From positions 1 to 64,000 of the forward strand of contig CANMTO010000002.1 of NCBI GenBank assembly GCA_947500755.1: 64,000 nt of DNA. The letters are read 5' to 3'. Below, piece after piece: positions 1 to 64,000 of this stretch; the first letter of the stretch is position 1, and each line of letters opens with the position of its first letter. The translations under genes were made by a program, and so were the position numbers. The DNA comes from Flavobacteriales bacterium. GTDB lineage: Bacteria > Bacteroidota > Bacteroidia > Flavobacteriales_D > Crocinitomicaceae. The notes under the pieces were generated by a model. The model made no database searches, was not told where the DNA came from, and saw nothing but the letters and a program-made list of their open reading frames with translations.

Positions 1-430
1 CGTTTCTGCGGGATTCACCGCTACATCGTTCGCCGTCCGTTCGTTGGTGACGGGATTTGTTGTATTCGTACCTGGCGCAGTAGTATTCGTTTCTGCGGGA
101 TTCACCGCTACATCGTTCGCCGTCCGTTCATTGGTGACGGGATTTGTTGTATTCGTGCCTGGCGCGGTAGGATTTGTTTCTGCGGGATTCACCGCTACAT
201 CGTTCGCCGTTCGTTCGTTGGTGACGGGATTTGTTGTATTCGTCGCCGGCGCGGTGCTATTTGTTTCCGCGGGATTCACCGCTACATCGTTTGCCGTTCG
301 TTCGTTGGTGACGGGATTTGTTGTATTCGTGCCTGGCGCTGCAGGATTTATTTCTGCGGGATTGGCAGTTACATCGTTGGTCGTCCGTTCGTTGGTGACA
401 GGATTTGTTGTATTCGTAGCCGTTGAGGCG
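1..430 (-). repeat. 87-bp tandem repeat array inside the PD40 protein gene
   Basis: Four full in-frame 87-bp units lie at 47-133, 134-220, 221-307 and 308-394, with a partial unit at 1-46 and a degenerate one from 395. Read on the minus strand each encodes 29 residues with the core TNPVTNERTANDVAVNPAET. Variation is greatest at the linker (PTAPG, STAPA, PAAPG). The array continues beyond the window, so its copy number is unknown. Confidence 0.95.
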
Positions 431-2931
431 TCATTGGTTTGTACAGGATTTGTAATGTCTTTATTGATCTGAGCACGCATTGCCGTATTGATAGAATCCA
501 AGGAAGCTTCGAGTTCTTGGAGTTTATTCGCTAAGGCTTCTTTTTCATTTGGCGAAGCCAAAAGCATTTGATTTTGAATAACCGTTGTTTCGGCCTGCAT
601 GACAGAACGTTGATGATCTAATGACGTGGTGTTTGAGAGTTGAGCGGAAACCACGCGCTGAAGGCTTGTTTGTTCCGTTTTACGAGCTGTTGCCCGATCA
701 AGAAGCTGGTCTACAAGCGAATCCGTTGGTTCATGTCCATTAATTTTCAACGCATTTACAATGTCATTTCTCGTGATTTCGTCCATTTTTGAAGCGATTA
801 CCAAACGGGTTGAGTTTAGCTTCTGCTCCTTAGAAACTTGATCCGTATTCAATGCCACCAATTCCTTTCGATTTGCAGTTTTTTTCTGTTGTTCAATCTG
901 AGCTATTTGTTGACTTAGTTGATTTTCAGTAGCCTCTAATTGTTTCAATTCCTCAAGCAGCGGCTCATTTGATGCTATAATCGGTACTGATGTATTCTCT
1001 AAATTTGCCGAATACGTGATAAATTGGTTAATGGAATTTGAGTTTCGCTGGAGCACTGCGATTAAGGAATCTTGATTTTCTTGAATAAGCGCCATGTGAA
1101 TTCGCTCACTCAATGAGGTAATGCTTGGCTCTACATTAAGGGTATTCCATGTGCTTAATCTCTCTTGATTTTCCCGCTCTGATAGAGACCAAGAGGCTAA
1201 TTCTAGCTCATATTTTTGAATAGAATCGTTTAGCTTCATCAATGCTGCAGCAAACCGTTGGTTGGCAACGGTATCGGTCGAAGACAATAATTTCTTGTAA
1301 ATATCAGCTTGTTTTTGATACGCCTCTAGACGAGCATTGGTTGAGTTAATCTGGTTTTTATTACGTTCTGCGGCATCACTTAAATCAAATCCCGTATTAG
1401 AAATTTCTAATAGTTTATCCATTAAATACTCGCTTTTTTCAAGGAGTGTATTGCCTTTAATCGATAAGGATTCTAGTTGCTGTAATACTGTATTTTCAGC
1501 ATTCATGGTATCCACCACGTCTACAGTAAGAGGCTTGGAATGCGCCTTGAGAGATAATTGAGCGATTGCATTGGCTTTGAATGCCTTCATCTCTTCAGAT
1601 TGAACTGCATTAAATTCATGGCTAAAATCCGCTGATTCAGTTCCCTGATTCATCGAATAGTTGATCGTTTGTTTAAAGACCACATTATCTTTTTGCTGGG
1701 GTATTTTCTGTTCATGCTGAAATACTTTATCTGTACCTTCGATGGTCGCATTAAACACATAGGTTCCTGCGCCGGGCAACATGAGTTTGTAGGATCCCAG
1801 CTCATCACTGGTAAAGGGTCCATAGGTAACACCATCCGCTTTGTCGGTCACACTAATTTGAATGCCTTTGTTTTTAGGATCCACAAGGTCAGAAAAATCA
1901 CCAACGATGGCCACTAACGGTTGTGCATTGATGGTATAACTCACCTGCATCGCCTCAATGGCGCCGGTTGCCGTATTTCTATTCGATGCAAACCATGCCG
2001 TAGTTGCTGTTGCATTCAGCGGAACGAAGAAATAATCATCCGCTGCCGAAGAGAAAGGGAAATCCATATTTTCAGGAGTCCCTACTTCATTTAATGCGGG
2101 GTCATAGGATACTCGGAATAAATCAAAACCACCCATGGAAGTGAATCCATTGGAAGAAAAATACAATTGTTTGGATGCCGCGTCAAAAAATGGATATTTC
2201 AGGTCTGAATCGGGCAAAACGAGCGGGATAGCGGTAGGTTTTGACCATACGTCTTGACTAATCCGTTGAATATAAAATAATTTTAATGATGTAGCCTCGT
2301 CCCCATAGCTGGCATAGAACTTAAAAGAATCGCCACGTTTGTAATAGCATGTAGGAATGTAATTTTTCTTTTTGTCTATTTTCGTTTGCAAACTTGGATC
2401 CGCATAAATTTTACCTCCAATTGCTTCCAGGTCATACTTTTGAATAAATGTTTCTTCGGACGCTAATTGAACCCCCAAGGTACTCAAGGACTTAGGATGT
2501 TCAAGCAAGGATTTACCGTTGTTACAAAAACTTATTTCACGATTTGCATGGAGATAATCGGCTGGATTACAAGAAAGGTAGGCTTTGAACGAGGAAATGG
2601 CCAAATCGAATCGATACCCCAGGTGATGAATTTTTCCCAGATAATAATGCGCTTCGCAGAATGAAATACTTCGGTTTGCCACAAATTCAAAATACTTCTT
2701 CGCATGTTGTTTATTCTCTGTATGAAACACGCAGACGGCATAATGAAAATTATAACTATCTGATTCTGGATCTCGTGCGAGTAATTGTTGAAAATCTACC
2801 TTTGCAGTAGTGTATTGAGCCAGTTTAAATGCTTCAAAAGCTCGCTTTTCGATTTGAATAACAGACTGTGCACTAAGCTGAATGCTTAGGCCTAGTAAAA
2901 CAATAAACCCTATGTTTTTTATGTTAAGCAC
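1..2931 (-). CDS. Exported TPR/PD40 protein with coiled coil and 29-residue repeats (partial, C-terminus outside window)
   Basis: The open frame runs leftward from a GTG at 2931 to the window edge, 977 codons without a stop. In order I see a signal peptide (about residues 1-22, ending SAQ), TPR-like helices (25-150), PD40/WD40-like strands (LYFSSNG near 253, WFASNR near 313), a carboxypeptidase-regulatory/CNA-B-like fold (about 357-395), a long Gln/Glu/Asn-rich coiled coil (about 430-800) and 29-residue tandem repeats rich in Thr, Asn and Pro from about 830 on. The TPR-PD40-regulatory-domain order matches the N-terminal half of PorE/OmpA-type envelope proteins of Bacteroidota, usually closed by an OmpA peptidoglycan-binding domain; that end is not visible. 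GTG was chosen because no ATG precedes the signal peptide. It starts 12 bases after plsY and probably shares its transcript. Envelope location is inferred. Confidence 0.8.
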   Translation of the reverse strand, partial: MLNIKNIGFIVLLGLSIQLSAQSVIQIEKRAFEAFKLAQYTTAKVDFQQLLARDPESDSYNFHYAVCVFHTENKQHAKKYFEFVANRSISFCEAHYYLGKIHHLGYRFDLAISSFKAYLSCNPADYLHANREISFCNNGKSLLEHPKSLSTLGVQLASEETFIQKYDLEAIGGKIYADPSLQTKIDKKKNYIPTCYYKRGDSFKFYASYGDEATSLKLFYIQRISQDVWSKPTAIPLVLPDSDLKYPFFDAASKQLYFSSNGFTSMGGFDLFRVSYDPALNEVGTPENMDFPFSSAADDYFFVPLNATATTAWFASNRNTATGAIEAMQVSYTINAQPLVAIVGDFSDLVDPKNKGIQISVTDKADGVTYGPFTSDELGSYKLMLPGAGTYVFNATIEGTDKVFQHEQKIPQQKDNVVFKQTINYSMNQGTESADFSHEFNAVQSEEMKAFKANAIAQLSLKAHSKPLTVDVVDTMNAENTVLQQLESLSIKGNTLLEKSEYLMDKLLEISNTGFDLSDAAERNKNQINSTNARLEAYQKQADIYKKLLSSTDTVANQRFAAALMKLNDSIQKYELELASWSLSERENQERLSTWNTLNVEPSITSLSERIHMALIQENQDSLIAVLQRNSNSINQFITYSANLENTSVPIIASNEPLLEELKQLEATENQLSQQIAQIEQQKKTANRKELVALNTDQVSKEQKLNSTRLVIASKMDEITRNDIVNALKINGHEPTDSLVDQLLDRATARKTEQTSLQRVVSAQLSNTTSLDHQRSVMQAETTVIQNQMLLASPNEKEALANKLQELEASLDSINTAMRAQINKDITNPVQTNDASTATNTTNPVTNERTTNDVTANPAEINPAAPGTNTTNPVTNERTANDVAVNPAETNSTAPATNTTNPVTNERTANDVAVNPAETNPTAPGTNTTNPVTNERTANDVAVNPAETNTTAPGTNTTNPVTNERTANDVAVNPAET

Positions 2932-2942
2932 GCTTTGTAAGA

Positions 2943-3554
2943 TTACATCTTTGATGCGTTAAAGTTCATTCGTTGTTCCTCCCCTGCTATGAGTCGTTTA
3001 ATGTTCTTGTGATGTGCAACAATTACAAGCAAGGAGATGATTGCGTTAAACCAAACAAAGGCAAGACTTTGTTGATTAAACAAAAAATAACTGATAAACG
3101 GCAATATGCATGCTGCACTGATGGAGGCTAATGAAACGTAACGAGAAACCATAAAGACCACCAAAAAAACTAGCATACAAATTAGGGCGGTTGATGGATT
3201 AAGTCCTAAAAAAACACCTAGGGCCGTAGCAACTCCTTTACCACCTCTAAATTGGGCAAAAACGGGAAACACATGACCGAGAATACAAATCCCTGCAGCC
3301 AGCATGACAAATACTACTGATTCTTCCTGCAACATGTACTTTGAAATAAACATGCACAAAACGCCCTTTGATATGTCCATAATGAGTACTAAAATCCCGG
3401 TGCGCTTGCCTAAAATTCGAAAGGAATTAGTTGCTCCTGCATTTTTGCTACCGAATTCTCTTACATCCTTTCCATGGAGCCACTTCCCAAGCCATACAGC
3501 AGAAGGGATAGACCCAAGAAAATAAGCGAACACGAACGCAAATACAATTGTCAT
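2943..3554 (-). CDS. plsY: Glycerol-3-phosphate acyltransferase PlsY
   Basis: PlsY is the membrane enzyme that transfers an acyl group from acyl-phosphate to glycerol-3-phosphate, the first step of phospholipid synthesis. The 203-residue length is normal. The family's conserved loops are present: GSIPSAVWLGK near the N-terminus, KNAGATNSFR (about 37-46) and the glycine-rich FRGGKGVATALG (about 100-112), between five or so hydrophobic segments. It begins directly after the stop of the 1549-residue exported protein and ends 12 bases before the PD40 protein, so all three are probably cotranscribed. The product is secure from motifs alone. Confidence 0.95.
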   Translation of the reverse strand: MTIVFAFVFAYFLGSIPSAVWLGKWLHGKDVREFGSKNAGATNSFRILGKRTGILVLIMDISKGVLCMFISKYMLQEESVVFVMLAAGICILGHVFPVFAQFRGGKGVATALGVFLGLNPSTALICMLVFLVVFMVSRYVSLASISAACILPFISYFLFNQQSLAFVWFNAIISLLVIVAHHKNIKRLIAGEEQRMNFNASKM

Positions 3555-6500
3555 TTATTTTGCTCTTAAAAACTCTTTTAATCGAACCATTGCCAATTGA
3601 AGTGAAGCGTCATCAGACCACTCAAATTCAAAACCTTTGGATTTACGTTTATCCGGTTTCATCTCAATTAGCATGTTTTTCAAATCAGTATCCTTTGAAT
3701 AGATAAGCAATTTACCATCTTTTTTGGGCATTGCATAATCAAACCAGAAATCTTTATCGGTTTGATCCTTAAAGGAAAACAGCAAACTTTGATAAGATTT
3801 ATCTGCCGCGGTTTGAGCAATGGCCATATTAAAATCAACTTCCTTTAGAATTGGTTTGCCTTCAATGGCAATTATTGCAACGCGATTTTTTGCTTTAACT
3901 TCATCCCCTTCTTGGTCTGTTTCTGTGGCTCCACTTGGTGGTCGAGTGACCCAACCACTTGAAAAACCGCTCTCATTATTCGTTGTTTTAAAGCGCACAA
4001 AATCAAACTTTAGCCCGGATAACACGATGGTTTGATCTAACCCAGCAGGCATTTTCCGAAGCTTATCTTCCTCGTAATCCTTTAGTAATTCATTCACCTT
4101 TTCTTCGCTGAGCATCGACCTCAAATACGACGAGAAATTAATTTTCTTAGAATTCAAATCAACATTTTTCTGTCCTTCAAGTGCTTTTAAGCCATCCCCT
4201 ATTTTACTAAACACCTCTTTTTGCATCGGAAATTTAAGGAGGGTTGAAACATCCATTCCGATTTTCTTGGTATCATTTTCAAAAGAAATTGAGCCAAAGG
4301 AAGTGGCGGAAACTTCTCCTAAATTCACGCCAAAACTAAGCGCTCCAAGACCGGTTAACGAACAGGTTTCTGTATACATCGTAAGTAGATTACCCACATC
4401 ACTCAAGCCGCTTAACCGTGGTTTCTCCCCAATTTGAAACGTTTGACTCATTGGACTGTATTGTACGTAACCTGATGCTGAAAACACCACGGGATCGTCA
4501 ATTCCTTGTGTTTTTGACAAAAAGGCAGGATATACGACCACGCTGTCCATTGATGCAGAATTCTTCCACAGAAAACCTACGGCCAACTTCCGACCAAGGT
4601 CATTTACCGGAGTATTGGATATCGGAATTTGAATGTTTTTGGCCACAATAGTATCCTTAAAATTCATCCAGGAGCGATCAAAACTTTGGCACCCATGATT
4701 CAGTTTAGTAGCGCCATCGCAAAAAATACCTCGACTGGCCGCAACAATTTTAACCGTACCATAAAAATCAAACTCTTTACTCAATTTAAAATTATCCTTT
4801 TGGGCAATAACACCTTCTGCCTGAGTGACAGAGTTAAGATATTTTATGCTTTTCATGTCTAGTATCGTCAAAACACTATCTCGATCGTAATACGGATATT
4901 TGGCAATACCCTCGTATTTCTTTCTAGAAGTAATATTCACATTCGCATTCGTGAACGTATGAAATTTAGTAATAAATGATGCCACGATTCGGGCATTAGT
5001 GAGGGGGTCCATCACCGCATTTTTTCTAACCGTAACTTTCATAGAATCGGGATATATTTTAGCATCTCCTACCCGCACGTATTCCACTTTATTGCAAAAC
5101 AAGGTTTGCAATTTTAGGTCGTAACTCGCCAATAAGGAACGAAATTGAAGGGTGTCTTGATCATCGTGCATTGAAAAGAAATTGGATTCCTCAAGATCCG
5201 CCCCTGCTTCGAAGGTTGTTTTTTGTGATTTCGTTTTTTCAAAATCCACGTTAGCCTTATCCATATACCAGAAAAACTTATCCATCGTACAATAATATTG
5301 ATTGGGAGGGAATTTGATTCTTTTTGTCCCGAAGGAATTAAATTCTCCTTTACGTGTTGCAAAGGAAACATTTGCTTTTATATCTTTTGTTTCCATGGCT
5401 ACGGGGGCTTGTTCCTGATTTACAAACCTATTTTTAAGGGCAAAGGAAGAAGTATCAGCCAAAATATCTTCGTGGGTAAATTCAAAATCTTTTGAACCGA
5501 GGTCCGCATCAGGAAAATGAAGTAATCCATTGCCGCGCATTCCTTTTGTAGATAGGATTACACTTCCTTCCATCTCGCATTGATTATTAAACATCTGCAG
5601 GTTTACGCCCCGCCATGCACTGGCCTTAAGCACCTGTTTCTTTGGAATAAATGTTATAAGTGCAGCATCGGAGGTAACGCTCGGCACCTTAATCCCCGTG
5701 GTGGATTCCTTATTAATGAATTGGGCAATGCCAATGGTAGAATCGGGTAGAAAGGTCAGTTTCTGTGAAATCGCAGTGGCCGTACTGTAATTAATTGTTC
5801 CTGCCCCTTGAAGGCCGTTGTGCGATAAAATAACCTTGTTCTCATAGGTTGAATAGTCGCCATAAAATGCCCACCCACCTTCAGGCGCTTTGGTAGAAAA
5901 ACCCAAGGAATAATCGGGCATAATTCTCAGAGGCTCTTTAATCGGAGGAAAAATTCCTCCCGATATCAATTCACCATTCAATCGTTGAGACGCTTCCGTG
6001 AAATTATCTAAACTATCTAGCTCAAACGGCAAAAGCCGAAAATAAAAGCGCGCCGAATCATAGGCGCCATTGACAATTGATTTATCATTATATACTACTT
6101 TGGTTGACCGGGGAACCAACAATTTGGGATAGCCCTTATTGGTTTTACTGATTCCAGATTTAGCACCAGGTTCATCAATTAAAATCTCACCTTGGAGTGC
6201 CGCAAATGAACTAATCATTTCAATCGGCTGATTTCCATCGCTTGGATTTAGTGGATTAACCACCAAGGCCGCATAGGCACTTTCTAGTAATGATATGTTA
6301 AATTTGGAATAAGAAAAATAAGCATCTTTTAAAAAGGCAACGAACTTACCAGCAGAAAGTTGACCCTTAAACTTAAAATCACGGTTTGGTTTTAGAATGC
6401 AGTAACTAGAGTCTGGTATAAATGAAACCTGTTGAGCCTGTGAAATTAACACGCCATCAACTCCGGTTAAAAAAATTTGATCCTTATCTAAGTCAATAAA

Positions 6501-8204
6501 CGCGTAAAAGTCTTGCTTCGCATACCTGGTATTTATGGTCCGTAAGTAGTCTGCATTCCGTGACTCATCCACGGCGCTGGGCAAAGGCCTCTCCTTTAAG
6601 TCGCAGGAAAAGGAGATGTTATCGAAATCCACTCCGTTCAATTTCGCATCTGCATAAGAGAATAATTTAGCAGAGGGGGTTATGGTTTTTTCGAACGAAT
6701 TGAACGTTAAAAATCCGCGCATGGATAAATCCAACAATTTACTTTTCGCATAGTCAATGCTGAGGCCTAAAGCACTTGCTGCTTGCCCTTCCGTCAGGAC
6801 GCTTAATCCATTTTTTCTTGAATAGCTTGCGATTTGAACCAGCGCATTCTGAGCACCTACTCCCCAAAGGCGAAAATCCTGCTCATTAAAATAGTTCAAT
6901 GACTCAAACTGAATGGATTTTTGTGCTTGCGAGGTAGCCATCTCAAAGGTGAATTTCGGGAAAGGGGTGCCCAATTCCCATTTTAGTACGGGCGCATTAT
7001 TTGATACCATAAAGTGATAATCAATGAAAGGGATAACCGCGGAGCCGAGTTTAAAGGCTGTATAAACTAGTTGGTTTTTCGAGGCTTCAAATTCAAACAA
7101 TCCGGCAGGATGGACCAGAGAGTCGCCTGTTGGATACAACAATTTTATAGAGGCTTCTCTAGATAAAATCCGAGAGGGATCTATGGCAAAATTCAGCGCA
7201 CTCACCAGTAAGGTGGGTTTATTTTTATATTTAAACAGAAGGCGGGCAGGATTTTCTTTTTTTCCCTCCCCCACTACGCGGCTACCCTCTAGGCTGAATC
7301 CCCCATCAAAATCCATGTTTTGAATTAAATCAGGAATAACTAGACGTTGACTGAATGAAGAAAAATGTGGCGCTCCTTGATGATCTTCCAACTGGTCCTT
7401 GGATTTATCTACAAGTGAACCCAATATTGGTGTTTTAAAATATGGCGTGGTAAGAAGTACGGTATCCGCTTTCAAAATCACGTCAAGCATAACTACACGG
7501 TAACCATTAAGCGTAGCATAGGTTTCATCTTTTTTAAGTCCACTCTTTTCCCAAGTAATCGTTCCATTTCTCCCAGTAAACTTTTTTGATTCATAATCAA
7601 AAACACCGCCGGTTTCGGCGACCCAAACGCTGTCTTCCCCTTTAGCAATGGGACTATACCCCAGCAATTGGCCGTCCGTACACACTATTTTTAATTTCTT
7701 TTCCGTGTTCCATGCCATATCCCCTTTAAAAATCCAGACGGCATTGTCATTTTTCTGAAGCGCTTTAAATCGAAAAAGGGCGTACGAAAATTCAAGAAAT
7801 GCGAGGTGTTCATCCGTGTCCTTGGTGCGATAATCTTTTTCTAAATCAATCCAAGTATTGATAAAGTCTGAAGACCATTTATTTTTTGATTGATATACAT
7901 GGGTAGCAACCATTAAATAAGTAAGCTGCACATCATTGCTCGTTTTATAAATAGCATTAGCAGATTCTACCATGCGATTAAAATTGCCTTCTGACAAGAG
8001 CGAAGTACTTTCAATCACGTTTGGAAATACCTGATTGATATTATATTGCATGGGCTCCTCAATGAACATTTTTTGAGATTCCTTAACGAATTTTTCGCGA
8101 TTCTTAGAGAATGGCTGAGCAAACACCACAAGATTAAGGGTTAATAACCCCATAAAAAGGCTAGCCTTTTTTAAGCAACATACACGCCCAATTTTCTTTT
8201 TCAT
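3555..8204 (-). CDS. Very large exported protein of unknown function
   Basis: About 1549 residues. I do not recognise a named domain. The ATG at 8204 gives a signal peptide beginning MKKKIGRV with a hydrophobic core ending VVFAQ; an ATG at 8213 and one at 8153 are alternatives, but the latter would lose the basic N-region. The N-terminal 150 residues look helical. The rest is a long succession of beta-rich segments with recurring patterns such as D.V.L....Y and GxG.L.F, as in large periplasmic or cell-surface proteins. The start overlaps the end of prmA by 44 bases and the stop touches plsY, so it sits inside a housekeeping operon. Location in the periplasm or outer membrane is inferred. Confidence 0.75.
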   Translation of the reverse strand: MKKKIGRVCCLKKASLFMGLLTLNLVVFAQPFSKNREKFVKESQKMFIEEPMQYNINQVFPNVIESTSLLSEGNFNRMVESANAIYKTSNDVQLTYLMVATHVYQSKNKWSSDFINTWIDLEKDYRTKDTDEHLAFLEFSYALFRFKALQKNDNAVWIFKGDMAWNTEKKLKIVCTDGQLLGYSPIAKGEDSVWVAETGGVFDYESKKFTGRNGTITWEKSGLKKDETYATLNGYRVVMLDVILKADTVLLTTPYFKTPILGSLVDKSKDQLEDHQGAPHFSSFSQRLVIPDLIQNMDFDGGFSLEGSRVVGEGKKENPARLLFKYKNKPTLLVSALNFAIDPSRILSREASIKLLYPTGDSLVHPAGLFEFEASKNQLVYTAFKLGSAVIPFIDYHFMVSNNAPVLKWELGTPFPKFTFEMATSQAQKSIQFESLNYFNEQDFRLWGVGAQNALVQIASYSRKNGLSVLTEGQAASALGLSIDYAKSKLLDLSMRGFLTFNSFEKTITPSAKLFSYADAKLNGVDFDNISFSCDLKERPLPSAVDESRNADYLRTINTRYAKQDFYAFIDLDKDQIFLTGVDGVLISQAQQVSFIPDSSYCILKPNRDFKFKGQLSAGKFVAFLKDAYFSYSKFNISLLESAYAALVVNPLNPSDGNQPIEMISSFAALQGEILIDEPGAKSGISKTNKGYPKLLVPRSTKVVYNDKSIVNGAYDSARFYFRLLPFELDSLDNFTEASQRLNGELISGGIFPPIKEPLRIMPDYSLGFSTKAPEGGWAFYGDYSTYENKVILSHNGLQGAGTINYSTATAISQKLTFLPDSTIGIAQFINKESTTGIKVPSVTSDAALITFIPKKQVLKASAWRGVNLQMFNNQCEMEGSVILSTKGMRGNGLLHFPDADLGSKDFEFTHEDILADTSSFALKNRFVNQEQAPVAMETKDIKANVSFATRKGEFNSFGTKRIKFPPNQYYCTMDKFFWYMDKANVDFEKTKSQKTTFEAGADLEESNFFSMHDDQDTLQFRSLLASYDLKLQTLFCNKVEYVRVGDAKIYPDSMKVTVRKNAVMDPLTNARIVASFITKFHTFTNANVNITSRKKYEGIAKYPYYDRDSVLTILDMKSIKYLNSVTQAEGVIAQKDNFKLSKEFDFYGTVKIVAASRGIFCDGATKLNHGCQSFDRSWMNFKDTIVAKNIQIPISNTPVNDLGRKLAVGFLWKNSASMDSVVVYPAFLSKTQGIDDPVVFSASGYVQYSPMSQTFQIGEKPRLSGLSDVGNLLTMYTETCSLTGLGALSFGVNLGEVSATSFGSISFENDTKKIGMDVSTLLKFPMQKEVFSKIGDGLKALEGQKNVDLNSKKINFSSYLRSMLSEEKVNELLKDYEEDKLRKMPAGLDQTIVLSGLKFDFVRFKTTNNESGFSSGWVTRPPSGATETDQEGDEVKAKNRVAIIAIEGKPILKEVDFNMAIAQTAADKSYQSLLFSFKDQTDKDFWFDYAMPKKDGKLLIYSKDTDLKNMLIEMKPDKRKSKGFEFEWSDDASLQLAMVRLKEFLRAK

Positions 8205-8997
8205 ACGTATCAATCAATTTAAATCCAAGGTCTTCAGCGGCAGCTTGAATTGCCGAGACATCTGTGGTAAAAAAACCACTCAGCAATAACAAACCATCAT
8301 CTATCAGGGCCTGGTAGTAAGCCTCTATATGTCGAAGAAGAACATTTCTATTAATATTCGCTAAAATAAGATCGAAATCCCGTTCTGTTACATGAAGGAT
8401 ATCCCCTTCTCGAGCTTCAATGCGGGTACAGAGATTCCGTTGCGCATTTTCACGCGTATTTTCAACAGACCAAGGTTCTATGTCTACCGCAATAATTCGG
8501 CGGGCACCTAATTGTTCTGCATTAATCGCCAATATGCCTGTTCCCGTACCCATATCTAAAATCACGTTATCAGCAAGCGATAAGTGCTCCATTGCTTGAC
8601 ACATGAGCGTGGTGGTTTGGTGATGACCTGTGCCAAATGACATTTTCGGCTCAATTTCAATCACTCTTCCGAGGCGATATTCGGCGCCATGAAACGGTGC
8701 AACTATAGAAAGATGTTCAAGCAGCACGGGATCAAAACTTTCTTCCCAAACTTGATTCCAATTTTGAGCAGGGATTTCGTTAAGTACACAAATCGATTTT
8801 ATTCCTTGGGCGCTAAATCTATCCTGTAATGCTTGAATTACGGAAGGGTCAAATAATGCCTTAGGGATATATGCCTTAATCGAATGTGCTTCCTCTAAAA
8901 AACTTTCGAAGCCGTATTCAGAACACCAAACCGTTGCAAGTTCATTGGCGGGATAAAATGGCGTTAAAGTCAATTGAAGTTCGATGTAATCAATCAT
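8161..8997 (-). CDS. prmA: Ribosomal protein L11 methyltransferase
   Basis: PrmA trimethylates ribosomal protein L11 using S-adenosylmethionine. The 278-residue protein has an N-terminal substrate-binding region, the family signature FGTGHHQTT near residue 120, SAM motif I DMGTGTGILA near 148 and the ANINRNVL motif near 212, which stands in place of the NPPY-type motif. Its ATG overlaps the tpiA stop by four bases (8994-8997), which indicates translational coupling, and its 3' end overlaps the next gene. Length is typical for Bacteroidota PrmA. Confidence 0.95.
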   Translation of the reverse strand: MIDYIELQLTLTPFYPANELATVWCSEYGFESFLEEAHSIKAYIPKALFDPSVIQALQDRFSAQGIKSICVLNEIPAQNWNQVWEESFDPVLLEHLSIVAPFHGAEYRLGRVIEIEPKMSFGTGHHQTTTLMCQAMEHLSLADNVILDMGTGTGILAINAEQLGARRIIAVDIEPWSVENTRENAQRNLCTRIEAREGDILHVTERDFDLILANINRNVLLRHIEAYYQALIDDGLLLLSGFFTTDVSAIQAAAEDLGFKLIDTYEKENWACMLLKKG

Positions 8998-9740
8998 ACG
9001 CTTGCAATAATCTCTTGTATTGAGCTGTAGGATAATGAAGCACCACCTACAAGAAAACCGTCTACGTTAGGTAATTGGGCCATAGCTCGAGCATTGTTAG
9101 CCGTGCAGCTTCCACCATAAATAATGCGAATTGCATCCGCAAAAGGCGTATCAAAATACTGCTCACATAACCCACGAATGAACCCATGCATTTCTGTAAT
9201 CTCATCCATTGAAGGAACTTTGCCAGTACCTATTGCCCAAATGGGTTCGTATGCAATCACCAACGCAGAACATGACTTGGGATCCATTTGCTCAAACAAG
9301 GAAGTCAGTTGCGCTTCTACCCACGATGCTGCCGTACCATTTTCACGAATTTCCATCGATTCTCCACAACAGAAAAACACTTGAAAACCACCATTCAGGG
9401 CAGCGATTGCCTTAGCACCAATAAAATCTGAATGTTCATTAAAATACAATCTGCGTTCTGAGTGACCGATGAGTACATTTTGAATGTGTAAATCAATCAA
9501 ATGTTGCAGCGAAGTTTCACCCGTGTAGGCGCCAAAAATTTCAGGTCCATATACATTTTGCGCACCAAGTGCAACGCCTGCGTTCAGCGATAAAAGACCA
9601 AGAAAGGGCTGCGGTGGAAAAACAACCAAGTCCACATGCTCGTTAAGCTCGCCAAGGTTAGAAATTTCGTGATAAAGCGATTCTGCTTCAAGCCTCGAAA
9701 GGTTCATCTTCCAATTTGCTCCAATAATCTTTTTGCGCAT
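8994..9740 (-). CDS. tpiA: Triosephosphate isomerase
   Basis: TpiA interconverts dihydroxyacetone phosphate and glyceraldehyde-3-phosphate in glycolysis. The 248-residue TIM barrel has all catalytic motifs: NWKMN with the active-site lysine near the start, IGHSERR with the catalytic histidine, AYEPIWAIGTGK with the catalytic glutamate and the flexible loop 6, and the phosphate-binding GGS and GGASL near the C-terminus. A near-consensus promoter element TACTTTTA (9744-9751) ends three bases before the ATG, so it may have its own nearly leaderless transcript as well as reading from the DoxX gene 26 bases upstream. Confidence 0.97.
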   Translation of the reverse strand: MRKKIIGANWKMNLSRLEAESLYHEISNLGELNEHVDLVVFPPQPFLGLLSLNAGVALGAQNVYGPEIFGAYTGETSLQHLIDLHIQNVLIGHSERRLYFNEHSDFIGAKAIAALNGGFQVFFCCGESMEIRENGTAASWVEAQLTSLFEQMDPKSCSALVIAYEPIWAIGTGKVPSMDEITEMHGFIRGLCEQYFDTPFADAIRIIYGGSCTANNARAMAQLPNVDGFLVGGASLSYSSIQEIIASV

Positions 9741-9766
9741 GCTTAAAAGTAGCGCAAATTATAGTC

Positions 9767-10888
9767 TTACCGCTTTTTATTCAAGATTTTTTTAAACGCA
9801 GGACCGTTAAATTTCTCGCTATCAATGCCTTGGTAGAAAATCTGCGTATTGCCATTCCACAGGTATAATACACCGGGAACTTCTTTTCCGCTTCCGAGTT
9901 TTTTCCAAAAGGAAATAATATCCATGACGTAATAGGGGTATTCCGCGCCTGCAACTTTGAAAAAATCCGGAATAACTTCCACTTCCTCATCCATAAATAC
10001 AATACGCATTGGAGGAAAATCTTTCATAGTTGACTTCATCGCGGTTAGTGCTTTGGCCGTTTCTCTGCAATGATCACACCCTGGCGCGAAAAAGCAAAGG
10101 ATTTTTTTATCCGTATTAATGTCCGGAAAAATTTGTTCAAATCCAGAAGCCTTGGCTTTTGGTCCTTTAGCAATCTCGGGTTTTACACGAACGGTATCGA
10201 TTTTTTCTATGTCTTGTAACACAGACGCAGTATCATGGGTGTGTGCGGGAAGAACGATTGTCGTATCCACGGCAACCACGGGAGAACCCGAGGTAGTTTG
10301 TTGAAACCGTATTGGTCCTGCGATAAACACTCCAAAAATAGAAGCCAATAATAAATTCCCGATAATAGACCAGTTCAACATCGCGTGTACCCCGGAAAAC
10401 AAAGGTGTCTTTGTGGAGGTAGAAGAATCATTATCCAAGGTTGGTTCCGAATCGTCATTCTTAGTGAGGAAGTAATAGCCAATTAATAAACCAATTGACA
10501 CCACATTTTTAAGTAGGGCCTCAAGGGGAGTCATTTCAATCAAGGTACCAAAACACCCGCAATTCCCAGAATTCCCTTTAAAAATAATTTCAATGGTTAA
10601 CTCAATTATGAAAACGGTCAACATGAATATAGTCACTGGAATAACCACTCGTTTTAAAAAGAAGGGCAAAAGAAGTAAAAATCCAATGGCAAATTCAACA
10701 CCAATTAACACTCTAGATAGGTATTGAGCAATACTCAAAGGAATTCCCATTGGTTCTAATTGATGAACCTCAAAATAGGTTAAAGCATAGGATGGATTTG
10801 GGTAAAGTTTGGCAACTGCCGAGAGAAAGAAGACAAAAGAAATTAAAATTCTAATGGTCCAGGGTGCATAGTTCTTCAAGTTATTCAT
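9767..10888 (-). CDS. DoxX/MauE-like membrane protein fused to a thioredoxin-fold domain (BT_3928-like)
   Basis: The N-terminal half (about residues 1-150) has four hydrophobic helices of the DoxX/MauE type, including a GNCGCFG loop. A fifth hydrophobic segment lies near 170-195. The C-terminal 130 residues form a thioredoxin-like domain with the redox motif CDHC around residue 271, preceded by FFAPG. The combination matches the BT_3928 family of Bacteroidota, whose function is not established; a role in transferring reducing equivalents across the inner membrane is inferred. It lies between DUF1599 and tpiA, a neighbourhood common in the phylum. Confidence 0.85.
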   Translation of the reverse strand: MNNLKNYAPWTIRILISFVFFLSAVAKLYPNPSYALTYFEVHQLEPMGIPLSIAQYLSRVLIGVEFAIGFLLLLPFFLKRVVIPVTIFMLTVFIIELTIEIIFKGNSGNCGCFGTLIEMTPLEALLKNVVSIGLLIGYYFLTKNDDSEPTLDNDSSTSTKTPLFSGVHAMLNWSIIGNLLLASIFGVFIAGPIRFQQTTSGSPVVAVDTTIVLPAHTHDTASVLQDIEKIDTVRVKPEIAKGPKAKASGFEQIFPDINTDKKILCFFAPGCDHCRETAKALTAMKSTMKDFPPMRIVFMDEEVEVIPDFFKVAGAEYPYYVMDIISFWKKLGSGKEVPGVLYLWNGNTQIFYQGIDSEKFNGPAFKKILNKKR

Positions 10889-10943
10889 AGGAAAATTTTA
10901 ACTAAAATAAGGCTACTCTTGAAGCGCTTAAACTTGCTAACAT

Positions 10944-11483
10944 TTATTTAACATCCAAAAGGATTAAAGCGAATACCGCATAATTCAGCATATCATAGTA
11001 ATTGGCATCGATTCCTTCTGAAGCTATCGTTTTCCCATGATTACCTTCGATTTGTTTGATTCGATAGATTTTCATCAAGATTAAATCCGTCAAGGATTCC
11101 AAGGCCATTTCTCGCCATGCTTCCCCATAGTCGTGATTCTTTTTTAGCATTAGCGCAACGGACTCATCCCGATATTTGTCGTACAAAAACACTGCTTCTT
11201 CCATGGATAATTCCATCGGCAAGTCTTCGGATTCATTGATTTGAATCAAGCCCATGATGCAGTAATTGACAATAGCCATGAACTCCCCTTCTACTCCATC
11301 CCCGACTTTCGTTTCGCCATTTTCCTGAATGGTTCGTATTCTATTGGCTTTAATGTACAATTGATCCGCGAGTGCTATGGGCCTAAGAATGCGCCATGCT
11401 GTCCCATAATCCGTTGTCTTGGCAATATATATTTCCCGACATTTTGTGAGTATATTTGTAAATGAAGACAGGGTATCGGACAT
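10944..11483 (-). CDS. DUF1599 family protein
   Basis: This 179-residue soluble protein contains two copies of a motif built around KxxDYGxAWR: TTDYGTAWRIL near residue 22 and NHDYGEAWREM near 123. That internal duplication is the hallmark of the DUF1599 family, widespread in Bacteroidota and linked by some authors to nucleotide metabolism; no activity is proven as far as I know. It is divergent to folP and its ATG shares the palindrome CATG (11481-11484) with the folP start, so no classical intergenic promoter fits between them. It heads the leftward gene run. Confidence 0.85.
   Translation of the reverse strand: MSDTLSSFTNILTKCREIYIAKTTDYGTAWRILRPIALADQLYIKANRIRTIQENGETKVGDGVEGEFMAIVNYCIMGLIQINESEDLPMELSMEEAVFLYDKYRDESVALMLKKNHDYGEAWREMALESLTDLILMKIYRIKQIEGNHGKTIASEGIDANYYDMLNYAVFALILLDVK
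11451..11458 (+). promoter_or_regulatory. Promoter -7 element upstream of folP
   Basis: TATATTTG matches the Bacteroidota TAnnTTTG element exactly. It lies inside the antisense of the DUF1599 gene, three bases before an ATG at 11462 and 23 bases before the folP ATG. I see no TTG at the usual -33 spacing, so it is a candidate only. Confidence 0.5.
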
Positions 11484-11485
11484 GA
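11462..11485 (+). other. Possible 7-codon upstream ORF coupled to folP
   Basis: An ATG three bases after the TAnnTTTG element opens a reading frame MKTGYRT that ends in a TGA overlapping the folP ATG in the arrangement ATGA (11482-11485). The distance to the promoter element is the same as at other predicted leaderless genes in this window. If real, it would deliver ribosomes to folP by termination-reinitiation. It is short enough to be chance. Confidence 0.35.
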
Positions 11486-12351
11486 CAAAAAGTGGTTTTT
11501 ACGGGGTCGAAGTTAAACATTTTCGTTCAATCGGGTCTATTCGCTTGCGTAATAATTTGGTGGACCTCGGCCAGCCACAGATAATGGCTATTCTCAACAT
11601 TACCTCAGACTCCTTTTTTTCGGAAAGTCGATTTGAAGATTTTGAAAAGATTCACGCCTATCTTCAGCATTGTAAATCACTTGGGGTTCAATTTATTGAC
11701 CTTGGCGCACAATCTACACGCCCAGGATTTACAGCCATATCGAGTTCCACACAAATTGAAAAACTTACTCCCATCCTTACTTACATTCGGGAGAAGTTTC
11801 CAATGTTTTACGTTTCTGTAGACACCAGCTGTCCGGTTGTGGCTGAATGGGCCTTAACTCATGGAGCAGAAATCATTAACGACATCGAGGGGGGTAGAAA
11901 CACACCCGCCATATGGGAAGTCTGTGCTCGATATAATGCGCCCTATATTGTCATGCATTCTCGAGGCTCGGGAGACCAATTGCATGATAAAAGTGAATAT
12001 CAAAACATTACAATAGACGTATTGCATGAATTATCCGAACTGGTATCTAACATCAAAAAAGCCGGAGTAAAGGATATCATCGTGGATCCGGGATTTGGAT
12101 TCTCAAAATCACTTCGTGAAAATCATGAACTGATGGCTAATCTTAGGTTTTTTCAACTGTTTGAATTACCAATTCTTTGCGGTATTTCGAGAAAATCCAT
12201 GATTTATAATACCTTAAACAAGACTGCAGAAACCGCACTGAATGGCACGACCGCATTGAATACCTTTGCCATCTTAAATGGTGCTAATTTCTTAAGAGTA
12301 CACGACCCTGAAGAGGCCATGGAAATCATTCGATTGCTTAATAGCGATTGA
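11482..12351 (+). CDS. folP: Dihydropteroate synthase
   Basis: FolP condenses hydroxymethyl-dihydropterin diphosphate with p-aminobenzoate to make dihydropteroate in folate synthesis; it is the sulfonamide target. Motifs include AILNITSDSFF, the pterin-binding IDLGAQSTRPG, SVDTS, EIINDIEGG, VMHSRG and DPGFGFSKS, all in order for the TIM-barrel family. The start at 11482 gives 289 residues; an in-frame start at 11419 would lie wholly antisense to DUF1599 and adds sequence the family does not have. A TTG near 11542 would give a length closer to the most compact homologues. It is transcribed divergently from DUF1599. Confidence 0.93.
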   Translation: MTKSGFYGVEVKHFRSIGSIRLRNNLVDLGQPQIMAILNITSDSFFSESRFEDFEKIHAYLQHCKSLGVQFIDLGAQSTRPGFTAISSSTQIEKLTPILTYIREKFPMFYVSVDTSCPVVAEWALTHGAEIINDIEGGRNTPAIWEVCARYNAPYIVMHSRGSGDQLHDKSEYQNITIDVLHELSELVSNIKKAGVKDIIVDPGFGFSKSLRENHELMANLRFFQLFELPILCGISRKSMIYNTLNKTAETALNGTTALNTFAILNGANFLRVHDPEEAMEIIRLLNSD

Positions 12352-12410
12352 TTTGTGTTTTTTTGAAAGGAATTTATTAACTTCGTAGCAATCTTAATGA
12401 ATCTGAAATA

Positions 12411-13367
12411 ATGAAATTTCTATCTTTCTTACTTTTATTGGTTGTTTCCTTAACTGCATTTGCTCAACCTACAGCAAGTTTCAGCCCTTCGGACAACGTA
12501 ATTTGTGAAGGTGATTGTATTGACATAGAGAATACTTCATCGAACGACGTAGTTTCTTCCAGTTGGTCATTTCCAAGCGGTACACCATCGTTTTACAGCG
12601 GGATGAACCCAGGTCAAATTTGTTTCAGTACTGCTGGAACTTATACGTTGACGCTCACGGTTACCGATGCTAATGGCGCTACCAGTTCAGCAAGTCAAGT
12701 ATTAACCGTTGGCTCCATGCCTATGATTAGTATCGGACTCCTCGATACGATTGGAGGGGTTCCGATTAACGATACGATAATACCTATGTATGGCGGAATG
12801 TGGCCAAGCGGACAAATCACCTCCGGAGCGGTTATTGTTGCCAGTGGTTTTGTTGCTGGAGACTCGTTAGTTTGGGTAACACCGAACGGAGGAAATGATG
12901 TATATTGTTTTGGTGACGTAGCTGGAGAATGTGATACAGTTATCGTAGCTCCATTCTACTCCACATACTACATCCTTAACAACATATCACCGGAAGGATG
13001 CATCGCTTCGGATACGATTTTTGTTGAGGTATTGTTTAGAGATTCAGTTAAAATTTCTGTGCCCGATGCCTTTTCACCCAACGGCGACTCGTACAATGAT
13101 GTGTTGCGCGTTGTAACCAATGTGGATCAAGACATGAACTATTCCAATGGGTTCCAAGGAGATGGCGGCGCCATTGTTTCTATGAATCTAGAAATTTACA
13201 ACCGCTTTGGTCAAATGGTATTTAGAACAACCAACCCGAAGGAAGGATGGGATGGCACGTTTAAAGGTAAACTATTAAACGTTGGAACCTTTGTATATAA
13301 ATTAGAGTATCGTTTAATCAATGGGCTTTCCGGTTCCATGAATGGGAATGTAACCTTATATAAATAA
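12411..13367 (+). CDS. Secreted PKD-domain protein with gliding-motility-type C-terminal domain (T9SS cargo)
   Basis: The 318-residue protein has a signal peptide (MKFLSFLLLL, cleavage near AFAQ), a PKD domain at about 20-100 (ending in the TYTLTLTVTDANG type strand), a middle beta region with paired cysteines, and a C-terminal domain from about 215 with the signature PDAFSPNGDSYND, IYNRFGQMVF, GWDGTFKG and FVYKLEY. That is the CHU_C / type B sorting domain used by the type IX secretion system in Bacteroidota. Secretion to the surface or medium therefore follows from family knowledge. It is seven bases upstream of a PorP/SprF gene, the usual pairing for type B cargo. Ligand unknown. Confidence 0.9.
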   Translation: MKFLSFLLLLVVSLTAFAQPTASFSPSDNVICEGDCIDIENTSSNDVVSSSWSFPSGTPSFYSGMNPGQICFSTAGTYTLTLTVTDANGATSSASQVLTVGSMPMISIGLLDTIGGVPINDTIIPMYGGMWPSGQITSGAVIVASGFVAGDSLVWVTPNGGNDVYCFGDVAGECDTVIVAPFYSTYYILNNISPEGCIASDTIFVEVLFRDSVKISVPDAFSPNGDSYNDVLRVVTNVDQDMNYSNGFQGDGGAIVSMNLEIYNRFGQMVFRTTNPKEGWDGTFKGKLLNVGTFVYKLEYRLINGLSGSMNGNVTLYK

Positions 13368-13374
13368 AAGTAAG

Positions 13375-14397
13375 ATGATCAAAAAATTATTTATTCTTGC
13401 TATTCTTGGAATAACACAAGGCGTCATAGGTCAGTACGCCTATAATTCTAGTTTGTTCTATCAAACTCCGGCATTGTTTAATGTTGCCACCATTGCCACG
13501 GGTGGAGAAGATTTCGCATTCTGCACTGCCTTTAAAATGCAAAATCTAACCATGACAGGTACTCCTATGCGGACAAATGCCTTGGTCGGTGAGTTTAAAA
13601 TTGCCGATGGTCCAATGAGTAAAAACAATTTTGGAATTGGGTTTACGGTGGTGAATGAGCAAACTGGAGAAAGTAAGCTAATGGCTACAGAAGTTAATAT
13701 GCCCATTAATTATACAATGCAACTGAATCAATTTTCTAAATTTTCAGTAGGTGTGTCACCGGGCATGATTTTAATGAGTTATGATCCAACGATGCCTTCT
13801 TGGGAGTCTGACTGGAATGGTTGGGGTTATACAGGATCTATTGGCGATCCAATCTTTATAAACAGTACCTTAAGTAGAAACTCAAACTCAGCATTCAATG
13901 TGAATACGGGTGTACAATATCAATATCAAACCCGCAGTAAATCTAGATTTTTTGGAGGACTAGCGCTAAACCATCTGAACAAACCGCGAATGACGTTCAC
14001 CGAACCAGGACAGCGTATGTTCATGCAAATGGCGTTGAATTTAGGCGCAGACCTTACAACGCGACGTAGAGATTTAAGAGTTCAGCCACAAGTTTTGGCA
14101 TTTAGAAACGGACCAAATACAAATTTAATGATGGGTGTGATGTTTGAAAATATCATGAGTAATGGTTCAGACATTACGAATATTTTAAAATCAAAATCAA
14201 TTAATTACGGAGCGTTTTATCGTTGGAAAGATGCCGTGAGTATTAACTTTAATTACAAAGTTCGGAACTTCAGAATGGGTCTTGCGGTAGACGTAACGGT
14301 ATCTAAGTTGAGTAATGCCAATAAAGGATTAGGATCCGTTGAATTATTTTTCAAGTCTACCCACTTGTACGGAAAAAAGAAAACGAAAGTTAAGTAA
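13375..14397 (+). CDS. PorP/SprF family type IX secretion outer-membrane protein
   Basis: A 340-residue predicted outer-membrane beta barrel with a signal peptide ending near VIGQ, a conserved YNSSLFYQTPALFN start to the mature part and repeated aromatic-ended beta strands to the C-terminus. PorP/SprF proteins are paired with secreted proteins carrying the type B sorting domain and are needed for their export or attachment. This gene directly follows such a cargo gene, so the two probably form a dedicated unit. Its stop abuts the stop of the convergent deaminase gene with no space for a separate terminator. Confidence 0.88.
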   Translation: MIKKLFILAILGITQGVIGQYAYNSSLFYQTPALFNVATIATGGEDFAFCTAFKMQNLTMTGTPMRTNALVGEFKIADGPMSKNNFGIGFTVVNEQTGESKLMATEVNMPINYTMQLNQFSKFSVGVSPGMILMSYDPTMPSWESDWNGWGYTGSIGDPIFINSTLSRNSNSAFNVNTGVQYQYQTRSKSRFFGGLALNHLNKPRMTFTEPGQRMFMQMALNLGADLTTRRRDLRVQPQVLAFRNGPNTNLMMGVMFENIMSNGSDITNILKSKSINYGAFYRWKDAVSINFNYKVRNFRMGLAVDVTVSKLSNANKGLGSVELFFKSTHLYGKKKTKVK

Positions 14398-15288
14398 TCA
14401 CAAGCCCAACACCCCGCCGGTGTGTATAAAGAGTACTCGCTTGGGTTCATCAATCTTTTGAAGCTCTGAAATCATTCCAATAAAAGCCTTAGCTGTATAT
14501 ACAGGGTCTAGTGCAAAAGCTCCTTGAATGTTAAGCGCTTGTATCTGCTGATTCACAAGTTCGCGTTCTTTTCCATATCCTGAAAAGTGATATTCTTCAA
14601 AACACACTAAGCGTTCCTTGGCCTTTTCCCAAGCAGCATAAACCTCAAATTTATGAGCCAATTGTTCCATCTCCATGGGGGCATCGAATCCTTTTAATAC
14701 GGGAAATGCCCAAACCGTAGTATTTGCTTTGGTACTCAGCAATACCCCAAGACTCGTGGTGGTAGTGCCCTGAGCCAAGGCAATAATGTCAAATTCCATC
14801 GCGGGGGTAATAATTTCTAAGCACCCTTTGAGTCCCAAGATACTTGCTCCTCCCTCGGGAACACTCAACCAAGCATTGCCCTCCATCGAAATGACTGAAT
14901 CTATAAGCTTCTCCCTGCTGTAAGAAACTCGATCTAAAAACACTAGCCTAGCACCCTCATCTGCACAATGTCTCAAATAGGAATTTGAATTTGCAGTTAG
15001 CTCATTACCTCGAACCTTCAAAATGCAAGGAATATGATGCAACTTACATGCCGTAGCAGTAGCGACTAAATGATTAGAAAAAGCCCCTCCATAGGTTACA
15101 ACCCCATGAACTCTTAAGCGTTTAGCCTCTTCGATTACGTACTTTAGTTTTCGCCATTTATTACCAGAAACAATTGGATGTATTAAATCTTCACGCAGAA
15201 TGAACAAATTATGACCCCGTGTGTTTTGAGGTAGATTAAACGACTCAATTATACTATTTTCAATGGAGAGCATGCAGGATTTTGACAT
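14398..15288 (-). CDS. PLP-dependent ACC deaminase / D-cysteine desulfhydrase family protein
   Basis: This 296-residue fold type II PLP enzyme has the lysine-bearing motif SGNKWRKLKY (about 42-51), followed by TYGGAFSNHLVATA for cofactor binding and VPEGGAS further on. Homologues include 1-aminocyclopropane-1-carboxylate deaminase and D-cysteine desulfhydrase; most chromosomal copies in Bacteroidota probably act as D-cysteine desulfhydrase, but the substrate cannot be fixed from sequence. Two starts are possible, 15288 and 15273. Both are in CATG palindromes shared with possible starts of the divergent DUF5522 gene. Confidence 0.85.
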   Translation of the reverse strand: MSKSCMLSIENSIIESFNLPQNTRGHNLFILREDLIHPIVSGNKWRKLKYVIEEAKRLRVHGVVTYGGAFSNHLVATATACKLHHIPCILKVRGNELTANSNSYLRHCADEGARLVFLDRVSYSREKLIDSVISMEGNAWLSVPEGGASILGLKGCLEIITPAMEFDIIALAQGTTTTSLGVLLSTKANTTVWAFPVLKGFDAPMEMEQLAHKFEVYAAWEKAKERLVCFEEYHFSGYGKERELVNQQIQALNIQGAFALDPVYTAKAFIGMISELQKIDEPKRVLFIHTGGVLGL

Positions 15289-15466
15289 GGATTATACGGA
15301 ATTCAGTAAGCGGTCAAAACTTACAGATGAAGATTATTATATCAGTGAAGAAGGTTTTATTGTGTTTAAGGAAGCGTACCATTTGAAAAGAGGATATTGT
15401 TGTAAAAGCAATTGTAAGCATTGTCCCTACGGTTATAATTCCAAAACTGACCACCTTACAAAATAA
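15263..15466 (+). CDS. Small cysteine-rich DUF5522 protein
   Basis: A 67-residue protein whose C-terminal half holds YCCKSNCKHCPYGY, a compact cysteine cluster that could bind metal, together with the YYxSExGFxVF pattern typical of DUF5522. Function is unknown. Starts at 15263, 15272 and 15287 are all in frame; the conserved region begins after the last of them. It overlaps the 5' end of the divergent deaminase gene and its 3' end overlaps the convergent acyltransferase by 11 bases, so the locus is extremely compact. Confidence 0.8.
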   Translation: MESMQDFDMDYTEFSKRSKLTDEDYYISEEGFIVFKEAYHLKRGYCCKSNCKHCPYGYNSKTDHLTK

Positions 15467-16001
15467 TGCCCTTTTCGGGGTATCGTCCTTTGAACTGTCC
15501 AAGTTTCATTTTAATAGCGATGATGTCTTCATCGATGTTTCCTGTAGGGTAAAAAACTTCCAAAAACCCTCCGGTTTTAGAGGGGAAATCAATAAACGCT
15601 AACAGAATTGGAACTTCTGCCTTCAATGCTAGGTAATAAAATCCTTTTTTCCAATTTGGATTATAACTTCGTGTTCCTTCTGGAGTAAACACCACAAAGA
15701 GTTCCTCTTTATCTTTGAATAACTCGGAGACGTAATTCACCATATTGTTATTTTTACTTCGATCCACAGGAATGGCACCCAAGGCTTTCAGCATTAATCC
15801 TAAAGGAAAAAAGAAAAGATCTTTCTTCACGAGATATCTACCCTGCAAGTGCATCATATAAAACGCCAGCCTTCCGAAGAAAAAATCCCAATTTGACGTG
15901 TGGGGACCCATGACCACGACAGCTTTCTTTAATCCCTCGGGTTTCCACAAGGAAATATTCCAACCAAAGAGCCTCAAAAACTTATGAACTAATTTTCGCA
16001 T
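15456..16001 (-). CDS. PlsC-like 1-acyl-glycerol-3-phosphate acyltransferase family protein
   Basis: A 181-residue protein with the acyltransferase HX4D motif HTSNWD (H34, D39) and the substrate-binding TPEGTRS near residue 107, preceded by VDRSKNN. It is shorter than housekeeping PlsC and resembles the small glycerol acyltransferase-like proteins of Bacteroidota, so the acceptor is uncertain. The ATG at 16001 was chosen over an upstream TTG because TACATTTG (16006-16013) ends four bases before it, predicting a leaderless message. Confidence 0.85.
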   Translation of the reverse strand: MRKLVHKFLRLFGWNISLWKPEGLKKAVVVMGPHTSNWDFFFGRLAFYMMHLQGRYLVKKDLFFFPLGLMLKALGAIPVDRSKNNNMVNYVSELFKDKEELFVVFTPEGTRSYNPNWKKGFYYLALKAEVPILLAFIDFPSKTGGFLEVFYPTGNIDEDIIAIKMKLGQFKGRYPEKGIIL

Positions 16002-16005
16002 CGTA

Positions 16006-16038
16006 CAAATGTAATCAAAAGGCTTTTCTATACCTTTG
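16006..16038. promoter_or_regulatory. Back-to-back promoters for the acyltransferase and the membrane-anchored unknown
   Basis: The minus-strand element TACATTTG is at 16006-16013 and the plus-strand element TACCTTTG at 16031-16038. Each is a perfect TAnnTTTG and each ends four or five bases before an ATG (16001 and 16044). Neither has a TTG at the standard upstream distance. Confidence 0.6.
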
Positions 16039-16043
16039 TCTGT

Positions 16044-17336
16044 ATGAAAGTTGCACAACGATTTATTGCCATTATTCTTATTTTCATTATTTGGATTTTA
16101 GCATTCAGTTACGTGCATTCCATTCACCGTCAAAGCACCGTTTCCGCCATTCCTTGTCCAGAAAAAACCATTGGCATTGTGAAGATAAATTCCAGAGAAA
16201 TTTTTTCGAAAATTCTATTTGATTATTCGTTTAGAAATAAGGATGCTAAGATGATGAAGACGGTATCCGAATACTATCAAAATTGGGCGCAAGATACCAG
16301 TTCGACAAAGTATCCCATTGATTTTTCTGAGAATTTCTGTTTGATTAAATTAAAATTAAACCAAGAAATCATTTGGGTTTTAGCAGGAAAATCTATTGCT
16401 AATAGTGCCTCTTTTAGTGGTTTTAGTAGACAGGGATTCTATTATTCAATCGTGAGTAAGGATAAGAAAGAAGCAGCGAGGCTGCAGCAACAATTAAAGG
16501 GTGGAGCTTGGTTTTTAAGTGAATTCAATCCCAACAATTCACTAACCTATGAGCTTATAGATAACAAACGGCTGAAAAACGAGTATGTCTTTTCACTAAA
16601 AGCACGAGAATTAGCATTTAGTTTTAAAGCTCGTAAGACTACCACCATGATCGTACCCGACAGTACGCGGAGCTTTTTCCACATTTCAACACGCCTAAAT
16701 CACGGAAGTTTTCTACCTGAGAAATATGCAGACCTGGATGTACTAACAGACAAATTAGCAGGATTTTCCTTCAACTACTATGGAGCGAAGTACATCGATG
16801 ATTCAAAACGTGGAACCTACATAGACCCTGAATTCGACGTACTATTCAATTTTTCTCAAAAAACTAAACTCGCCGAATTAACCAAAATATTGCGTAGTGT
16901 AGCCAGGGAAGACGTTCGCATAGAATCAGATTGGATCTACTTAAATCGCGCGCGTTATCGACTGAAAGCAATCAATGATTCAACCATTTTCATCGGAAAA
17001 AACAATCCTAAACTTTCGCAAACGAAAGCCGCATATTCGATGAGGGGAAAGCCTCATGTTTTAACTGAAATTAAAAATCTGGGGTGGAAAGGTGGGTTAT
17101 TGGAACTTATTCCAGAATATCGTGCACTTAAAGACTTTTCAGAATCCGTTGAATCCATACAAATGCACATGTCCTGCGAAAGCAATGCATGTAAATACGA
17201 TGTATCGAAACAAAACACATGTCAGAAAAACGTACAACACATTCGTATAAAATTCAAGCCGGGATCAAATGCGAGATTAGAATCGTTCCGTGTGTTACTT
17301 ACCATGGCAAACGCCTATCAGTTTCAGCAAGATTAA
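16044..17336 (+). CDS. Membrane-anchored protein of unknown function
   Basis: 430 residues with one N-terminal hydrophobic helix (FIAIILIFIIWILAF, about 7-21) and a long hydrophilic remainder with mixed alpha/beta character and a late cysteine trio. The protein is probably anchored in the inner membrane and faces the periplasm. I do not recognise a domain. The start follows a TAnnTTTG element by five bases. Its 3' end overlaps the convergent propeller gene by four bases. Confidence 0.7.
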   Translation: MKVAQRFIAIILIFIIWILAFSYVHSIHRQSTVSAIPCPEKTIGIVKINSREIFSKILFDYSFRNKDAKMMKTVSEYYQNWAQDTSSTKYPIDFSENFCLIKLKLNQEIIWVLAGKSIANSASFSGFSRQGFYYSIVSKDKKEAARLQQQLKGGAWFLSEFNPNNSLTYELIDNKRLKNEYVFSLKARELAFSFKARKTTTMIVPDSTRSFFHISTRLNHGSFLPEKYADLDVLTDKLAGFSFNYYGAKYIDDSKRGTYIDPEFDVLFNFSQKTKLAELTKILRSVAREDVRIESDWIYLNRARYRLKAINDSTIFIGKNNPKLSQTKAAYSMRGKPHVLTEIKNLGWKGGLLELIPEYRALKDFSESVESIQMHMSCESNACKYDVSKQNTCQKNVQHIRIKFKPGSNARLESFRVLLTMANAYQFQQD

Positions 17337-18331
17337 TCGTTAATTAGCACGGCTATTCTGACGGGCTCAACCACCAATAATCCTAAATTACTTTTTGTCG
17401 AGATCCAAAGTTTTTCGTCAGCGGAAATATCCATTGCCAAAAAGGCACCCGGCAACCATTTTACCCAGGTATTTCCATGGTCCGTTGAAAAATCGATACC
17501 GTTAGACCCACAGGCATAGGTTACTCCTTGAAAGTGAATGACATCGGAACGATATCCAAAGGGAGGCTCAGCGGATTCTTTCCATGTTTTACCGCCGTTG
17601 TTGGAAATATAACATACCGAAGACCGTCGATCAGGAAATTGATAATTTCCTCCAACCACCACCATGTGTTGACGATCAATCACGCAAAGCGAATAGGGTC
17701 CCTCCCCTTCTCCGGACTTAAACGGCAGCACATACGACTTCCATTTTTTACCGAATCGTTTACCGATAAAAATACGTGAGCTTAGTCCGCCTGTTACAAA
17801 AAAAAGCCGATTGTTTGCGATTTGCACGGTGGTCCCACTCGCCGCATATCCCGCTTCTGAGGCTTCTGCTTTAATTCCTGGAATTATTTTCCACGATAGG
17901 CCATAATCCCGAGATAAATACAAGGAAAACGCGCCATTCATTGGGTCTCCCATGGCAAACACTATGGAATCTTTTACAGCCATACCATCCAAAAACACCC
18001 CAAGCCCATTAGGACGAGGAAATAACACGGGCGCTACACCAGAATTCAGGAACACTTTGCCGGTATCGCCAGTTTGCATCCAAAGCACCCCGAGTTTAGT
18101 CACTTCCACATCCCTGAGTTCAGGCTGTACAAGATTCATCAGAACGAGCTCTTTAGTATATGGACTATAAGAAAAACAACGTCCTTGATTATCCCCCACA
18201 TAAACAAACGAGGAGTGACAACGTAAGGCTCTTGCATGTGCTGTATGCGTAAACGTGTCTAATTCAATCAGTTCCTGAGCGGAAAAAAGATTGATCGTAC
18301 TTAAGCACAGCAGTAAGACGAGGAAACGCAC
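17333..18331 (-). CDS. Exported Ycf48/BNR-repeat beta-propeller protein
   Basis: The GTG at 18331 gives a signal peptide beginning VRFLVLLLCL and ending near FSAQ; ATG starts at 18394 or 18385 would overlap glnN by about 50 bases and bury the signal. Three Asp-box motifs are visible, SRDYGLSWKI, SNNGGKTWKE and STDHGNTWVKW, spaced as in a six- or seven-bladed sortilin/Ycf48-type propeller. Such proteins bind or chaperone other proteins; the actual role is unknown. The gene begins four bases after glnN and is probably cotranscribed with it. Confidence 0.8.
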   Translation of the reverse strand: MRFLVLLLCLSTINLFSAQELIELDTFTHTAHARALRCHSSFVYVGDNQGRCFSYSPYTKELVLMNLVQPELRDVEVTKLGVLWMQTGDTGKVFLNSGVAPVLFPRPNGLGVFLDGMAVKDSIVFAMGDPMNGAFSLYLSRDYGLSWKIIPGIKAEASEAGYAASGTTVQIANNRLFFVTGGLSSRIFIGKRFGKKWKSYVLPFKSGEGEGPYSLCVIDRQHMVVVGGNYQFPDRRSSVCYISNNGGKTWKESAEPPFGYRSDVIHFQGVTYACGSNGIDFSTDHGNTWVKWLPGAFLAMDISADEKLWISTKSNLGLLVVEPVRIAVLIND

Positions 18332-18335
18332 CTGC

Positions 18336-20522
18336 TTAGCGAATGAAAAGTAATTCACGGAATTTAGGTAAAGGCCAAAGCTCATCTTCAACAATAAGCT
18401 CTAACTTATCGGCGTGATAGCGAATCTCATCAAAATGCACTTTTACTGTATCACAATATGCTAGCGCTTTTTCCTCTACGTCCTCCACGGCATTCGCCTT
18501 CTTTCGTTCAGCAAGCATTATTTCAGAGGCTGATTTCATAGATGCCATATGGTGATTTACTTGCTTGAGGATTTCTATTTGAGTATTTGCCATCGCTTTC
18601 CCTTCCTTTTCTCCAAAGATTGAAATCATGCCGTGAATATTCTGAATCAACTTATTCTGATACGCTAATACCGCTGGGATAATATTGTTATTCACTAAAT
18701 CTCCCATTAATCGAGATTCAATTTGAATTTTCAACACATACCCTTCGAATTCAATTTCACGACGTGCTTCTAATTCTCTTGGAGAAAGCACCCCCATCGA
18801 TTCAAATAACTTCTCTATGGATTTGTCGTGATATGCTTGAAGTGCTCGTGGGGTATCTTTCCGGTTACTTAAGCCACGTTTTTCGGCTTCTTTCACCCAT
18901 TCGTCCCCGTATCCATTTCCTTCAAAACGAATCTTTTTGGATGCCTTAATCAACACTTGAAGTTCTTTCAGAATTGCCTCATCCTTTCCTTCGCCTTTAA
19001 CGATTCGGGAATCTACTGCTTTTTTGAACTTAATTAATTGGTTGGCTACAATGGTATTAATTACAATCATAGCTGAGGCACAATTCGCAGAAGAACCTAC
19101 CGCACGGAATTCAAATTTATTCCCCGTAAAAGCAAAAGGTGATGTACGATTTCTATCGGTGTTATCTAGTAAAATCTGTGGGATTTTCCCAATGTTTAAT
19201 TTCAACTCCGTTTTATCTTGAGGGGTCATTTTCCCCGCTTTGATGTTTTTCTCTAAATCGTCTAACAAGGTGGTTAATGAACTACCAATAAAGGCTGAAA
19301 TAATCGCAGGTGGTGCTTCATTTGCTCCTAATCGGTGGTCATTACCCGCGGAAGCTATCGATGCTCTAAGTAAATCTGCATTGTCATGAATCGCCATGAT
19401 GGTATTCACAAAAAAGGTCAAAAACTGCAGGTTGCTCTTTGGATTTTTTCCAGGTGCCAATAGGTTAACCCCTGTATTTGTTCCCAAAGACCAATTGTTA
19501 TGTTTTCCTGAACCATTCACACCTGCAAACGGTTTTTCATGAAGCAACACACGAAAATCATGCTTTCTCGCAATTTTCTCCATTAAATCCATCAACAACA
19601 GGTTGTGGTCATTTGCTAAATTACATTCTTCGAAAATTGGCGCACACTCGAATTGATTTGGAGCCACCTCATTGTGACGTGTTGTAACAGGAATACCTAA
19701 ACGCAACGACTCCATTTCATACTCACGCATAAACGCATTAACACGCTCTGGAATTGACCCGAAATAGTGATCATCTAACTGCTGTCCTTTAGCTGGGGCA
19801 TGACCAAAAAGCGCGCGTCCCGTCATCATTAAATCCGGTCGCGCATTAAATAGCGCTTGATCCACTAAGAAATATTCCTGTTCCCACCCTAAGGTTGCAA
19901 TCACCTTGTTTACGTTCTTATCAAAGTACTGGCAGACATCCACCGAAGCTTTGTCAATGCAATTTAAGGCACGAAGCAAGGGTGTTTTGTAATCTAAGGA
20001 TTCTCCGGTATAAGAAATAAAGATGGTTGGAATACAAAGCGTTTTTCCAATTATAAATGCGGGTGATGAAGGATCCCAAGCGGTGTATCCACGGGCTTCA
20101 AAGGTATTTCGAATTCCCCCGTTTGGAAAAGAAGAGGCATCTGGCTCTTGCTGAACTAACATATCACCATCAAATCGTTCAATGGCTCGACCTGGTCCAA
20201 TGGGTTTTAAAAAGGCATCGTGTTTTTCGGCTGTGGTTCCGGTTAGGGGTTGAAACCAATGGGTATAATGGGTAGCACCTTTAGACAAAGCCCAATCTTT
20301 CATGGCTGTAGCCACTTGGTCTGCTAATTTACGATCCAAACGCGCCCCCGTATTGATGGCCTCCATCATGGATTTGTACGTATCGGATGGCAAGTATTCA
20401 CGCATTACATCACTGTGAAAAACCAGGGTACCAAAAAGATCAGAAAGTTTTCCGTCTAATTCCACCGATTTTGGTGTTCTATTGAGTACATCATTGTACG
20501 CATTCAGTCGTTTTGTTGCCAT
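18336..20522 (-). CDS. glnN: Type III glutamine synthetase
   Basis: GSIII makes glutamine from glutamate, ammonia and ATP. The 728-residue length is right for type III, much longer than GSI or GSII. Visible signatures include GWEQEYFLVD (metal-binding glutamates), the VAPNQFECAP region, NGSGKHNNWSLGTN, DRNRTSPFAFTG near the substrate site, and the family-specific C-terminal region ending LWPLPKFRELLF. It has its own promoter upstream. Assimilation of ammonia in Bacteroidota often depends on this enzyme. Confidence 0.96.
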   Translation of the reverse strand: MATKRLNAYNDVLNRTPKSVELDGKLSDLFGTLVFHSDVMREYLPSDTYKSMMEAINTGARLDRKLADQVATAMKDWALSKGATHYTHWFQPLTGTTAEKHDAFLKPIGPGRAIERFDGDMLVQQEPDASSFPNGGIRNTFEARGYTAWDPSSPAFIIGKTLCIPTIFISYTGESLDYKTPLLRALNCIDKASVDVCQYFDKNVNKVIATLGWEQEYFLVDQALFNARPDLMMTGRALFGHAPAKGQQLDDHYFGSIPERVNAFMREYEMESLRLGIPVTTRHNEVAPNQFECAPIFEECNLANDHNLLLMDLMEKIARKHDFRVLLHEKPFAGVNGSGKHNNWSLGTNTGVNLLAPGKNPKSNLQFLTFFVNTIMAIHDNADLLRASIASAGNDHRLGANEAPPAIISAFIGSSLTTLLDDLEKNIKAGKMTPQDKTELKLNIGKIPQILLDNTDRNRTSPFAFTGNKFEFRAVGSSANCASAMIVINTIVANQLIKFKKAVDSRIVKGEGKDEAILKELQVLIKASKKIRFEGNGYGDEWVKEAEKRGLSNRKDTPRALQAYHDKSIEKLFESMGVLSPRELEARREIEFEGYVLKIQIESRLMGDLVNNNIIPAVLAYQNKLIQNIHGMISIFGEKEGKAMANTQIEILKQVNHHMASMKSASEIMLAERKKANAVEDVEEKALAYCDTVKVHFDEIRYHADKLELIVEDELWPLPKFRELLFIR

Positions 20523-20538
20523 AATCTTTAATTTTTGT

Positions 20539-20565
20539 CAAAATTACCCCAATTTTTTAATCCAA
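20539..20565 (-). promoter_or_regulatory. glnN promoter
   Basis: On the minus strand TAATTTTG (20539-20546) matches TAnnTTTG and a TTG lies at 20563-20565, 16 bases upstream. The element ends 16 bases before the ATG, leaving a short untranslated leader. Confidence 0.6.
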
Positions 20566-20596
20566 GAATAAAATATTTTTGACATTTTTTGAACAT

Positions 20597-20618
20597 ACCC
20601 CCTATTTTTTAAGGGGGT
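20597..20618. promoter_or_regulatory. Inverted repeat upstream of glnN, candidate operator
   Basis: ACCCCCT (20597-20603) and AGGGGGT (20612-20618) form a perfect 7-bp inverted repeat around an AT-only 8-base centre. It stands between glnN and the divergent lipoprotein gene, upstream of the predicted glnN promoter. A role in nitrogen control is a guess from position. Confidence 0.4.
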
Positions 20619-20671
20619 GTTAACTTAAAATTGAATTACACCTTAATTCACACCCAATATTCAGATAATAT

Positions 20672-20679
20672 TACTTTTG
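20672..20679 (+). promoter_or_regulatory. Promoter -7 element of the 20683 lipoprotein gene
   Basis: TACTTTTG is a perfect TAnnTTTG and ends three bases before the ATG at 20683, so transcription should begin at or next to the start codon. No TTG is found at the standard distance. Confidence 0.5.
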
Positions 20680-20682
20680 TAT

Positions 20683-21297
20683 ATGCGATGGATTTACATG
20701 CTCGGACTTACCCTGTTTTTCGCTTCTTGCGCCAATGACCAGGAGGTTAAACTTCGAGATTTTGTTAAAAACAAGCATAATCTTCCCGATTTGAAAAAAC
20801 ATAATGGATTAAATCACACGTGGACCATGTCACGTTGGTTTACTAAACAAGATGCAAGCGATCCTTACCTCTATCCGGATTTAAAAGGGCTATGTAGCGC
20901 GAGAAGGAACATCGGGTACACCATAGAATCCTTGAATTTATACATGACCATCGAAGATTTTAACCAAGAGGAATTGGAAGAAATACATTTTCTACAAGAT
21001 AAAGGAACGATATACGCCTCGTTGAAACAGCATTATTTAGATCGCCTTGAAGCATCAAACAGTTATTCACTATTTCGCCACAGCATACCACAAACAGTAA
21101 AAAATAGGCATGGATTTAAAATTCAATGGTATCATTTATCCCTTGAACCCCTGGAAGACTATTATACGAGTGGCAATGGATTTCTTGCGGTAATGCAACG
21201 AAGAAATGAATTTGTGGTCATTCAATGGTATGGGTCAGAAATTGCCAATGCCTATGTTGCGGATGATTTCAAACGAATCTTACAAAATTTCGATTAG
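20683..21297 (+). CDS. Lipoprotein of unknown function
   Basis: 204 residues with a lipoprotein signal: hydrophobic MLGLTLFF followed by the lipobox ASC near residue 17. The mature part is aromatic-rich and mixed alpha/beta; no domain recognised. An upstream in-frame TTG at 20677 is rejected because it lies inside the promoter element; an ATG at 20698 would also keep the lipobox. It is followed by the Nudix gene after five bases, so the pair is probably an operon. Confidence 0.7.
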   Translation: MRWIYMLGLTLFFASCANDQEVKLRDFVKNKHNLPDLKKHNGLNHTWTMSRWFTKQDASDPYLYPDLKGLCSARRNIGYTIESLNLYMTIEDFNQEELEEIHFLQDKGTIYASLKQHYLDRLEASNSYSLFRHSIPQTVKNRHGFKIQWYHLSLEPLEDYYTSGNGFLAVMQRRNEFVVIQWYGSEIANAYVADDFKRILQNFD

Positions 21298-21302
21298 TTT
21301 AC

Positions 21303-21938
21303 ATGGACTTCATTTCGTACCTCAAACGTATTGAACTCACGGAAGATGACCACTTGCCTATGCTCCCGATGGGGCGCACTCGATCGAGCGAGGCCTTAAA
21401 AATTATGAAATCCCCGCGAGAATCCGCTGTAGGCATTCATTGCTACCCTTGTGCAGCGGGTAACCTTTCGATTTTTCTGATTCAACGAAGTGAATATCAC
21501 GGAAAACATAGCGGTCAAATTGCCTTTCCAGGCGGTAAAATGGAAGCAGATGACCCGGATCTAATGTATACCGCACGACGAGAATGTTTTGAAGAGGTGG
21601 GGATTCCGATGCATGAGGGGGAATACATTCGAAGCTTAAGTCCGGTCTATATTCCGGTATCCAATTTTAAGATGACCCCCTATTTCTTTTATCACGATAC
21701 CCAGCCGATAACCATTCACAATGAACGAGAAGTTCAGCAAATTATCCCCTTAAGCTTGGACGCACTCGCCCATCAACTCCCCATTGAACACCGCACACTA
21801 GAAATTGAAGTGAATTCGCTATTCACACGCCAAGTTCCCGGATTTGTTCATGAAACGCATTGGATTTGGGGCGCCACGGCCTTGGTTTTGAACCAATTGA
21901 AGACAACTTATAGGCAATGGCATCAAAAAAGCCGTTGA
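21303..21938 (+). CDS. Nudix hydrolase, coenzyme A pyrophosphatase-like
   Basis: The Nudix box is present in the form PGGKMEADD...ARRECFEEVGIP at about residues 76-101, with the REXXEEXG core intact, and an upstream FLIQRSEYHGKHSGQIAFPGG-type region (split by the box) like that of CoA/8-oxo hydrolases of the NUDT7 type. The 211-residue length fits this group. It probably cleaves CoA or acyl-CoA into phosphopantetheine and 3',5'-ADP. The last 14 bases are overlapped in antisense by the terminator of a candidate small RNA. Confidence 0.85.
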   Translation: MDFISYLKRIELTEDDHLPMLPMGRTRSSEALKIMKSPRESAVGIHCYPCAAGNLSIFLIQRSEYHGKHSGQIAFPGGKMEADDPDLMYTARRECFEEVGIPMHEGEYIRSLSPVYIPVSNFKMTPYFFYHDTQPITIHNEREVQQIIPLSLDALAHQLPIEHRTLEIEVNSLFTRQVPGFVHETHWIWGATALVLNQLKTTYRQWHQKSR

Positions 21939-21999
21939 CGAATCAACGGCTTTCCTAAACCAATTATAACCAACTAAACCTAACTACTATGAATAGTTA
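21925..21999 (-). ncRNA. Candidate independently transcribed small RNA (Flavo-1-like?)
   Basis: On the minus strand a perfect TAnnTTTG element (TACCTTTG, 22002-22009) is followed by about 75 bases without a useful ORF. They hold a 5' hairpin (TAACTA 21981-21986 paired with TAGTTA 21994-21999), an unpaired GU-rich centre in which GGTTTAG occurs twice, and a very strong 3' terminator: an 11-bp perfect stem (21928-21938 with 21943-21953) closed by a UUCG tetraloop and ending in a run of six Ts. Promoter, body and terminator together make a complete sRNA transcription unit. I associate the sequence with small RNAs recurrent in Flavobacteria; whether it is Rfam Flavo-1 cannot be decided by eye. 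Confidence 0.7.
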
Positions 22000-22001
22000 A
22001 G

Positions 22002-22009
22002 CAAAGGTA
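22002..22009 (-). promoter_or_regulatory. Promoter -7 element of the candidate sRNA
   Basis: Minus-strand TACCTTTG, a perfect TAnnTTTG, lying between the end of mnmD and the sRNA body. No TTG is seen at the expected -33 spacing. Confidence 0.55.
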
Positions 22010-22028
22010 CTTGCCACAAATCATTTAA

Positions 22029-22052
22029 TAAAAAAATCATTCTTAAAGAATG
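22029..22052 (-). terminator. Weak terminator after mnmD
   Basis: Directly after the mnmD stop, CATTC and GAATG pair around a five-base loop (22038-22052) and are followed on the minus strand by ATTTTTTT. It would separate mnmD transcription from the sRNA promoter just downstream. Confidence 0.45.
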
Positions 22053-22706
22053 TTAAGACTTAAATGCCACCGTCATTTCCCGTTTCCCCGGCGGACCCGG
22101 TCTGGATTCTACCTTAAACCCTACCGATTTTAAATCACGCTTTACTTGTCCTTTGGCACAATAGGTAACCAGTATTCCATCCGATTTCAAGGCCTTGAAT
22201 GCAATCTCAAAATTACTAATGGTCCACATCCCTTCTTGCGCTCCTGGACCGAACGCATCATAAAAAATGACATCAAAGGAGTCCGTAAAATTAATATCCG
22301 CCCAAAAGGCATGAATTGGTTCGAGGGTAAAGTCCCCTATATGTTGAGTTGAACCATAAACAAATTCGCTAAAAAAGCGCAGAACTTGTGCTTGATTAAC
22401 CCCAATTTCTTTTAAACACGTGGTGATGGTCTCTCCCTCGACTGGATAGGCCTCTACTCCACTATACCAAAGCGTAATGTTGTTTTTTCTCGCCCATTGA
22501 TAACTCAAGTAGGCATTCAGCGCAGTACCCAAGCCCATTTCCAGCACACGAATCGAGGATCTATCCTTAATGGGTTCTAGTCCATGCTGAATAAATACAT
22601 GATTTGCTTCTTGCAAAGCCCCATGGATGGAATGGTAATACTCGTCTAGCTCAGGAACATATAAGGTGTAGGAACCGTCAGCCGTTTTAGTTAGGGTTCT
22701 TTTCAT
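22053..22706 (-). CDS. mnmD: tRNA (5-methylaminomethyl-2-thiouridine) methyltransferase MnmD
   Basis: The 217-residue protein is the stand-alone MnmD/DUF752 type methyltransferase that completes the wobble-uridine mnm5s2U modification of tRNA, the same activity as the N-terminal half of E. coli MnmC. Motifs are LEMGLGTALNA (SAM binding), FYDAFGPGAQEGMWT and LVTYCAKGQVKR, followed by the family's RPGPPGKREM near the C-terminus. It overlaps the upstream O-methyltransferase by four bases and is translationally coupled to it. Confidence 0.9.
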   Translation of the reverse strand: MKRTLTKTADGSYTLYVPELDEYYHSIHGALQEANHVFIQHGLEPIKDRSSIRVLEMGLGTALNAYLSYQWARKNNITLWYSGVEAYPVEGETITTCLKEIGVNQAQVLRFFSEFVYGSTQHIGDFTLEPIHAFWADINFTDSFDVIFYDAFGPGAQEGMWTISNFEIAFKALKSDGILVTYCAKGQVKRDLKSVGFKVESRPGPPGKREMTVAFKS

Positions 22707-23341
22707 TTTTTTCGAGCCACCATGATGCCATCGCGAATTGGTAACAAGATATTCTCTACCCGATTGTCCGCATGAATTACTTCATTGTAGCGACGAAGCA
22801 TATCGGTTTCTCGGTCTGTTGCGGCCGGATCAATAACTTTACCCGACCATAGAATGTTATCCGCTAAAATGATTCCTCCGGGATTCATACGCTCAATGAC
22901 TAAGTCGTAATAATTTAAATAGTTTTTTTTATCGGCATCAATGAATACTAAATCCCACATATCAGGTAAGGTAGGAATTAACTCCATGGCATCCCCGATG
23001 TGGTATTCAATTTGACGCTTGTAACTTGAATCATTAAAATACCCTTGCACTCGAGCTTGTAATTCCTCATTTACATCGATGGTAATTAAGGTTCCGTCAT
23101 CAGGCAACCCTTCCGCTAAGCACAAGGCAGAATATCCGGTGTAGGTACCGATTTCAAGAATTCGTTTTGGTTTTAATAAGCTAGAAAGCAAGGATAGCAA
23201 GCGCCCCTGTAGGTGACCACTCAACATTCTCGGCTGAAGTACTTCCAGGTGGGTTTCTCGGTTAATCCTTGCCAGCAGCTCGGATTCTTGACTCGTATGG
23301 ATTCCTGCGTAATGTTCTAGTTCCGGTGAAATAAAGTTCAT
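22703..23341 (-). CDS. Class I SAM-dependent O-methyltransferase (CCoAOMT-like)
   Basis: 212 residues. Motifs typical of the caffeoyl-CoA/catechol O-methyltransferase family: EIGTYTGYSALCLAEGLP for SAM, VFIDADKKNYLNYYD with the metal-binding aspartate, and ILADNILWSGKV. The acceptor in Bacteroidota is unknown. TACCTTTG (23346-23353) ends four bases before the ATG, which predicts a leaderless mRNA; mnmD is the second gene of the operon. Confidence 0.87.
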   Translation of the reverse strand: MNFISPELEHYAGIHTSQESELLARINRETHLEVLQPRMLSGHLQGRLLSLLSSLLKPKRILEIGTYTGYSALCLAEGLPDDGTLITIDVNEELQARVQGYFNDSSYKRQIEYHIGDAMELIPTLPDMWDLVFIDADKKNYLNYYDLVIERMNPGGIILADNILWSGKVIDPAATDRETDMLRRYNEVIHADNRVENILLPIRDGIMVARKK

Positions 23342-23345
23342 GCTG

Positions 23346-23353
23346 CAAAGGTA
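23346..23353 (-). promoter_or_regulatory. Promoter -7 element of the O-methyltransferase-mnmD operon
   Basis: Minus-strand TACCTTTG, perfect TAnnTTTG, with CAGC as the only bases between it and the ATG at 23341. Confidence 0.6.
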
Positions 23354-23451
23354 TTGCTTTCTTGAATGGAATGGAAAAGTAACTCACTCATATTAGATTT
23401 CTTTTTTCTTTTGCCAAAGCGCGTTTTTTATTGGTGCGCCCTTCGATCCGC

Positions 23452-23526
23452 CTCGGCGGACTCAGGTACCGCACCAGATGTATTGCAAATAAATTAAAGC
23501 GCCCTTCGACAAGCTCAGGGACCGCT
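23452..23526. repeat. Two copies of a dispersed REP-like repeat
   Basis: Within the 365-base gap upstream of alaS two related units occur in the same orientation. Read on the minus strand both follow the pattern GCGGT-CCTGAG-TCGAAGGGCGC. The proximal unit has CTTG in the middle; the other has a 14-base palindrome TCCGCCGAGGCGGA there, so it forms a hairpin. Degenerate relatives (TTCGACAGAGCTCGGG) occur near 53219 and 55551. Such units recur in Bacteroidota genomes between genes. Confidence 0.7.
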
Positions 23527-23536
23527 ATAATTTATC

Positions 23537-23582
23537 TAATCCCGCTAATCGAGAGGGTGAATGTATCGAGATAGCGGGATTA
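23537..23582. repeat. 11-bp inverted repeat with 24-base loop
   Basis: TAATCCCGCTA (23537-23547) and TAGCGGGATTA (23572-23582) are perfect complements. The loop holds two direct copies of TCGAGA. It follows the REP-like units and looks like a third dispersed hairpin element rather than a terminator, as there is no T-run. Confidence 0.65.
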
Positions 23583-23679
23583 ATTAGTAGCACATCAAGC
23601 CAATCTCACTAAAAATTGCCCTTTCAACAAGAACAAGGTGATTTTCGAATTTTTATCTTCTTGTTTTGTCAATGAATCT

Positions 23680-23687
23680 TACCTTTG
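23680..23687 (+). promoter_or_regulatory. alaS promoter -7 element
   Basis: TACCTTTG, perfect TAnnTTTG, with a TTG 16 bases upstream (23661-23663). It ends 19 bases before the chosen alaS ATG and lies inside the longer ORF, which supports the later start. Confidence 0.6.
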
Positions 23688-23706
23688 TAGTTCATTGTAT
23701 ACCCAT

Positions 23707-26322
23707 ATGACCGTTTCTGAAATACGCCAACAGTTTTTTGATTTTTTCGAACGTAAAGGACACGCTATCGTTCCCTCTGCACCGCTTGTAATTAAAAACG
23801 ACCCTACCCTGTTATTTACCAATGCAGGAATGAATCAATTTAAAGATTACTTTTTAGGGAATGAATCCGCGCCTGTAAAGCGCATTGCCAACTCGCAAAA
23901 ATGCTTGCGTGTTTCAGGCAAACACAATGACCTCGAAGAAGTTGGGGTTGACACCTATCATCATACGCTGTTTGAAATGCTTGGTAATTGGTCCTTTGGT
24001 GATTATTTCAAAAAAGAAGCCATCGAATGGGCTTGGGAGCTTTTAACGGAAGTCTACAAACTAAATCCACAAGATTTATATGTTACCGTTTTCGAAGGAG
24101 ACGAAACAGATAAGGTTCCAATGGACTCCGAATCCAACGAATTATGGGCAAAACTGATTGACCCCTCACACATCTTATTAGCCTCTAAAAAGGATAATTT
24201 TTGGGAAATGGGCGATACGGGTCCTTGCGGTCCGTGTACAGAAATACACGTGGATTTAAGAAGTACGGAAGAAAAATCAAACATTCCGGGAGGATCACTT
24301 GTCAATAATGACCATCCGCAAGTTATTGAGATTTGGAACCTGGTGTTCATGCAGTTTAACCGTAAGGCAAATGGTAGCTTAGAACCACTTCCAGCAACGC
24401 ATGTAGACACAGGAATGGGATTGGAACGCTTAGCGATGGCGCTACAAGGGAAACAAAGTAATTACGACACCGATTTGTTTCAAGCGCTTATTCAGCACAT
24501 GGAAAAACTTGCAGGTAAAGGATATGGTAAATCAGAACCAACCGATATAGCCTTGCGTGTTATAGCGGACCACATCCGAGCAATTGCTTTTTCTATTGCA
24601 GACGGTCAGCTACCCGCGAACAATGGTGCGGGCTATGTGATTCGAAGAATTTTACGTCGTGCAGTTCGCTACGGATACCAAACCCTTGAATTGAAGGAAC
24701 CCTTTCTGTACACCTTAATTCCAGTGCTCGTAGAACAAATGGGACATCCATACAAGGAATTAGTTTCTCAAGAAAACTTAATCACCAAAGTAATCCGCGA
24801 AGAAGAACTCAGCTTTTTCAGAACCTTAGAGCAAGGAATTAAACGAATGGATTTATTGATGGAGGCGACCCGCAGTCAACAGCAAACCACCATTGATGGT
24901 TCGGCGGTCTTTGAATTATATGATACCTACGGGTTTCCACTAGACCTCATTCAACTTATCGGACGAGAGCACGGATTTTCAGTAGATGAAGCTGGATTCA
25001 ATCAAGAATTAACCAAGCAAAAGGAGCGTTCTCGCGCTGCTACAGGCATTGAAACCGACGACTGGCAGCAAGTAAATGAAGAAAACCCTACGGAATTTAT
25101 TGGATATGATGTAATTGAATGCGATACTAACATCATTAGATACCGAAAAGTAACTCAGAAACAACGCGAATTCTATCAGTTGGTGCTTAGTCAAACACCA
25201 TTCTATGCCGAAAGTGGCGGTCAAGTTGGTGATACCGGTTGGTTAATCGATACACAGGGAAATAAAACCCGAATCTTCGATGTAAAGAAGGAAAATAACT
25301 TAATTGTGCATTTATGCGAATCGCTACCAGCGAGTCTAGGCGATACATTGAGCGCACAAATTGACCTAAACCGAAGAAAAAACATTCAAAAAAACCACAG
25401 CGCCACCCATTTATTGCACCATGCATTACGGACTGTACTTGGAACCCATGTGGAGCAAAAAGGCTCCTTAGTTGGACCCGACTATCTTCGATTTGATTTT
25501 TCGCACTTTGCTAAGGTAACGGAAGAAGAAATGGAACACGTTATTTCACTCATGGAACAACAAATTTCCACGAACATTCCGTTGAACGAGAAACGAAACA
25601 CCCCAATCAGTGAAGCACAAGCCATGGGTGCAATGGCCTTATTTGGAGAAAAATATGGTGATTTGGTTCGTGTCATTCAATTTGGAGAATCCATTGAATT
25701 ATGTGGTGGCACCCATGTGAAGACAACCGGTGAAATCGGTTTAATTCATATCCAATCTGAAGGGGCTGTAGCGGCAGGAATTCGGCGCATTGAAGTAATA
25801 ACAGGTCAAGCGGCCGAAACCTATTTCAAACAAGAATCTGCGTTAATGACGGAGGTACGTATGATGTTCAAAAATCCAAAGGATGTGCTCAAAAGCATCC
25901 AAGATTTAATGGATCAAAACCAAGAATTAGGAAAAGAAATCGAAGGATTAATCAAGGAGCGAAATAAAGGAATTAAGCGTGAGTTGGAAAGTAAGCTTGA
26001 AGAAATCAATGGGATTCCATGCGTATGTCAAGAGGTATCCATTGACAGCAATTCGGTGAAAGACATCTTGTTTCAGCTGAAAGGCCAATACCCAAGTTTT
26101 GTTGGTATCATAGGAAATATTGATGGCGATAAATGTGGACTAAGCGTAATCATCTCCGATGATTTAGTGGCATCCAAGGCGTGGAATGCTACGCAATGGA
26201 TTAGAGAAGTAGCTCCATTGATTCAAGGCGGTGGCGGTGGTCAATCCTTCTTTGCAACAGCAGGAGGTAAAAACGCCAGTGGAATTAAAAACGCTTTGTC
26301 AGCACTTAAAAATAAGGTATAA
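23707..26322 (+). CDS. alaS: Alanyl-tRNA synthetase
   Basis: AlaRS charges tRNA-Ala. The ATG at 23707 starts MTVSEIRQQF, the normal N-terminus; an in-frame start at 23638 would precede the promoter. Domains in order: class II catalytic core (about 1-250) with FTNAGMNQFKD and the GDTGPCGPC motif 2 region, tRNA-recognition domain, editing domain with the zinc ligands HSATH near residue 564 and CGGTH near 665, and the C-terminal C-Ala domain (DHHA1-like GGGGGG-type loop, here IQGGGGGQ). 871 residues, normal for the phylum. The downstream glycosyltransferase starts three bases after its stop. Confidence 0.97.
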   Translation: MTVSEIRQQFFDFFERKGHAIVPSAPLVIKNDPTLLFTNAGMNQFKDYFLGNESAPVKRIANSQKCLRVSGKHNDLEEVGVDTYHHTLFEMLGNWSFGDYFKKEAIEWAWELLTEVYKLNPQDLYVTVFEGDETDKVPMDSESNELWAKLIDPSHILLASKKDNFWEMGDTGPCGPCTEIHVDLRSTEEKSNIPGGSLVNNDHPQVIEIWNLVFMQFNRKANGSLEPLPATHVDTGMGLERLAMALQGKQSNYDTDLFQALIQHMEKLAGKGYGKSEPTDIALRVIADHIRAIAFSIADGQLPANNGAGYVIRRILRRAVRYGYQTLELKEPFLYTLIPVLVEQMGHPYKELVSQENLITKVIREEELSFFRTLEQGIKRMDLLMEATRSQQQTTIDGSAVFELYDTYGFPLDLIQLIGREHGFSVDEAGFNQELTKQKERSRAATGIETDDWQQVNEENPTEFIGYDVIECDTNIIRYRKVTQKQREFYQLVLSQTPFYAESGGQVGDTGWLIDTQGNKTRIFDVKKENNLIVHLCESLPASLGDTLSAQIDLNRRKNIQKNHSATHLLHHALRTVLGTHVEQKGSLVGPDYLRFDFSHFAKVTEEEMEHVISLMEQQISTNIPLNEKRNTPISEAQAMGAMALFGEKYGDLVRVIQFGESIELCGGTHVKTTGEIGLIHIQSEGAVAAGIRRIEVITGQAAETYFKQESALMTEVRMMFKNPKDVLKSIQDLMDQNQELGKEIEGLIKERNKGIKRELESKLEEINGIPCVCQEVSIDSNSVKDILFQLKGQYPSFVGIIGNIDGDKCGLSVIISDDLVASKAWNATQWIREVAPLIQGGGGGQSFFATAGGKNASGIKNALSALKNKV

Positions 26323-26325
26323 ACA

Positions 26326-27249
26326 TTGAGTTCGATTGAAATAACGGTAGCCATTTGTACATACAACCGAGAACGGTATTTACCTCAGTTGTTTGAATCC
26401 ATATTGCAACAAACGCTAGCTCCCGAGCGCTTCGAAATCATTCTGATTGACAACAATTCACCGGGGAATACCCACGAACTTTTCACAGAATTCGCACAGA
26501 AAAACCCAACACATCTTACACACTATTTTCTAGAAACCAACCAAGGCTTATCCTTCGCTAGAAATCGCGCGATCAAAGAATCTTCAGCGCCAATCATTAC
26601 CTTTTTAGACGATGACGCATTCATTGATGCGAATTATTTAAGTGTACTTATTACATCGTTTAATAAACACCCTGAATGTGGCTGCATAGGCGGACCAATA
26701 CTTCTTCATTATGAGGATATTAAGCCAAATTGGGAAAACCTTTACTTGAATTCCTTACTTGGGTACTTTAACAAAGGTGAGGCTGCTTTTTACTTCAATC
26801 GTACCGATTATCCCCGTGGATCAAACATGGCATTTAGAAATTTAGTTTTTGAAAAAGCAGGCGTATTTAATGTGACCTTAGGTCGAATTGGCAACAACTT
26901 ATTTGGTGGAGAGGAAAAAGACCAATTCAATCGAATTTATGAGGCTGAAATCCCTGTACTCTATGAACCCCGAGCCATAGTGCATCATTGTGTTCCAACA
27001 GAACGAACCACCTTTGCATTCATTAAAAAACAAGCATTGGGCACCGGAGTAAGCGAACGTTTACGAAGTAAAAACGAAGGGTTGATGAGCTACACTAAAC
27101 GGGTTATCGTTGAAGGTATAAAATGGTGCGGCAGTATGGTTCTTTGGTTGCTATACGCGTTACAATTCAAATTTGCGAAAGGAAATATGATACTTTTCTT
27201 TCGGTTTTGGGTAACCCGAGGTCTTCTTTTTAAGTATGACAAGGCATGA
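26326..27249 (+). CDS. Family 2 glycosyltransferase
   Basis: A 307-residue GT-A fold enzyme. ITVAICTYNR marks the nucleotide-sugar-binding strand, LDDDA near residue 94 is the metal-binding DXD-type motif and GGEEKD near 205 the likely acidic catalytic region. Two hydrophobic stretches near the C-terminus suggest membrane association. The start is a TTG because the first ATG lies deep in the domain. It follows alaS by three bases and overlaps the next gene by four, so the glycan genes here begin in the alaS transcript. Donor and acceptor unknown. Confidence 0.85.
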   Translation: MSSIEITVAICTYNRERYLPQLFESILQQTLAPERFEIILIDNNSPGNTHELFTEFAQKNPTHLTHYFLETNQGLSFARNRAIKESSAPIITFLDDDAFIDANYLSVLITSFNKHPECGCIGGPILLHYEDIKPNWENLYLNSLLGYFNKGEAAFYFNRTDYPRGSNMAFRNLVFEKAGVFNVTLGRIGNNLFGGEEKDQFNRIYEAEIPVLYEPRAIVHHCVPTERTTFAFIKKQALGTGVSERLRSKNEGLMSYTKRVIVEGIKWCGSMVLWLLYALQFKFAKGNMILFFRFWVTRGLLFKYDKA

Positions 27250-28157
27250 GAATTCTATTGTGCATACAATCGTTCATTGTTGGTTTGATTCAAACCAAAC
27301 TGAGTGCCTTGAGAATTCTCTTACAAAGTAATTTTATAGGCATTGTTCAGCATAAAACACAAACTAAACCTTTGCTGATTTTAGGTAATGGCCCATCCCT
27401 AAACGATACACTAAAAAAAAATGCGGAAGCTATGCTTCAAGGATTTGATTTAATGGCAGTGAATGCGGCAGCGTGCAGTGATCAATTCAACGCGCTTCAA
27501 CCCAACTTGTATATGTTAAACGCAGTCACCTATTTTCAGAACGATTCTGAATTATCTCCATTTTACATTCAGGCTAAGAACGATTTATTTGAAGCCTTAA
27601 AAGAAAAAACACGGTGGGACATGACCTTATTGGTTCCGTTTCGCGCCAAGAAAAGTATTGATTTTCAGAAGCTGATAACATCCAACTCACACTTAAAAGT
27701 CAGCTATTTCAATCAAACGCCAATAGAAGGACTTAACTTTTGGTCGCACCGTTGGTACAATCTGGGCTGGGGTATGCCCCGTCCGCACAATGTGCTGATT
27801 CCTGGAATAATGACTGGAATTCGCTTGGGATATAAAACCATCGCAATCGTAGGCGCTGATCATTCCTGGCTTGCCGACCTTTCGGTAAACGATAAGAATG
27901 AGGCCATGCTGCGTCATGTGCACTACTATGCAACGGATGGCACGCAACCCATGAAGGTAGAGGATCGAATCGATCATCCGAGAAAACTGCATGAAATCAT
28001 TCACAAGTTTTACTTATCCTTTAAAGGCTATTGGCAGATTAAGGCATATGCCAACACAAAGCAGGTGTCAATAATTAATGCAAGCAGCATAAGCATGATT
28101 GATGCATTTGATCGAAAACCCTTAGCCCAGATACTCAACGTTACCGATAAAAATTAA
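27246..28157 (+). CDS. MptE-like / DUF115-type protein of a glycan locus
   Basis: A 303-residue protein with PLLILGNGPSLNDTL near residue 40 and IVGADHSWLADL near 200. These are hallmarks of the 6-hydroxymethylpterin-diphosphokinase MptE-like family, whose bacterial members (DUF115, Maf-like) are found with flagellin glycosylation and nonulosonic acid genes. In this setting a glycosyltransferase or sugar-handling role is more likely than pterin metabolism, but that is inferred from neighbours. It is coupled to the GT2 gene and followed after 15 bases by pseB. Confidence 0.7.
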   Translation: MRILLCIQSFIVGLIQTKLSALRILLQSNFIGIVQHKTQTKPLLILGNGPSLNDTLKKNAEAMLQGFDLMAVNAAACSDQFNALQPNLYMLNAVTYFQNDSELSPFYIQAKNDLFEALKEKTRWDMTLLVPFRAKKSIDFQKLITSNSHLKVSYFNQTPIEGLNFWSHRWYNLGWGMPRPHNVLIPGIMTGIRLGYKTIAIVGADHSWLADLSVNDKNEAMLRHVHYYATDGTQPMKVEDRIDHPRKLHEIIHKFYLSFKGYWQIKAYANTKQVSIINASSISMIDAFDRKPLAQILNVTDKN

Positions 28158-28159
28158 TG

Positions 28160-28167
28160 TAACTTTA
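28160..28167 (+). promoter_or_regulatory. Near-consensus -7 element before pseB
   Basis: TAACTTTA differs from TAnnTTTG in one base and ends five bases before the pseB ATG. It lies in the 15-base gap after the preceding gene, so pseB may also be read from upstream. Confidence 0.35.
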
Positions 28168-28172
28168 CTTCA

Positions 28173-29174
28173 ATGAAAGACAGATCCATATTAATCACTG
28201 GCGGAACCGGTTCCCTTGGAAAGGCGTTAACAAAATACATCTTAACTACTTATCCTGAAGTAAAGCGCCTTGTTATCTATTCAAGAGATGAACAAAAGCA
28301 GTTTGAAATGGAACAAGAATTCCCCCTATCTAAGTATCCTCAAATTAGGTACTTCATTGGCGACGTGCGTGACGGAGAGCGCTTAGAACGTGCATTTGAA
28401 GGCATTGATAGTGTTATTCATGCCGCGGCAATGAAGCATGTGCATATTGCGGAGTATAATCCGGATGAATGCGTTAAAACGAACGTAGGTGGAGCCGAAA
28501 ATGTCATTAAAGCGGCGTTAAAATCACAGGTGAAAGATGTGGTGGCCTTATCAACTGATAAAGCATGCGCACCGATTAATTTGTACGGGGCGACTAAATT
28601 AACCTCAGACAAACTGTTCGTGGCAGCGAATAACATACGCGGAAAACGAGACATTAAATTTTCAGTAGTACGTTATGGAAATGTAATGGGGTCCAATGGA
28701 TCAGTTATTCCATTCTTCATAAAGCGAAAACAACTGAATGGTGTCTTACCGATCACCGTTCCTGAAATGACACGATTTAACATCTCATTACAAGAAGGAG
28801 TAGACATGGTCATGCATGCATTGGAGCACGCGTGGGGTGGAGAAATCTTTGTTCCTAAAATACCATCATACCGAATCACGGATGTCGCAGAGGCCATTGG
28901 ACCGGCATGCGAAAAACCAATCATCGGAATACGTCCGGGAGAAAAAATTCATGAAGAGATGATCAGCTCATCGGATTCATTCTTCACGTATGATTTAGGA
29001 AAATACTATACCATTATTCCGCAAGCGCCCATTTGGAACTTACATGAGTATATTAAGGCAAACGCAGCACAAAAGGTTAAAGAAGGGTTTTCTTATAATT
29101 CGAAAGACAATACGGATTGGGAAACCATTGATAGTTTAAGGGAGAAAATCAAAACCTACGTGGGAGATTTTTAA
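28173..29174 (+). CDS. pseB: UDP-N-acetylglucosamine 4,6-dehydratase (inverting), PseB
   Basis: PseB turns UDP-GlcNAc into UDP-2-acetamido-2,6-dideoxy-L-arabino-hexos-4-ulose, the first step to pseudaminic acid. The extended SDR has the NADP motif GGTGSLG at residues 9-15, YSRDEQKQ, HAAAMKHVHIAEYNP and STDKA...NLYGATK (about 127-141) with the catalytic Asp, Lys and Tyr of this subfamily. 333 residues is typical. The aminotransferase pseC, which usually follows directly, is absent; a 207-base gap and unrelated membrane genes come next. Confidence 0.93.
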   Translation: MKDRSILITGGTGSLGKALTKYILTTYPEVKRLVIYSRDEQKQFEMEQEFPLSKYPQIRYFIGDVRDGERLERAFEGIDSVIHAAAMKHVHIAEYNPDECVKTNVGGAENVIKAALKSQVKDVVALSTDKACAPINLYGATKLTSDKLFVAANNIRGKRDIKFSVVRYGNVMGSNGSVIPFFIKRKQLNGVLPITVPEMTRFNISLQEGVDMVMHALEHAWGGEIFVPKIPSYRITDVAEAIGPACEKPIIGIRPGEKIHEEMISSSDSFFTYDLGKYYTIIPQAPIWNLHEYIKANAAQKVKEGFSYNSKDNTDWETIDSLREKIKTYVGDF

Positions 29175-29381
29175 CACACAGGCAAGTGCGTGTTTCAAGA
29201 ACTGTGTATAGTAAGAATCACTATCTTTTTACAAATTCATGGTATTAAAATCGTTTCATTTCAAATCCGAGCGATTCCAATTGGACTATTTTATGAAGTC
29301 CTTGATAAAAATTAGTATATTCACCAAGATATACGGCGGAACTGAAAAGCCTTACGAGTAAGAAAACTAAACTAACTTATT

Positions 29382-29729
29382 ATGAAGTATTATTTAAAAG
29401 TGTTACAAAATTATGCCAATTTCAATGGCAGAGCGAGAAGAGCAGAATATTGGTATTTCGTTCTTTTCAATGTGATTGCATCCGCCATTGTAGGATTTAT
29501 TGGAGGATTAATGGATTTCCAACTACTTGGTAATATCTACTCCTTGGCCGTATTATTGCCATCAATCGCTGTAGCCGTTCGAAGAATGCACGATGTGGGT
29601 AAAAGTGGCTGGTTTATACTTATTCCTATATATAATTTTATTTTAGCGGTAACTGCAGGTGATTCAGGAGAAAATGAATATGGACAAGACCCTAAAGGAG
29701 AATCGAGTTCAGATTTACTTGATGCCTAA
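29382..29729 (+). CDS. DUF805 small membrane protein
   Basis: 115 residues with three or four hydrophobic helices. The family signature is clear: an N-terminal YYLKVLQNYANFNGRARRAEYW segment (shown here in part), and RRMHDVGKSGWF near residue 67. DUF805 proteins are inner-membrane proteins of unknown function. A strong terminator follows 24 bases after the stop. Confidence 0.85.
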   Translation: MKYYLKVLQNYANFNGRARRAEYWYFVLFNVIASAIVGFIGGLMDFQLLGNIYSLAVLLPSIAVAVRRMHDVGKSGWFILIPIYNFILAVTAGDSGENEYGQDPKGESSSDLLDA

Positions 29730-29753
29730 GATATCTGATTGTTAGAAAGCATT

Positions 29754-29778
29754 AAAGGCGGCATGGCCGCTTTTTTTT
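29754..29778 (+). terminator. Rho-independent terminator after DUF805
   Basis: AAAGGCGGC pairs with GCCGCTTTT around the loop ATG: a five-bp GC core, one G-T wobble and an A-T extension, followed by eight Ts. It separates the pseB/DUF805 part of the locus from the genes downstream. Confidence 0.85.
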
Positions 29779-29808
29779 ATGCGGATTAACTTGGAATAAT
29801 TCATATAC

Positions 29809-29961
29809 ATGGACAAAAAAGATACGCATGAAGATGCGCTGCAAAAATCCTTAGATCGATATAGTGTAAAACTTATAAAGGTCATTGGAATTATTGGTGC
29901 AGCCATGGGCTTAATCATTCTGGGCGTATTTTGGTATTGGTTATTAAAAAAACTCTTTTAA
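29809..29961 (+). CDS. 50-residue single-span membrane protein
   Basis: ATG at 29809, stop at 29959-29961. The N-terminal 22 residues are charged (MDKKDTHEDALQKS), then a hydrophobic helix IGIIGAAMGLIILGVFWYWL, then a basic tail KKLF. The architecture fits a real inner-membrane peptide, and it starts just after the terminator and ends six bases before the TspO gene. No similarity recognised; small size keeps confidence moderate. Confidence 0.55.
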   Translation: MDKKDTHEDALQKSLDRYSVKLIKVIGIIGAAMGLIILGVFWYWLLKKLF

Positions 29962-29967
29962 CACCTC

Positions 29968-30438
29968 ATGTCAATAAAAAATATCGGATCCTTTCTTATT
30001 TTTCTGTGTTTAAATTTTATTGCGCTTGCCCTTGGCGGATTATTTACGGCGGACGGAGTTTCCTCTGAATGGTACCAAACCTTAAATAAAGCCCCATGGA
30101 CTCCTCCAGGGTGGGTTTTCGGTGCGGCATGGACTTTTTTGATGATTTGCTATGCCATTTACCTAGCGATTGTTTGGAAACAGAAATCACTACAAAAGAA
30201 AAACTTTGCACTGTATGCAATGCAATGGATACTCAACGTGAGTTGGAATCCCATTTTCTTTTATCATCACCAAGACATTCTGGGGTTAATCAACCTTGTT
30301 TTATTAAGCGCCGTGATTATAGGTACTGCAATCATAAACCTTAAATCCTTTCGTGCAGCTACGGTACTAATACTGCCCTATATAATTTGGTTATGCATTG
30401 CCACTTCACTGAATGCATATATAACTTTTAATAATTAA
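29968..30438 (+). CDS. TspO/MBR family protein
   Basis: A 156-residue, five-helix membrane protein of the tryptophan-rich sensory protein/translocator family. Conserved elements are WYQTLNKAPWTPPGWVFGAAW (in part) with the WTPP turn, and the NVSWNPIFF motif in helix 4. TspO binds porphyrins and other tetrapyrroles; its bacterial role is in stress and tetrapyrrole regulation. It is followed after 23 bases by the channel-like gene. Confidence 0.92.
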   Translation: MSIKNIGSFLIFLCLNFIALALGGLFTADGVSSEWYQTLNKAPWTPPGWVFGAAWTFLMICYAIYLAIVWKQKSLQKKNFALYAMQWILNVSWNPIFFYHHQDILGLINLVLLSAVIIGTAIINLKSFRAATVLILPYIIWLCIATSLNAYITFNN

Positions 30439-30461
30439 ATTTACGTAAACATTAGCTTGAG

Positions 30462-32336
30462 ATGAATTGGAAAAACAACCTGCGTTACTACTTTGAAAAC
30501 ACCATTTCTTCGGGTCCTATAGCTGTAATTAAATGGCTAGGAATCATTTCATTTATTTCAATTTTCATCATTGGTTTGCTCATTGTTATTTTCGGCATAT
30601 CAGATGATCCGGAAGGAAACCCATTGAATTTACTTGAAGCAATTTGGCAAAGTTTAATGGCAACCTTAGACTCAGGAACGATGGGGGGTGATGTGGGATG
30701 GTCCTTTCGAGTATTGCGCTTTGGAGCAACCCTGGTCGGGATTTTTGTAATTTCTATGTTAATTGGTATTATTTCATCTGGAATTGATGAAAAGCTTGAA
30801 GAATTGAAGAAAGGAAAATCGTTCGTTAACGAAAAGAATCACACCTTAATCATTGGTTGGTCCAATAAAATATTTTCTATCATCGAAGAGCTTATTGAAG
30901 CAAATGCGAATCAACAAAATCAACGAATCGTAATTGTAGCCGACCGCGACAAAGTGGAAATGGAGGATGAGATCAAATCAAAAATACAAGAATTGAAATC
31001 CACACGGATAATTGTCCGAAATGGAAACCCCTTGGTTGTTGGGGACACCTTGGTTGGAAATCCAGATGAAGCCCGATCAATTATCTTGTTGAGTCCAGAC
31101 GAGGCCGATGCAGACATGCATGTAATTAAAAGCATGTTGTCATTGACAAACCGATCGAATCGTAAAAAAGATACCTATAGAATCGTTACAGAAATAAAGA
31201 ACCGTAACAATCTAGAAGCAGCTCAACTTGTTGGGCAAGCAGATGATGTGATTTTAGTAGACAGTTCGGAATTAGTGGCTCACATTACCACACAAACCTG
31301 CAGGCAATCGGGATTATCAGTAGTCTACTCCACCCTACTTCGTTTTGAGGGAGATGAGATTTACATGATTGATGCAAAAAGCTACAGCGGCAAAACATAC
31401 AAAGAGGTTTTGTTTATGTTTAACAGTTCAGTCATTATTGGTGTATATTCTTCAGGTAAAATCCGAATCAATCCTTCCATGGATTACGCGATTCAAGCAC
31501 AGGATGAATTAATTGGAATCACGTCCGATGATGATACATTTATCCCTGATGGAAAATCTTCGCCGGATATTGATTCATCGATATTCAATTTCGACAGAAA
31601 ATCCAATAGCAGTAAAGAGCGTACGCTTATTTTAGGATGGAATGAAACCGCGATCACCATGGTAAATGAGCTTGAAAACTATGTGCAACCTGGTAGCGAA
31701 CTTTGTATCCTTACGGAGCAGCTACATGCTCTCCCTACATTTGAACTGAATAATCAGACACTTAGGTTAATGGAGGGTGATATTCAACATAGAAAAACGC
31801 TTGAATCCCTTCAACCGGAGTTATTTGACAACATTATCATTTTATCCAATCACGACATTGATGTTCAGCAAAGTGATTCAAAAACACTAATATGTTTACT
31901 TCACCTTAGAAGTATAGCCGAAAAGAAATCTACGCAGCTTAAAATTGTTTCTGAAATGAGAGATATTCGGAACCGTGAAATTGCGGTGGTAGCAAAAGCA
32001 GATGATTTCATTGTGGGTGACAACATTATAAGTTTACTAATCGCACAAATCGCTGAGAATCATAAATTAAAAGCAATTTTTGATGAGTTATTAAATGCAG
32101 ATGGGTCTGAGATTTATTTAAAACCTATGGAGGATTATATTCAGCTTGGTAAACCCACTAATTTCTACACCCTTGTGGAACGAGCAGCACAAGCAAATCA
32201 AACGGCCATAGGATATCGGCTTATTTCGGATAAAGAAAATGAACATCGAAATTTCGGGGTGCAATTGAATCCAAGAAAGGATGAGTTGGTTTCCTTCAGT
32301 AGCGGTGATTTATTAATCGTGATATCCGAAGACTAA
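30462..32336 (+). CDS. CASTOR/POLLUX-like ion channel with RCK/TrkA-N domains
   Basis: 624 residues. Two N-terminal membrane segments (about 22-48 and 85-108) flank a pore-like region IWQSLMATLDSGTMGGDVGW, and GIISSGIDEKLEELKKGKS follows as in plant CASTOR/POLLUX and their bacterial relatives. Two Rossmann-type RCK modules come next, beginning TLIIGWSNK near 127 and TLILGWNET near 390. Family members are potassium- or calcium-permeable channels with ligand-binding cytoplasmic rings. Why it lies within a glycan locus is not clear. Confidence 0.88.
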   Translation: MNWKNNLRYYFENTISSGPIAVIKWLGIISFISIFIIGLLIVIFGISDDPEGNPLNLLEAIWQSLMATLDSGTMGGDVGWSFRVLRFGATLVGIFVISMLIGIISSGIDEKLEELKKGKSFVNEKNHTLIIGWSNKIFSIIEELIEANANQQNQRIVIVADRDKVEMEDEIKSKIQELKSTRIIVRNGNPLVVGDTLVGNPDEARSIILLSPDEADADMHVIKSMLSLTNRSNRKKDTYRIVTEIKNRNNLEAAQLVGQADDVILVDSSELVAHITTQTCRQSGLSVVYSTLLRFEGDEIYMIDAKSYSGKTYKEVLFMFNSSVIIGVYSSGKIRINPSMDYAIQAQDELIGITSDDDTFIPDGKSSPDIDSSIFNFDRKSNSSKERTLILGWNETAITMVNELENYVQPGSELCILTEQLHALPTFELNNQTLRLMEGDIQHRKTLESLQPELFDNIIILSNHDIDVQQSDSKTLICLLHLRSIAEKKSTQLKIVSEMRDIRNREIAVVAKADDFIVGDNIISLLIAQIAENHKLKAIFDELLNADGSEIYLKPMEDYIQLGKPTNFYTLVERAAQANQTAIGYRLISDKENEHRNFGVQLNPRKDELVSFSSGDLLIVISED

Positions 32337-32451
32337 TCCGTTAGAAATCAACAGCCAACGCTGTACTTTAAAACGCGTGCATCCATTCAGATTGAATCGA
32401 TTTCTCAAAAATACCTGCTCAATAGAAAAAGGGGAAAAACGAAACATGGAC

Positions 32452-32482
32452 TTTGGTCATTGCGGCAGCGTAGCTAATTTTG
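32452..32482 (+). promoter_or_regulatory. Promoter of the NeuB-cytidylyltransferase operon
   Basis: TTTG (32452-32455), 19 bases, TAATTTTG (32475-32482): an exact match to both halves of the Bacteroidota consensus with ideal spacing. The -7 element ends 16 bases before the ATG at 32499. This is the best promoter in the window and should drive the three-gene nonulosonate operon. Confidence 0.75.
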
Positions 32483-32498
32483 CTAATTTCGTATTTGA

Positions 32499-34271
32499 AT
32501 GAAAGAAAATCCATATATTCTTATTGAACTTGCCAATACCCACGGAGGTGATTTCTCGTATTTAACAGAATTAATAAACCAATACGCCTCCTATCGTGAG
32601 AATTTCGGGATTAAATTCCAACCCCTCTCTCCAGATACCTTGGCTACTCCTGATTTTGAATGGTACCATGTATATCAAACATTGTATTTTACTCCGGAAC
32701 AATGGCGTGAAACACTGATTGAAGCGAGCAAAACCAAGGATGTTTGGATTGATTTATTTGACCTTTATGGCGTACAAATCGTTTCAGAGAATCTGTCTCT
32801 TATTCATGGGATAAAATTTCAATCGTCTGTACTACATAATGAGGAAGTTATCTCAGCACTGAGCAGCCTTGATCTGACGCATTGTAGAATTATCTTGAAT
32901 ATTGCAGCGCAAGAAATCGAGGTTATTAAGCAGCGGATCGATTACATCAAGCAAGAACTGAATCCAAAAGAATTGCTCTTGGAAATCGGCTTTCAAGCCT
33001 ACCCTACTGAACTGAGCGACAGCGGCTTATCTAAAATCAAACAAATCAAAGAAACATTCGGACTACCGATTGTCTTTGCGGACCACATCGACGGAAAATC
33101 CACAGATTCTATTTATCTGCCAATCATGGCATGGCTAGAAGGAGCTGATGTACTAGAAAAACACGTCATGCTCAGTGACCGTGAAACGAAATACGACCAT
33201 TTTTCCGCTCAAACGCCTGAAACGTTTAATGCATTTACAGCAACCCTAGCCACGTATGCCGCAGCAATGCGCGCTGAATTTATTAATCCGAGGGAGCGAG
33301 ACTACCTGAAAAAAACTGTGATGATACCCGTAGTTCGACGAACCTTGTATGCCGGAGATTTTATTCATTCGACTCAAGATTTGTTTTTTCGAAGAAGCGG
33401 TAAGGAAGGGCTTACCTTAGATGAAATCAAGTCCTTGCAAACGCAACGCATCGTGTTAAATAAACAGAAAGACCTAAACGATACCTTACGTGCCGACGAT
33501 TTCAAGCCAGCGAAGGTCGGGGTTATCGTAGCTTGTCGAATGAAATCTTCCCGCTTGAAAGAAAAAGCACTGCTGCCGATTGGTGATTTACCTTCCGTAG
33601 AATTTTGCTTGCGCAATGCGCTAAAATTTAAGGGCATTCACAAGGTAATCCTTGCTTCATCTACGGAAGAACAGGACCAAATCCTGGCGAAACACACCTT
33701 TGATACCAAGGTTGGGTTTTATCAAGGACACCCTGAAGATGTGATGCAACGCTATATGGATGTTTGTGAAGCATACGAACTAGACGTGGTGGTGCGGATT
33801 ACGGCGGACATGCCTTTTGTAGATGATGAAATCTGTTCGTTGCTGTTGGATGCACATTTTAAGTCAGGCGCTGAATATACCGTAGGCACGGATGCTGCCG
33901 TGGGGGTTAACCTAGAAATTTTTAATGTTGCGTGTTTAAAACGCATAAAAGCCTATTTCCCCAATGCGGAATATTCTGAATATATGACCTGGTATTTTCA
34001 AAACAATCCAGACCATGTGCGGATACAGAAAATTGATCTACCTGCTATCTTTGTCCGGCCCTACAGACTCACCTTAGATTATGAAGAAGATTTAGCCTTA
34101 TTCAATGAAATCCATAGGCAGATGGGAAGTACGAACTACTCGCTTCGTCAGGTTATTGATTATTTGGATTTACATCCAGAAATCGCTTCGATGAACGCTC
34201 ACCTGACCTTGAAATACAAAACCGATCAAGCACTCATTGATTTGCTGAATGACAAAACGAAAATTAAGTAG
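32499..34271 (+). CDS. NeuB-type sialic acid synthase domain fused to a CMP-sugar cytidylyltransferase-like domain
   Basis: 590 residues in two parts. Residues 1 to about 265 resemble the NeuB TIM barrel: ELANTHGGD at the start, GIKFQ, IGFQAYPTE, the metal-site ADHIDG and LEKHVMLSDRE. About 270-345 resembles the SAF/antifreeze-like cap (RTLYAGDFI). From about 346 a nucleotidyltransferase of the SpsF/CMP-NeuAc synthetase type begins: VIVACRMKSSRLKEKAL with the nucleotide-binding Arg/Lys, then VRITADMPFVD and YRLTLDYEED. A likely role is synthesis and/or CMP activation of a nonulosonic acid. PseI, a second synthase, is two genes downstream, so the NeuB half may use another substrate or be structural. 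Confidence 0.8.
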   Translation: MKENPYILIELANTHGGDFSYLTELINQYASYRENFGIKFQPLSPDTLATPDFEWYHVYQTLYFTPEQWRETLIEASKTKDVWIDLFDLYGVQIVSENLSLIHGIKFQSSVLHNEEVISALSSLDLTHCRIILNIAAQEIEVIKQRIDYIKQELNPKELLLEIGFQAYPTELSDSGLSKIKQIKETFGLPIVFADHIDGKSTDSIYLPIMAWLEGADVLEKHVMLSDRETKYDHFSAQTPETFNAFTATLATYAAAMRAEFINPRERDYLKKTVMIPVVRRTLYAGDFIHSTQDLFFRRSGKEGLTLDEIKSLQTQRIVLNKQKDLNDTLRADDFKPAKVGVIVACRMKSSRLKEKALLPIGDLPSVEFCLRNALKFKGIHKVILASSTEEQDQILAKHTFDTKVGFYQGHPEDVMQRYMDVCEAYELDVVVRITADMPFVDDEICSLLLDAHFKSGAEYTVGTDAAVGVNLEIFNVACLKRIKAYFPNAEYSEYMTWYFQNNPDHVRIQKIDLPAIFVRPYRLTLDYEEDLALFNEIHRQMGSTNYSLRQVIDYLDLHPEIASMNAHLTLKYKTDQALIDLLNDKTKIK

Positions 34272-34276
34272 AAGTC

Positions 34277-35269
34277 ATGGAGTATAAGCAGCTCAAGTTC
34301 ACCCCTACTTCGATCAATGGGTATTCCTTGGTTCCCATCCGAATGGAAGACCGAGAACTAATTCGGAAATGGCGAAACGAACAAATGTTTCACTTGCGAC
34401 AACAGGAAGCACTCACTGAAAGTCAGCAAGAAACATATTTTAAAGAAGTAGTAGCGAAGTTGTTTGAAAGCGATCAACCCACACAATACCTATTTTCCTA
34501 CGTGAGGGGCGAGGAATGCATGGGCTATGGCGGGTTGGTGCATATCAATTATGAAAAGTCAAGCGCCGAATTATCCTTTATCATGAATACTGAACTTGAA
34601 GCGGAAGCGTTCAGATTTCATTGGGCCAATTACTTGCAACTCATTGAAGAAATAGCATTTAAACAGCTTAACTTAACCCGTATTTTCACTTTCGCTTACG
34701 ACTTAAGGCCGCACCTTTATCCCATCTTGGAAGATCGTGGATTTTTACGTGAACGCCTTATCCCGAATGCCTTAATAGCAGATGGAAAATCAATAGCAGC
34801 AATTATTCACAGCAAATGGAATGCGCAGCTTAGAAAGGCAACGCTGCTCGATACAGACATTACGTTACAGTGGGCTCAAGACCCAAGCGTTAGGCGCTAT
34901 GCATTTACTCAAAATGAAATCACAAAAGAAGGACATGAAGCGTGGTTGAAGAATAAATTAGCGGACCCGTTAAGCGAATATTTCATATTGGAAACGACCG
35001 AAGGAAATCCCCTTGGTTCGTTTAGAATCGATTATGATTCAACGTCTTCCACTGGATTAATTAGCTACCTCATATCCCCTGAATTCCATGGAAAAGGTTG
35101 GGGAATTGCGATGTTAGTACTCGGTGAAGCGGCAGCGAAACAAAGCGGCCTTAGCGGCCTTATTGGTGAAGTTATACCCGAAAATTCATCTTCATGTGCT
35201 ATCTTTGTAAAATTAGGATACGATGCTGAAGTGTTTAGCGATCGAATTCGATACAAAAAGACCCTTTAA
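34277..35269 (+). CDS. Tandem GNAT acetyltransferase, PseH-like
   Basis: 330 residues with two GNAT folds. The first (about 1-170) begins LVPIRMEDRELIRKWRNE and includes YGGLVHI. The second (about 178-330) has LQWAQDPSVRRYAFTQNEIT, GSFRIDYD and the acetyl-CoA-binding SPEFHGKGWGIAM. The second resembles both PseH and the GNAT tail fused to PseG in other bacteria. It likely acetylates the 4-amino group of the nonulosonate precursor. Its TAATG overlap with pseI shows translational coupling. No PseG-type hydrolase domain is present. Confidence 0.75.
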   Translation: MEYKQLKFTPTSINGYSLVPIRMEDRELIRKWRNEQMFHLRQQEALTESQQETYFKEVVAKLFESDQPTQYLFSYVRGEECMGYGGLVHINYEKSSAELSFIMNTELEAEAFRFHWANYLQLIEEIAFKQLNLTRIFTFAYDLRPHLYPILEDRGFLRERLIPNALIADGKSIAAIIHSKWNAQLRKATLLDTDITLQWAQDPSVRRYAFTQNEITKEGHEAWLKNKLADPLSEYFILETTEGNPLGSFRIDYDSTSSTGLISYLISPEFHGKGWGIAMLVLGEAAAKQSGLSGLIGEVIPENSSSCAIFVKLGYDAEVFSDRIRYKKTL

Positions 35270-36294
35270 TGTTCCAGCTTCCTTCAGACCGAGTTTTTAT
35301 TATTGCTGAGTTATCCGCCAATCACAACGGCAGTCTTGAAGTGGCCATTGAAACTGTTAAAGCAGCAAAACGAGCGGGAGCTGATGCCATAAAACTGCAG
35401 ACCTATACCGCAGACACCATTACCTTAAAATGCGATCAACCCGATTTTAAAATTGAGGGCGGAACCCTTTGGGATGGAAGATATTTACATGACCTTTACT
35501 TGGAAGCGTTTACCCCTTGGGAATGGCATGAGCGTATATTCAAGGCCGCAGCAGATGAGGGCTTAGTATGTTTTTCTTCTCCATTTGACCCGTCAGCAGT
35601 AGATTTTTTAGAAGGTTTGGGGTGTCCTTTGTACAAAATTGCCTCCTTTGAAATAACAGACATCCCCTTAATTGAATACGTAGCATCGAAAGGGAAACCC
35701 ATGATTTTGTCCACCGGAATTGCTGAACAGGTTGATATTGAACGCGCCGTGGATGCCTGTTTACGACAAGGAAACAAGGACCTTACCCTATTAAAGTGCA
35801 CCTCTTCGTATCCCGCTCCCATCGAAGAAGCCAACCTAAGCCTCATGGTTCAATTTAAGAAGGATTTCCCGGTGAATATTGGTTTATCAGATCATACGAT
35901 GGGCCATTTAGTACCTGTTATTGCAACCACCTTAGGTGCACGTGTAATCGAAAAACACTTTATTTTATCCCATGAAATTGGAGGACCCGATGCTGCATTT
36001 TCCTTGGATGAAACGGAATTTACTCAATTAGTCCATGAAGTGCGGTTAACCGAACAAGCGTTGGGAAATTCAAGCTATGCCTTAACCCCAAAACAAGTGG
36101 CTGGTCGTGTTTTTTCACGTTCACTCTACCCTACCCAATTCATTTCCAAAGGAAGTATAATTTCAGATGGAATGATCAAATCAGTTCGTCCCGGATATAG
36201 CCTACATCCCATGCATTTAGGTGATATCATTGGAAAAACTGTTAAACGCGACCTAAGTTTAGGAACGCGTATTATCCTAGATGATTTTGAATAA
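35269..36294 (+). CDS. pseI: Pseudaminic acid synthase
   Basis: PseI condenses the 6-deoxy-diacetamido sugar with phosphoenolpyruvate to make pseudaminic acid. The 341-residue protein has IIAELSANHNGS with the catalytic glutamate, IKLQTYTADTITL specific to the pseudaminate branch, ILSTGIA, LKCTSSYPAP, IGLSDHTMG and VIEKHFILS, followed by the C-terminal SAF cap (SRSLYPTQFISKGSII, RPGYSLHP). It completes the operon started at 32499. Branch assignment rests on the TYTADTIT motif and on pseB nearby. Confidence 0.92.
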   Translation: MFQLPSDRVFIIAELSANHNGSLEVAIETVKAAKRAGADAIKLQTYTADTITLKCDQPDFKIEGGTLWDGRYLHDLYLEAFTPWEWHERIFKAAADEGLVCFSSPFDPSAVDFLEGLGCPLYKIASFEITDIPLIEYVASKGKPMILSTGIAEQVDIERAVDACLRQGNKDLTLLKCTSSYPAPIEEANLSLMVQFKKDFPVNIGLSDHTMGHLVPVIATTLGARVIEKHFILSHEIGGPDAAFSLDETEFTQLVHEVRLTEQALGNSSYALTPKQVAGRVFSRSLYPTQFISKGSIISDGMIKSVRPGYSLHPMHLGDIIGKTVKRDLSLGTRIILDDFE

Positions 36295-36374
36295 TTCCAT
36301 TTCATCAACTTTTTTTAACTATAACACACGGAGTAAAAGCTCCAAACATTCGGCCTAGCGGCCTAAATTACATT

Positions 36375-37496
36375 ATGACATTTTTAGAACTCAATCTGAT
36401 CGCGCCGATTTTAAATGCGCTAAACCACGTGGGGTATACCACGCCTACGCCAATTCAAGAAAAAGCCATTCCAATTATACTTTCTGGAACCGACATGATG
36501 GGCTGTGCACAAACTGGAACGGGAAAAACTGCAGCATTTGCAATACCAATATTACAACAACTCACCCTTAACCAACGCCCTGAAGGCAGGCGGCGCATAC
36601 GCACCTTAATCCTAACGCCAACGAGAGAACTTGCGATTCAAATCGAAGATAACATTAAGGCCTATGGAAAAGAATTAGACCACCGTCATGCAGTAATTTT
36701 TGGTGGTGTCAGTCAACACGGACAGGTAAATCAGCTCAAAAACGGAATTGATATCTTGGTGGCTACACCGGGACGTTTATTGGATTTGGTGCAACAGGGC
36801 TTTGTTGATTTGAGGCATCTTGAGATTTTTGTCCTGGATGAAGCCGATCGAATGCTCGATATGGGATTTATACACGATGTGAAACGCGTAATTAAACTCA
36901 TCCCAACTAAGCGGCAAACCTTATTTTTCTCTGCCACTATGCCAAAAGAAATTAAAATTTTAGCCAGCACCATTCTTACTGACCCTGAACAGGTAATTGT
37001 TACTCCGGTATCTTCTACGGCAGAAACCATACAACAGGGATTGTACTACGTGAATACAGCAGATAAAAAGGATTTATTACTTCAGCTAATGGACGAAGAC
37101 AGCACCCCCTCGATTTTAGTGTTTACACGAACAAAGCACGGGGCTGATCGCATTGTAAAAATACTCGCGAAAGCACAAATCACAGCCGCGGCAATTCACG
37201 GAAACAAATCACAAAATGCACGACAAAATGCCTTAAACGGATTTAAGAACAATAAGCTACGGGTATTGGTTGCAACCGATATTGCAGCGCGTGGAATTGA
37301 CATCGACGAATTGGAATTAGTGATTAATTATGACATACCTAATATTCCAGAAACCTATGTTCACCGCATTGGTCGAACCGGAAGAGCAGGTGCTAGCGGA
37401 AGAGCAATATCTTTTTGCGACCAAGAGGAACGCGCCTATATTCGAGACATTCAAAAATTAATTGGCATTCAAATTCCAATTTTGAAAAATAACTAA
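36375..37496 (+). CDS. DEAD-box RNA helicase, RhlE-like
   Basis: 373 residues with the full helicase set: Q motif GYTTPTPIQ, Walker A AQTGTGKT, PTRELAIQ, TPGRLLD, DEAD in VLDEADRMLDMGF, SAT, and in domain 2 VFTRTKHGADR, ATDIAARGIDI and HRIGRTGRA. It ends soon after the core, so the basic C-terminal extension of many RhlE proteins is missing or very short. Involvement in ribosome assembly or mRNA turnover is family knowledge. Confidence 0.93.
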   Translation: MTFLELNLIAPILNALNHVGYTTPTPIQEKAIPIILSGTDMMGCAQTGTGKTAAFAIPILQQLTLNQRPEGRRRIRTLILTPTRELAIQIEDNIKAYGKELDHRHAVIFGGVSQHGQVNQLKNGIDILVATPGRLLDLVQQGFVDLRHLEIFVLDEADRMLDMGFIHDVKRVIKLIPTKRQTLFFSATMPKEIKILASTILTDPEQVIVTPVSSTAETIQQGLYYVNTADKKDLLLQLMDEDSTPSILVFTRTKHGADRIVKILAKAQITAAAIHGNKSQNARQNALNGFKNNKLRVLVATDIAARGIDIDELELVINYDIPNIPETYVHRIGRTGRAGASGRAISFCDQEERAYIRDIQKLIGIQIPILKNN

Positions 37497-37527
37497 TTTA
37501 GTCTGTATAAACTAAAACTCATTGGGT

Positions 37528-38028
37528 ATGAATTTGAAATTAAAATTACGGATCGTTAGTGCAGTAATGATATGCACCTTACTATGGAGTGTAACTTCCT
37601 TTGGACAAGCCACAGCGGGAGATAGCATCAAACCAAAAATGCTAAACAACTCCATTAATTTGAGTATCGGGCCCGGTGGAATTGTAGCGTTTTATGTACC
37701 TGCAGGCATTTTTTATGAGCGTATGTTCCAAGGCGAACGATTTTTACCGAAACTCACCAAATTTGTAGATGTTGGGGTTGGCGCTGTAGGGTATTGGGAA
37801 GGTGAAAGTGCCTTTGTATTTTCCCGCTACGGAATACTTACCGGACATAAGAAGTACCACTTAGAGGCCACTTTGGGCGCTGTTGGCTACTTGAATGGGG
37901 ATATCGTCGGGGTATTACCAGCTGCCTCTATTGGTATGCGCAGACAAAAACCGAACAGCCATTATGTATTTCGTACGGGTGTAGGAATCCCAGAGGCGAT
38001 TTATGTGAGTTGGGGTGTGAGTTTTTAG
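37528..38028 (+). CDS. Exported protein of unknown function, probably beta-barrel-like
   Basis: 166 residues from the ATG at 37528; a TTG two codons earlier is not needed. Signal peptide MNLKLKLRIVSAVMICTLLW ends near SFGQ. The mature part has alternating beta strands rich in Gly and aromatic residues (GPGGIVAFYVP, GVGAVGYWEG, TLGAVGYLNGDIVG) and ends in VSWGVSF, an aromatic C-terminus as in outer-membrane barrels. No family recognised. Confidence 0.65.
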   Translation: MNLKLKLRIVSAVMICTLLWSVTSFGQATAGDSIKPKMLNNSINLSIGPGGIVAFYVPAGIFYERMFQGERFLPKLTKFVDVGVGAVGYWEGESAFVFSRYGILTGHKKYHLEATLGAVGYLNGDIVGVLPAASIGMRRQKPNSHYVFRTGVGIPEAIYVSWGVSF

Positions 38029-38040
38029 ATTAAGCACCAC

Positions 38041-38454
38041 CTATAACCGCATGAGAAATGCAGCATCTAATTTCAGTTCAATATTTCCAATATTGAAATT
38101 CGTAAAATCTGGATCTTCAGACTCTACCAATGAAATAGTTTGATCTTGGATTGGTAAAGGCGCAAAAAACAAACTAAAAAACTGCCAGTCTGCCCGAGAT
38201 TTAAAATGGAATCTATCGGGTGCGGTAACAATTCCTTGTTGATCCTGCATGCGCATTTTTCGTGACGAGGCACTTGTAACAAGATGCGTTTCTGGGTAAA
38301 TATTAATCCACCCTCCTCGGATGTAATAATCCGTGGTTTGGTATCCAAAATCCAAGCGCGTTGTGCGTTGATTTATCATCACTCGGAGTAATTGCAGATT
38401 TAATCGATGTGCATCTACATGCCAAATCAGTGTTTTATCTTCTAAATTCATCAT
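38041..38454 (-). CDS. Uncharacterised protein, paralogue of the 39538 gene product
   Basis: 137 residues, no signal peptide. Its core TRLDFGYQTTDYYIRGGWINI, then APDRFHF, FFAPLP, and the acidic VESEDPDFTNFNIGN align throughout with the protein encoded at 39538 on the opposite side of the WYL gene. The start overlaps the end of the WYL regulator by 20 bases, so the two are coupled. I do not recognise the family; beta-sheet content appears high. Confidence 0.7.
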   Translation of the reverse strand: MMNLEDKTLIWHVDAHRLNLQLLRVMINQRTTRLDFGYQTTDYYIRGGWINIYPETHLVTSASSRKMRMQDQQGIVTAPDRFHFKSRADWQFFSLFFAPLPIQDQTISLVESEDPDFTNFNIGNIELKLDAAFLMRL

Positions 38455-39430
38455 TCCTTTTATTTCTTGTTAATTCCACTAACCATGTAGGTTCAACGAT
38501 CATTAAACCTTGTCCATAAGACCTTACCAATTGGATTAACTCCATGGTTGGAATAAGGGTTAAGGTGATTTTCGATGTTCCTGAATCATATTTTTCAACC
38601 ACTTGGGAATCATGAATCGGATACGCCGAAAGAAATTTTGTAGTTAAACGATCTGCCCTTAATTCCACGGGCATCGGTTCTTCGTTCGTTAATGGGAATA
38701 CCCCATACATGTCGTTCAAAAAACGTAGGATTTGCTTCGTATTTCCTTTTTTATAATGGAGGTCCAACTTTATTGGTTCATAAATTCGATCTAAGCCAAA
38801 AGAACGATAGGCATCATGTTTTTCGCTATATCCAAACAGGTACCACCTGTTATCAAATTCTCTAACTACATAGGGATGAAGTATGATTGGTTTAAATCGC
38901 TCATTTTTATAGGAATAATGCACAAAAGAAATCGGAATTCCAACTTTACAGCACTCCAGTAATAAATCCATAAATTCATACCCTCTAGAGCGCGGAGGTT
39001 CCATCGTTTTCAAAATTGGATACCGTTCATTAAAATCTACCTCCTCTATAGAAGTAGATAACACTTTTTCCATGGCATGCCGTAACTTATCCCCCAATTC
39101 AGTGCGAAGCATACACTTTATTAACACCAAAGACTCCTCGAGTACTGAGGCATCTTCCCGGGTTAATTTAACCCCATTAATCGTAAAATTCAGATCTGTA
39201 TAGAGGTATTCTTGCTGCTGAAAATCAAACTTGATTGGCGCACCAAAACCCTTGGGTCGAGCATTTTTCATCATGTTAATGTCTTTCTGTATCGTTTCGG
39301 TAGAAACGTCGATACCTTGCTCCTTACACACCTCAATAATGCGCTTCATGGTTGGTTTATAATAGTGTCGCTCCGAAATCACTTGATCGATAATCAAGCA
39401 CCTCAGCATGGCGTTTTTTCCGATTGGCAT
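38435..39430 (-). CDS. WYL-domain transcriptional regulator
   Basis: 331 residues. The N-terminus (about 1-60) is a winged-helix DNA-binding region with HYYKPTMKRIIEVC and STETIQKDINMM, a DeoR/HTH_11-like pattern. The WYL domain follows, with HPYVVREFDNRWYLFGYSEK around residues 192-211 and RSFGLDRI, and a C-terminal WCX-type extension. WYL regulators sense nucleic acids or other ligands and often control defence, DNA-damage or phage-related genes. Here it is divergent from three small unknown genes and cotranscribed with one, which it probably regulates. Confidence 0.88.
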   Translation of the reverse strand: MPIGKNAMLRCLIIDQVISERHYYKPTMKRIIEVCKEQGIDVSTETIQKDINMMKNARPKGFGAPIKFDFQQQEYLYTDLNFTINGVKLTREDASVLEESLVLIKCMLRTELGDKLRHAMEKVLSTSIEEVDFNERYPILKTMEPPRSRGYEFMDLLLECCKVGIPISFVHYSYKNERFKPIILHPYVVREFDNRWYLFGYSEKHDAYRSFGLDRIYEPIKLDLHYKKGNTKQILRFLNDMYGVFPLTNEEPMPVELRADRLTTKFLSAYPIHDSQVVEKYDSGTSKITLTLIPTMELIQLVRSYGQGLMIVEPTWLVELTRNKRNDEFRR

Positions 39431-39442
39431 ATCTTTTTTTTA

Positions 39443-39450
39443 CAAATATA
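39443..39450 (-). promoter_or_regulatory. Promoter -7 element of the WYL gene
   Basis: Minus-strand TATATTTG, perfect TAnnTTTG, 12 bases before the ATG at 39430. A TTG is 26 bases upstream, longer than ideal. Confidence 0.5.
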
Positions 39451-39467
39451 AGTATTTTTTTTATACC

Positions 39468-39500
39468 CCGTAAATACAATACGGAGTTTTATTGTGCACA
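39468..39500. promoter_or_regulatory. Palindromes between the WYL gene and the divergent operon, candidate operators
   Basis: CCGTA (39468-39472) and TACGG (39480-39484) form a 5-bp dyad with a 7-base centre, upstream of both predicted promoters. TGTGCACA (39493-39500) is an 8-bp perfect palindrome overlapping the -33 TTG of the rightward promoter. Either would be a natural site for autoregulation by the WYL protein; this is inferred from position. Confidence 0.4.
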
Positions 39501-39522
39501 TTACTAGTTCCCTGCATCTTTG
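39492..39522 (+). promoter_or_regulatory. Promoter of the operon starting at 39538
   Basis: TTG (39492-39494), 20 bases, CATCTTTG (39515-39522), one mismatch to TAnnTTTG. The -7 element ends 15 bases before the ATG. Confidence 0.55.
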
Positions 39523-39537
39523 TTCAAAAATTAACCT

Positions 39538-40014
39538 ATGGACACAGAAATTGAAAAAACAAGAGAAAAAACAATCCAAGAAAAACAACAAGAGCGAATT
39601 GTGCTATACAACCCTACGGGCAGCAATTACAAGGACTCTCATGGAATTAAGTGCATTGAGTGCACGGATGAATTTACCCGTATAGACTTTATATACAGAG
39701 CGCCCTCGTATTACATTAACGGTGGCTGGATACAGATGGAACGGAATAGCTTTATACGTCCTGTTGGATCTGAAACGAAGTACACCTTAATTCAGGCAAT
39801 TCACATTCCAATTGCACCTAGCAAACACTATTTCAACCGAAGCGGTGAATATTTACGATACACCCTACTTTTCCCGGCACTTCCTAAAAGCACCCGTAAA
39901 ATTGACGTCATCGAAAAAGAAGCTCCTGGAACGTATTTCAACTTTTACAACATTGATTTCACCACATGGATTACTATACCCCACGCTGGAGATCAAGTCA
40001 TGTCTAACAATTAA
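39538..40014 (+). CDS. Uncharacterised protein, paralogue of the 38041 gene product
   Basis: 158 residues. A charged, probably helical N-terminus of about 25 residues rich in Lys, Glu and Gln precedes the shared domain: TRIDFIYRAPSYYINGGWIQM, IAPSKHYF, LLFPALP, IEKEAPGTYFNFYNID. The match to the 38041 product runs over about 100 residues and keeps the YYI-GGWI and FNF/FNI positions. No signal peptide or transmembrane segment. First gene of a three-gene rightward operon under the WYL-adjacent promoter. Function unknown. Confidence 0.72.
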   Translation: MDTEIEKTREKTIQEKQQERIVLYNPTGSNYKDSHGIKCIECTDEFTRIDFIYRAPSYYINGGWIQMERNSFIRPVGSETKYTLIQAIHIPIAPSKHYFNRSGEYLRYTLLFPALPKSTRKIDVIEKEAPGTYFNFYNIDFTTWITIPHAGDQVMSNN

Positions 40015-40024
40015 CATAAACCAT

Positions 40025-40309
40025 ATGAACCAAAAAAAAATCGCCCACAACGCACACCTTCAGTCCTTACGCTTGCTTAACAATCGAGAATTACACGTTG
40101 ACGAACTCATCAAAGAAAAGAATTATGCTGAGATTGTGAACGAGAAAAGAAACTACCAAAAGATTGTCAAAAGCCTGGAGGAACTGATTCATCCGTTGAA
40201 AAAGAAATATACTGGCTCTAACATGCAAGCAAGAACGAGTAAGGAAGGTCAAATACCTCGCCGCTGGTTTTTGAGTACAGCGAATCTCCAAGAAACCCTA
40301 ATGCCTTAA
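40025..40309 (+). CDS. Small basic helical protein of unknown function
   Basis: 94 residues from the ATG at 40025, ten bases after the previous stop. It is lysine-rich and predicted helical, with LQSLRLLNNRELHVDELIKEK and VKSLEELIHPLKKKY-type amphipathic stretches (quoted in part), then a basic tail. A longer in-frame ORF from 39812 overlaps the previous gene and is not credible. No family recognised. Confidence 0.6.
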   Translation: MNQKKIAHNAHLQSLRLLNNRELHVDELIKEKNYAEIVNEKRNYQKIVKSLEELIHPLKKKYTGSNMQARTSKEGQIPRRWFLSTANLQETLMP

Positions 40310-40332
40310 TTAACCTTTAAAATTTAAAAAAA

Positions 40333-40638
40333 ATGGACTATATGTTTGTATTTAGTAAGTACGATAGTTGGAAACGATTTGATGAATTCATCTTTGAAAA
40401 CCACTGCTTCACGGATAAAGCGGAACGGTTATCCCTACGCAAAGAACACGTGTTCAACATTTCATATTTAGCGAGAATCATAGGCAAACTCGAAATATAC
40501 CTTAATGACAGAAAGGATGTTGAGCAAGCATATTATGCCTGTAAGTGGTTTGAGAAAGAATTTGAAGAACTCGGATATTCGCTTAGTTTCTTCAGGCGCT
40601 GGCTCGCTGAAAAGAGAGAAATCGAGGCGCCCTTTTAG
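40333..40638 (+). CDS. Small acidic/aromatic helical protein of unknown function
   Basis: 101 residues starting MDYMFVFSKYDSW, rich in Phe, Tyr, Glu and Lys, with no signal or membrane segment. Predicted mostly helical (EQAYYACKWFEKEFEELGY). It is 23 bases after the 94-residue ORF and ends by overlapping the convergent yfhO stop by four bases. No family recognised; its place as third gene of the operon is the main support. Confidence 0.6.
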   Translation: MDYMFVFSKYDSWKRFDEFIFENHCFTDKAERLSLRKEHVFNISYLARIIGKLEIYLNDRKDVEQAYYACKWFEKEFEELGYSLSFFRRWLAEKREIEAPF

Positions 40639-43388
40639 GCTTCTTGATTTTCTTCTTTCTTTTTTAGCTGTAAGCCTCCCACCCCAAGAAATGCCAAAAT
40701 CAAAATTAAGGATCCTACCATTGAATAGCTTGTCCCGGCGATAAACGAAGCAGGTTGAAACTTCCATACGATTTGATGCTTTCCGGAGGGAATCTCAAGT
40801 CCTCGAAGCACATAATTGACCCGAGTGTAAGGAACCTCCTTACCATCAATGGTGCACACCCAACCTTCTGGGTAATAAATTTCGCTAAAGACCACGAATC
40901 CATTGTGGGTAGAATTACTTTGATACGTGATTTCCTTGGTTGCATACTTAGTCATTGCAATAACATCGGCTGAATCTGTAGCATAGGCCGCAGAAACGTT
41001 TATGTCCGCATTGCTAATATCCAATATTGCTTGATTTTTTGTGTTTATTTTTCCCAGTCCGAGCAATTCCTCATTGGCAGAATTAACCTTAGTGACTTTA
41101 TTCACATACCACACATTGCCATTTGCATATGGGTTAAGCATTGGTTCATCTGTTCGTGTAAGCACCACATATTTTGTATTTAACATGTTCAATATCTGAC
41201 AGGTATCTGACAATTGTCCGCCAGCCACAGAAATGGTATCGAAAATCTCTTTTGCTTTATCCTGAGGAATCTCCATGGTACGCGCATAGGTTTGCAACTT
41301 CGCCATTTTAACGGCACTGATCGCGCCATTGGCTTTTTGCATTTCATCTTGAATATAAAAATCTACTAACTGTTGGTAACGCTTTACCTTTGCCCCATGG
41401 TATCCTCCGATTGACTTATGAAAATAACTCGTCATGGTCTCATTAAACGGATTATCAAAGGTGAAAACGCGATAATTTGAATTCAGCTGAAGCGCTGTAA
41501 AACCAGCCATCAATTCGATGATTTCTGTGGGTTGATCTGCATAGAGCCCTTCTCGGTCAAAAACGGATCGGATTCGAGCAATCTCCTTTTTATAAGAAGG
41601 CAATAGCTTCGCTTCATTGTTCAAAATCGATACATCGGCTTTTTCCGGCATGTAAGGAATTTGTGCAGCGCTTCGATCCTCGTACTTCGCTAATTCCTCG
41701 GACATTTCCTCTATGGGATCTGCATTTAAATACCTCAAATCCACATTGATTTCATCAACAGCGACAAAAATGCCAATCAATCCCAACCAAACCCAACGAT
41801 TCACTTTGTAAAAAGCCAATAATATCGCCACCCCAGTCCCAATAAAAAACAATAAGGTACGACCCGCATCAGACTTATAAATGGACTGACGAACATTTAT
41901 TAGCTCTACTTTCAACCCTTCTATCATTGTTAGTTGTGACGGATCCTTGGATTCTTTCGCATAATTACTAAACTGCTTGAGTTCTTCAGTCGTTATAAAA
42001 TCACCTGAAATGCTTGGCACAGCATATAATAACAATCCGAGTGCAACCACACCTCCAAGAACACCAAATTGAAATTTACGAGTACCTTGCAGCTCCTCCG
42101 ATTTCCAAAGACGATCCAAGAACATCACTGCAACCATTGGTACCAACAGTTGGAAAATCACCAAAATCATTTTTGAATCTCTAAACTTATTGTACATCGG
42201 AAAATGATCAATGAACCAAAAGTTGAGACCTCCGGTTTTGGACGCTAGCAGCACACACAATATGGAAAGCGCAATTACTGGAAACCGAAGGGTATCTTTA
42301 ACAAGAAACAAGCCTACCAAAAATAAAAAGAAGGCCACTGCACCGATGTAGATTGCTCCACCACTAAATAATTGTCCACCCCAATAGTGGTTGGATTGAG
42401 CGATTTGATCATAGTACGTTGGGTCTTCAATGCTTTCCATCGCAGATTCATTATTCCCAATGTAACCCCCTGAACCTCCTTTAGCGTTTGGAATAAACAA
42501 AGAAAGGGCTTCCATGGGCCCGAAATTATACTCAAGAATGTAGCTTTTATCCAATCCGGATTTTGCCTTTGTGGCTTTATCTGTACCTTTCGGTGCCACC
42601 GTAATGTCAGAATCACCTCGTGTTGAGTATTTAGAATATTCATAGGTAGTCATTAAATTACTCGCAGAAGGTAAAATTGCCAGTCCAGTTGCAAGGAACA
42701 GTGTCCCCACAATCTTTCCTAAATCAATGTACTTCTTCTCCACGATCAACCGGATTCCTTCGCCTAAAGCGATTACCCCCAACAGAATAAATAGGTAATA
42801 GGTAATTTGTAAATGGTTTGCACTGATGTTCAATGAAAGGAAGAAAGCAAAGATCACGCTTCCCCAAAGCCATTTACCGCGTGTTGCAAGCAATAAGCCA
42901 CCGAGGGTTGGCGCCATAAAAGAAACAGCGTTTACTTTGGTAATGTGACCAGCACCGAGATACAAAATATTAAACGAAGCAAACCCAAAGGCAATAGCCC
43001 CGATGGCCGCAATCCACGGATTAATACGAAGACACATACCTAGGATGTAAAATCCGAGCATGGTAACGAACATTACTCCTACTGGCGCCGTTAAGCCCAA
43101 GCGCAAGATAGTGGCCACTTTATTCATTAAATTTCCATGATGAACGACGCTAATCTGATAGGCTGGCATGCCGCTAAACATTCCGTTGGTCCATAAAGCT
43201 TCTTCGCCATTCACGGTGCGATAATCGGTAATTTCTTTAGCCGCTCCTTGGTATTGTTTTACGTCGGACTGCTTTAATTGCTTTCCGTCAAAAATCACCG
43301 GGTGAAAATATCCGGCTGAAAAAACAATAAATACCAATAAGGCTACTACATGCGGAATAAACGCTTTAACATCAATTTTCATACTCAT
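40635..43388 (-). CDS. YfhO-family integral membrane protein
   Basis: 917 residues. About a dozen hydrophobic helices fill the first 560 residues, with SGYF/FDGK and LWTNGMFSGMPAYQ near the start, the region typical of YfhO and GT-C-like polytopic enzymes. A soluble domain lies between about 570 and 880 (GFTALQLNSNYRVF, YPEGWVCTIDGKEV) and a last helix precedes KKKEENQEA. YfhO proteins are linked to glycosylation of lipoteichoic acid or other surface polymers in Firmicutes; the Bacteroidota role is unknown. An alternative ATG is at 43382. Confidence 0.85.
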   Translation of the reverse strand: MSMKIDVKAFIPHVVALLVFIVFSAGYFHPVIFDGKQLKQSDVKQYQGAAKEITDYRTVNGEEALWTNGMFSGMPAYQISVVHHGNLMNKVATILRLGLTAPVGVMFVTMLGFYILGMCLRINPWIAAIGAIAFGFASFNILYLGAGHITKVNAVSFMAPTLGGLLLATRGKWLWGSVIFAFFLSLNISANHLQITYYLFILLGVIALGEGIRLIVEKKYIDLGKIVGTLFLATGLAILPSASNLMTTYEYSKYSTRGDSDITVAPKGTDKATKAKSGLDKSYILEYNFGPMEALSLFIPNAKGGSGGYIGNNESAMESIEDPTYYDQIAQSNHYWGGQLFSGGAIYIGAVAFFLFLVGLFLVKDTLRFPVIALSILCVLLASKTGGLNFWFIDHFPMYNKFRDSKMILVIFQLLVPMVAVMFLDRLWKSEELQGTRKFQFGVLGGVVALGLLLYAVPSISGDFITTEELKQFSNYAKESKDPSQLTMIEGLKVELINVRQSIYKSDAGRTLLFFIGTGVAILLAFYKVNRWVWLGLIGIFVAVDEINVDLRYLNADPIEEMSEELAKYEDRSAAQIPYMPEKADVSILNNEAKLLPSYKKEIARIRSVFDREGLYADQPTEIIELMAGFTALQLNSNYRVFTFDNPFNETMTSYFHKSIGGYHGAKVKRYQQLVDFYIQDEMQKANGAISAVKMAKLQTYARTMEIPQDKAKEIFDTISVAGGQLSDTCQILNMLNTKYVVLTRTDEPMLNPYANGNVWYVNKVTKVNSANEELLGLGKINTKNQAILDISNADINVSAAYATDSADVIAMTKYATKEITYQSNSTHNGFVVFSEIYYPEGWVCTIDGKEVPYTRVNYVLRGLEIPSGKHQIVWKFQPASFIAGTSYSMVGSLILILAFLGVGGLQLKKKEENQEA

Positions 43389-43393
43389 ATAAG

Positions 43394-44557
43394 TTAAATT
43401 GGATTCGCGTAGCGAACCACTTCTTCATTACTAATTTCTTCGTCGCACAAAATCACCAAGCGCTCCAATACATTTCGCAATTCCCTAATATTTCCTGTCC
43501 AATCGATGGATTGAAGTGCCTGAATAGCAGCAGGTTGAATTGGTTTCAATTTAATCCCTTGTTCCTGACAAATCATCGCCAAAAAATAATCTACAAGCAT
43601 TGGAATATCTGTTTTCCGATCGTTTAAACTCGGAACATGAATTGGAATAACGGAAAGGCGATGAAACAAATCTTCCCTAAACCTTCCTTCGTTAATTTCT
43701 TTTCTGAGGTCCTTATTGGTTGCTGAAATAATGCGACAATCGACTTTAATGTCTTTTTCACCTCCCACACGCTGAATCACATTTTCCTGGAGCGCACGCA
43801 ATACTTTAGCCTGCGCGCTGGGAGACATATCTCCGATTTCATCTAGAAACAAGGTTCCTCCGGAGGCGAGCTCAAACTTTCCTTTTTTATCTTTTACGGC
43901 ACTTGTGAACGCACCTTTTTCATGACCAAACAACTCACTTTCAATGAGTTCAGATGGAATTGCAGCGCAATTCACTTCAATAAATGGCGCTTTATTCCGA
44001 TTTGATTGATCGTGAAGACTTCGAGCTACAAGCTCCTTACCGCTTCCGTTTGGACCAGTAATTAAGACCCGAGCGTCGGATGGCGCGACCTTTGAAATCA
44101 TCGTTTGAATTTCTAGGATTTGAGGAGAATTACCAATAATTCCGTTTCCCTTAATTTTTTTTATGCTCGTTCTTAATGCCGCATTGGATTGAAGCAATTG
44201 AACCTTTTCTTTTAAGTGATTGATTGCTACCAAGATACGATTTAAGTTCAATGGTTTTTCGATAAAGTCATACGCCCCTAAGCGAAGTGCCTTAACTGCC
44301 ATTTCAATGTTTCCATGACCGGACATGACAACAATCTCTGGTTGGTGATCCAGTGCTTTTAAGGATTGCATAAGCTCCAATCCATCCATCTTAGGCATTT
44401 TGATATCACAAAAAAGGACATCATAACTGATACCCTCGAATTTATTCAAGGCCTCCATGCCGTCTTCTGCTTCATCCACCGTATGCCCTTCCATTTCAAG
44501 AATTTCTCGAATGGCTCTGCGAATGGCTCGATCATCTTCCGCAATTAGAATTCTCAT
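43394..44557 (-). CDS. NtrC-family sigma-54 response regulator lacking a DNA-binding domain
   Basis: 387 residues: a receiver domain (1-120) with the phosphoacceptor D51 in LFCDIKMP, then an AAA+ sigma-54 activator domain (about 145-385) with Walker A GPNGSGKE, the sigma-54 contact loop GAFTSA (usually GAFTGA), Walker [12 protein letters not shown] and the arginine-finger region FREDLFHRL. The protein ends right after the AAA lid ([13 protein letters not shown]), without the Fis-type helix-turn-helix. It must therefore act from solution or through a partner. It is coupled to pcm by a four-base overlap. Confidence 0.9.
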
Positions 44558-45225
44558 CGCTTTGTGTCTTTAATATCTACCCGTCGCTCCAGCATGGGTA
44601 CAAATTTAAAGGTACCTAATTCTTCCGAAGTAAAATCAACTTCGCTGCTTCTTTTTATTCGCAACATCCGTTGTTCTACACCTTCGCCTACAGGAATAAC
44701 CATAATGCCTCCGACTGCCAACTGTTTGAGTAATTCTTCGGGAACATCAGGCGCACCGCAGGTGACTAAAATCCGATCGAAAGGTGCATAACTTGGCCAG
44801 CCTTGATATCCATCGCCATATTTTAACCGTGGTTCGTACTTCAAGTGTTTAATAAGTTGTGTTGCTTTTACATGTAAATCCTGATGACGTTCAATGGAAT
44901 AGACGCGAGCACCTAGTTCACACAAAATACACGTTTGAAATCCAGAACCTGTTCCAATTTCCAATACTTTAAGCTTTGGCGTTAGCTCAATCAATTCAGT
45001 TTGAAATGCAACCGTATACGGATGAGAAATCGTTTGACCGGACCCAATATGAAATGCACCGTTCGTGTAGGCTAAATCATCCAGGGCTAAATCCATAAAA
45101 AAATGACGGGGAACGGTATTGAATGCGTTAAGGATTCGTATGTCCTGTATTCCCATCTTCCCTAATTCCTCCACCAATAACTTCCGCTTACCTTGGTGAC
45201 GATACGTGTCTTTTAAGTGATTCAT
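44554..45225 (-). CDS. pcm: Protein-L-isoaspartate O-methyltransferase
   Basis: Pcm methylates isoaspartyl residues in damaged proteins to start their repair. With the ATG at 45225 the protein is 223 residues and starts MNHLKDTYRHQGKR, as in other Bacteroidota. Motifs: VPRHFFM, GSGQTISHPYTVAF, LEIGTGSGFQT for SAM and VTCGAPDVPEELL near the C-terminus. The longer ORF from 45291 is rejected because a TAnnTTTG element (45235-45242) lies within it, nine bases before the chosen ATG. Confidence 0.93.
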   Translation of the reverse strand: MNHLKDTYRHQGKRKLLVEELGKMGIQDIRILNAFNTVPRHFFMDLALDDLAYTNGAFHIGSGQTISHPYTVAFQTELIELTPKLKVLEIGTGSGFQTCILCELGARVYSIERHQDLHVKATQLIKHLKYEPRLKYGDGYQGWPSYAPFDRILVTCGAPDVPEELLKQLAVGGIMVIPVGEGVEQRMLRIKRSSEVDFTSEELGTFKFVPMLERRVDIKDTKR

Positions 45226-45234
45226 TGCAAGCGT

Positions 45235-45281
45235 CAAATTTACAAGTTTGTCGCGGAATGTATTTGAAATAACTACCTTTG
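45235..45281. promoter_or_regulatory. Divergent promoters for pcm and the epimerase
   Basis: Minus-strand TAAATTTG (45235-45242) faces pcm. Plus-strand TACCTTTG (45274-45281), with TTTG at 45247-45250 and a spacing of 23, serves the epimerase at 45303. Both -7 elements are perfect. Confidence 0.6.
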
Positions 45282-45302
45282 TTTTGAACAAAAGGCCGTT
45301 GA

Positions 45303-46268
45303 ATGAAGATATTGGTTACCGGTGGTGCAGGATTTATTGGGTCAAATTTGTGCGATGCCTTGCTCGAACGCAACTACGAAGTGCATTGCATGGATAATCT
45401 CCTCACTGGGAAGTTGGAGAATATTTCCCATGCATTAAACCACCCAAAATTTACCTTTTTTCATACCGATATTCGCGATATTGAGGCGTGCAGGGAAGCA
45501 ATGAATGGATGTGATGTGGTAGCTCATCTTGCCGCACTGGGATCTGTTCCCCGTTCCATCAACGATCCATTAACTACTAACAGCATTAACATTGATGGAT
45601 TTCTCAATGTTATTCATACCGCAAAAGAACTCGGCATTCCCCGCTTTATTTTCGCGGCAAGTTCCTCAACCTATGGTGATTCAGCCTTGCTCCCGAAAGT
45701 GGAGGACATTATCGGAAGCCCCTTGTCGCCCTATGCTGTAGGAAAATATGTCAACGAACTCTATGCGCATGTATATGCCTTAAACTACGGCCTATCATAC
45801 ATCGGACTAAGGTATTTTAATGTGTTTGGGAAACGTCAAGATCCACACGGTGCATACGCAGCCGTAATCCCTAAATTTATTCAGCAATTTTTAGATGGGG
45901 AGGCACCTATCATCAACGGTGACGGAACAAATACGAGAGACTTCACACACATCGAAAACGTGGTTGACGCAACGCTTCGCGCTATAGAAAACACGAAGGC
46001 AGATGCAGATAATCAGATTTACAACGTAGCCTATGGCTCAAGTACCAGCCTCAATGAATTGGCCGAGCTTGTTACTGAAGCCATTGCGTCACGCAAACCA
46101 CAGGCAACGCTTCACAAGATAAGTTACGGACCTTTTCGCAAAGGGGATATACCGCATTCTTTGGCGTCAATTGAGAAGATTAAAGCTCACCTTGGTTATT
46201 CTCCAAGAGTTTCCATTCAGGAAGGAATACAAAAAACGGTGGATTGGATATTATCCTCAAAGGGATAG
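45303..46268 (+). CDS. UDP-GlcNAc/UDP-sugar 4-epimerase-like SDR (WbpP type)
   Basis: A 321-residue extended SDR. GGAGFIGSN binds NAD, SSSTYG carries the catalytic Ser/Thr, and YAVGKYVNE is the YXXXK active site. RYFNVFGKRQDPHGAYAAVIPKFI (in part) and DFTHIENVVDA follow the WbpP/Gne group of UDP-N-acetylhexosamine 4-epimerases. It may supply UDP-GalNAc-type donors for the surface glycans encoded elsewhere in the window. Its 3' end overlaps that of the exonuclease gene by 12 bases. Confidence 0.85.
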   Translation: MKILVTGGAGFIGSNLCDALLERNYEVHCMDNLLTGKLENISHALNHPKFTFFHTDIRDIEACREAMNGCDVVAHLAALGSVPRSINDPLTTNSINIDGFLNVIHTAKELGIPRFIFAASSSTYGDSALLPKVEDIIGSPLSPYAVGKYVNELYAHVYALNYGLSYIGLRYFNVFGKRQDPHGAYAAVIPKFIQQFLDGEAPIINGDGTNTRDFTHIENVVDATLRAIENTKADADNQIYNVAYGSSTSLNELAELVTEAIASRKPQATLHKISYGPFRKGDIPHSLASIEKIKAHLGYSPRVSIQEGIQKTVDWILSSKG

Positions 46269-47021
46269 CTCAATCTGCACGGGACAATGGTCTGAACCGA
46301 ATACTTGAGTTAAAATAGCGGCAGATTTTAATTGAGGTAAAAACGCTTTTGTCATCAAGAAATAATCGATTCTCCAGCCAATGTTTTTCTCTCGAGCACC
46401 TGCGCGATAACTCCACCAAGAATATTCTGCACGTTCCTGATGCATGTAGCGATAGGTATCTATTAATCCCGCCGTTTCATAGGCATTCATCCCATCGATT
46501 TCCTCTTGCATAAACCCAGCAGACTTGTTATAATTTTCCTTTGGTCGCGCTAAATCAATCGCTTTATGCGCTACGTTAAAATCACCACATACCACAACAG
46601 GCTTTGTCTGCTCCAGTGCTTTCAAATAATCTAGAAAATCCCGGTCCCAGCTTTGACGATAAGGCAAACGAGCCAACTCATTTCCGGAATTTGGCACATA
46701 GACCGTGACCAAATAAAAAGAAGCATACTCTGCGCATACCACTCGGCCCTCATGATCATGATCGGGTATCTGCATGTCATAAGCAATATGCAAGGGTATT
46801 TCTTTGGTAATAATTGCCGTACCAGAATATCCCTTCCGTTCTGCCTCATTAGCAAATACGTGATAAGAGCCCAGCGGCAATAAGACTTCTTTAACCTGTT
46901 CCACCGTAGCTTTCGTTTCTTGTAAACAAATGATATCTGGCTGCAAAGCCGTCATATCTTGAATAAACGACTTACCTGTAATGGCACGAATGCCGTTGAC
47001 GTTAAAAGAAATTATTTTCAT
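46257..47021 (-). CDS. xth: Exodeoxyribonuclease III
   Basis: 254 residues of the exonuclease/endonuclease/phosphatase fold. Signatures for AP endonuclease activity are SFNVNGIRA, CLQETKA with the metal-binding glutamate, GDFNVAH, and the C-terminal FGSDHCPVQIEL catalytic His-Asp pair. It repairs abasic sites and 3' blocks. It starts one base into the stop of the small membrane protein gene upstream. Confidence 0.93.
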   Translation of the reverse strand: MKIISFNVNGIRAITGKSFIQDMTALQPDIICLQETKATVEQVKEVLLPLGSYHVFANEAERKGYSGTAIITKEIPLHIAYDMQIPDHDHEGRVVCAEYASFYLVTVYVPNSGNELARLPYRQSWDRDFLDYLKALEQTKPVVVCGDFNVAHKAIDLARPKENYNKSAGFMQEEIDGMNAYETAGLIDTYRYMHQERAEYSWWSYRAGAREKNIGWRIDYFLMTKAFLPQLKSAAILTQVFGSDHCPVQIELSL

Positions 47022-47221
47022 TAAAAGAAATTTAAAAAGTTATTCCACAATCTTCTTAACCAACCTTCTGAATTGTCATCCATGTCTGCATCCAACATGG
47101 CATCATCATGAAAGGGGCGCTTTGCGCGTTTTTTAAAAAAAACAAAAAGCAATCCAACAATAGCAAGGAAGGAAAACAGTACAAGTGCTTCAAACACAGA
47201 AAAATATTGCAAAAATTCCAT
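47021..47221 (-). CDS. 66-residue small membrane protein
   Basis: One hydrophobic helix (ALVLFSFLAIVGLLFVFF), a basic KKRAKRPF stop-transfer, an acidic stretch DDAMLDADMDD and an amphipathic aromatic end WLRRLWNNFLNFF. Its ATG overlaps the GIN-domain gene stop in TAATG and its stop overlaps the xth start by one base, so coupling on both sides supports that it is translated. No family recognised. Confidence 0.7.
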   Translation of the reverse strand: MEFLQYFSVFEALVLFSFLAIVGLLFVFFKKRAKRPFHDDAMLDADMDDNSEGWLRRLWNNFLNFF

Positions 47222-47955
47222 TATTGTACGTTAATTAATTTACCCGAACCATATTGAACATAATTAATAATTGAAGGTAATCCGAAGTAATACACATTAC
47301 CAATTCCATTCAATTCAACATTTAAGGGAATACCAGCTGCATTAACCCGTTGATCAATGGATGACGAAGTAATCAACTTCACTTGATTGGTTGATACGAT
47401 GTGACTAAAATCAAACTTCCCATCCCCCATCAGATTACCCCGCAGTGTTTGTGTTTCACCTTTCAAGGTTAGCCTACCCCAACCGTGGGTGTTGATGGCA
47501 TTTATATCAATTGCTTGAACGTTCAATTCTATATGTCCAGCACCGTCACGCAGGGTTAAGGTTAAATAATCTGTAATCAACGTATCCTCATTATAAAGAC
47601 GCTCCGTTCCTTCAAACAAAATATTAATCAATTTCGTGTAATGAATTTCAACCTCCGGGATTTCATAGGACCTTAAATGATTACATCGATTTTTATTCTC
47701 AATAGTAAGGAGTCCATGTTCACCCCTCACCTCAACAAAATTCAATAAATTATTTCCTCCTCGAACAACTACCTTATTGGTTGAATCCTGAACCAATTTA
47801 TAGCTAAGATGTTCTTTCAAATGCAACTGATTAAAGGCACCAAATTCATGAACCTTAATCGCAAATTCTCCTGATTTCTTGAAACACGCACGTTGCTCAG
47901 GCTTTTTACAAGAATAAACTAAAGCAATCAATATAAATAGATTAAACCACTTCAT
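47221..47955 (-). CDS. Lipoprotein with head-GIN domain (DUF2807)
   Basis: 244 residues. MKWFNLFILIALVYSC is a lipoprotein signal with the lipid-acceptor cysteine at residue 16. The remainder is a right-handed beta-helix-like repeat of short strands (NLLNFVEVRG, DTLITDYLTLTLRDG, IDINAINTHGWGRLTLKG) typical of the GIN/DUF2807 domain of Bacteroidota surface lipoproteins. Role unknown. It is coupled to the PagL-like gene by a four-base overlap. Confidence 0.8.
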   Translation of the reverse strand: MKWFNLFILIALVYSCKKPEQRACFKKSGEFAIKVHEFGAFNQLHLKEHLSYKLVQDSTNKVVVRGGNNLLNFVEVRGEHGLLTIENKNRCNHLRSYEIPEVEIHYTKLINILFEGTERLYNEDTLITDYLTLTLRDGAGHIELNVQAIDINAINTHGWGRLTLKGETQTLRGNLMGDGKFDFSHIVSTNQVKLITSSSIDQRVNAAGIPLNVELNGIGNVYYFGLPSIINYVQYGSGKLINVQ

Positions 47956-49049
47956 TTAGACTTATAATTAAAGGTGTACCCGATTCCATACTCCAAATAA
48001 TCTGCCCTGGCCCAATGAGTTTTCAAGGTAAGATTCAATAGCAACCCGTTCTTGAGATAATACCGCGCACCGATGCGGTGATACATGGGATCTTCCGGAC
48101 TAAATTTATCGCGCAAATACGCACCCATTCCAAACACAAAATGAAACCGGTCCAAAGGAACTAAATAGGCGGCATACGCACCAACTTGTAAAATATCGAG
48201 CTGCGATTTTACAATATAGGGCTGGTAATCCAATATGGCTTGCTTTGATATTAGATCCAAGGCTAATTCAAGCCCTGCTTTATGTCCAAAAAAATGCTTT
48301 GCCGATAGATTTAAGGCATAGACCGGAAATCTCTTTCCACCAATTGGCATCATTTGTTTCGCACTTAATATAGCTGTAGCACTGTACAACCAACGCTCAT
48401 ATGGTAAACACATTGGAGTCATTACGTCACCCTCATAAGAATCAAAATATAAAACTGAGCTCAGGGATCTTGCATACCCAACCGATAAAAATGGCATATT
48501 AATTCCAAAATTAGGCACTTTCCATGCAGCGTTGCTGAAATGTGTGATATCCAATCCCACATTAAACGAATTTTTACGGAATGAATAGCTCGATTTTATT
48601 GACAGACACATTAATCCATTTATTTTTGTTGCAAGGGCCACATTCAATGGATTATTCACTGGATGGTATGGGTTCCCATTATATCCCAAGCCAAGGCCTA
48701 ACTTGAAATCCATGCGATAATTCCGAAAGGAGACCATGGGTAATTCCGCAAAACCATAGGCACCTGTAAAATTCCCTAACAACTCTTGATTCCCGACTTG
48801 TCCGTAAAACAATGTGGCGCCATAGGACGGAAACTTATACACACGCTGATATGCTTTAAATCCCCTAGTACGAAACACATAACTGAACTCCCCCGCCACG
48901 GCAAGATCTTTGGGCATATGTGCCATAACTCCCCGATGTGCAGCTAGGAAACCTAGTTTTTGTCGGTATTCAATCGCATGCTCCATACGCTGCTGACTGT
49001 ATGTCAACACCACCATGAAACAAAAAAAGTAAACCAATAAGCAACGCAT
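47952..49049 (-). CDS. PagL-like lipid A deacylase / acyloxyacyl hydrolase
   Basis: 365 residues with a signal peptide ending near TYSQ and a beta-barrel pattern. The active-site region DITHFSNAAWKVPNFGIN contains the PagL His-Ser pair in the H-x-S-N arrangement. PagL removes the 3-O-linked acyl chain of lipid A in the outer membrane; Bacteroidota members are usually annotated acyloxyacyl hydrolase and are longer. A TAATTTTG element (49056-49063) ends six bases before the ATG. It is the first gene of a four-gene leftward operon ending in xth. Confidence 0.82.
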   Translation of the reverse strand: MRCLLVYFFCFMVVLTYSQQRMEHAIEYRQKLGFLAAHRGVMAHMPKDLAVAGEFSYVFRTRGFKAYQRVYKFPSYGATLFYGQVGNQELLGNFTGAYGFAELPMVSFRNYRMDFKLGLGLGYNGNPYHPVNNPLNVALATKINGLMCLSIKSSYSFRKNSFNVGLDITHFSNAAWKVPNFGINMPFLSVGYARSLSSVLYFDSYEGDVMTPMCLPYERWLYSATAILSAKQMMPIGGKRFPVYALNLSAKHFFGHKAGLELALDLISKQAILDYQPYIVKSQLDILQVGAYAAYLVPLDRFHFVFGMGAYLRDKFSPEDPMYHRIGARYYLKNGLLLNLTLKTHWARADYLEYGIGYTFNYKSK

Positions 49050-49055
49050 CTAGAA

Positions 49056-49104
49056 CAAAATTAATAATCCAATTGATTCACATCACGCAATCGCGTTACA
49101 TTTG
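49056..49104. promoter_or_regulatory. Divergent promoters for the PagL-like gene and mazG
   Basis: Minus-strand TAATTTTG lies at 49056-49063. Plus-strand TTG (49073-49075), 21 bases, TACATTTG (49097-49104) has both halves at good spacing, and ends three bases before the mazG ATG. Confidence 0.68.
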
Positions 49105-49107
49105 TAC

Positions 49108-49881
49108 ATGGATAAACGACTGCTCGCTTTTGAACGCTTATTGACCATCATGGATGAACTTCGTGAACAATGTCCATGGGACCAAAAGCAAACCTTTGAA
49201 ACACTTAGAAACCTAACCATAGAGGAAACCTATGAGTTAGCAGATGCCATTACTAAGAATGACTTGCAAGAAATTAAAGGAGAAATTGGTGATCTTTTTC
49301 TTCACATGGTTTTTTACAGCAAACTCGGATCGGAAGTGGGTGCGTTTGATGTGACCGACGTATTGAATGGGATTTGTGACAAATTAGTACACCGTCATCC
49401 GCATATTTATGGGGATGTAACGGTTTCTGGCGAGGATGAAGTTAAGGCAAACTGGGAAAAGCTAAAATTAAAAGAGGGCAAGAAATCCGTGCTATCAGGG
49501 GTTCCTTCCTCCCTGCCTGCCTTGGTAAAGGCTACGCGTATTCAAGAGAAAGTTAAGGGAATTGGTTTTGAGTGGGACAACAAAGAAGACGTTTGGGCCA
49601 AGGTAAAAGAAGAACTGGCTGAATTTGAGGCGGAAGTAGCGCTCGGCTCCACAAAACAAGAAGAGGAATTCGGTGACCTCTTGTTCTCCCTAGTAAATTA
49701 TGCACGCTTCATCAATCTATCTCCAGAATCTGCACTTTCCTATACCAACCATAAGTTCATTAACCGATTTCAATGGATGGAAGAAGCAATAAGCAGCGAA
49801 GGGAAATCCTTGTCCGAAATGAACTTGGAAGAGATGGATGTGTATTGGGATCGAGCAAAGATAGCGTTGCGGGAGGTGTAA
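49108..49881 (+). CDS. mazG: Nucleoside triphosphate pyrophosphohydrolase MazG
   Basis: MazG hydrolyses NTPs and dNTPs to monophosphates and modulates ppGpp and damaged-nucleotide pools. The 257-residue tandem-domain form is seen: CPWDQKQTFETLRN and the metal-binding IEETYELADAI in the first half, and a second EExxE-type segment (KEELAEFEAEVAL, EEEFGDLLFSLVN) in the second. The ATG at 49108 is chosen over a TTG at 49102, which lies within the promoter element. Confidence 0.95.
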   Translation: MDKRLLAFERLLTIMDELREQCPWDQKQTFETLRNLTIEETYELADAITKNDLQEIKGEIGDLFLHMVFYSKLGSEVGAFDVTDVLNGICDKLVHRHPHIYGDVTVSGEDEVKANWEKLKLKEGKKSVLSGVPSSLPALVKATRIQEKVKGIGFEWDNKEDVWAKVKEELAEFEAEVALGSTKQEEEFGDLLFSLVNYARFINLSPESALSYTNHKFINRFQWMEEAISSEGKSLSEMNLEEMDVYWDRAKIALREV

Positions 49882-49927
49882 GCTTTACTTTGTTACACGG
49901 GATTTAAAATCTTCTGTACAGAGGAAA

Positions 49928-51139
49928 CTACTTCAACTTAAAATGCTTATCGGCCTCGTCGGCTACATAGTCTCCAATTGCCAATGAAGCCGTTGCAGCT
50001 GGTGATGGTGCGTTCAAGACATGAATCGAATTTCCATGGTACTCAATTCTAAAATCATCTCGGGTATCGCCGTCTTCAGCTAACAATAAGGCCCGCACCC
50101 CTGACCTACCCTGCTTGATGTCGTCCATGGTTAAGGAAGGAATCATTCGTTGCAAGGTTTTAAGGAATAATTTCTTAGAAAATGCACGACGGTATTCGTT
50201 GATTCCGAAGGACATATTTGAAAAAAACAATTTCCATGTTCCTTTGTATGTTAAGGCGTCCCACGTATCACGAAGGGAGAAATCAGTTTTCCCGTATCCT
50301 TCGCGTTTAAAGGTAAATACGGCATTTGGACCACATTCAATCTCTCCGTCTGTCATGCGTGTAAAATGCACTCCAAGAAATGGGAAATCGGGATTTGGCG
50401 TTGGATAAATCAAGTGTTTTACTTTATGTTTCGCTTGATCGGTTAGTTCATAATAATCTCCTCGAAAACCAACCACTTGCTCCTTTAATTTAACGCCATC
50501 TTTTCGCGCCAAGCGGTCAGCTTGTAATCCAGCACAATATACCGCAAACTTGGCTTCAAATTCCCCATTATTGGTAGTAAATAGTGTGCCATCAGCAATT
50601 TTCATAATCGATTTCACTTCCGTGTTAAGCATCAACTTTGATGCTGGATTAATCGCTAACGCTAACGCTACCATTTTTGCGGTGGCTGCTCTAAAGTCAA
50701 TTATTCCCGTGCAGCCTACGTGCAAGGCAGCAATGCACTCCACATGCGGTTCAATTTCTTTTACCTCATCCGGTGTGATTTTACGCAAGCCTTCTATTTC
50801 ATTTTGCAGACCTATTTGGTAAATTTTTTCCAGGTATTGTAACTCTTTCTCTTCGGTAGCTACCACTACTTTTCCACAGACATCGTGAGGTATTCCGTGT
50901 TCTTGAGCGAAGGCAACTAATTCCCGGCGTCCCTGAATACAATTTCGAGCCTTCAAGGAGCCCGGTTTGTAATACAGTCCGGAGTGAATTACCCCGGAAT
51001 TATGTCCAGTTTGATGATCTGAAAGTAAATCCTCTTTCTCAAAAAGAACTAACTTCAAGGACGGATTTCTTTTTTGCAGCTTGTAAAAGGTTGCTGCTCC
51101 AACAATCCCTCCACCTACGATTGCGATGTCAAAACTCAT
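49928..51139 (-). CDS. lhgO: L-2-hydroxyglutarate oxidase
   Basis: A 403-residue FAD-dependent oxidoreductase of the LhgO/L2HGDH family. AIVGGGIVGAATFYKL binds FAD; SGVIHSGLYYKPGSLKARNC and the C-terminal RSGVRALL and HVLNAPSPAATASLAIG are family signatures. It oxidises L-2-hydroxyglutarate to 2-oxoglutarate. It has an excellent promoter directly upstream and no 5' leader is predicted. Confidence 0.94.
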   Translation of the reverse strand: MSFDIAIVGGGIVGAATFYKLQKRNPSLKLVLFEKEDLLSDHQTGHNSGVIHSGLYYKPGSLKARNCIQGRRELVAFAQEHGIPHDVCGKVVVATEEKELQYLEKIYQIGLQNEIEGLRKITPDEVKEIEPHVECIAALHVGCTGIIDFRAATAKMVALALAINPASKLMLNTEVKSIMKIADGTLFTTNNGEFEAKFAVYCAGLQADRLARKDGVKLKEQVVGFRGDYYELTDQAKHKVKHLIYPTPNPDFPFLGVHFTRMTDGEIECGPNAVFTFKREGYGKTDFSLRDTWDALTYKGTWKLFFSNMSFGINEYRRAFSKKLFLKTLQRMIPSLTMDDIKQGRSGVRALLLAEDGDTRDDFRIEYHGNSIHVLNAPSPAATASLAIGDYVADEADKHFKLK

Positions 51140-51143
51140 GGTA

Positions 51144-51173
51144 CAAAAGTAGTTAGAAAATAAGTTCGTTCAA
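51144..51173 (-). promoter_or_regulatory. lhgO promoter
   Basis: On the minus strand TTG (51171-51173), 19 bases, TACTTTTG (51144-51151), four bases, ATG. Both elements are exact with ideal spacing. Confidence 0.72.
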
Positions 51174-51208
51174 CGCAGCTGAATTTCACGGCGCCTAGCG
51201 AGATTTAT

Positions 51209-51216
51209 TACTTTTG
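51209..51216 (+). promoter_or_regulatory. Promoter -7 element of the M3 peptidase gene
   Basis: TACTTTTG, perfect TAnnTTTG, ends four bases before the ATG at 51221. No TTG at the standard upstream distance. Confidence 0.55.
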
Positions 51217-51220
51217 CAGT

Positions 51221-52933
51221 ATGAAAACACCCACCATACAGCGGAGCTATATAGCAAAAGACATCGTGTTAAAAACCTTTGAAGATGTAGAAGGCTATTT
51301 CAACGAACTCTTAACACGTGAACTAAATGAATTGAGCAGCTATAAAAAATGGCTTTGTGATGTCAGTGAATTGGAGGCGTTCTTGGAAGAAGACGGTGCG
51401 TGGAGATACATCAAAATGTCTATCGAAACCACCAACCCAACACTTACAGAATCCTATACGTATTTCGTTACTGAGATTCAACCGAAACTGGCTCCACTAT
51501 CCAATGATTTGAATAAAAAAATGATGGCGAGTGATTTTCAAAAGGAATTAAGTAAGGACTCCGCTTATGCCATTTATTTTCGTTCGGTTGGCGTACAACT
51601 CGATTTATTTCGCGAAGAAAACATTGCGATAGAAGCCTATTTGAGCGAAAAATCTCAAGAATATGGAAGCATAAGTGCTGCGCAAACCATTGAACACGAA
51701 GGCAAGAACTTAACCATGCAGCAGGCTTCCGTTCATTTGAAAAATCAAGATGAAGCCTTGAGGTCAGAGGTATACCATAAAATCGCATCGCGCAGGCGAC
51801 AAGACATTGATGCCTTGAATGCGTTATACACCGATTTAATTTTAAAACGGCATGAATTGGCAAAAAATGCAGGCTTTGACAACTACCGTGACTATATGTT
51901 TCAAAGCATGGGGCGTTTTGATTACACCAAAGAGGCCTGTTTTGATTTTCACGAAGCAGTGGCGCAGAAAGTGGTTCCATTGGTAAAAGAAATTCAACAG
52001 AATAAACTCAAAAAACTTGGTAAATCGAACTTTAAGCTTTGGGATTTAGAGGTTGATCCGGATGGGAAAGAACCCTTAAAGCCGTTCAACAGTGGTAATG
52101 AAATGCTTGAGAAAACGATTGAAATTTTCAATCAAATGGACGCTTATTTTGGCGACTGTTTACGTACGATGAAGGAAATGGGTCACTTGGATTTAGAATC
52201 TAAAGAAGGCAAAGCACCGGGAGGATACAACTATCCGTTGTACGAGATTGGAGTACCCTTTATATTCATGAATTCTGTAGGTTTACATAGAGACTTGGTG
52301 ACCATGGTACATGAGGGAGGCCATGCAATACACAGTTTTTTAAACCGTGAATTACCCTTAACTGCATTCAAGAACATTCCTTCGGAGGCTGCTGAATTAG
52401 CCTCGATGTCGATGGAATTACTGAGTATGAAGTATTGGGACGCCTTTTATCCAAATCCCGAAGAACTGCTTAGAGCACGTGAAGAACACCTGGAAGATAT
52501 TCTCAAGGTATTGCCTTGGATTGCCCAAATCGATGCGTTTCAGCATTGGGTATACACTAACCCAACGCATAGCGTAGAAGAACGCAGCGCGCAATGGCTA
52601 ACACTTAGTAAACGATTTGGCACTGGATTAACGGACTGGACAGGTTTTGAAGATTTACAAGCTCATTCTTGGCAGCGACAATTGCATTTGTATGAGGTGC
52701 CTTTTTATTACATTGAATACGGAATTGCTCAACTTGGTGCCATTGGCGTATGGAAAAACAGCTTACAAAACGAAGCTAAGGCAATTGAACAATACAAAGC
52801 GGGCTTGTCTTTGGGGTATACACAAAGTTTACCGAAAATTTACGATTCGGCAGGTGTTACCTTTGATTTGAGTCCCAAGCGCATTGGAGAGTTAATGGAA
52901 TTTGTAGATTCTTATGTAAAGGACTTGGCGTAA
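51221..52933 (+). CDS. M3 family oligoendopeptidase (PepF-like)
   Basis: 570 residues. The zinc site is VHEGGHAIHSF (HEXXH) around residue 365 with the downstream glutamate in IPSEAAELASMSME. The N-terminal helical domain and the C-terminal AGLSLGYTQSLPKIYD fit cytosolic M3 oligopeptidases, which degrade short peptides. The start follows a TAnnTTTG element by four bases. Its stop lies 13 bases before the promoter of the tRNA locus. Confidence 0.94.
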   Translation: MKTPTIQRSYIAKDIVLKTFEDVEGYFNELLTRELNELSSYKKWLCDVSELEAFLEEDGAWRYIKMSIETTNPTLTESYTYFVTEIQPKLAPLSNDLNKKMMASDFQKELSKDSAYAIYFRSVGVQLDLFREENIAIEAYLSEKSQEYGSISAAQTIEHEGKNLTMQQASVHLKNQDEALRSEVYHKIASRRRQDIDALNALYTDLILKRHELAKNAGFDNYRDYMFQSMGRFDYTKEACFDFHEAVAQKVVPLVKEIQQNKLKKLGKSNFKLWDLEVDPDGKEPLKPFNSGNEMLEKTIEIFNQMDAYFGDCLRTMKEMGHLDLESKEGKAPGGYNYPLYEIGVPFIFMNSVGLHRDLVTMVHEGGHAIHSFLNRELPLTAFKNIPSEAAELASMSMELLSMKYWDAFYPNPEELLRAREEHLEDILKVLPWIAQIDAFQHWVYTNPTHSVEERSAQWLTLSKRFGTGLTDWTGFEDLQAHSWQRQLHLYEVPFYYIEYGIAQLGAIGVWKNSLQNEAKAIEQYKAGLSLGYTQSLPKIYDSAGVTFDLSPKRIGELMEFVDSYVKDLA

Positions 52934-52954
52934 AAAGAAAAATGGCTATATTTG
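52925..52954 (+). promoter_or_regulatory. Promoter of the tRNA-Met locus
   Basis: TTG (52925-52927), 19 bases, TATATTTG (52947-52954), consensus in both halves. It overlaps the end of the peptidase gene. It lies 14 bases before the first tRNA-like 5' end and about 140 bases before the intact tRNA, so it seems to be the tRNA's original promoter. Confidence 0.65.
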
Positions 52955-52968
52955 CCCTCTCAAAAATA

Positions 52969-53096
52969 GCGAGATAGCTCACCCACCTGCGCTAAGCTTC
53001 GGTGGATTTGAGTTGGTTAGTTAAATATAATGGCGAGATAGCTCACCCACCTGCGCTAAGCTTCGGTGGATTTGAGTTGGTTAGTTAAATATAATG
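52969..53096 (+). repeat. Two tandem 64-bp repeats containing a split tRNA-Met 5' end
   Basis: Units 52969-53032 and 53033-53096 are identical. Each consists of the 13 bases GCGAGATAGCTCA (tRNA positions 2-14), a 30-base insert with the hairpin CCACC-13-GGTGG, then GTTGGTTAG (the continuation of the tRNA D arm) and the spacer TTAAATATAATG. The intact tRNA starts with the last base of the second unit. The insert breaks the tRNA sequence exactly in the D loop. Confidence 0.92.
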
Positions 53097-53169
53097 GCGA
53101 GATAGCTCAGTTGGTTAGAGCGTAGGATTCATAACCCTAAGGTCCCGAGTTCAACTCTCGGTCTCGCTA
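53096..53169 (+). tRNA. tRNA-Met (anticodon CAT)
   Basis: 74 bases with a 7-bp acceptor stem (first pair G-T), D stem GCTC/GAGC, anticodon loop TTCATAA, T stem CCGAG/CTCGG with TTCAACT loop and discriminator A; CCA is not encoded. The initiator features (unpaired 1-72, three G-C pairs in the anticodon stem) are missing, so elongator tRNA-Met is most likely; a lysidine-type tRNA-Ile(CAT) cannot be fully excluded. The anticodon stem has an A31-C39 mismatch. Confidence 0.9.
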
Positions 53170-53240
53170 CAAAAGCCCTGACGGTTTCGTTAGGGCTTTT
53201 TTTACTTTAATCAATTATTTCCCGAGCTCTGTCGAACTTT
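53163..53240 (+). repeat. Left 78-bp direct repeat: tRNA 3' end, terminator and flank
   Basis: From CTCGCTACA at the tRNA 3' end through the terminator to CCCGAGCTCTGTCGAACTTT. It recurs at 55495-55572 with few changes, except that the terminator hairpin is in inverted orientation there. Together the copies bracket an AT-rich 2.25-kb segment, like attachment sites. Confidence 0.85.
53171..53203 (+). terminator. Terminator after tRNA-Met
   Basis: AAAGCCCTGACG and CGTTAGGGCTTT form a 12-bp stem with one wobble pair around the loop GTTT, followed by a run of Ts. Placed directly after the tRNA. Confidence 0.88.
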
Positions 53241-53330
53241 TGCTTGTTCAAAAGTTATCAGAACACTGACAAACTTTTTTCGTCAGTGTTCAAATCTCTC
53301 TCTCGCTACAATAAGGAAGTCAACAATGGC
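53234..53330 (+). repeat. Hairpins and a second tRNA 3' remnant
   Basis: AACTTTTG/CAAAAGTT (53235-53242 with 53249-53256) and GAACACTGAC/GTCAGTGTTC (53261-53270 with 53282-53291) are perfect inverted repeats. GTTCAAATCTCTCTCTCGCT...A at 53288-53310 matches the tRNA T-loop-to-discriminator region with three differences. An AAGGA...TCCTTTTTTT terminator-like hairpin follows at 53312-53340. This looks like the degraded end of another tRNA-Met copy with its own terminator. Confidence 0.6.
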
Positions 53331-53349
53331 GTCCTTTTTTTGTAATGAG

Positions 53350-53396
53350 TGTCTAGTCCTGAAATAAATTGTGTCAACTTATTTCAGGACTAGACA
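53350..53396. repeat. 18-bp perfect inverted repeat, possible IS-end or MITE remnant
   Basis: TGTCTAGTCCTGAAATAA (53350-53367) and its exact complement (53379-53396) flank an 11-base loop. Terminal TGT...ACA and the sequence style suggest abutting ends of an insertion sequence, but no transposase is present. GTGTCTAG recurs singly at 53499 and 56316. Confidence 0.6.
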
Positions 53397-53725
53397 GTAA
53401 AATATAATAAAGGTAATAAAACACAAATAGCCTTTTTCTGAAACATTCTAAGTGCATCCTACTGCCCCATTCTATTCGCGAATTTGATAAATAATTCAGT
53501 GTCTAGCGAAATTCAAATTGTAGGACTTGCTAAAATTCTATAATAATCTAAGTGTTCCACTTTGAGTTTATTATAAATCTAATTTTCTCTATACCAGTTA
53601 ATTAATTGAAAAGTTATTAAATTTTCATTATTAATAAACCACAAAATCAATTTGATAGTAATTGCCCAACAGTATATCTCTATAATTAATTGACTTTTCA
53701 CGAACGAACTAAAAATCAGCTTTGC
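53397..53725. other. AT-rich non-coding stretch
   Basis: Between the inverted repeat and the LRR gene I see no credible ORF, promoter or RNA structure apart from one further GTGTCTAG at 53499-53506. Composition is more AT-rich than the surroundings, as in the LRR gene. Confidence 0.5.
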
Positions 53726-55300
53726 TTATTTAAAACATTCAATTTGGTTAAAATCAATTTTATTCAGTTGCTTTTCTAGATTGTTTATCATTAAATTGAC
53801 ATTTTTTATCTTTTCATCTTTTAATAAAACTTGATTTCTAACATTTTCATTATGTGCTTCAATTTCCTTTATTTGAAACAAATTATCCAAGTAAGCAGAT
53901 TGATTTTCATGAATTTTTATTTGTCCTTTTTTAATTAGGTTATTTAGTTGTTTTAACTCTTTAGCTGAAAAACTATAGTTTTTGGTAATTAAAGTTTTAT
54001 CATCATTTAATTCAATCAGTCCATTTGTTGAAATTAAAAAAATACGGCCTTGAACATTTAATGATGAAATAAAATCCTGCACATCCGCTGATTGGAAAGT
54101 GCTATTATCCATCAATTGGAGAGTATCAAGCATAGATCTTATTTTATTTGATTCTGGATTTAGCGTAATAAATTCAGCTATAACTGTACTTTTTATTGAT
54201 TTCAGTTCTTCTTTGAGATCATAAATCTTATCTTTAATTTCATTCCTGTAATTGAATAATTCTTCCAGCTGTTTATTAACGATATCTGATTCAGATGAAT
54301 TATAATTATAGAAAGATAATTCCTCAACCTCAGATTTATCATCCATTAGATTTGCAACAATAAGTTTATAGATATAAAATGGATTCTCCCATTCTTCCTC
54401 GGAATAATCCTCACAACGTAACTCTAGAGTGATATTATGAACCTTATTCAATTTTTGGAAATTCGACAATTTAACATTAAACAATTTTGCGTCTAAAAGG
54501 AAATTCTCGAGATTCGGCATTTCACCAATGCAATCAAAAAAATATTCCGCTGTATACCTATTGCTTTCATTTTCGGGAGAGTCATATTCTACTTTATAAT
54601 CTTTTACTCTATAAATCTTATGACCAAAGTTTATATCGTATAGTTTTGATCCTCTAATAATCAATCTTTCAATGTTTGATTTTGTTAAAGCCGAGCAAAA
54701 TTCGTTATTAATTGATATTCCTCTAATATCCAAGGATTTAAGATTAGGAAGGGTAATTAAACTAGGTGGAAAAGAAGCGAAACCCAAAGCTGTTTCAAAG
54801 GATCTAAGTTTGGTGAGATTTGCTATTCTATCATCCAAAACATACGGTAATTTTCGATGGTTCCAAACGTCTCCACCACTATCAAGTAGTAAAGTTTCTA
54901 AATTTGATAAAGAATAAATAAATTCAATTTCATTTTCATTGTATAAATATCCTACATCTAAATTAACCAGGGTTTTTAAATTACTTAGTGGCTTTAAATC
55001 TAATTCTTCTCCCAACCAATAGAAACTCAATGTTTCCAACGGTAATAGGCTTATCTTGTCAATAAAATCTTGATTAATTTCTAAATCTGGAAAATTATTA
55101 TTTATGCCATAATCACCAGAATTAATTACACTTAAAGATTTAAGGTTTATAAATTTTTCTATGTTATCTATTATTTCTTGATTAATTACCCGAGCTTCGA
55201 TATTAAGTTCTGTTACTTGAGCAGGGTTTGATAACAAATCATCTTGACCAAAGCATAAATGAATACTTAAAAGAAATAAGATTGTACTGAATTTTTTCAT
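53726..55300 (-). CDS. Exported leucine-rich-repeat protein with C-terminal coiled coil
   Basis: 524 residues from the ATG at 55300; a TTG at 55315 is not needed. Signal peptide MKKFSTILFLLSIHLCFG. From about 60 to 240 there are LRR-like units: LKSLSVINSG, LETLSFYWLG, LVNLDVGYLY, LETLLLDSGG, LKSLDIRGIS, IERLIIRGS. The C-terminal third is charged and helical, with coiled-coil-like heptads (NEIKDKIYDLKEELKSIKS and the last 40 residues). Codon use is markedly more AT-rich than in neighbouring genes, and it is the only gene between the 78-bp repeats, so it is probably imported cargo. A partner-binding role is inferred only. Confidence 0.8.
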   Translation of the reverse strand: MKKFSTILFLLSIHLCFGQDDLLSNPAQVTELNIEARVINQEIIDNIEKFINLKSLSVINSGDYGINNNFPDLEINQDFIDKISLLPLETLSFYWLGEELDLKPLSNLKTLVNLDVGYLYNENEIEFIYSLSNLETLLLDSGGDVWNHRKLPYVLDDRIANLTKLRSFETALGFASFPPSLITLPNLKSLDIRGISINNEFCSALTKSNIERLIIRGSKLYDINFGHKIYRVKDYKVEYDSPENESNRYTAEYFFDCIGEMPNLENFLLDAKLFNVKLSNFQKLNKVHNITLELRCEDYSEEEWENPFYIYKLIVANLMDDKSEVEELSFYNYNSSESDIVNKQLEELFNYRNEIKDKIYDLKEELKSIKSTVIAEFITLNPESNKIRSMLDTLQLMDNSTFQSADVQDFISSLNVQGRIFLISTNGLIELNDDKTLITKNYSFSAKELKQLNNLIKKGQIKIHENQSAYLDNLFQIKEIEAHNENVRNQVLLKDEKIKNVNLMINNLEKQLNKIDFNQIECFK

Positions 55301-55316
55301 GAATAAAATTTTCAAT

Positions 55317-55324
55317 CAAAATTA
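55317..55324 (-). promoter_or_regulatory. Promoter -7 element of the LRR gene
   Basis: Minus-strand TAATTTTG, perfect TAnnTTTG, 16 bases before the ATG at 55300. This supports the later start. The rest of 55325-55494 shows nothing I can identify. Confidence 0.5.
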
Positions 55325-55494
55325 AAAAAAATGTGTCAGGTATTGATTAATTGAGAAATTCTTGTGTTCTAGATTCAAAATTTGAAAAATACTGTTGACG
55401 AATTAAAAAACATCAAAAATTCATCATATCGAGATGAATTAACACTCAATTGAAGGTAAACATTATGTATGTGCCGGATTCATCAATGATCAAG

Positions 55495-55572
55495 CTCGCT
55501 ACAAAAGCCCCGACGAAACCGTCAGGGCTTTTTTTACTTTCATCAATTATTTCCCGAGCTCTGTCGAACTTT
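55495..55572 (+). repeat. Right 78-bp direct repeat (tRNA 3' end plus inverted terminator)
   Basis: Begins CTCGCTACAAAAGCCC as at the tRNA and ends GTCGAACTTT. The internal hairpin reads GCCCCGACGAAACCGTCAGGGC, close to the reverse complement of the left copy's hairpin; bases on both sides are in direct orientation. It can still work as a terminator (stem plus seven Ts). Confidence 0.85.
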
Positions 55573-55637
55573 GGATAACTGATTCAATTTCTATCACGTA
55601 TTTAGGCCGAAAAAAAACAATTCACTATCTTTATCTA

Positions 55638-56123
55638 ATGAAATATTTCCTATTCCTACTGACCTTTACGTTTTTAGTATACAGTTGCAATTCAGAAGAC
55701 AATACTAAAATCCCCTCTCCGCCTGCACCCCCTGAGGTAAAAAAACCTGTTGAGGTTAAGAATAAATTCAATAAATCGGACGACAAACCAATCACCGTAA
55801 GCGGTAAATTTTACATTACTCACGAAGTTGATTCAGAAAATGAAATGCCTCAATCTCTTATTTATGTGATTTGTCAGGCAGAAACTACCTTGGTCGCAAA
55901 AGTTGTGGGCGATGCATCGCTTGTTGAAAAAAGTCAATTTTCTAATATGGACATCCCTTCAAATGCAATCACTGCTTGTGCAAGCTGGTATGCGGGGGCA
56001 GGTGATTACTTTTATTTGATTCCCGATAAACGTAAGATGTTAAAAGTTTTTCAAGGCTGGCAAGATGAAGGACAAGAAACTCCGGGATACCATTGGAAGA
56101 AAGTGAAAGAAATTCATTTCTAG
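55638..56123 (+). CDS. Lipoprotein of unknown function
   Basis: 161 residues. MKYFLFLLTFTFLVYSC is a lipoprotein signal with the acceptor cysteine at residue 17. A proline- and lysine-rich linker (IPSPPAPPEVKKPVEVK) follows, then a small beta-rich domain with GKFYITHEVD, VICQAETTLVAKVVG and a C-terminal WKKVKEIHF. No family recognised. TATCTTTA, one base off consensus, ends four bases before the ATG. Confidence 0.7.
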   Translation: MKYFLFLLTFTFLVYSCNSEDNTKIPSPPAPPEVKKPVEVKNKFNKSDDKPITVSGKFYITHEVDSENEMPQSLIYVICQAETTLVAKVVGDASLVEKSQFSNMDIPSNAITACASWYAGAGDYFYLIPDKRKMLKVFQGWQDEGQETPGYHWKKVKEIHF

Positions 56124-56386
56124 CCTAATAGAGAAACAACACCGAGTGATATTAACATTAGATATTTTAATAATGGTGCTTAATTACAAAAATTAACACT
56201 CAAAAATATTGCGGACCGTCATTGCCCGAACCCCAATCATTCCATTAAATCTAAACAGAAGCTTTCTTGTTTTCATAGATATGCAAGCATATGAGTTGCA
56301 GAATTCGCAAGTGCCGTGTCTAGTGTTTCAAAAATAGCAAAATATATATGCTATTTATTATGTAAATTTGAAGTTAAATAATTATC
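56124..56386. other. Intergenic region with a dyad and promoter
   Basis: AAATAGCA (56332-56339) and TGCTATTT (56349-56356) form an 8-bp perfect dyad just upstream of TAAATTTG (56363-56370), a perfect -7 element 16 bases before the ATG at 56387. ATATGC/GCATAT lies at 56279-56292. GTGTCTAG at 56316 repeats a motif from the tRNA-side inverted repeat. Nothing else is visible. Confidence 0.5.
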
Positions 56387-57208
56387 ATGAAAATACTCTT
56401 TACCCTATTGTTAAGCACTTTTACCATCGGTGTTATGGTAGCGCAGGACCTAATCACTTTTCGAAACGGAACTCAAGTGAGTGGGAGTATACTTGAACTT
56501 ACACCAACCCTGATTAAATTCAAAAAAGTTGCGGATGGTCCAACGTATTCCATGAACCTCTCAGACGTGAGTTCTATTACTTATAAAAACGGAACTGTTG
56601 AAACCTTAAACCCAAGTCCGATTGTTTCAACTCCTGCAAATACAAACAAAACGAACACCAAGTTAGACCCAATTGAAGATGAATTGCTCATACCTACGAA
56701 GCGCTATGGGGGTCCAAGGGTAGGTTTAACCTTCATCAGTGCAGGAACTACACGTACAAGAATTGCAGATGCCTTCAATCGATCAGACATTACACCGTTT
56801 GTATCGCAATTTGGGTGGCAATTTGAAACGCGCATCTTTACGCTAGAAAATGGCGCTGCTGGGTTAATTGAATTTATTCCATTAATCGGTGGAATTGAAC
56901 AAGGACTGTTTTTACCGAGCGCATCAGGTATTATTGGTTTTCGAGGCGCAAATGGGGTTGAATTTGGAGTTGGACCAAGCGTTTCGCTTGCTGGATTTGG
57001 TCTTGTATTGGCGGCAGGAGCATCCTTCAAGGTAGGTAAAATCACTTTCCCAATAAACATCGCATTTAGTCCGAACATTAAAAAAATTCTCCCTGATCAA
57101 CAAATATACGATTGGAATACTGGCACGTATCAAACAATTCCGGGCGAAACCACTAATTCAGGATTTAGGTTGAGCTTACTGGTTGGATTTAATTCTCGTA
57201 AGGGCTAA
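56387..57208 (+). CDS. Exported protein with a short beta-rich N-terminal module and membrane-like C-terminus
   Basis: 273 residues; signal peptide ending near MVAQ. Residues about 20-75 form a module DLITFRNGTQVSGSILELTP...LIKFKK...ITYKNGTVE that recurs in the next gene. After a Thr/Asn-rich linker, residues 100-270 have Gly-rich alternating strands (GPRVGLTFISAG, GFGLVLAAGASF, GFRLSLLVGFN) like an outer-membrane beta barrel. Function unknown. The next gene starts two bases after the stop. Confidence 0.7.
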   Translation: MKILFTLLLSTFTIGVMVAQDLITFRNGTQVSGSILELTPTLIKFKKVADGPTYSMNLSDVSSITYKNGTVETLNPSPIVSTPANTNKTNTKLDPIEDELLIPTKRYGGPRVGLTFISAGTTRTRIADAFNRSDITPFVSQFGWQFETRIFTLENGAAGLIEFIPLIGGIEQGLFLPSASGIIGFRGANGVEFGVGPSVSLAGFGLVLAAGASFKVGKITFPINIAFSPNIKKILPDQQIYDWNTGTYQTIPGETTNSGFRLSLLVGFNSRKG

Positions 57209-57210
57209 TT

Positions 57211-57960
57211 ATGAAATCGATTAAACTCTTTCTTGCGTTTATATGCCTCGGAGCAGGTGTATTTGCTCAGGATACGCTGATTAAAAATTCAGGAGAACTT
57301 CTAACCGGAATTATTGTAGAACAAGTCGATGGATATGTAAGCTACCGCGAAGAACTCAGCGAAGAATTAACCCTGATTGCATTAGATCAAATATTGCTGA
57401 TTAAACAAGCAAATACGCCAGCCGAAGTACTTTATAAGAATGATACGCTAATATCAAAAAACGGAGCAATCATTCCTGTTAAAATTCTGGCAATTTCGCC
57501 CGATTCTATCACGTATTTTAGATACAATGGTCGTATCCAATCTCCTACAACCTCACACCACAAGGATTTCTTTCTTATCAAATACTCGAATGGTGCGATC
57601 GAAAACTTTAGTGACTTCAATAGTGCAACGGTATTGCAGAAGGATCAATTGATTGCACTTGCACAATCCGATGCCAAGGTGTACTATAAGACAGGTACGG
57701 GTGTAATCGTTGGAGAGGTACTCTTAGGGATTTCTTCCGTGATGTTATATCCGGTGGTGGCTGGAATTACCATTGCGTGTGTTAAACCAACTAAACTGGA
57801 CAACCCATTAAATCCAAATAATGCGTTGCTTACCTCAGAGCCTGACTATAAACTTGCATACGCTAAACAAGCTAAAAAGCGTAAATCGAAAGATGCACTC
57901 ATCTCTTATTTCAGCGGTTTAGCAGGGATCATTGGCACAATCTTCCTTTTATTGCAATAA
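57211..57960 (+). CDS. Exported/membrane protein sharing the beta module of the preceding gene
   Basis: 249 residues, signal peptide ending near VFAQ. Two copies of the module occur: DTLIKNSGELLTGIIVEQ...VSYRE and DTLISKNGAIIPVKILAISPDSITYF...IKYSNGAIENF. A hydrophobic segment lies near 170-195 and another at the C-terminus. It appears to be a paralogue by module duplication of the upstream gene and is cotranscribed. The module resembles short repeat domains common in Bacteroidota exported proteins. Function unknown. Confidence 0.68.
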   Translation: MKSIKLFLAFICLGAGVFAQDTLIKNSGELLTGIIVEQVDGYVSYREELSEELTLIALDQILLIKQANTPAEVLYKNDTLISKNGAIIPVKILAISPDSITYFRYNGRIQSPTTSHHKDFFLIKYSNGAIENFSDFNSATVLQKDQLIALAQSDAKVYYKTGTGVIVGEVLLGISSVMLYPVVAGITIACVKPTKLDNPLNPNNALLTSEPDYKLAYAKQAKKRKSKDALISYFSGLAGIIGTIFLLLQ

Positions 57961-57991
57961 AAGATTGTCGTTAGATGAACTTAAGACCAAG

Positions 57992-58396
57992 ATGCGTGTT
58001 CAAACGAACATGAATCCAGCTCAAAAAAACATTTTTGGCGACCCGTTGATTCCTTGCTGTATGGATCCACTGACCGGATTCTATCGCGATGGCTTATGTA
58101 GAACCGATGACTTTGATAAAGGGCGGCATGTTGTTTGTGCTCAAATGACGGAAGAGTTTTTGACTTTTTCTAAAGCAGTTGGCAACGACCTTTCTACGCC
58201 TATTCCAACCTATAATTTTCCAGGATTGAAGCCGGGTGATTTTTGGTGTCTCTGTGCGCTGCGTTGGAAGGAAGCTTTAGCAGCAGGCAAGGCTCCTTTA
58301 GTGAAACTTGAGGCAACGGCGGAAGCAGCATTGACTTATGTTGAAATTTCAGACTTAATTGACCACGCATACCGCCATGTCGATGCTCAACCTTGA
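57992..58396 (+). CDS. DUF2237 family protein
   Basis: 134 residues from the ATG at 57992 (58010 is also possible). The family's core is clear: NIFGDPLIPCCMDPLTGFYRDGLC (in part), HVVCAQMTEEFL, NDLSTP and LKPGDFWCLCALRWKEAL, with conserved cysteines. DUF2237 proteins are small, soluble and of unknown function. Its last 20 bases overlap the selO start. Confidence 0.85.
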   Translation: MRVQTNMNPAQKNIFGDPLIPCCMDPLTGFYRDGLCRTDDFDKGRHVVCAQMTEEFLTFSKAVGNDLSTPIPTYNFPGLKPGDFWCLCALRWKEALAAGKAPLVKLEATAEAALTYVEISDLIDHAYRHVDAQP

Positions 58397-59834
58397 ATAT
58401 ACGTACTTAAACCTTCCCGCTTCATTTTATTCCTACACGAAGCCGCTTCGCTTTCAATCCCCCCAACTGTTAATCGAAAACGAAGCACTTTTAGCCAATC
58501 TAAATATTCCACAAGCTTACCTTAACGCATTGATCAGCGTGGATACTGATGTCAAATCGGTGGAATTATCCCGTGCCTTTTCTCAAGCCTACGCAGGACA
58601 TCAGTTCGGACATTTCACCATGTTAGGAGATGGTAGGGCCCTAGTGATAGGAGAAATTATTAAAGACACGGAGCGCTACGACCTTCAATTGAAAGGTAGC
58701 GGACCTTCAGCCTATGCAAGACGTGGTGACGGGAAAGCAACAGCGAAAGCCATGTTGAGAGAATACCTCATAAGCGAAGCGATGCATGGCTTAAAAATTC
58801 CTACCTCGCGTTCCATAGGAGTGGTAGCAACTGGGGAAACAATGATGCGCGAAAGGCAAGAACCCGCAGCGGTTCTCGGACGAATCATGAAAAGTCACCT
58901 CCGAGTTGGAACCTTTGAATACGCACGATATTTTTTAACCACAAAAGACTTGGAAGCACTATTGCATTACGCGGTAGACCGACTTTATCCCAGATGCAGA
59001 GCGGCTGAAAATATGGCCATTGAATTCATTGTATCGGTGGCTACCAACCAATTTAAATTGATTGCGGAATGGATGCGTGTTGGATTTATTCACGGCGTAA
59101 TGAATACAGATAATACTGCACTGAGCGGAGAAACCTTTGATTATGGTCCTTGTGCTTTCATGAATCAATACCATCCCAAAACAGTGTTTAGCTCCATTGA
59201 CACCCAAGGACGCTATGCCTTTGAGCAACAAGGCAATATAATCCAATGGAATTTGGTTCGATTAACGGAAGCACTGTTACCGCTCATAGAACCCGATGAG
59301 TCTCGTGCAATTGCCCGTGCAAAAACCCTGATTCAATCCTTTGACCAAGAATGGGCAGAAATTTATAACCTAAGCATGGCAAAGAAAATTGGCTTTAATG
59401 TGGCAGATTCAACCAGTAAATTACTGATTGCAGAGCTATTAGCCCTCATGCAACTTCACGAGGTCGATTATACCAACACCTTCGCCGGTTTGAGTCATGC
59501 CTTACCCGATTCCATAAATCCTTGGAACATCCCTGCATTAAGAACCTGGAGAAAATCATGGAATGAAACTGCCGAAGCACAAGGGTATACAATGGAAAAC
59601 CGCCTCCAATGCATGGCAGCCGTAAATCCCGTAGTAATCCCAAGAAATCATATTGTTGAGTCGCTACTATCCGAAACTGGTCAGTGGGAAGCAAACCCAG
59701 AAAAAAAACAACGGTTCCAAGAGGCATTAAACATTTGGAGCAAACCATACTTCTTTGATTCGAATCTTATTTTTTGGATGACTCCACCTACCCAAGAGGA
59801 TAATATTGGGCATCAAACGTTATGCGGCACCTAA
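58377..59834 (+). CDS. selO: Protein adenylyltransferase SelO (YdiU)
   Basis: SelO is a pseudokinase-fold enzyme that transfers AMP to Ser/Thr/Tyr of target proteins, linked to redox stress. 485 residues from 58377 (58383 is also possible). Signatures: QAYAGHQFGHF, LGDGRALVIGEI, LKGSGPSAYARRGDG, and HGVMNTDNTALSGETFDYGPC with the metal-binding Asn and Asp. The protein ends TLCGT, the position where eukaryotic selenoprotein O has Sec; here it is encoded as cysteine. Confidence 0.94.
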   Translation: MSMLNLEYTYLNLPASFYSYTKPLRFQSPQLLIENEALLANLNIPQAYLNALISVDTDVKSVELSRAFSQAYAGHQFGHFTMLGDGRALVIGEIIKDTERYDLQLKGSGPSAYARRGDGKATAKAMLREYLISEAMHGLKIPTSRSIGVVATGETMMRERQEPAAVLGRIMKSHLRVGTFEYARYFLTTKDLEALLHYAVDRLYPRCRAAENMAIEFIVSVATNQFKLIAEWMRVGFIHGVMNTDNTALSGETFDYGPCAFMNQYHPKTVFSSIDTQGRYAFEQQGNIIQWNLVRLTEALLPLIEPDESRAIARAKTLIQSFDQEWAEIYNLSMAKKIGFNVADSTSKLLIAELLALMQLHEVDYTNTFAGLSHALPDSINPWNIPALRTWRKSWNETAEAQGYTMENRLQCMAAVNPVVIPRNHIVESLLSETGQWEANPEKKQRFQEALNIWSKPYFFDSNLIFWMTPPTQEDNIGHQTLCGT

Positions 59835-60006
59835 GAATCGGGATTATTTCTGCTAAAAAATGATATTACTTTCAATCATGATCGTATCACTATTGTTTTT
59901 GCATCCATTAAACCCTAGGAATGAGCCTTGGTTTTGCCACTGCAACCTTGTTTTAAGGAATTAATATAAAATTTAATTTCGCTTAATATTTAATTAACTT
60001 AGCTTA

Positions 60007-61860
60007 GTGAAACTAAGCAGTGTCTTTAAATTATTATTCATTCCTCTACTAATTGTTTTGTTAGACTTGTATTTCCGCTGGGATCGCATGAGTTATTTCC
60101 AGGCAAAACACTTCTATTTTTATTTAGCATCTGTTATCACTTCCATACTATTCCATGCGATTTGGATAATTATTTTAAAAAGAGTCGTGGCCATTAATTG
60201 GCTCTATTATACGCTCGGTTCGTTTTACTTTCTTCTTACATTTTTTATTGTTGGGGCAAGCTTAGCTTTTAAGAACATGAACGACCTATATCCTAACTAC
60301 TACACCCTACTCTATTTTAAAACGGAACCGAATAGTGCCTTTATGATAATCCGCGATGTAAGCGGATGGAAAGAACTGCTCGGAATACTTGGAACCGTAG
60401 CTATAGTCACATGGGGTGCACGTAGACTTATTACCAGTCATATTCCAACGGTAGTCACTTCAAGAATCCTGATCTTAGCTGTTTTTCCTATCCTTCTATT
60501 TGAAGCCTTGGTTGCAACGCACAAAAGGTATGATCAATGCGCGCTGGTTGATGTGAATTTCTGTGCATGCGTTCAACGCCATGTATTTACCTGGGACGAC
60601 CACACCTCTTTCAAAGGAAAAGGCTTAGGAATCAGAAAGGTAGCTATTCAAATCGATCGAAAACAAACTGCAAAATTCAATGTGTTAGTTATTGTGTGTG
60701 AATCGCTGCGAAAACGGAGCCTTAGTGTTTATGGAAATCCTACACAAACAACGCCTAACCTTCAATCCTTCATGCATGCGAACGCAGCATCTACCTATCT
60801 GTTCGAACAACCGTTCACCGTATCAACAACTACGATGTTGGCTGTTCCAGCAACCTTGAGTGGAATTGGTCCTTATCAAGATTCTTCACTTTTGTACACA
60901 CAGCCATTGATTTGGGATTATGCCAAACAGTATGATTATAAACGATTCTTTTTAAGTTCACATACGCTAGAATGGTATAGGTTTACAAACTTCTATAAAC
61001 ATGACTCTTTAGATATCTGGTGGAATCACGACAATTCTGGTCTGCCTTATTATAATGATTTGGGAATTCGAGATGAGCTAACCATAAATAAAGCGATAAA
61101 AACAATCAATTCATTTAAAGACAAGCTGTTTACAGGGGTAATCCAACTAAACACCACCCATTACCCATACCGTGTTCCAACAAACTATGCGCGTTGGAAT
61201 GGTCGCTATCAAGACGCATATAACAATGCGGTAAGGTATCAGGATGCAATTCTAGGGAAGCTATTCGATTATCTTCAACGAACAAATAAACTGAAGAATA
61301 CCGTTATTTTACTTACTAGCGATCACGGTGAATCCTTGATGGAACATCACAACATTGGCCATGTTGAGAGCAATTATTATGAAACGATTGCCATACCATT
61401 ATTTGCGTATATCCCACCAACATTACTAACGAAAGCTCAACGGATCGCACTCAGTAATAATCAGAAAAACATTACATCGAACATCGATCTTGTACCCACC
61501 TTGCTTGATTTATGGAATATTGATCAAACAAGTCCTTGGAAACCCTATACTGCACGGTTAACTGGGTATAGTTTACTCAAGGAAATCCCTAAAGACAGGA
61601 ATATCATTACCTTAAACAATAATCAAATCGCAAGTTTTAATACGGGTATATCCCTTATTAATTCAAAATTTCATTTCTTACTTCGGACCAACCTAACGCC
61701 AGCAAAAATAGAATGGTACCGTTCCGGGGATGAAAAGGAAATTCACGATTTAGGTCCAGAGTTACCCAATGCTGTAAAACGTACCATTAAAAAGGCAATA
61801 CATCCATTCCCTATTTGCAATCCTTTTTTAGATTACTTGAATTCTAACTCATCTAAATAA
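60007..61860 (+). CDS. Phosphoethanolamine transferase-like sulfatase-fold membrane enzyme
   Basis: 617 residues beginning at a GTG. Five hydrophobic helices fill the first 170 residues, then a periplasmic alkaline-phosphatase-fold domain: VLVIVCESLRKRSLSVYG with a metal-binding glutamate, FTVSTTTMLAVPATLSG with the probable nucleophile threonine, LTSDHGESLMEHHNIGH with the metal-binding Asp-His and HVESNYYETIAIPLFAY. This is the EptA/CptA plan, which moves phosphoethanolamine to lipid A or other glycans. The exact acceptor is unknown. The stop overlaps that of the convergent PhoD-like gene by 28 bases. Confidence 0.85.
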   Translation: MKLSSVFKLLFIPLLIVLLDLYFRWDRMSYFQAKHFYFYLASVITSILFHAIWIIILKRVVAINWLYYTLGSFYFLLTFFIVGASLAFKNMNDLYPNYYTLLYFKTEPNSAFMIIRDVSGWKELLGILGTVAIVTWGARRLITSHIPTVVTSRILILAVFPILLFEALVATHKRYDQCALVDVNFCACVQRHVFTWDDHTSFKGKGLGIRKVAIQIDRKQTAKFNVLVIVCESLRKRSLSVYGNPTQTTPNLQSFMHANAASTYLFEQPFTVSTTTMLAVPATLSGIGPYQDSSLLYTQPLIWDYAKQYDYKRFFLSSHTLEWYRFTNFYKHDSLDIWWNHDNSGLPYYNDLGIRDELTINKAIKTINSFKDKLFTGVIQLNTTHYPYRVPTNYARWNGRYQDAYNNAVRYQDAILGKLFDYLQRTNKLKNTVILLTSDHGESLMEHHNIGHVESNYYETIAIPLFAYIPPTLLTKAQRIALSNNQKNITSNIDLVPTLLDLWNIDQTSPWKPYTARLTGYSLLKEIPKDRNIITLNNNQIASFNTGISLINSKFHFLLRTNLTPAKIEWYRSGDEKEIHDLGPELPNAVKRTIKKAIHPFPICNPFLDYLNSNSSK

Positions 61861-62864
61861 ATGGTGCGTTGAAGGCGCAATCCATTTTCAGTATATATCA
61901 AAAAAGTTAACTCATTACGCCAAGGCTGAATCCGTAAAACGCCAAAATTATTTTCCATAACCGGACCTTCTTCTCGATGAACATTGGGTGCGGCAAATCC
62001 CCACGATTCGGAAATCCCACTGCTCGTTAAATCATATAGGGGATATGAAGCATTACATACTTTCGACAGTTCTGCATAGTGCACATCGCCCGAAATAAAA
62101 ACCACGTGCTCCTTGCGCATGGATTCAATTAATTGGACCATACGTTCTTGCTCGAGCGGAAAATTAGCCCAAGTTTCATACCCATTATATTCTGTAGCAT
62201 ATTGGGTAGAAGATCCGATAATCGTTACCGCCGACTTTACCTTTAACTGTTCCGCTAACCAGCTCCATTGATCCGCTCCCAACATGGTTGAATCCGCGTT
62301 GAAACTTGGCAGATACAGCCGTTCATATGAATAATATGAATCGTTTTCTTCACTTTGCACATTAATTCGTTTCAATGAACTTCTAAAGGTTCTGGTATCG
62401 AGTAAGATCAACTGAATTTTTTTCCCCCTATACCTAAAGAGGTACGATTGATAAATGCCTTGATGACTTAATAATTGTGTTAGATTTGGCGGTTTAAAAA
62501 ATGAAGTAAACATGCGTTTTGAAGCTTCTTTCAAGGGGTAATATTTACCTACATCATCCATCCCGTAATCGTGATCATCCCATGTTGCATATAGGGGAAC
62601 GCTACGCTTTAGTGCTTGAAAATTGGGATTGCATGCCAAGGCCTGATAGGCAGCGTTTATTCGCATCGAATCATAGGTATCCGCATAGATATTATCACCA
62701 AGAAAGACAAATGCTTTGGGCGACTGAGCCGCAGCCTTACTTAACAACACAAGCTCTTTTTCCTGATGAAGACATGACCCAAAAGCCAAGTTAAATCCTT
62801 GTCCGAATAATAATCCATCTTGAATTATCCAAATCAATAAAATCGTTATAATCGGTTGTTTCAT
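61833..62864 (-). CDS. PhoD-like alkaline phosphatase (metallophosphatase)
   Basis: 343 residues from the ATG at 62864, which gives a signal sequence MKQPIITILLIWII; the longer ORF from 62918 overlaps the divergent gene's start. Metal-binding motifs in order are FLGDNIYADTYD, TWDDHDYG and ISGDVHYAE, as in PhoD phosphodiesterase/phosphatases. Probably periplasmic and active on phosphomonoesters or diesters. TAATTTTA (62871-62878), one base from consensus, ends six bases before the ATG. Confidence 0.9.
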   Translation of the reverse strand: MKQPIITILLIWIIQDGLLFGQGFNLAFGSCLHQEKELVLLSKAAAQSPKAFVFLGDNIYADTYDSMRINAAYQALACNPNFQALKRSVPLYATWDDHDYGMDDVGKYYPLKEASKRMFTSFFKPPNLTQLLSHQGIYQSYLFRYRGKKIQLILLDTRTFRSSLKRINVQSEENDSYYSYERLYLPSFNADSTMLGADQWSWLAEQLKVKSAVTIIGSSTQYATEYNGYETWANFPLEQERMVQLIESMRKEHVVFISGDVHYAELSKVCNASYPLYDLTSSGISESWGFAAPNVHREEGPVMENNFGVLRIQPWRNELTFLIYTENGLRLQRTIYLDELEFK

Positions 62865-62887
62865 GCGCCATAAAATTAGTAGTTTTG
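62858..62887 (+). promoter_or_regulatory. Promoter of the phosphodiester glycosidase gene
   Basis: TTG (62856-62858), 21 bases, TAGTTTTG (62880-62887), then GGGGG and the ATG at 62893. Both halves are exact. The first half lies in the divergent PhoD-like gene. Confidence 0.62.
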
Positions 62888-62892
62888 GGGGG

Positions 62893-64000
62893 ATGGCAAA
62901 ACCCGGATTAAATTTCATTCATTTTGCGGCAGTTTTAGGATTGTTTGTGGTTTGTACAATGCTCTTGATCTTTTACAACGGACTAATACCCTTTGTGGCG
63001 ATTACGCTATTATTCTTCGGGGGAAGGTTGGGAATCAGAAAATTAACAGGACATGCCACCAAAGGACTAGGCCTGTTTAAAAATGTGTTTCTCGCACTCT
63101 TTTTTATCAGTGCTGGTTTCCTGTTGAGTATGCTTCGTTCTGAAACCAACTATGCATATTTACTCGATCGAACCCCATCACTAAATATACAAGAAGATGG
63201 AATTTGGACTCCACTTGATAACGCCAATAATATTGATCTCAGTGAAACCTATGCGAGTCCCAGCGTGCGAATCCATTCCATTAACATCAAACGAAATCAA
63301 CCTGGACTTGCAGGACGCTTACTCAATCTTACCATGTCACAGCGGGTAAATGTATTTACTTTTAATACTAGCAATGATTTTTATCTTGTCGCGGACCCGA
63401 CCCGAGATTTTGCTCCGCTTTCTGTCTCTGAAGCAAACGAACGCAAAGAAAGCAGCTTTTTAATCAATGCAAGCTTTTACGACCCTTCCAATCAGGCCTT
63501 GGGCGAAGTGATTTATTGCAGCCAACAATATCAATCCAAAAGCAGTTCTTCAGGCTATTTCAAAGTAATCGATGGAGTCCCACACGCGGGGCCTCGATCT
63601 ATTTTTGACCCCTATAAAAACGCTCCCCAGTATTCTTGTCAAGCACACCCTTCTACCATGAAAAACGGGGTGATTTTCGAATACATATTAAACAATTCCT
63701 TTCCAAAGTGGAGGCAACGCACCTATCGTAACCTGGTAGGGGAAAAAGCAGATGGCAGTATCGTGTTTATTGCTTCAGGCAACGGTGGCTTGTTGGATGT
63801 AAAGGAAATAACTCAACTCGCGAAACTGCTTGGAGTAAAGCACGCTACCCTATTTGATGCCGGAATAGCCTTGCAATACGCGTTCAAGAGTCCAGGTTAC
63901 TCGATGGAATTCGCTGCGTTCAACAATTATGTAGATGCCGGTACTTTTGTAGATAAGGTCGGGATGGAATTGTTTCGCAAGAATTTTATTCAACGATCAC
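62893..64000 (+). CDS. Phosphodiester glycosidase (NAGPA/DUF2233) family protein, partial
   Basis: Opens at 62893 (MAKPGLNFIHF) and is still open at the window edge, 369 codons. Two or three hydrophobic helices fill the first 80 residues; the extracytoplasmic part has the family's blocks FLINASFYDP, DGSIVFIASGNGGLLDVKEI and LLGVKHATLFDAGIALQY. Usual members have a DGGxS turn at the last site; DAG here is a variation. NAGPA-type enzymes cleave N-acetylglucosamine-phosphodiester bonds in glycans; the bacterial substrate is unknown. C-terminus not visible. Confidence 0.8.
   Translation, partial: MAKPGLNFIHFAAVLGLFVVCTMLLIFYNGLIPFVAITLLFFGGRLGIRKLTGHATKGLGLFKNVFLALFFISAGFLLSMLRSETNYAYLLDRTPSLNIQEDGIWTPLDNANNIDLSETYASPSVRIHSINIKRNQPGLAGRLLNLTMSQRVNVFTFNTSNDFYLVADPTRDFAPLSVSEANERKESSFLINASFYDPSNQALGEVIYCSQQYQSKSSSSGYFKVIDGVPHAGPRSIFDPYKNAPQYSCQAHPSTMKNGVIFEYILNNSFPKWRQRTYRNLVGEKADGSIVFIASGNGGLLDVKEITQLAKLLGVKHATLFDAGIALQYAFKSPGYSMEFAAFNNYVDAGTFVDKVGMELFRKNFIQRS

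Follow-up and report, generated by a model that had tools for sequence, protein, structure and literature searches.

Hairpin-interrupted tRNA-Met copies in a Flavobacteriales genome as probable remains of a GIY-YIG endonuclease element that targets tRNA genes

In the 64,000-nt stretch of DNA analysed here (the window), an intact tRNA-Met gene is preceded by two tandem 64-bp units, each of which repeats the 5' part of the tRNA with a hairpin in its D loop. These units are probably the left-end remains of a mobile element that carried a stand-alone GIY-YIG endonuclease of about 80–110 residues and had one tRNA as its target. On the best reading of our analyses, the locus would be the relic of a homing element working like SegB of phages, without being a relative of SegB in sequence. 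Genomes, loci and host families are referred to below by our G, L and f numbers.

Results

The tRNA-Met array in the window

The features of the locus, all on the forward strand, are as follows.

52925–52954, plus strand: promoter-like sequence 5' of the array, TTGGCG and then TATATTTG at 52947–52954 (sequence; consensus scan)
52968–53031, plus strand: unit 1, tRNA-Met 5' part with D-loop hairpin (52982–53011) and AT-rich spacer (53021–53031) (sequence; Tandem Repeats Finder; G007, G025 and G004)
53032–53095, plus strand: unit 2, with G as first base, hairpin stretch 53046–53075 and spacer 53085–53095 (sequence; Tandem Repeats Finder)
53096–53170, plus strand: intact tRNA-Met(CAT) with a G1–U72 pair (ARAGORN; Rfam RF00005, 68.1 bits)
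53163–53240, plus strand: tRNA 3' end, terminator and start of the 3' relic, repeated at 55495–55572 with 91% identity
53171–53200, plus strand: intrinsic-terminator-like hairpin of 13 pairs with a T tail (terminator scan)
53220–53311, plus strand: broken tRNA-Met 3' part, comprising TCCCGAG, two T-loop hairpins (53235–53256 and 53261–53291) and then TTCAAATCTCTCTCTCGCTACAA (alignment; tblastn)
55495–55572, plus strand: second copy of tRNA 3' end, terminator and hairpin start, on the far side of about 2.2 kb (repeat comparison)

The sequence confirmed the two units of the preliminary description, each a tRNA 5' part with a D-loop hairpin ahead of the intact gene. They are identical save for A or G at the first base, and each runs from GCGAGATAGCTCA (tRNA 5' end to D loop) through a 30-base insert containing the stem CCACC/GGTGG and through GTTGGTTAG into an 11-base AT-rich spacer; Tandem Repeats Finder reported the array at 52965–53109, with a period of 64 and 98% matches. 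Unit 1 lies roughly where the tRNA starts in relatives with a plain gene, a dozen bases past the TATATTTG box; TAnnTTTG is what we take to be the Bacteroidota −7 box. The promoter proposed earlier is present as a motif, but TTGGCG-N16-TATATT at 52925–52952 was the one promoter-consensus match in the region against a mean of 2.9 in shuffled sequences, which is below chance. Terminator-like sites numbered 3 against 0.7 in shuffles. An Rfam search of positions 52800–55700 (E ≤ 0.1) returned the tRNA and one match far below cut-off, and no intron RNA family at the insertion. The two units are the sole sites of the exact CCNCCTNCGC-type hairpin in this genome. A separate tandem array, with an 87-bp unit, 4.8 copies and 89% matches, lies at the window edge (2–418).

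The preliminary description had further taken A as the ancestral first base of the tRNA and G1 as a base supplied by the repeat, and it had named G1 in relatives as the observation that counts against this. All 26 CAT-anticodon tRNAs in loci L008–L032 begin with G; 25 of them are tRNA-Met of the window's type (24 with GGCGAGA, 1 with GGCGAGG), and one is another CAT tRNA. G is also the first base of the first broken copy in G007, G025 and G004. An ancestral A1 is thus ruled out, the native base being G1 (25 of 25 tRNA-Met of the same type), and since all 25 genes begin with G, the A at 52968 is most simply explained as a later change in the broken copy.

The same locus in related genomes

The locus was searched for in 60 relatives, in which orthologous loci sit behind the same peptidase gene, presumably of the M3 type. 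The comparison with related genomes recommended earlier recovered the same insert at the same site in G007, G025 and G004, and this identity of insert and site in sister genomes means that the array is not a product of chance. G025 and G004 have one unit each, G007 has one with three consecutive hairpins, and a different hairpin type occurs in three units in G015 and in one in G002; many other relatives have a plain tRNA-Met without units. The order of events put forward before, an insertion at GCTCA/GTTGG followed by a new tRNA 5' end and then by duplication, is borne out by the sisters with one unit (G025 and G004) and by G015 with three. In G002, G005, G015, G129 and G217, tRNA-Met copies upstream of the gene also have a D-loop hairpin, though not the same one.

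In a tree of 20 peptidases (G217 gave no usable match), the first hairpin type formed one clade (100/99) and the second fell within a clade of five (100/100), of which one member, G036, has no array. The simplest reading would be that, in this genus, the array was gained twice at the one tRNA-Met gene and was lost once, in G036, on a tree whose change counts do not separate gain from loss. A pattern search for an additional tRNA-Met 5' copy ahead of the gene (gap of 28–58 bases) was positive in 8 of 399 genomes in the order, each of them a member of this genus. The same pattern matched 12 stretches of the GTDB collection; ten have a D-loop hairpin, including records titled Bacteroidetes, Bacteroidota and Bacteroidales, and in L095 and L096 the upstream 5' copy has none. 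L095 (positions 1–8000), with its hairpin-free partial tRNA-Met copy, is a metagenome-assembled genome titled Erysipelotrichaceae. The idea that the array is peculiar to the window's genome is ruled out by the relatives and the matches across the phylum.

The full set is present at the orthologous tRNA-Met of G004, in the order broken 5' part, intact tRNA, terminator, GIY-YIG gene and broken 3' part; in both G004 and G009, tRNA-Met is followed by a terminator, a small GIY-YIG gene and then a tRNA-Met 3' part with T-loop hairpins. The 3' relic of the window aligned with that of G004 at a score of 106 (best of 200 shuffles, 44) and with G025 at 96 (best shuffle, 37), and it encodes PSSVELLLVQKLSE, 14 C-terminal residues that are 79% identical to the end of the G004 GIY-YIG protein (tblastn, residues 85–98, E 0.003). 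The profile recovered no member of the nuclease family from the window's genome, which is 98.87% complete and in which its best match was a partial one of 17.4 bits in a 459-residue protein. Judged from these comparisons, the window locus is most likely a remnant that has lost its nuclease gene. Of the earlier proposal that an element rebuilt the tRNA 5' end, the 5' side is real, but the 3' side is involved too (53220–53311), and a GIY-YIG element is the most likely agent.

A GIY-YIG family linked to tRNA genes

We collected 60 GIY-YIG ORFs from 37 genomes, namely the small ones and two longer ones; 28 had a tRNA on their own strand in the DNA examined around them, in most cases no more than 330 nt away. 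Three proteins from other genomes matched Pfam PF01541 with 50.8, 54.1 and 44.3 bits (cut-off 22.6), which places them in the GIY-YIG superfamily; the same three had no match in NCBIfam and, in PHROGs, one weak match to a homing endonuclease. Ten residues were invariant in 18 proteins; the tyrosines, the arginine and the glutamate in this set presumably occupy the places of the known GIY-YIG active site. In a tree of 51 proteins, chosen by hand from the 60 ORFs with the addition of G025 and L096 and leaving out tandem, truncated and relic-only-adjacent copies (e.g. L136, L159, L161 and L162), all 24 tRNA-linked proteins fell in one clade of 30 (SH-aLRT 99).

A profile of 18 tRNA-linked proteins was matched at E ≤ 1e-14 by 106 of the 150 genomes searched in the family; for the phylum, the figure was 110 of 198. 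A same-strand tRNA lay within 330 nt in 50 of the 60 best-scoring loci, which are best matches and not a random sample; an opposite-strand tRNA lay there in none, and shifting the gene by 1100 nt gave 3 of 104. The tRNA was upstream of the nuclease in 44 of these loci and downstream in 9, with both in some. Six of the ten loci that had no tRNA within 330 nt have a contig end within that distance, and L167, another of the ten, adjoins tRNA-Met relics (same region as L114). Searches by tblastn at E 1e-5 returned no match for two family proteins in 50,697 phage records and none for one family protein in 72,556 plasmid records, leaving a phage or plasmid vector unsupported. In L011, L013, L111 and L141 the nuclease frame continues into the broken tRNA copy and its hairpin, and the C-terminal tail is therefore derived from tRNA sequence.

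Element layouts and hairpins

Two layouts were distinguished. In the 3' type, the intact tRNA is followed, usually after a terminator, by the ORF and a broken 3' part. In the 5' type, a broken 5' part with a D-loop hairpin precedes the ORF and the intact tRNA; this type was found at tRNA-Arg and tRNA-Ser (L110, L153, L173, L205, L206, L209 and L220) and looks like the window unit with a nuclease gene inside. Because none of the nuclease-bearing 5'-type elements in the loci examined is at tRNA-Met, the 5' units of the window could be a by-product of a 3'-type element rather than a separate insertion. A 5' tRNA copy also lay upstream of the intact tRNA in 16 of 58 3'-type elements, against 0 of 58 in a reversed control, a comparison whose control tRNAs number only 5, and in L177, L192, L199, L215 and L221 both copies had, by eye, the same kind of hairpin. 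Tandem units occurred twofold in L153 and L097, threefold in L205, L220 and G015, and fourfold at tRNA-Arg of G004.

Of 71 elements, 45 had a palindrome of at least six pairs between colinear tRNA sequence on both sides (3' type, 37 of 60; 5' type, 8 of 11; one unit kept per locus and type), as against 0 of 71 when the region was shifted by 400 nt; by the same six-pair criterion, 26 elements had none. Dropping palindromes that resemble an arm of the tRNA itself, namely those of L183 and of L178, whose chimaeric ARAGORN tRNA contains the hairpin, left 43 (37 + 6), of which 42 are firm because L181 rests on a chimaeric tRNA call. The palindromes often stand in place of a whole arm, at a position typical of the tRNA and common to different host families:

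tRNA-Ala, palindrome at 24/46–47: host families f22 and f40
tRNA-Asp, palindrome at 35–36/53–54: host families f1 and f2
tRNA-Asp, palindrome at 48–49/61–62: host families f22, f24 and f44
tRNA-Val, palindrome at 24–28/46–50: host families f1 and f36

Further positions exist, for example at tRNA-Asn. Some hairpins are dispersed genome repeats: across eight genomes, the number of forward sites of TCCGCCNCGGCGGA, with at most one mismatch, ranged from only 2 in G005 to 35 in G015, where the reversed pattern gave 0 forward sites and 1 reverse site. A constant tie of the CCNCCTNCGC..GCTNCGGNGG palindrome to nuclease or tRNA was rejected, since 18 of its 21 sites outside the window were in loci without a tRNA.

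Target-following and a displaced tRNA allele

For a second tree, 66 of 147 domain hits were used, leaving out those with no tRNA or one more than 330 nt away, those below 70 residues, identical proteins and duplicate loci (L062, L185 and L120); L178 and L181 were relabelled as Arg(tct) of the 3' type because the ARAGORN calls there are chimaeric tRNAs. The tRNA label required 26 changes, as compared with a possible minimum of 10 and a shuffled mean of 46.8, and none of 500 shuffles confined to host families was as low (minimum 39). The host-family label clustered weakly, with 33 changes against a shuffled mean of 37 and a minimum of 34. Nine of 11 sister pairs from different families shared the tRNA amino acid, against 12% expected by chance, some of these forks being unsupported. 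The nuclease relationships thus follow the tRNA species better than the host family, at the modest resolution of trees that rest on 80–95 columns (80 for the 66 proteins) and have many open forks.

One clear pair of an empty and an occupied site was found, at tRNA-Arg. In G261, the empty site, tRNA-Pro is followed by tRNA-Arg(tct) (GGTCCCGT...ACGGGATCAC) and its flank. In G004, the occupied site, four 5' units lie between tRNA-Pro and a tRNA-Arg that differs from that of G261 (GGTCCGCT...AGCGGATCACCA). Next come a terminator, the nuclease gene and a hairpin, and past these the 3' half of a G261-type tRNA-Arg and the same flank (94% over 270 bp). By this alignment, the resident tRNA-Arg was displaced in G004 and another installed. 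The upstream 5' units of G004 resemble the installed tRNA-Arg rather than the resident, and cannot simply be the 5' half of the resident pushed aside. At tRNA-Met, the difference between G036 and G015 may represent a loss rather than an empty site. The proposal that an element invariably installs a tRNA unlike the one it displaces, which would confer self-immunity, was rejected: in 29 of 60 3'-type loci, the final 15 nt of the intact tRNA are found again, without any change, past the ORF, and a resistant allele is therefore not the general answer. Within one genus (L226–L255 and L107), tRNA-Arg(tct) was seen with at least six acceptor stems and several T stems, a set that may span several loci.

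Discussion

Proposed mechanism and its alternatives

From the observed layout of the elements, the family-wide link to tRNA genes, the hairpins in broken copies, the target-following and the one allele pair, we infer a mechanism of cleavage and homing by the family nucleases. A complete locus would comprise a hairpin-broken tRNA 5' part, an intact tRNA, a terminator, the nuclease gene and a hairpin-broken tRNA 3' part. The nuclease would cut an element-free copy of its target tRNA gene, and repair from an element-bearing copy would split or displace the resident tRNA and install the element, while the whole or half tRNA arriving with it would keep translation going. Because the element ends are direct repeats of tRNA sequence, units could be amplified in tandem or lost by precise deletion through the repeated tRNA pieces. 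In the window's genome, the nuclease gene would have been lost and one unit doubled, with the displaced 3' part kept downstream. Self-immunity of the element's own tRNA and a reason for the hairpins would be further parts of this mechanism. More broadly, and with a confidence somewhat short of even, we suggest that these may be minimal selfish elements found across the phylum, which would home into chromosomal tRNA genes, each nuclease lineage with one tRNA of its own, split the resident gene at a set arm, carry a replacement tRNA as cargo and have hairpin-bearing, arm-swapped tRNA halves as their ends.

A simpler history, in which replication slippage duplicated the tRNA 5' end and palindromic repeats landed there by chance later, with no part for a nuclease, would accommodate the hairpin-free upstream copies of L095 and L096, the nested palindromes seen by eye outside the tRNA and the fact that hairpins of this kind are dispersed palindromes (TCCGCCNCGGCGGA, 2–35 forward sites in the eight genomes). 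It leaves unexplained the homology of the window's 3' relic to the tail of the G004 nuclease gene, the recurrence of the same hairpin position for a given tRNA across host families (Asp in f1 and f2, Ala in f22 and f40) and the frequency of nuclease genes beside tRNAs, far above control, and we regard it as improbable. A decayed integrase-type element, phage or integrative, with a tRNA as attachment site is very improbable. A partial and a whole tRNA copy are the usual trace of such integration in the systems described in the accessible part of PMC9897764, but the nuclease-bearing repeat units measure about 0.3–0.4 kb with the nuclease as their sole gene in the loci examined, the broken copies, with their internal hairpins, can be on one side or on both, and the plasmid and phage searches at E 1e-5 gave no tblastn matches. 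Between partial and whole tRNA copies, the loci examined contained a GIY-YIG ORF or spacer only, and no integrase. Slighter still is the chance that the two tandem copies are an assembly artefact: they do differ at a single base, yet arrays recur in other assemblies (threefold in G015, twofold in L097, fourfold at tRNA-Arg of G004), and G025 and G004 have single units.

The reading of the hairpins as selected insulators, which would guard against misfolding with the real tRNA or against toxic tRNAs, is compatible with homing; we consider it unlikely, if less so than slippage. In 10 of 11 loci, deleting the hairpins lowered the predicted pairing of the real tRNA's acceptor stem, in some by only 0.01–0.03, and a hairpin often replaces the whole arm. 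Against this, shuffled hairpins gave mixed results (L089 and L092 fold better shuffled) in loci that are partly related, G005 went in the opposite direction, and equilibrium folding omits co-transcriptional folding and RNase P. For the decoy 5' halves predicted earlier in the precursor, folding gave results that were weak and mixed.

Relation to known systems

In the accessible part of PMC13096335, SegB of T-even phages is described as a homing endonuclease of the GIY-YIG type, encoded by a free-standing gene, that cuts inside tRNA genes at the motif RAWTSGAAC, which we read as T-loop sequence, and that drives tandem amplification of a unit of tRNA and segB. The elements discussed here are alike in having a stand-alone GIY-YIG gene by tRNA genes (in the T4 record, segB lies between them). 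In contrast, SegB has 221 residues and is phage-borne, and that part of PMC13096335 describes neither hairpin-bearing tRNA halves nor chromosomal tRNA replacement. Our family profile scored 2.6 bits against SegB, with 9.0 for the best of 200 shuffled SegB sequences, and the family thus stands outside the SegB subfamily. The tRNA-integrating elements of PMC9897764, as far as its accessible part goes, also leave one whole and one partial tRNA copy, but have about 9–23 kb of cargo, lack a GIY-YIG gene beside the tRNA and have a partial copy free of hairpins.

A search of open-access titles and abstracts, with subscription journals mostly outside its reach, gave no account of hairpin-bearing tRNA halves, nor of GIY-YIG elements that occupy tRNA genes on Bacteroidota chromosomes. 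REP/RAYT-type repeats are likewise dispersed palindromes, sometimes with a nuclease gene nearby, but the enzyme there is a tyrosine HUH nuclease and the palindromes are not known to be tied to tRNA arms. Ssn proteins are small single-domain GIY-YIG single-strand nucleases acting near repeated sequences, and we know of no link of that family to tRNA genes. With an empty and an occupied allele of one site and with nuclease relationships that follow the target, we would file the present elements with the free-standing homing endonuclease elements.

Genes for tRNAs are usually taken as stable, vertically inherited and passive attachment sites, and here a common family seems to rewrite them, the replacement sometimes being a different tRNA allele. 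The elements could offer a testable system for homing in bacterial chromosomes beyond introns, inteins and phages, and they call for caution in tRNA annotation and in tRNA-based phylogeny. If the broader, phylum-wide reading is true, turnover of elements would explain the strong divergence of tRNA-Arg(tct) stems among species of the genus.

The region downstream of the 3' relic

Between the two copies of the tRNA 3' end lies a 2.2-kb stretch (53311–55495) with a gene on the minus strand whose protein we read as leucine-rich-repeat-like. The stretch looks inserted or amplified, because in G007 the next gene directly adjoins the terminator. Just past the 3' relic, at 53347–53397, there is a near-perfect inverted repeat with TGTCTAGTCCTGAAATAA arms, for which Rfam gave a mir-653 match far below cut-off.
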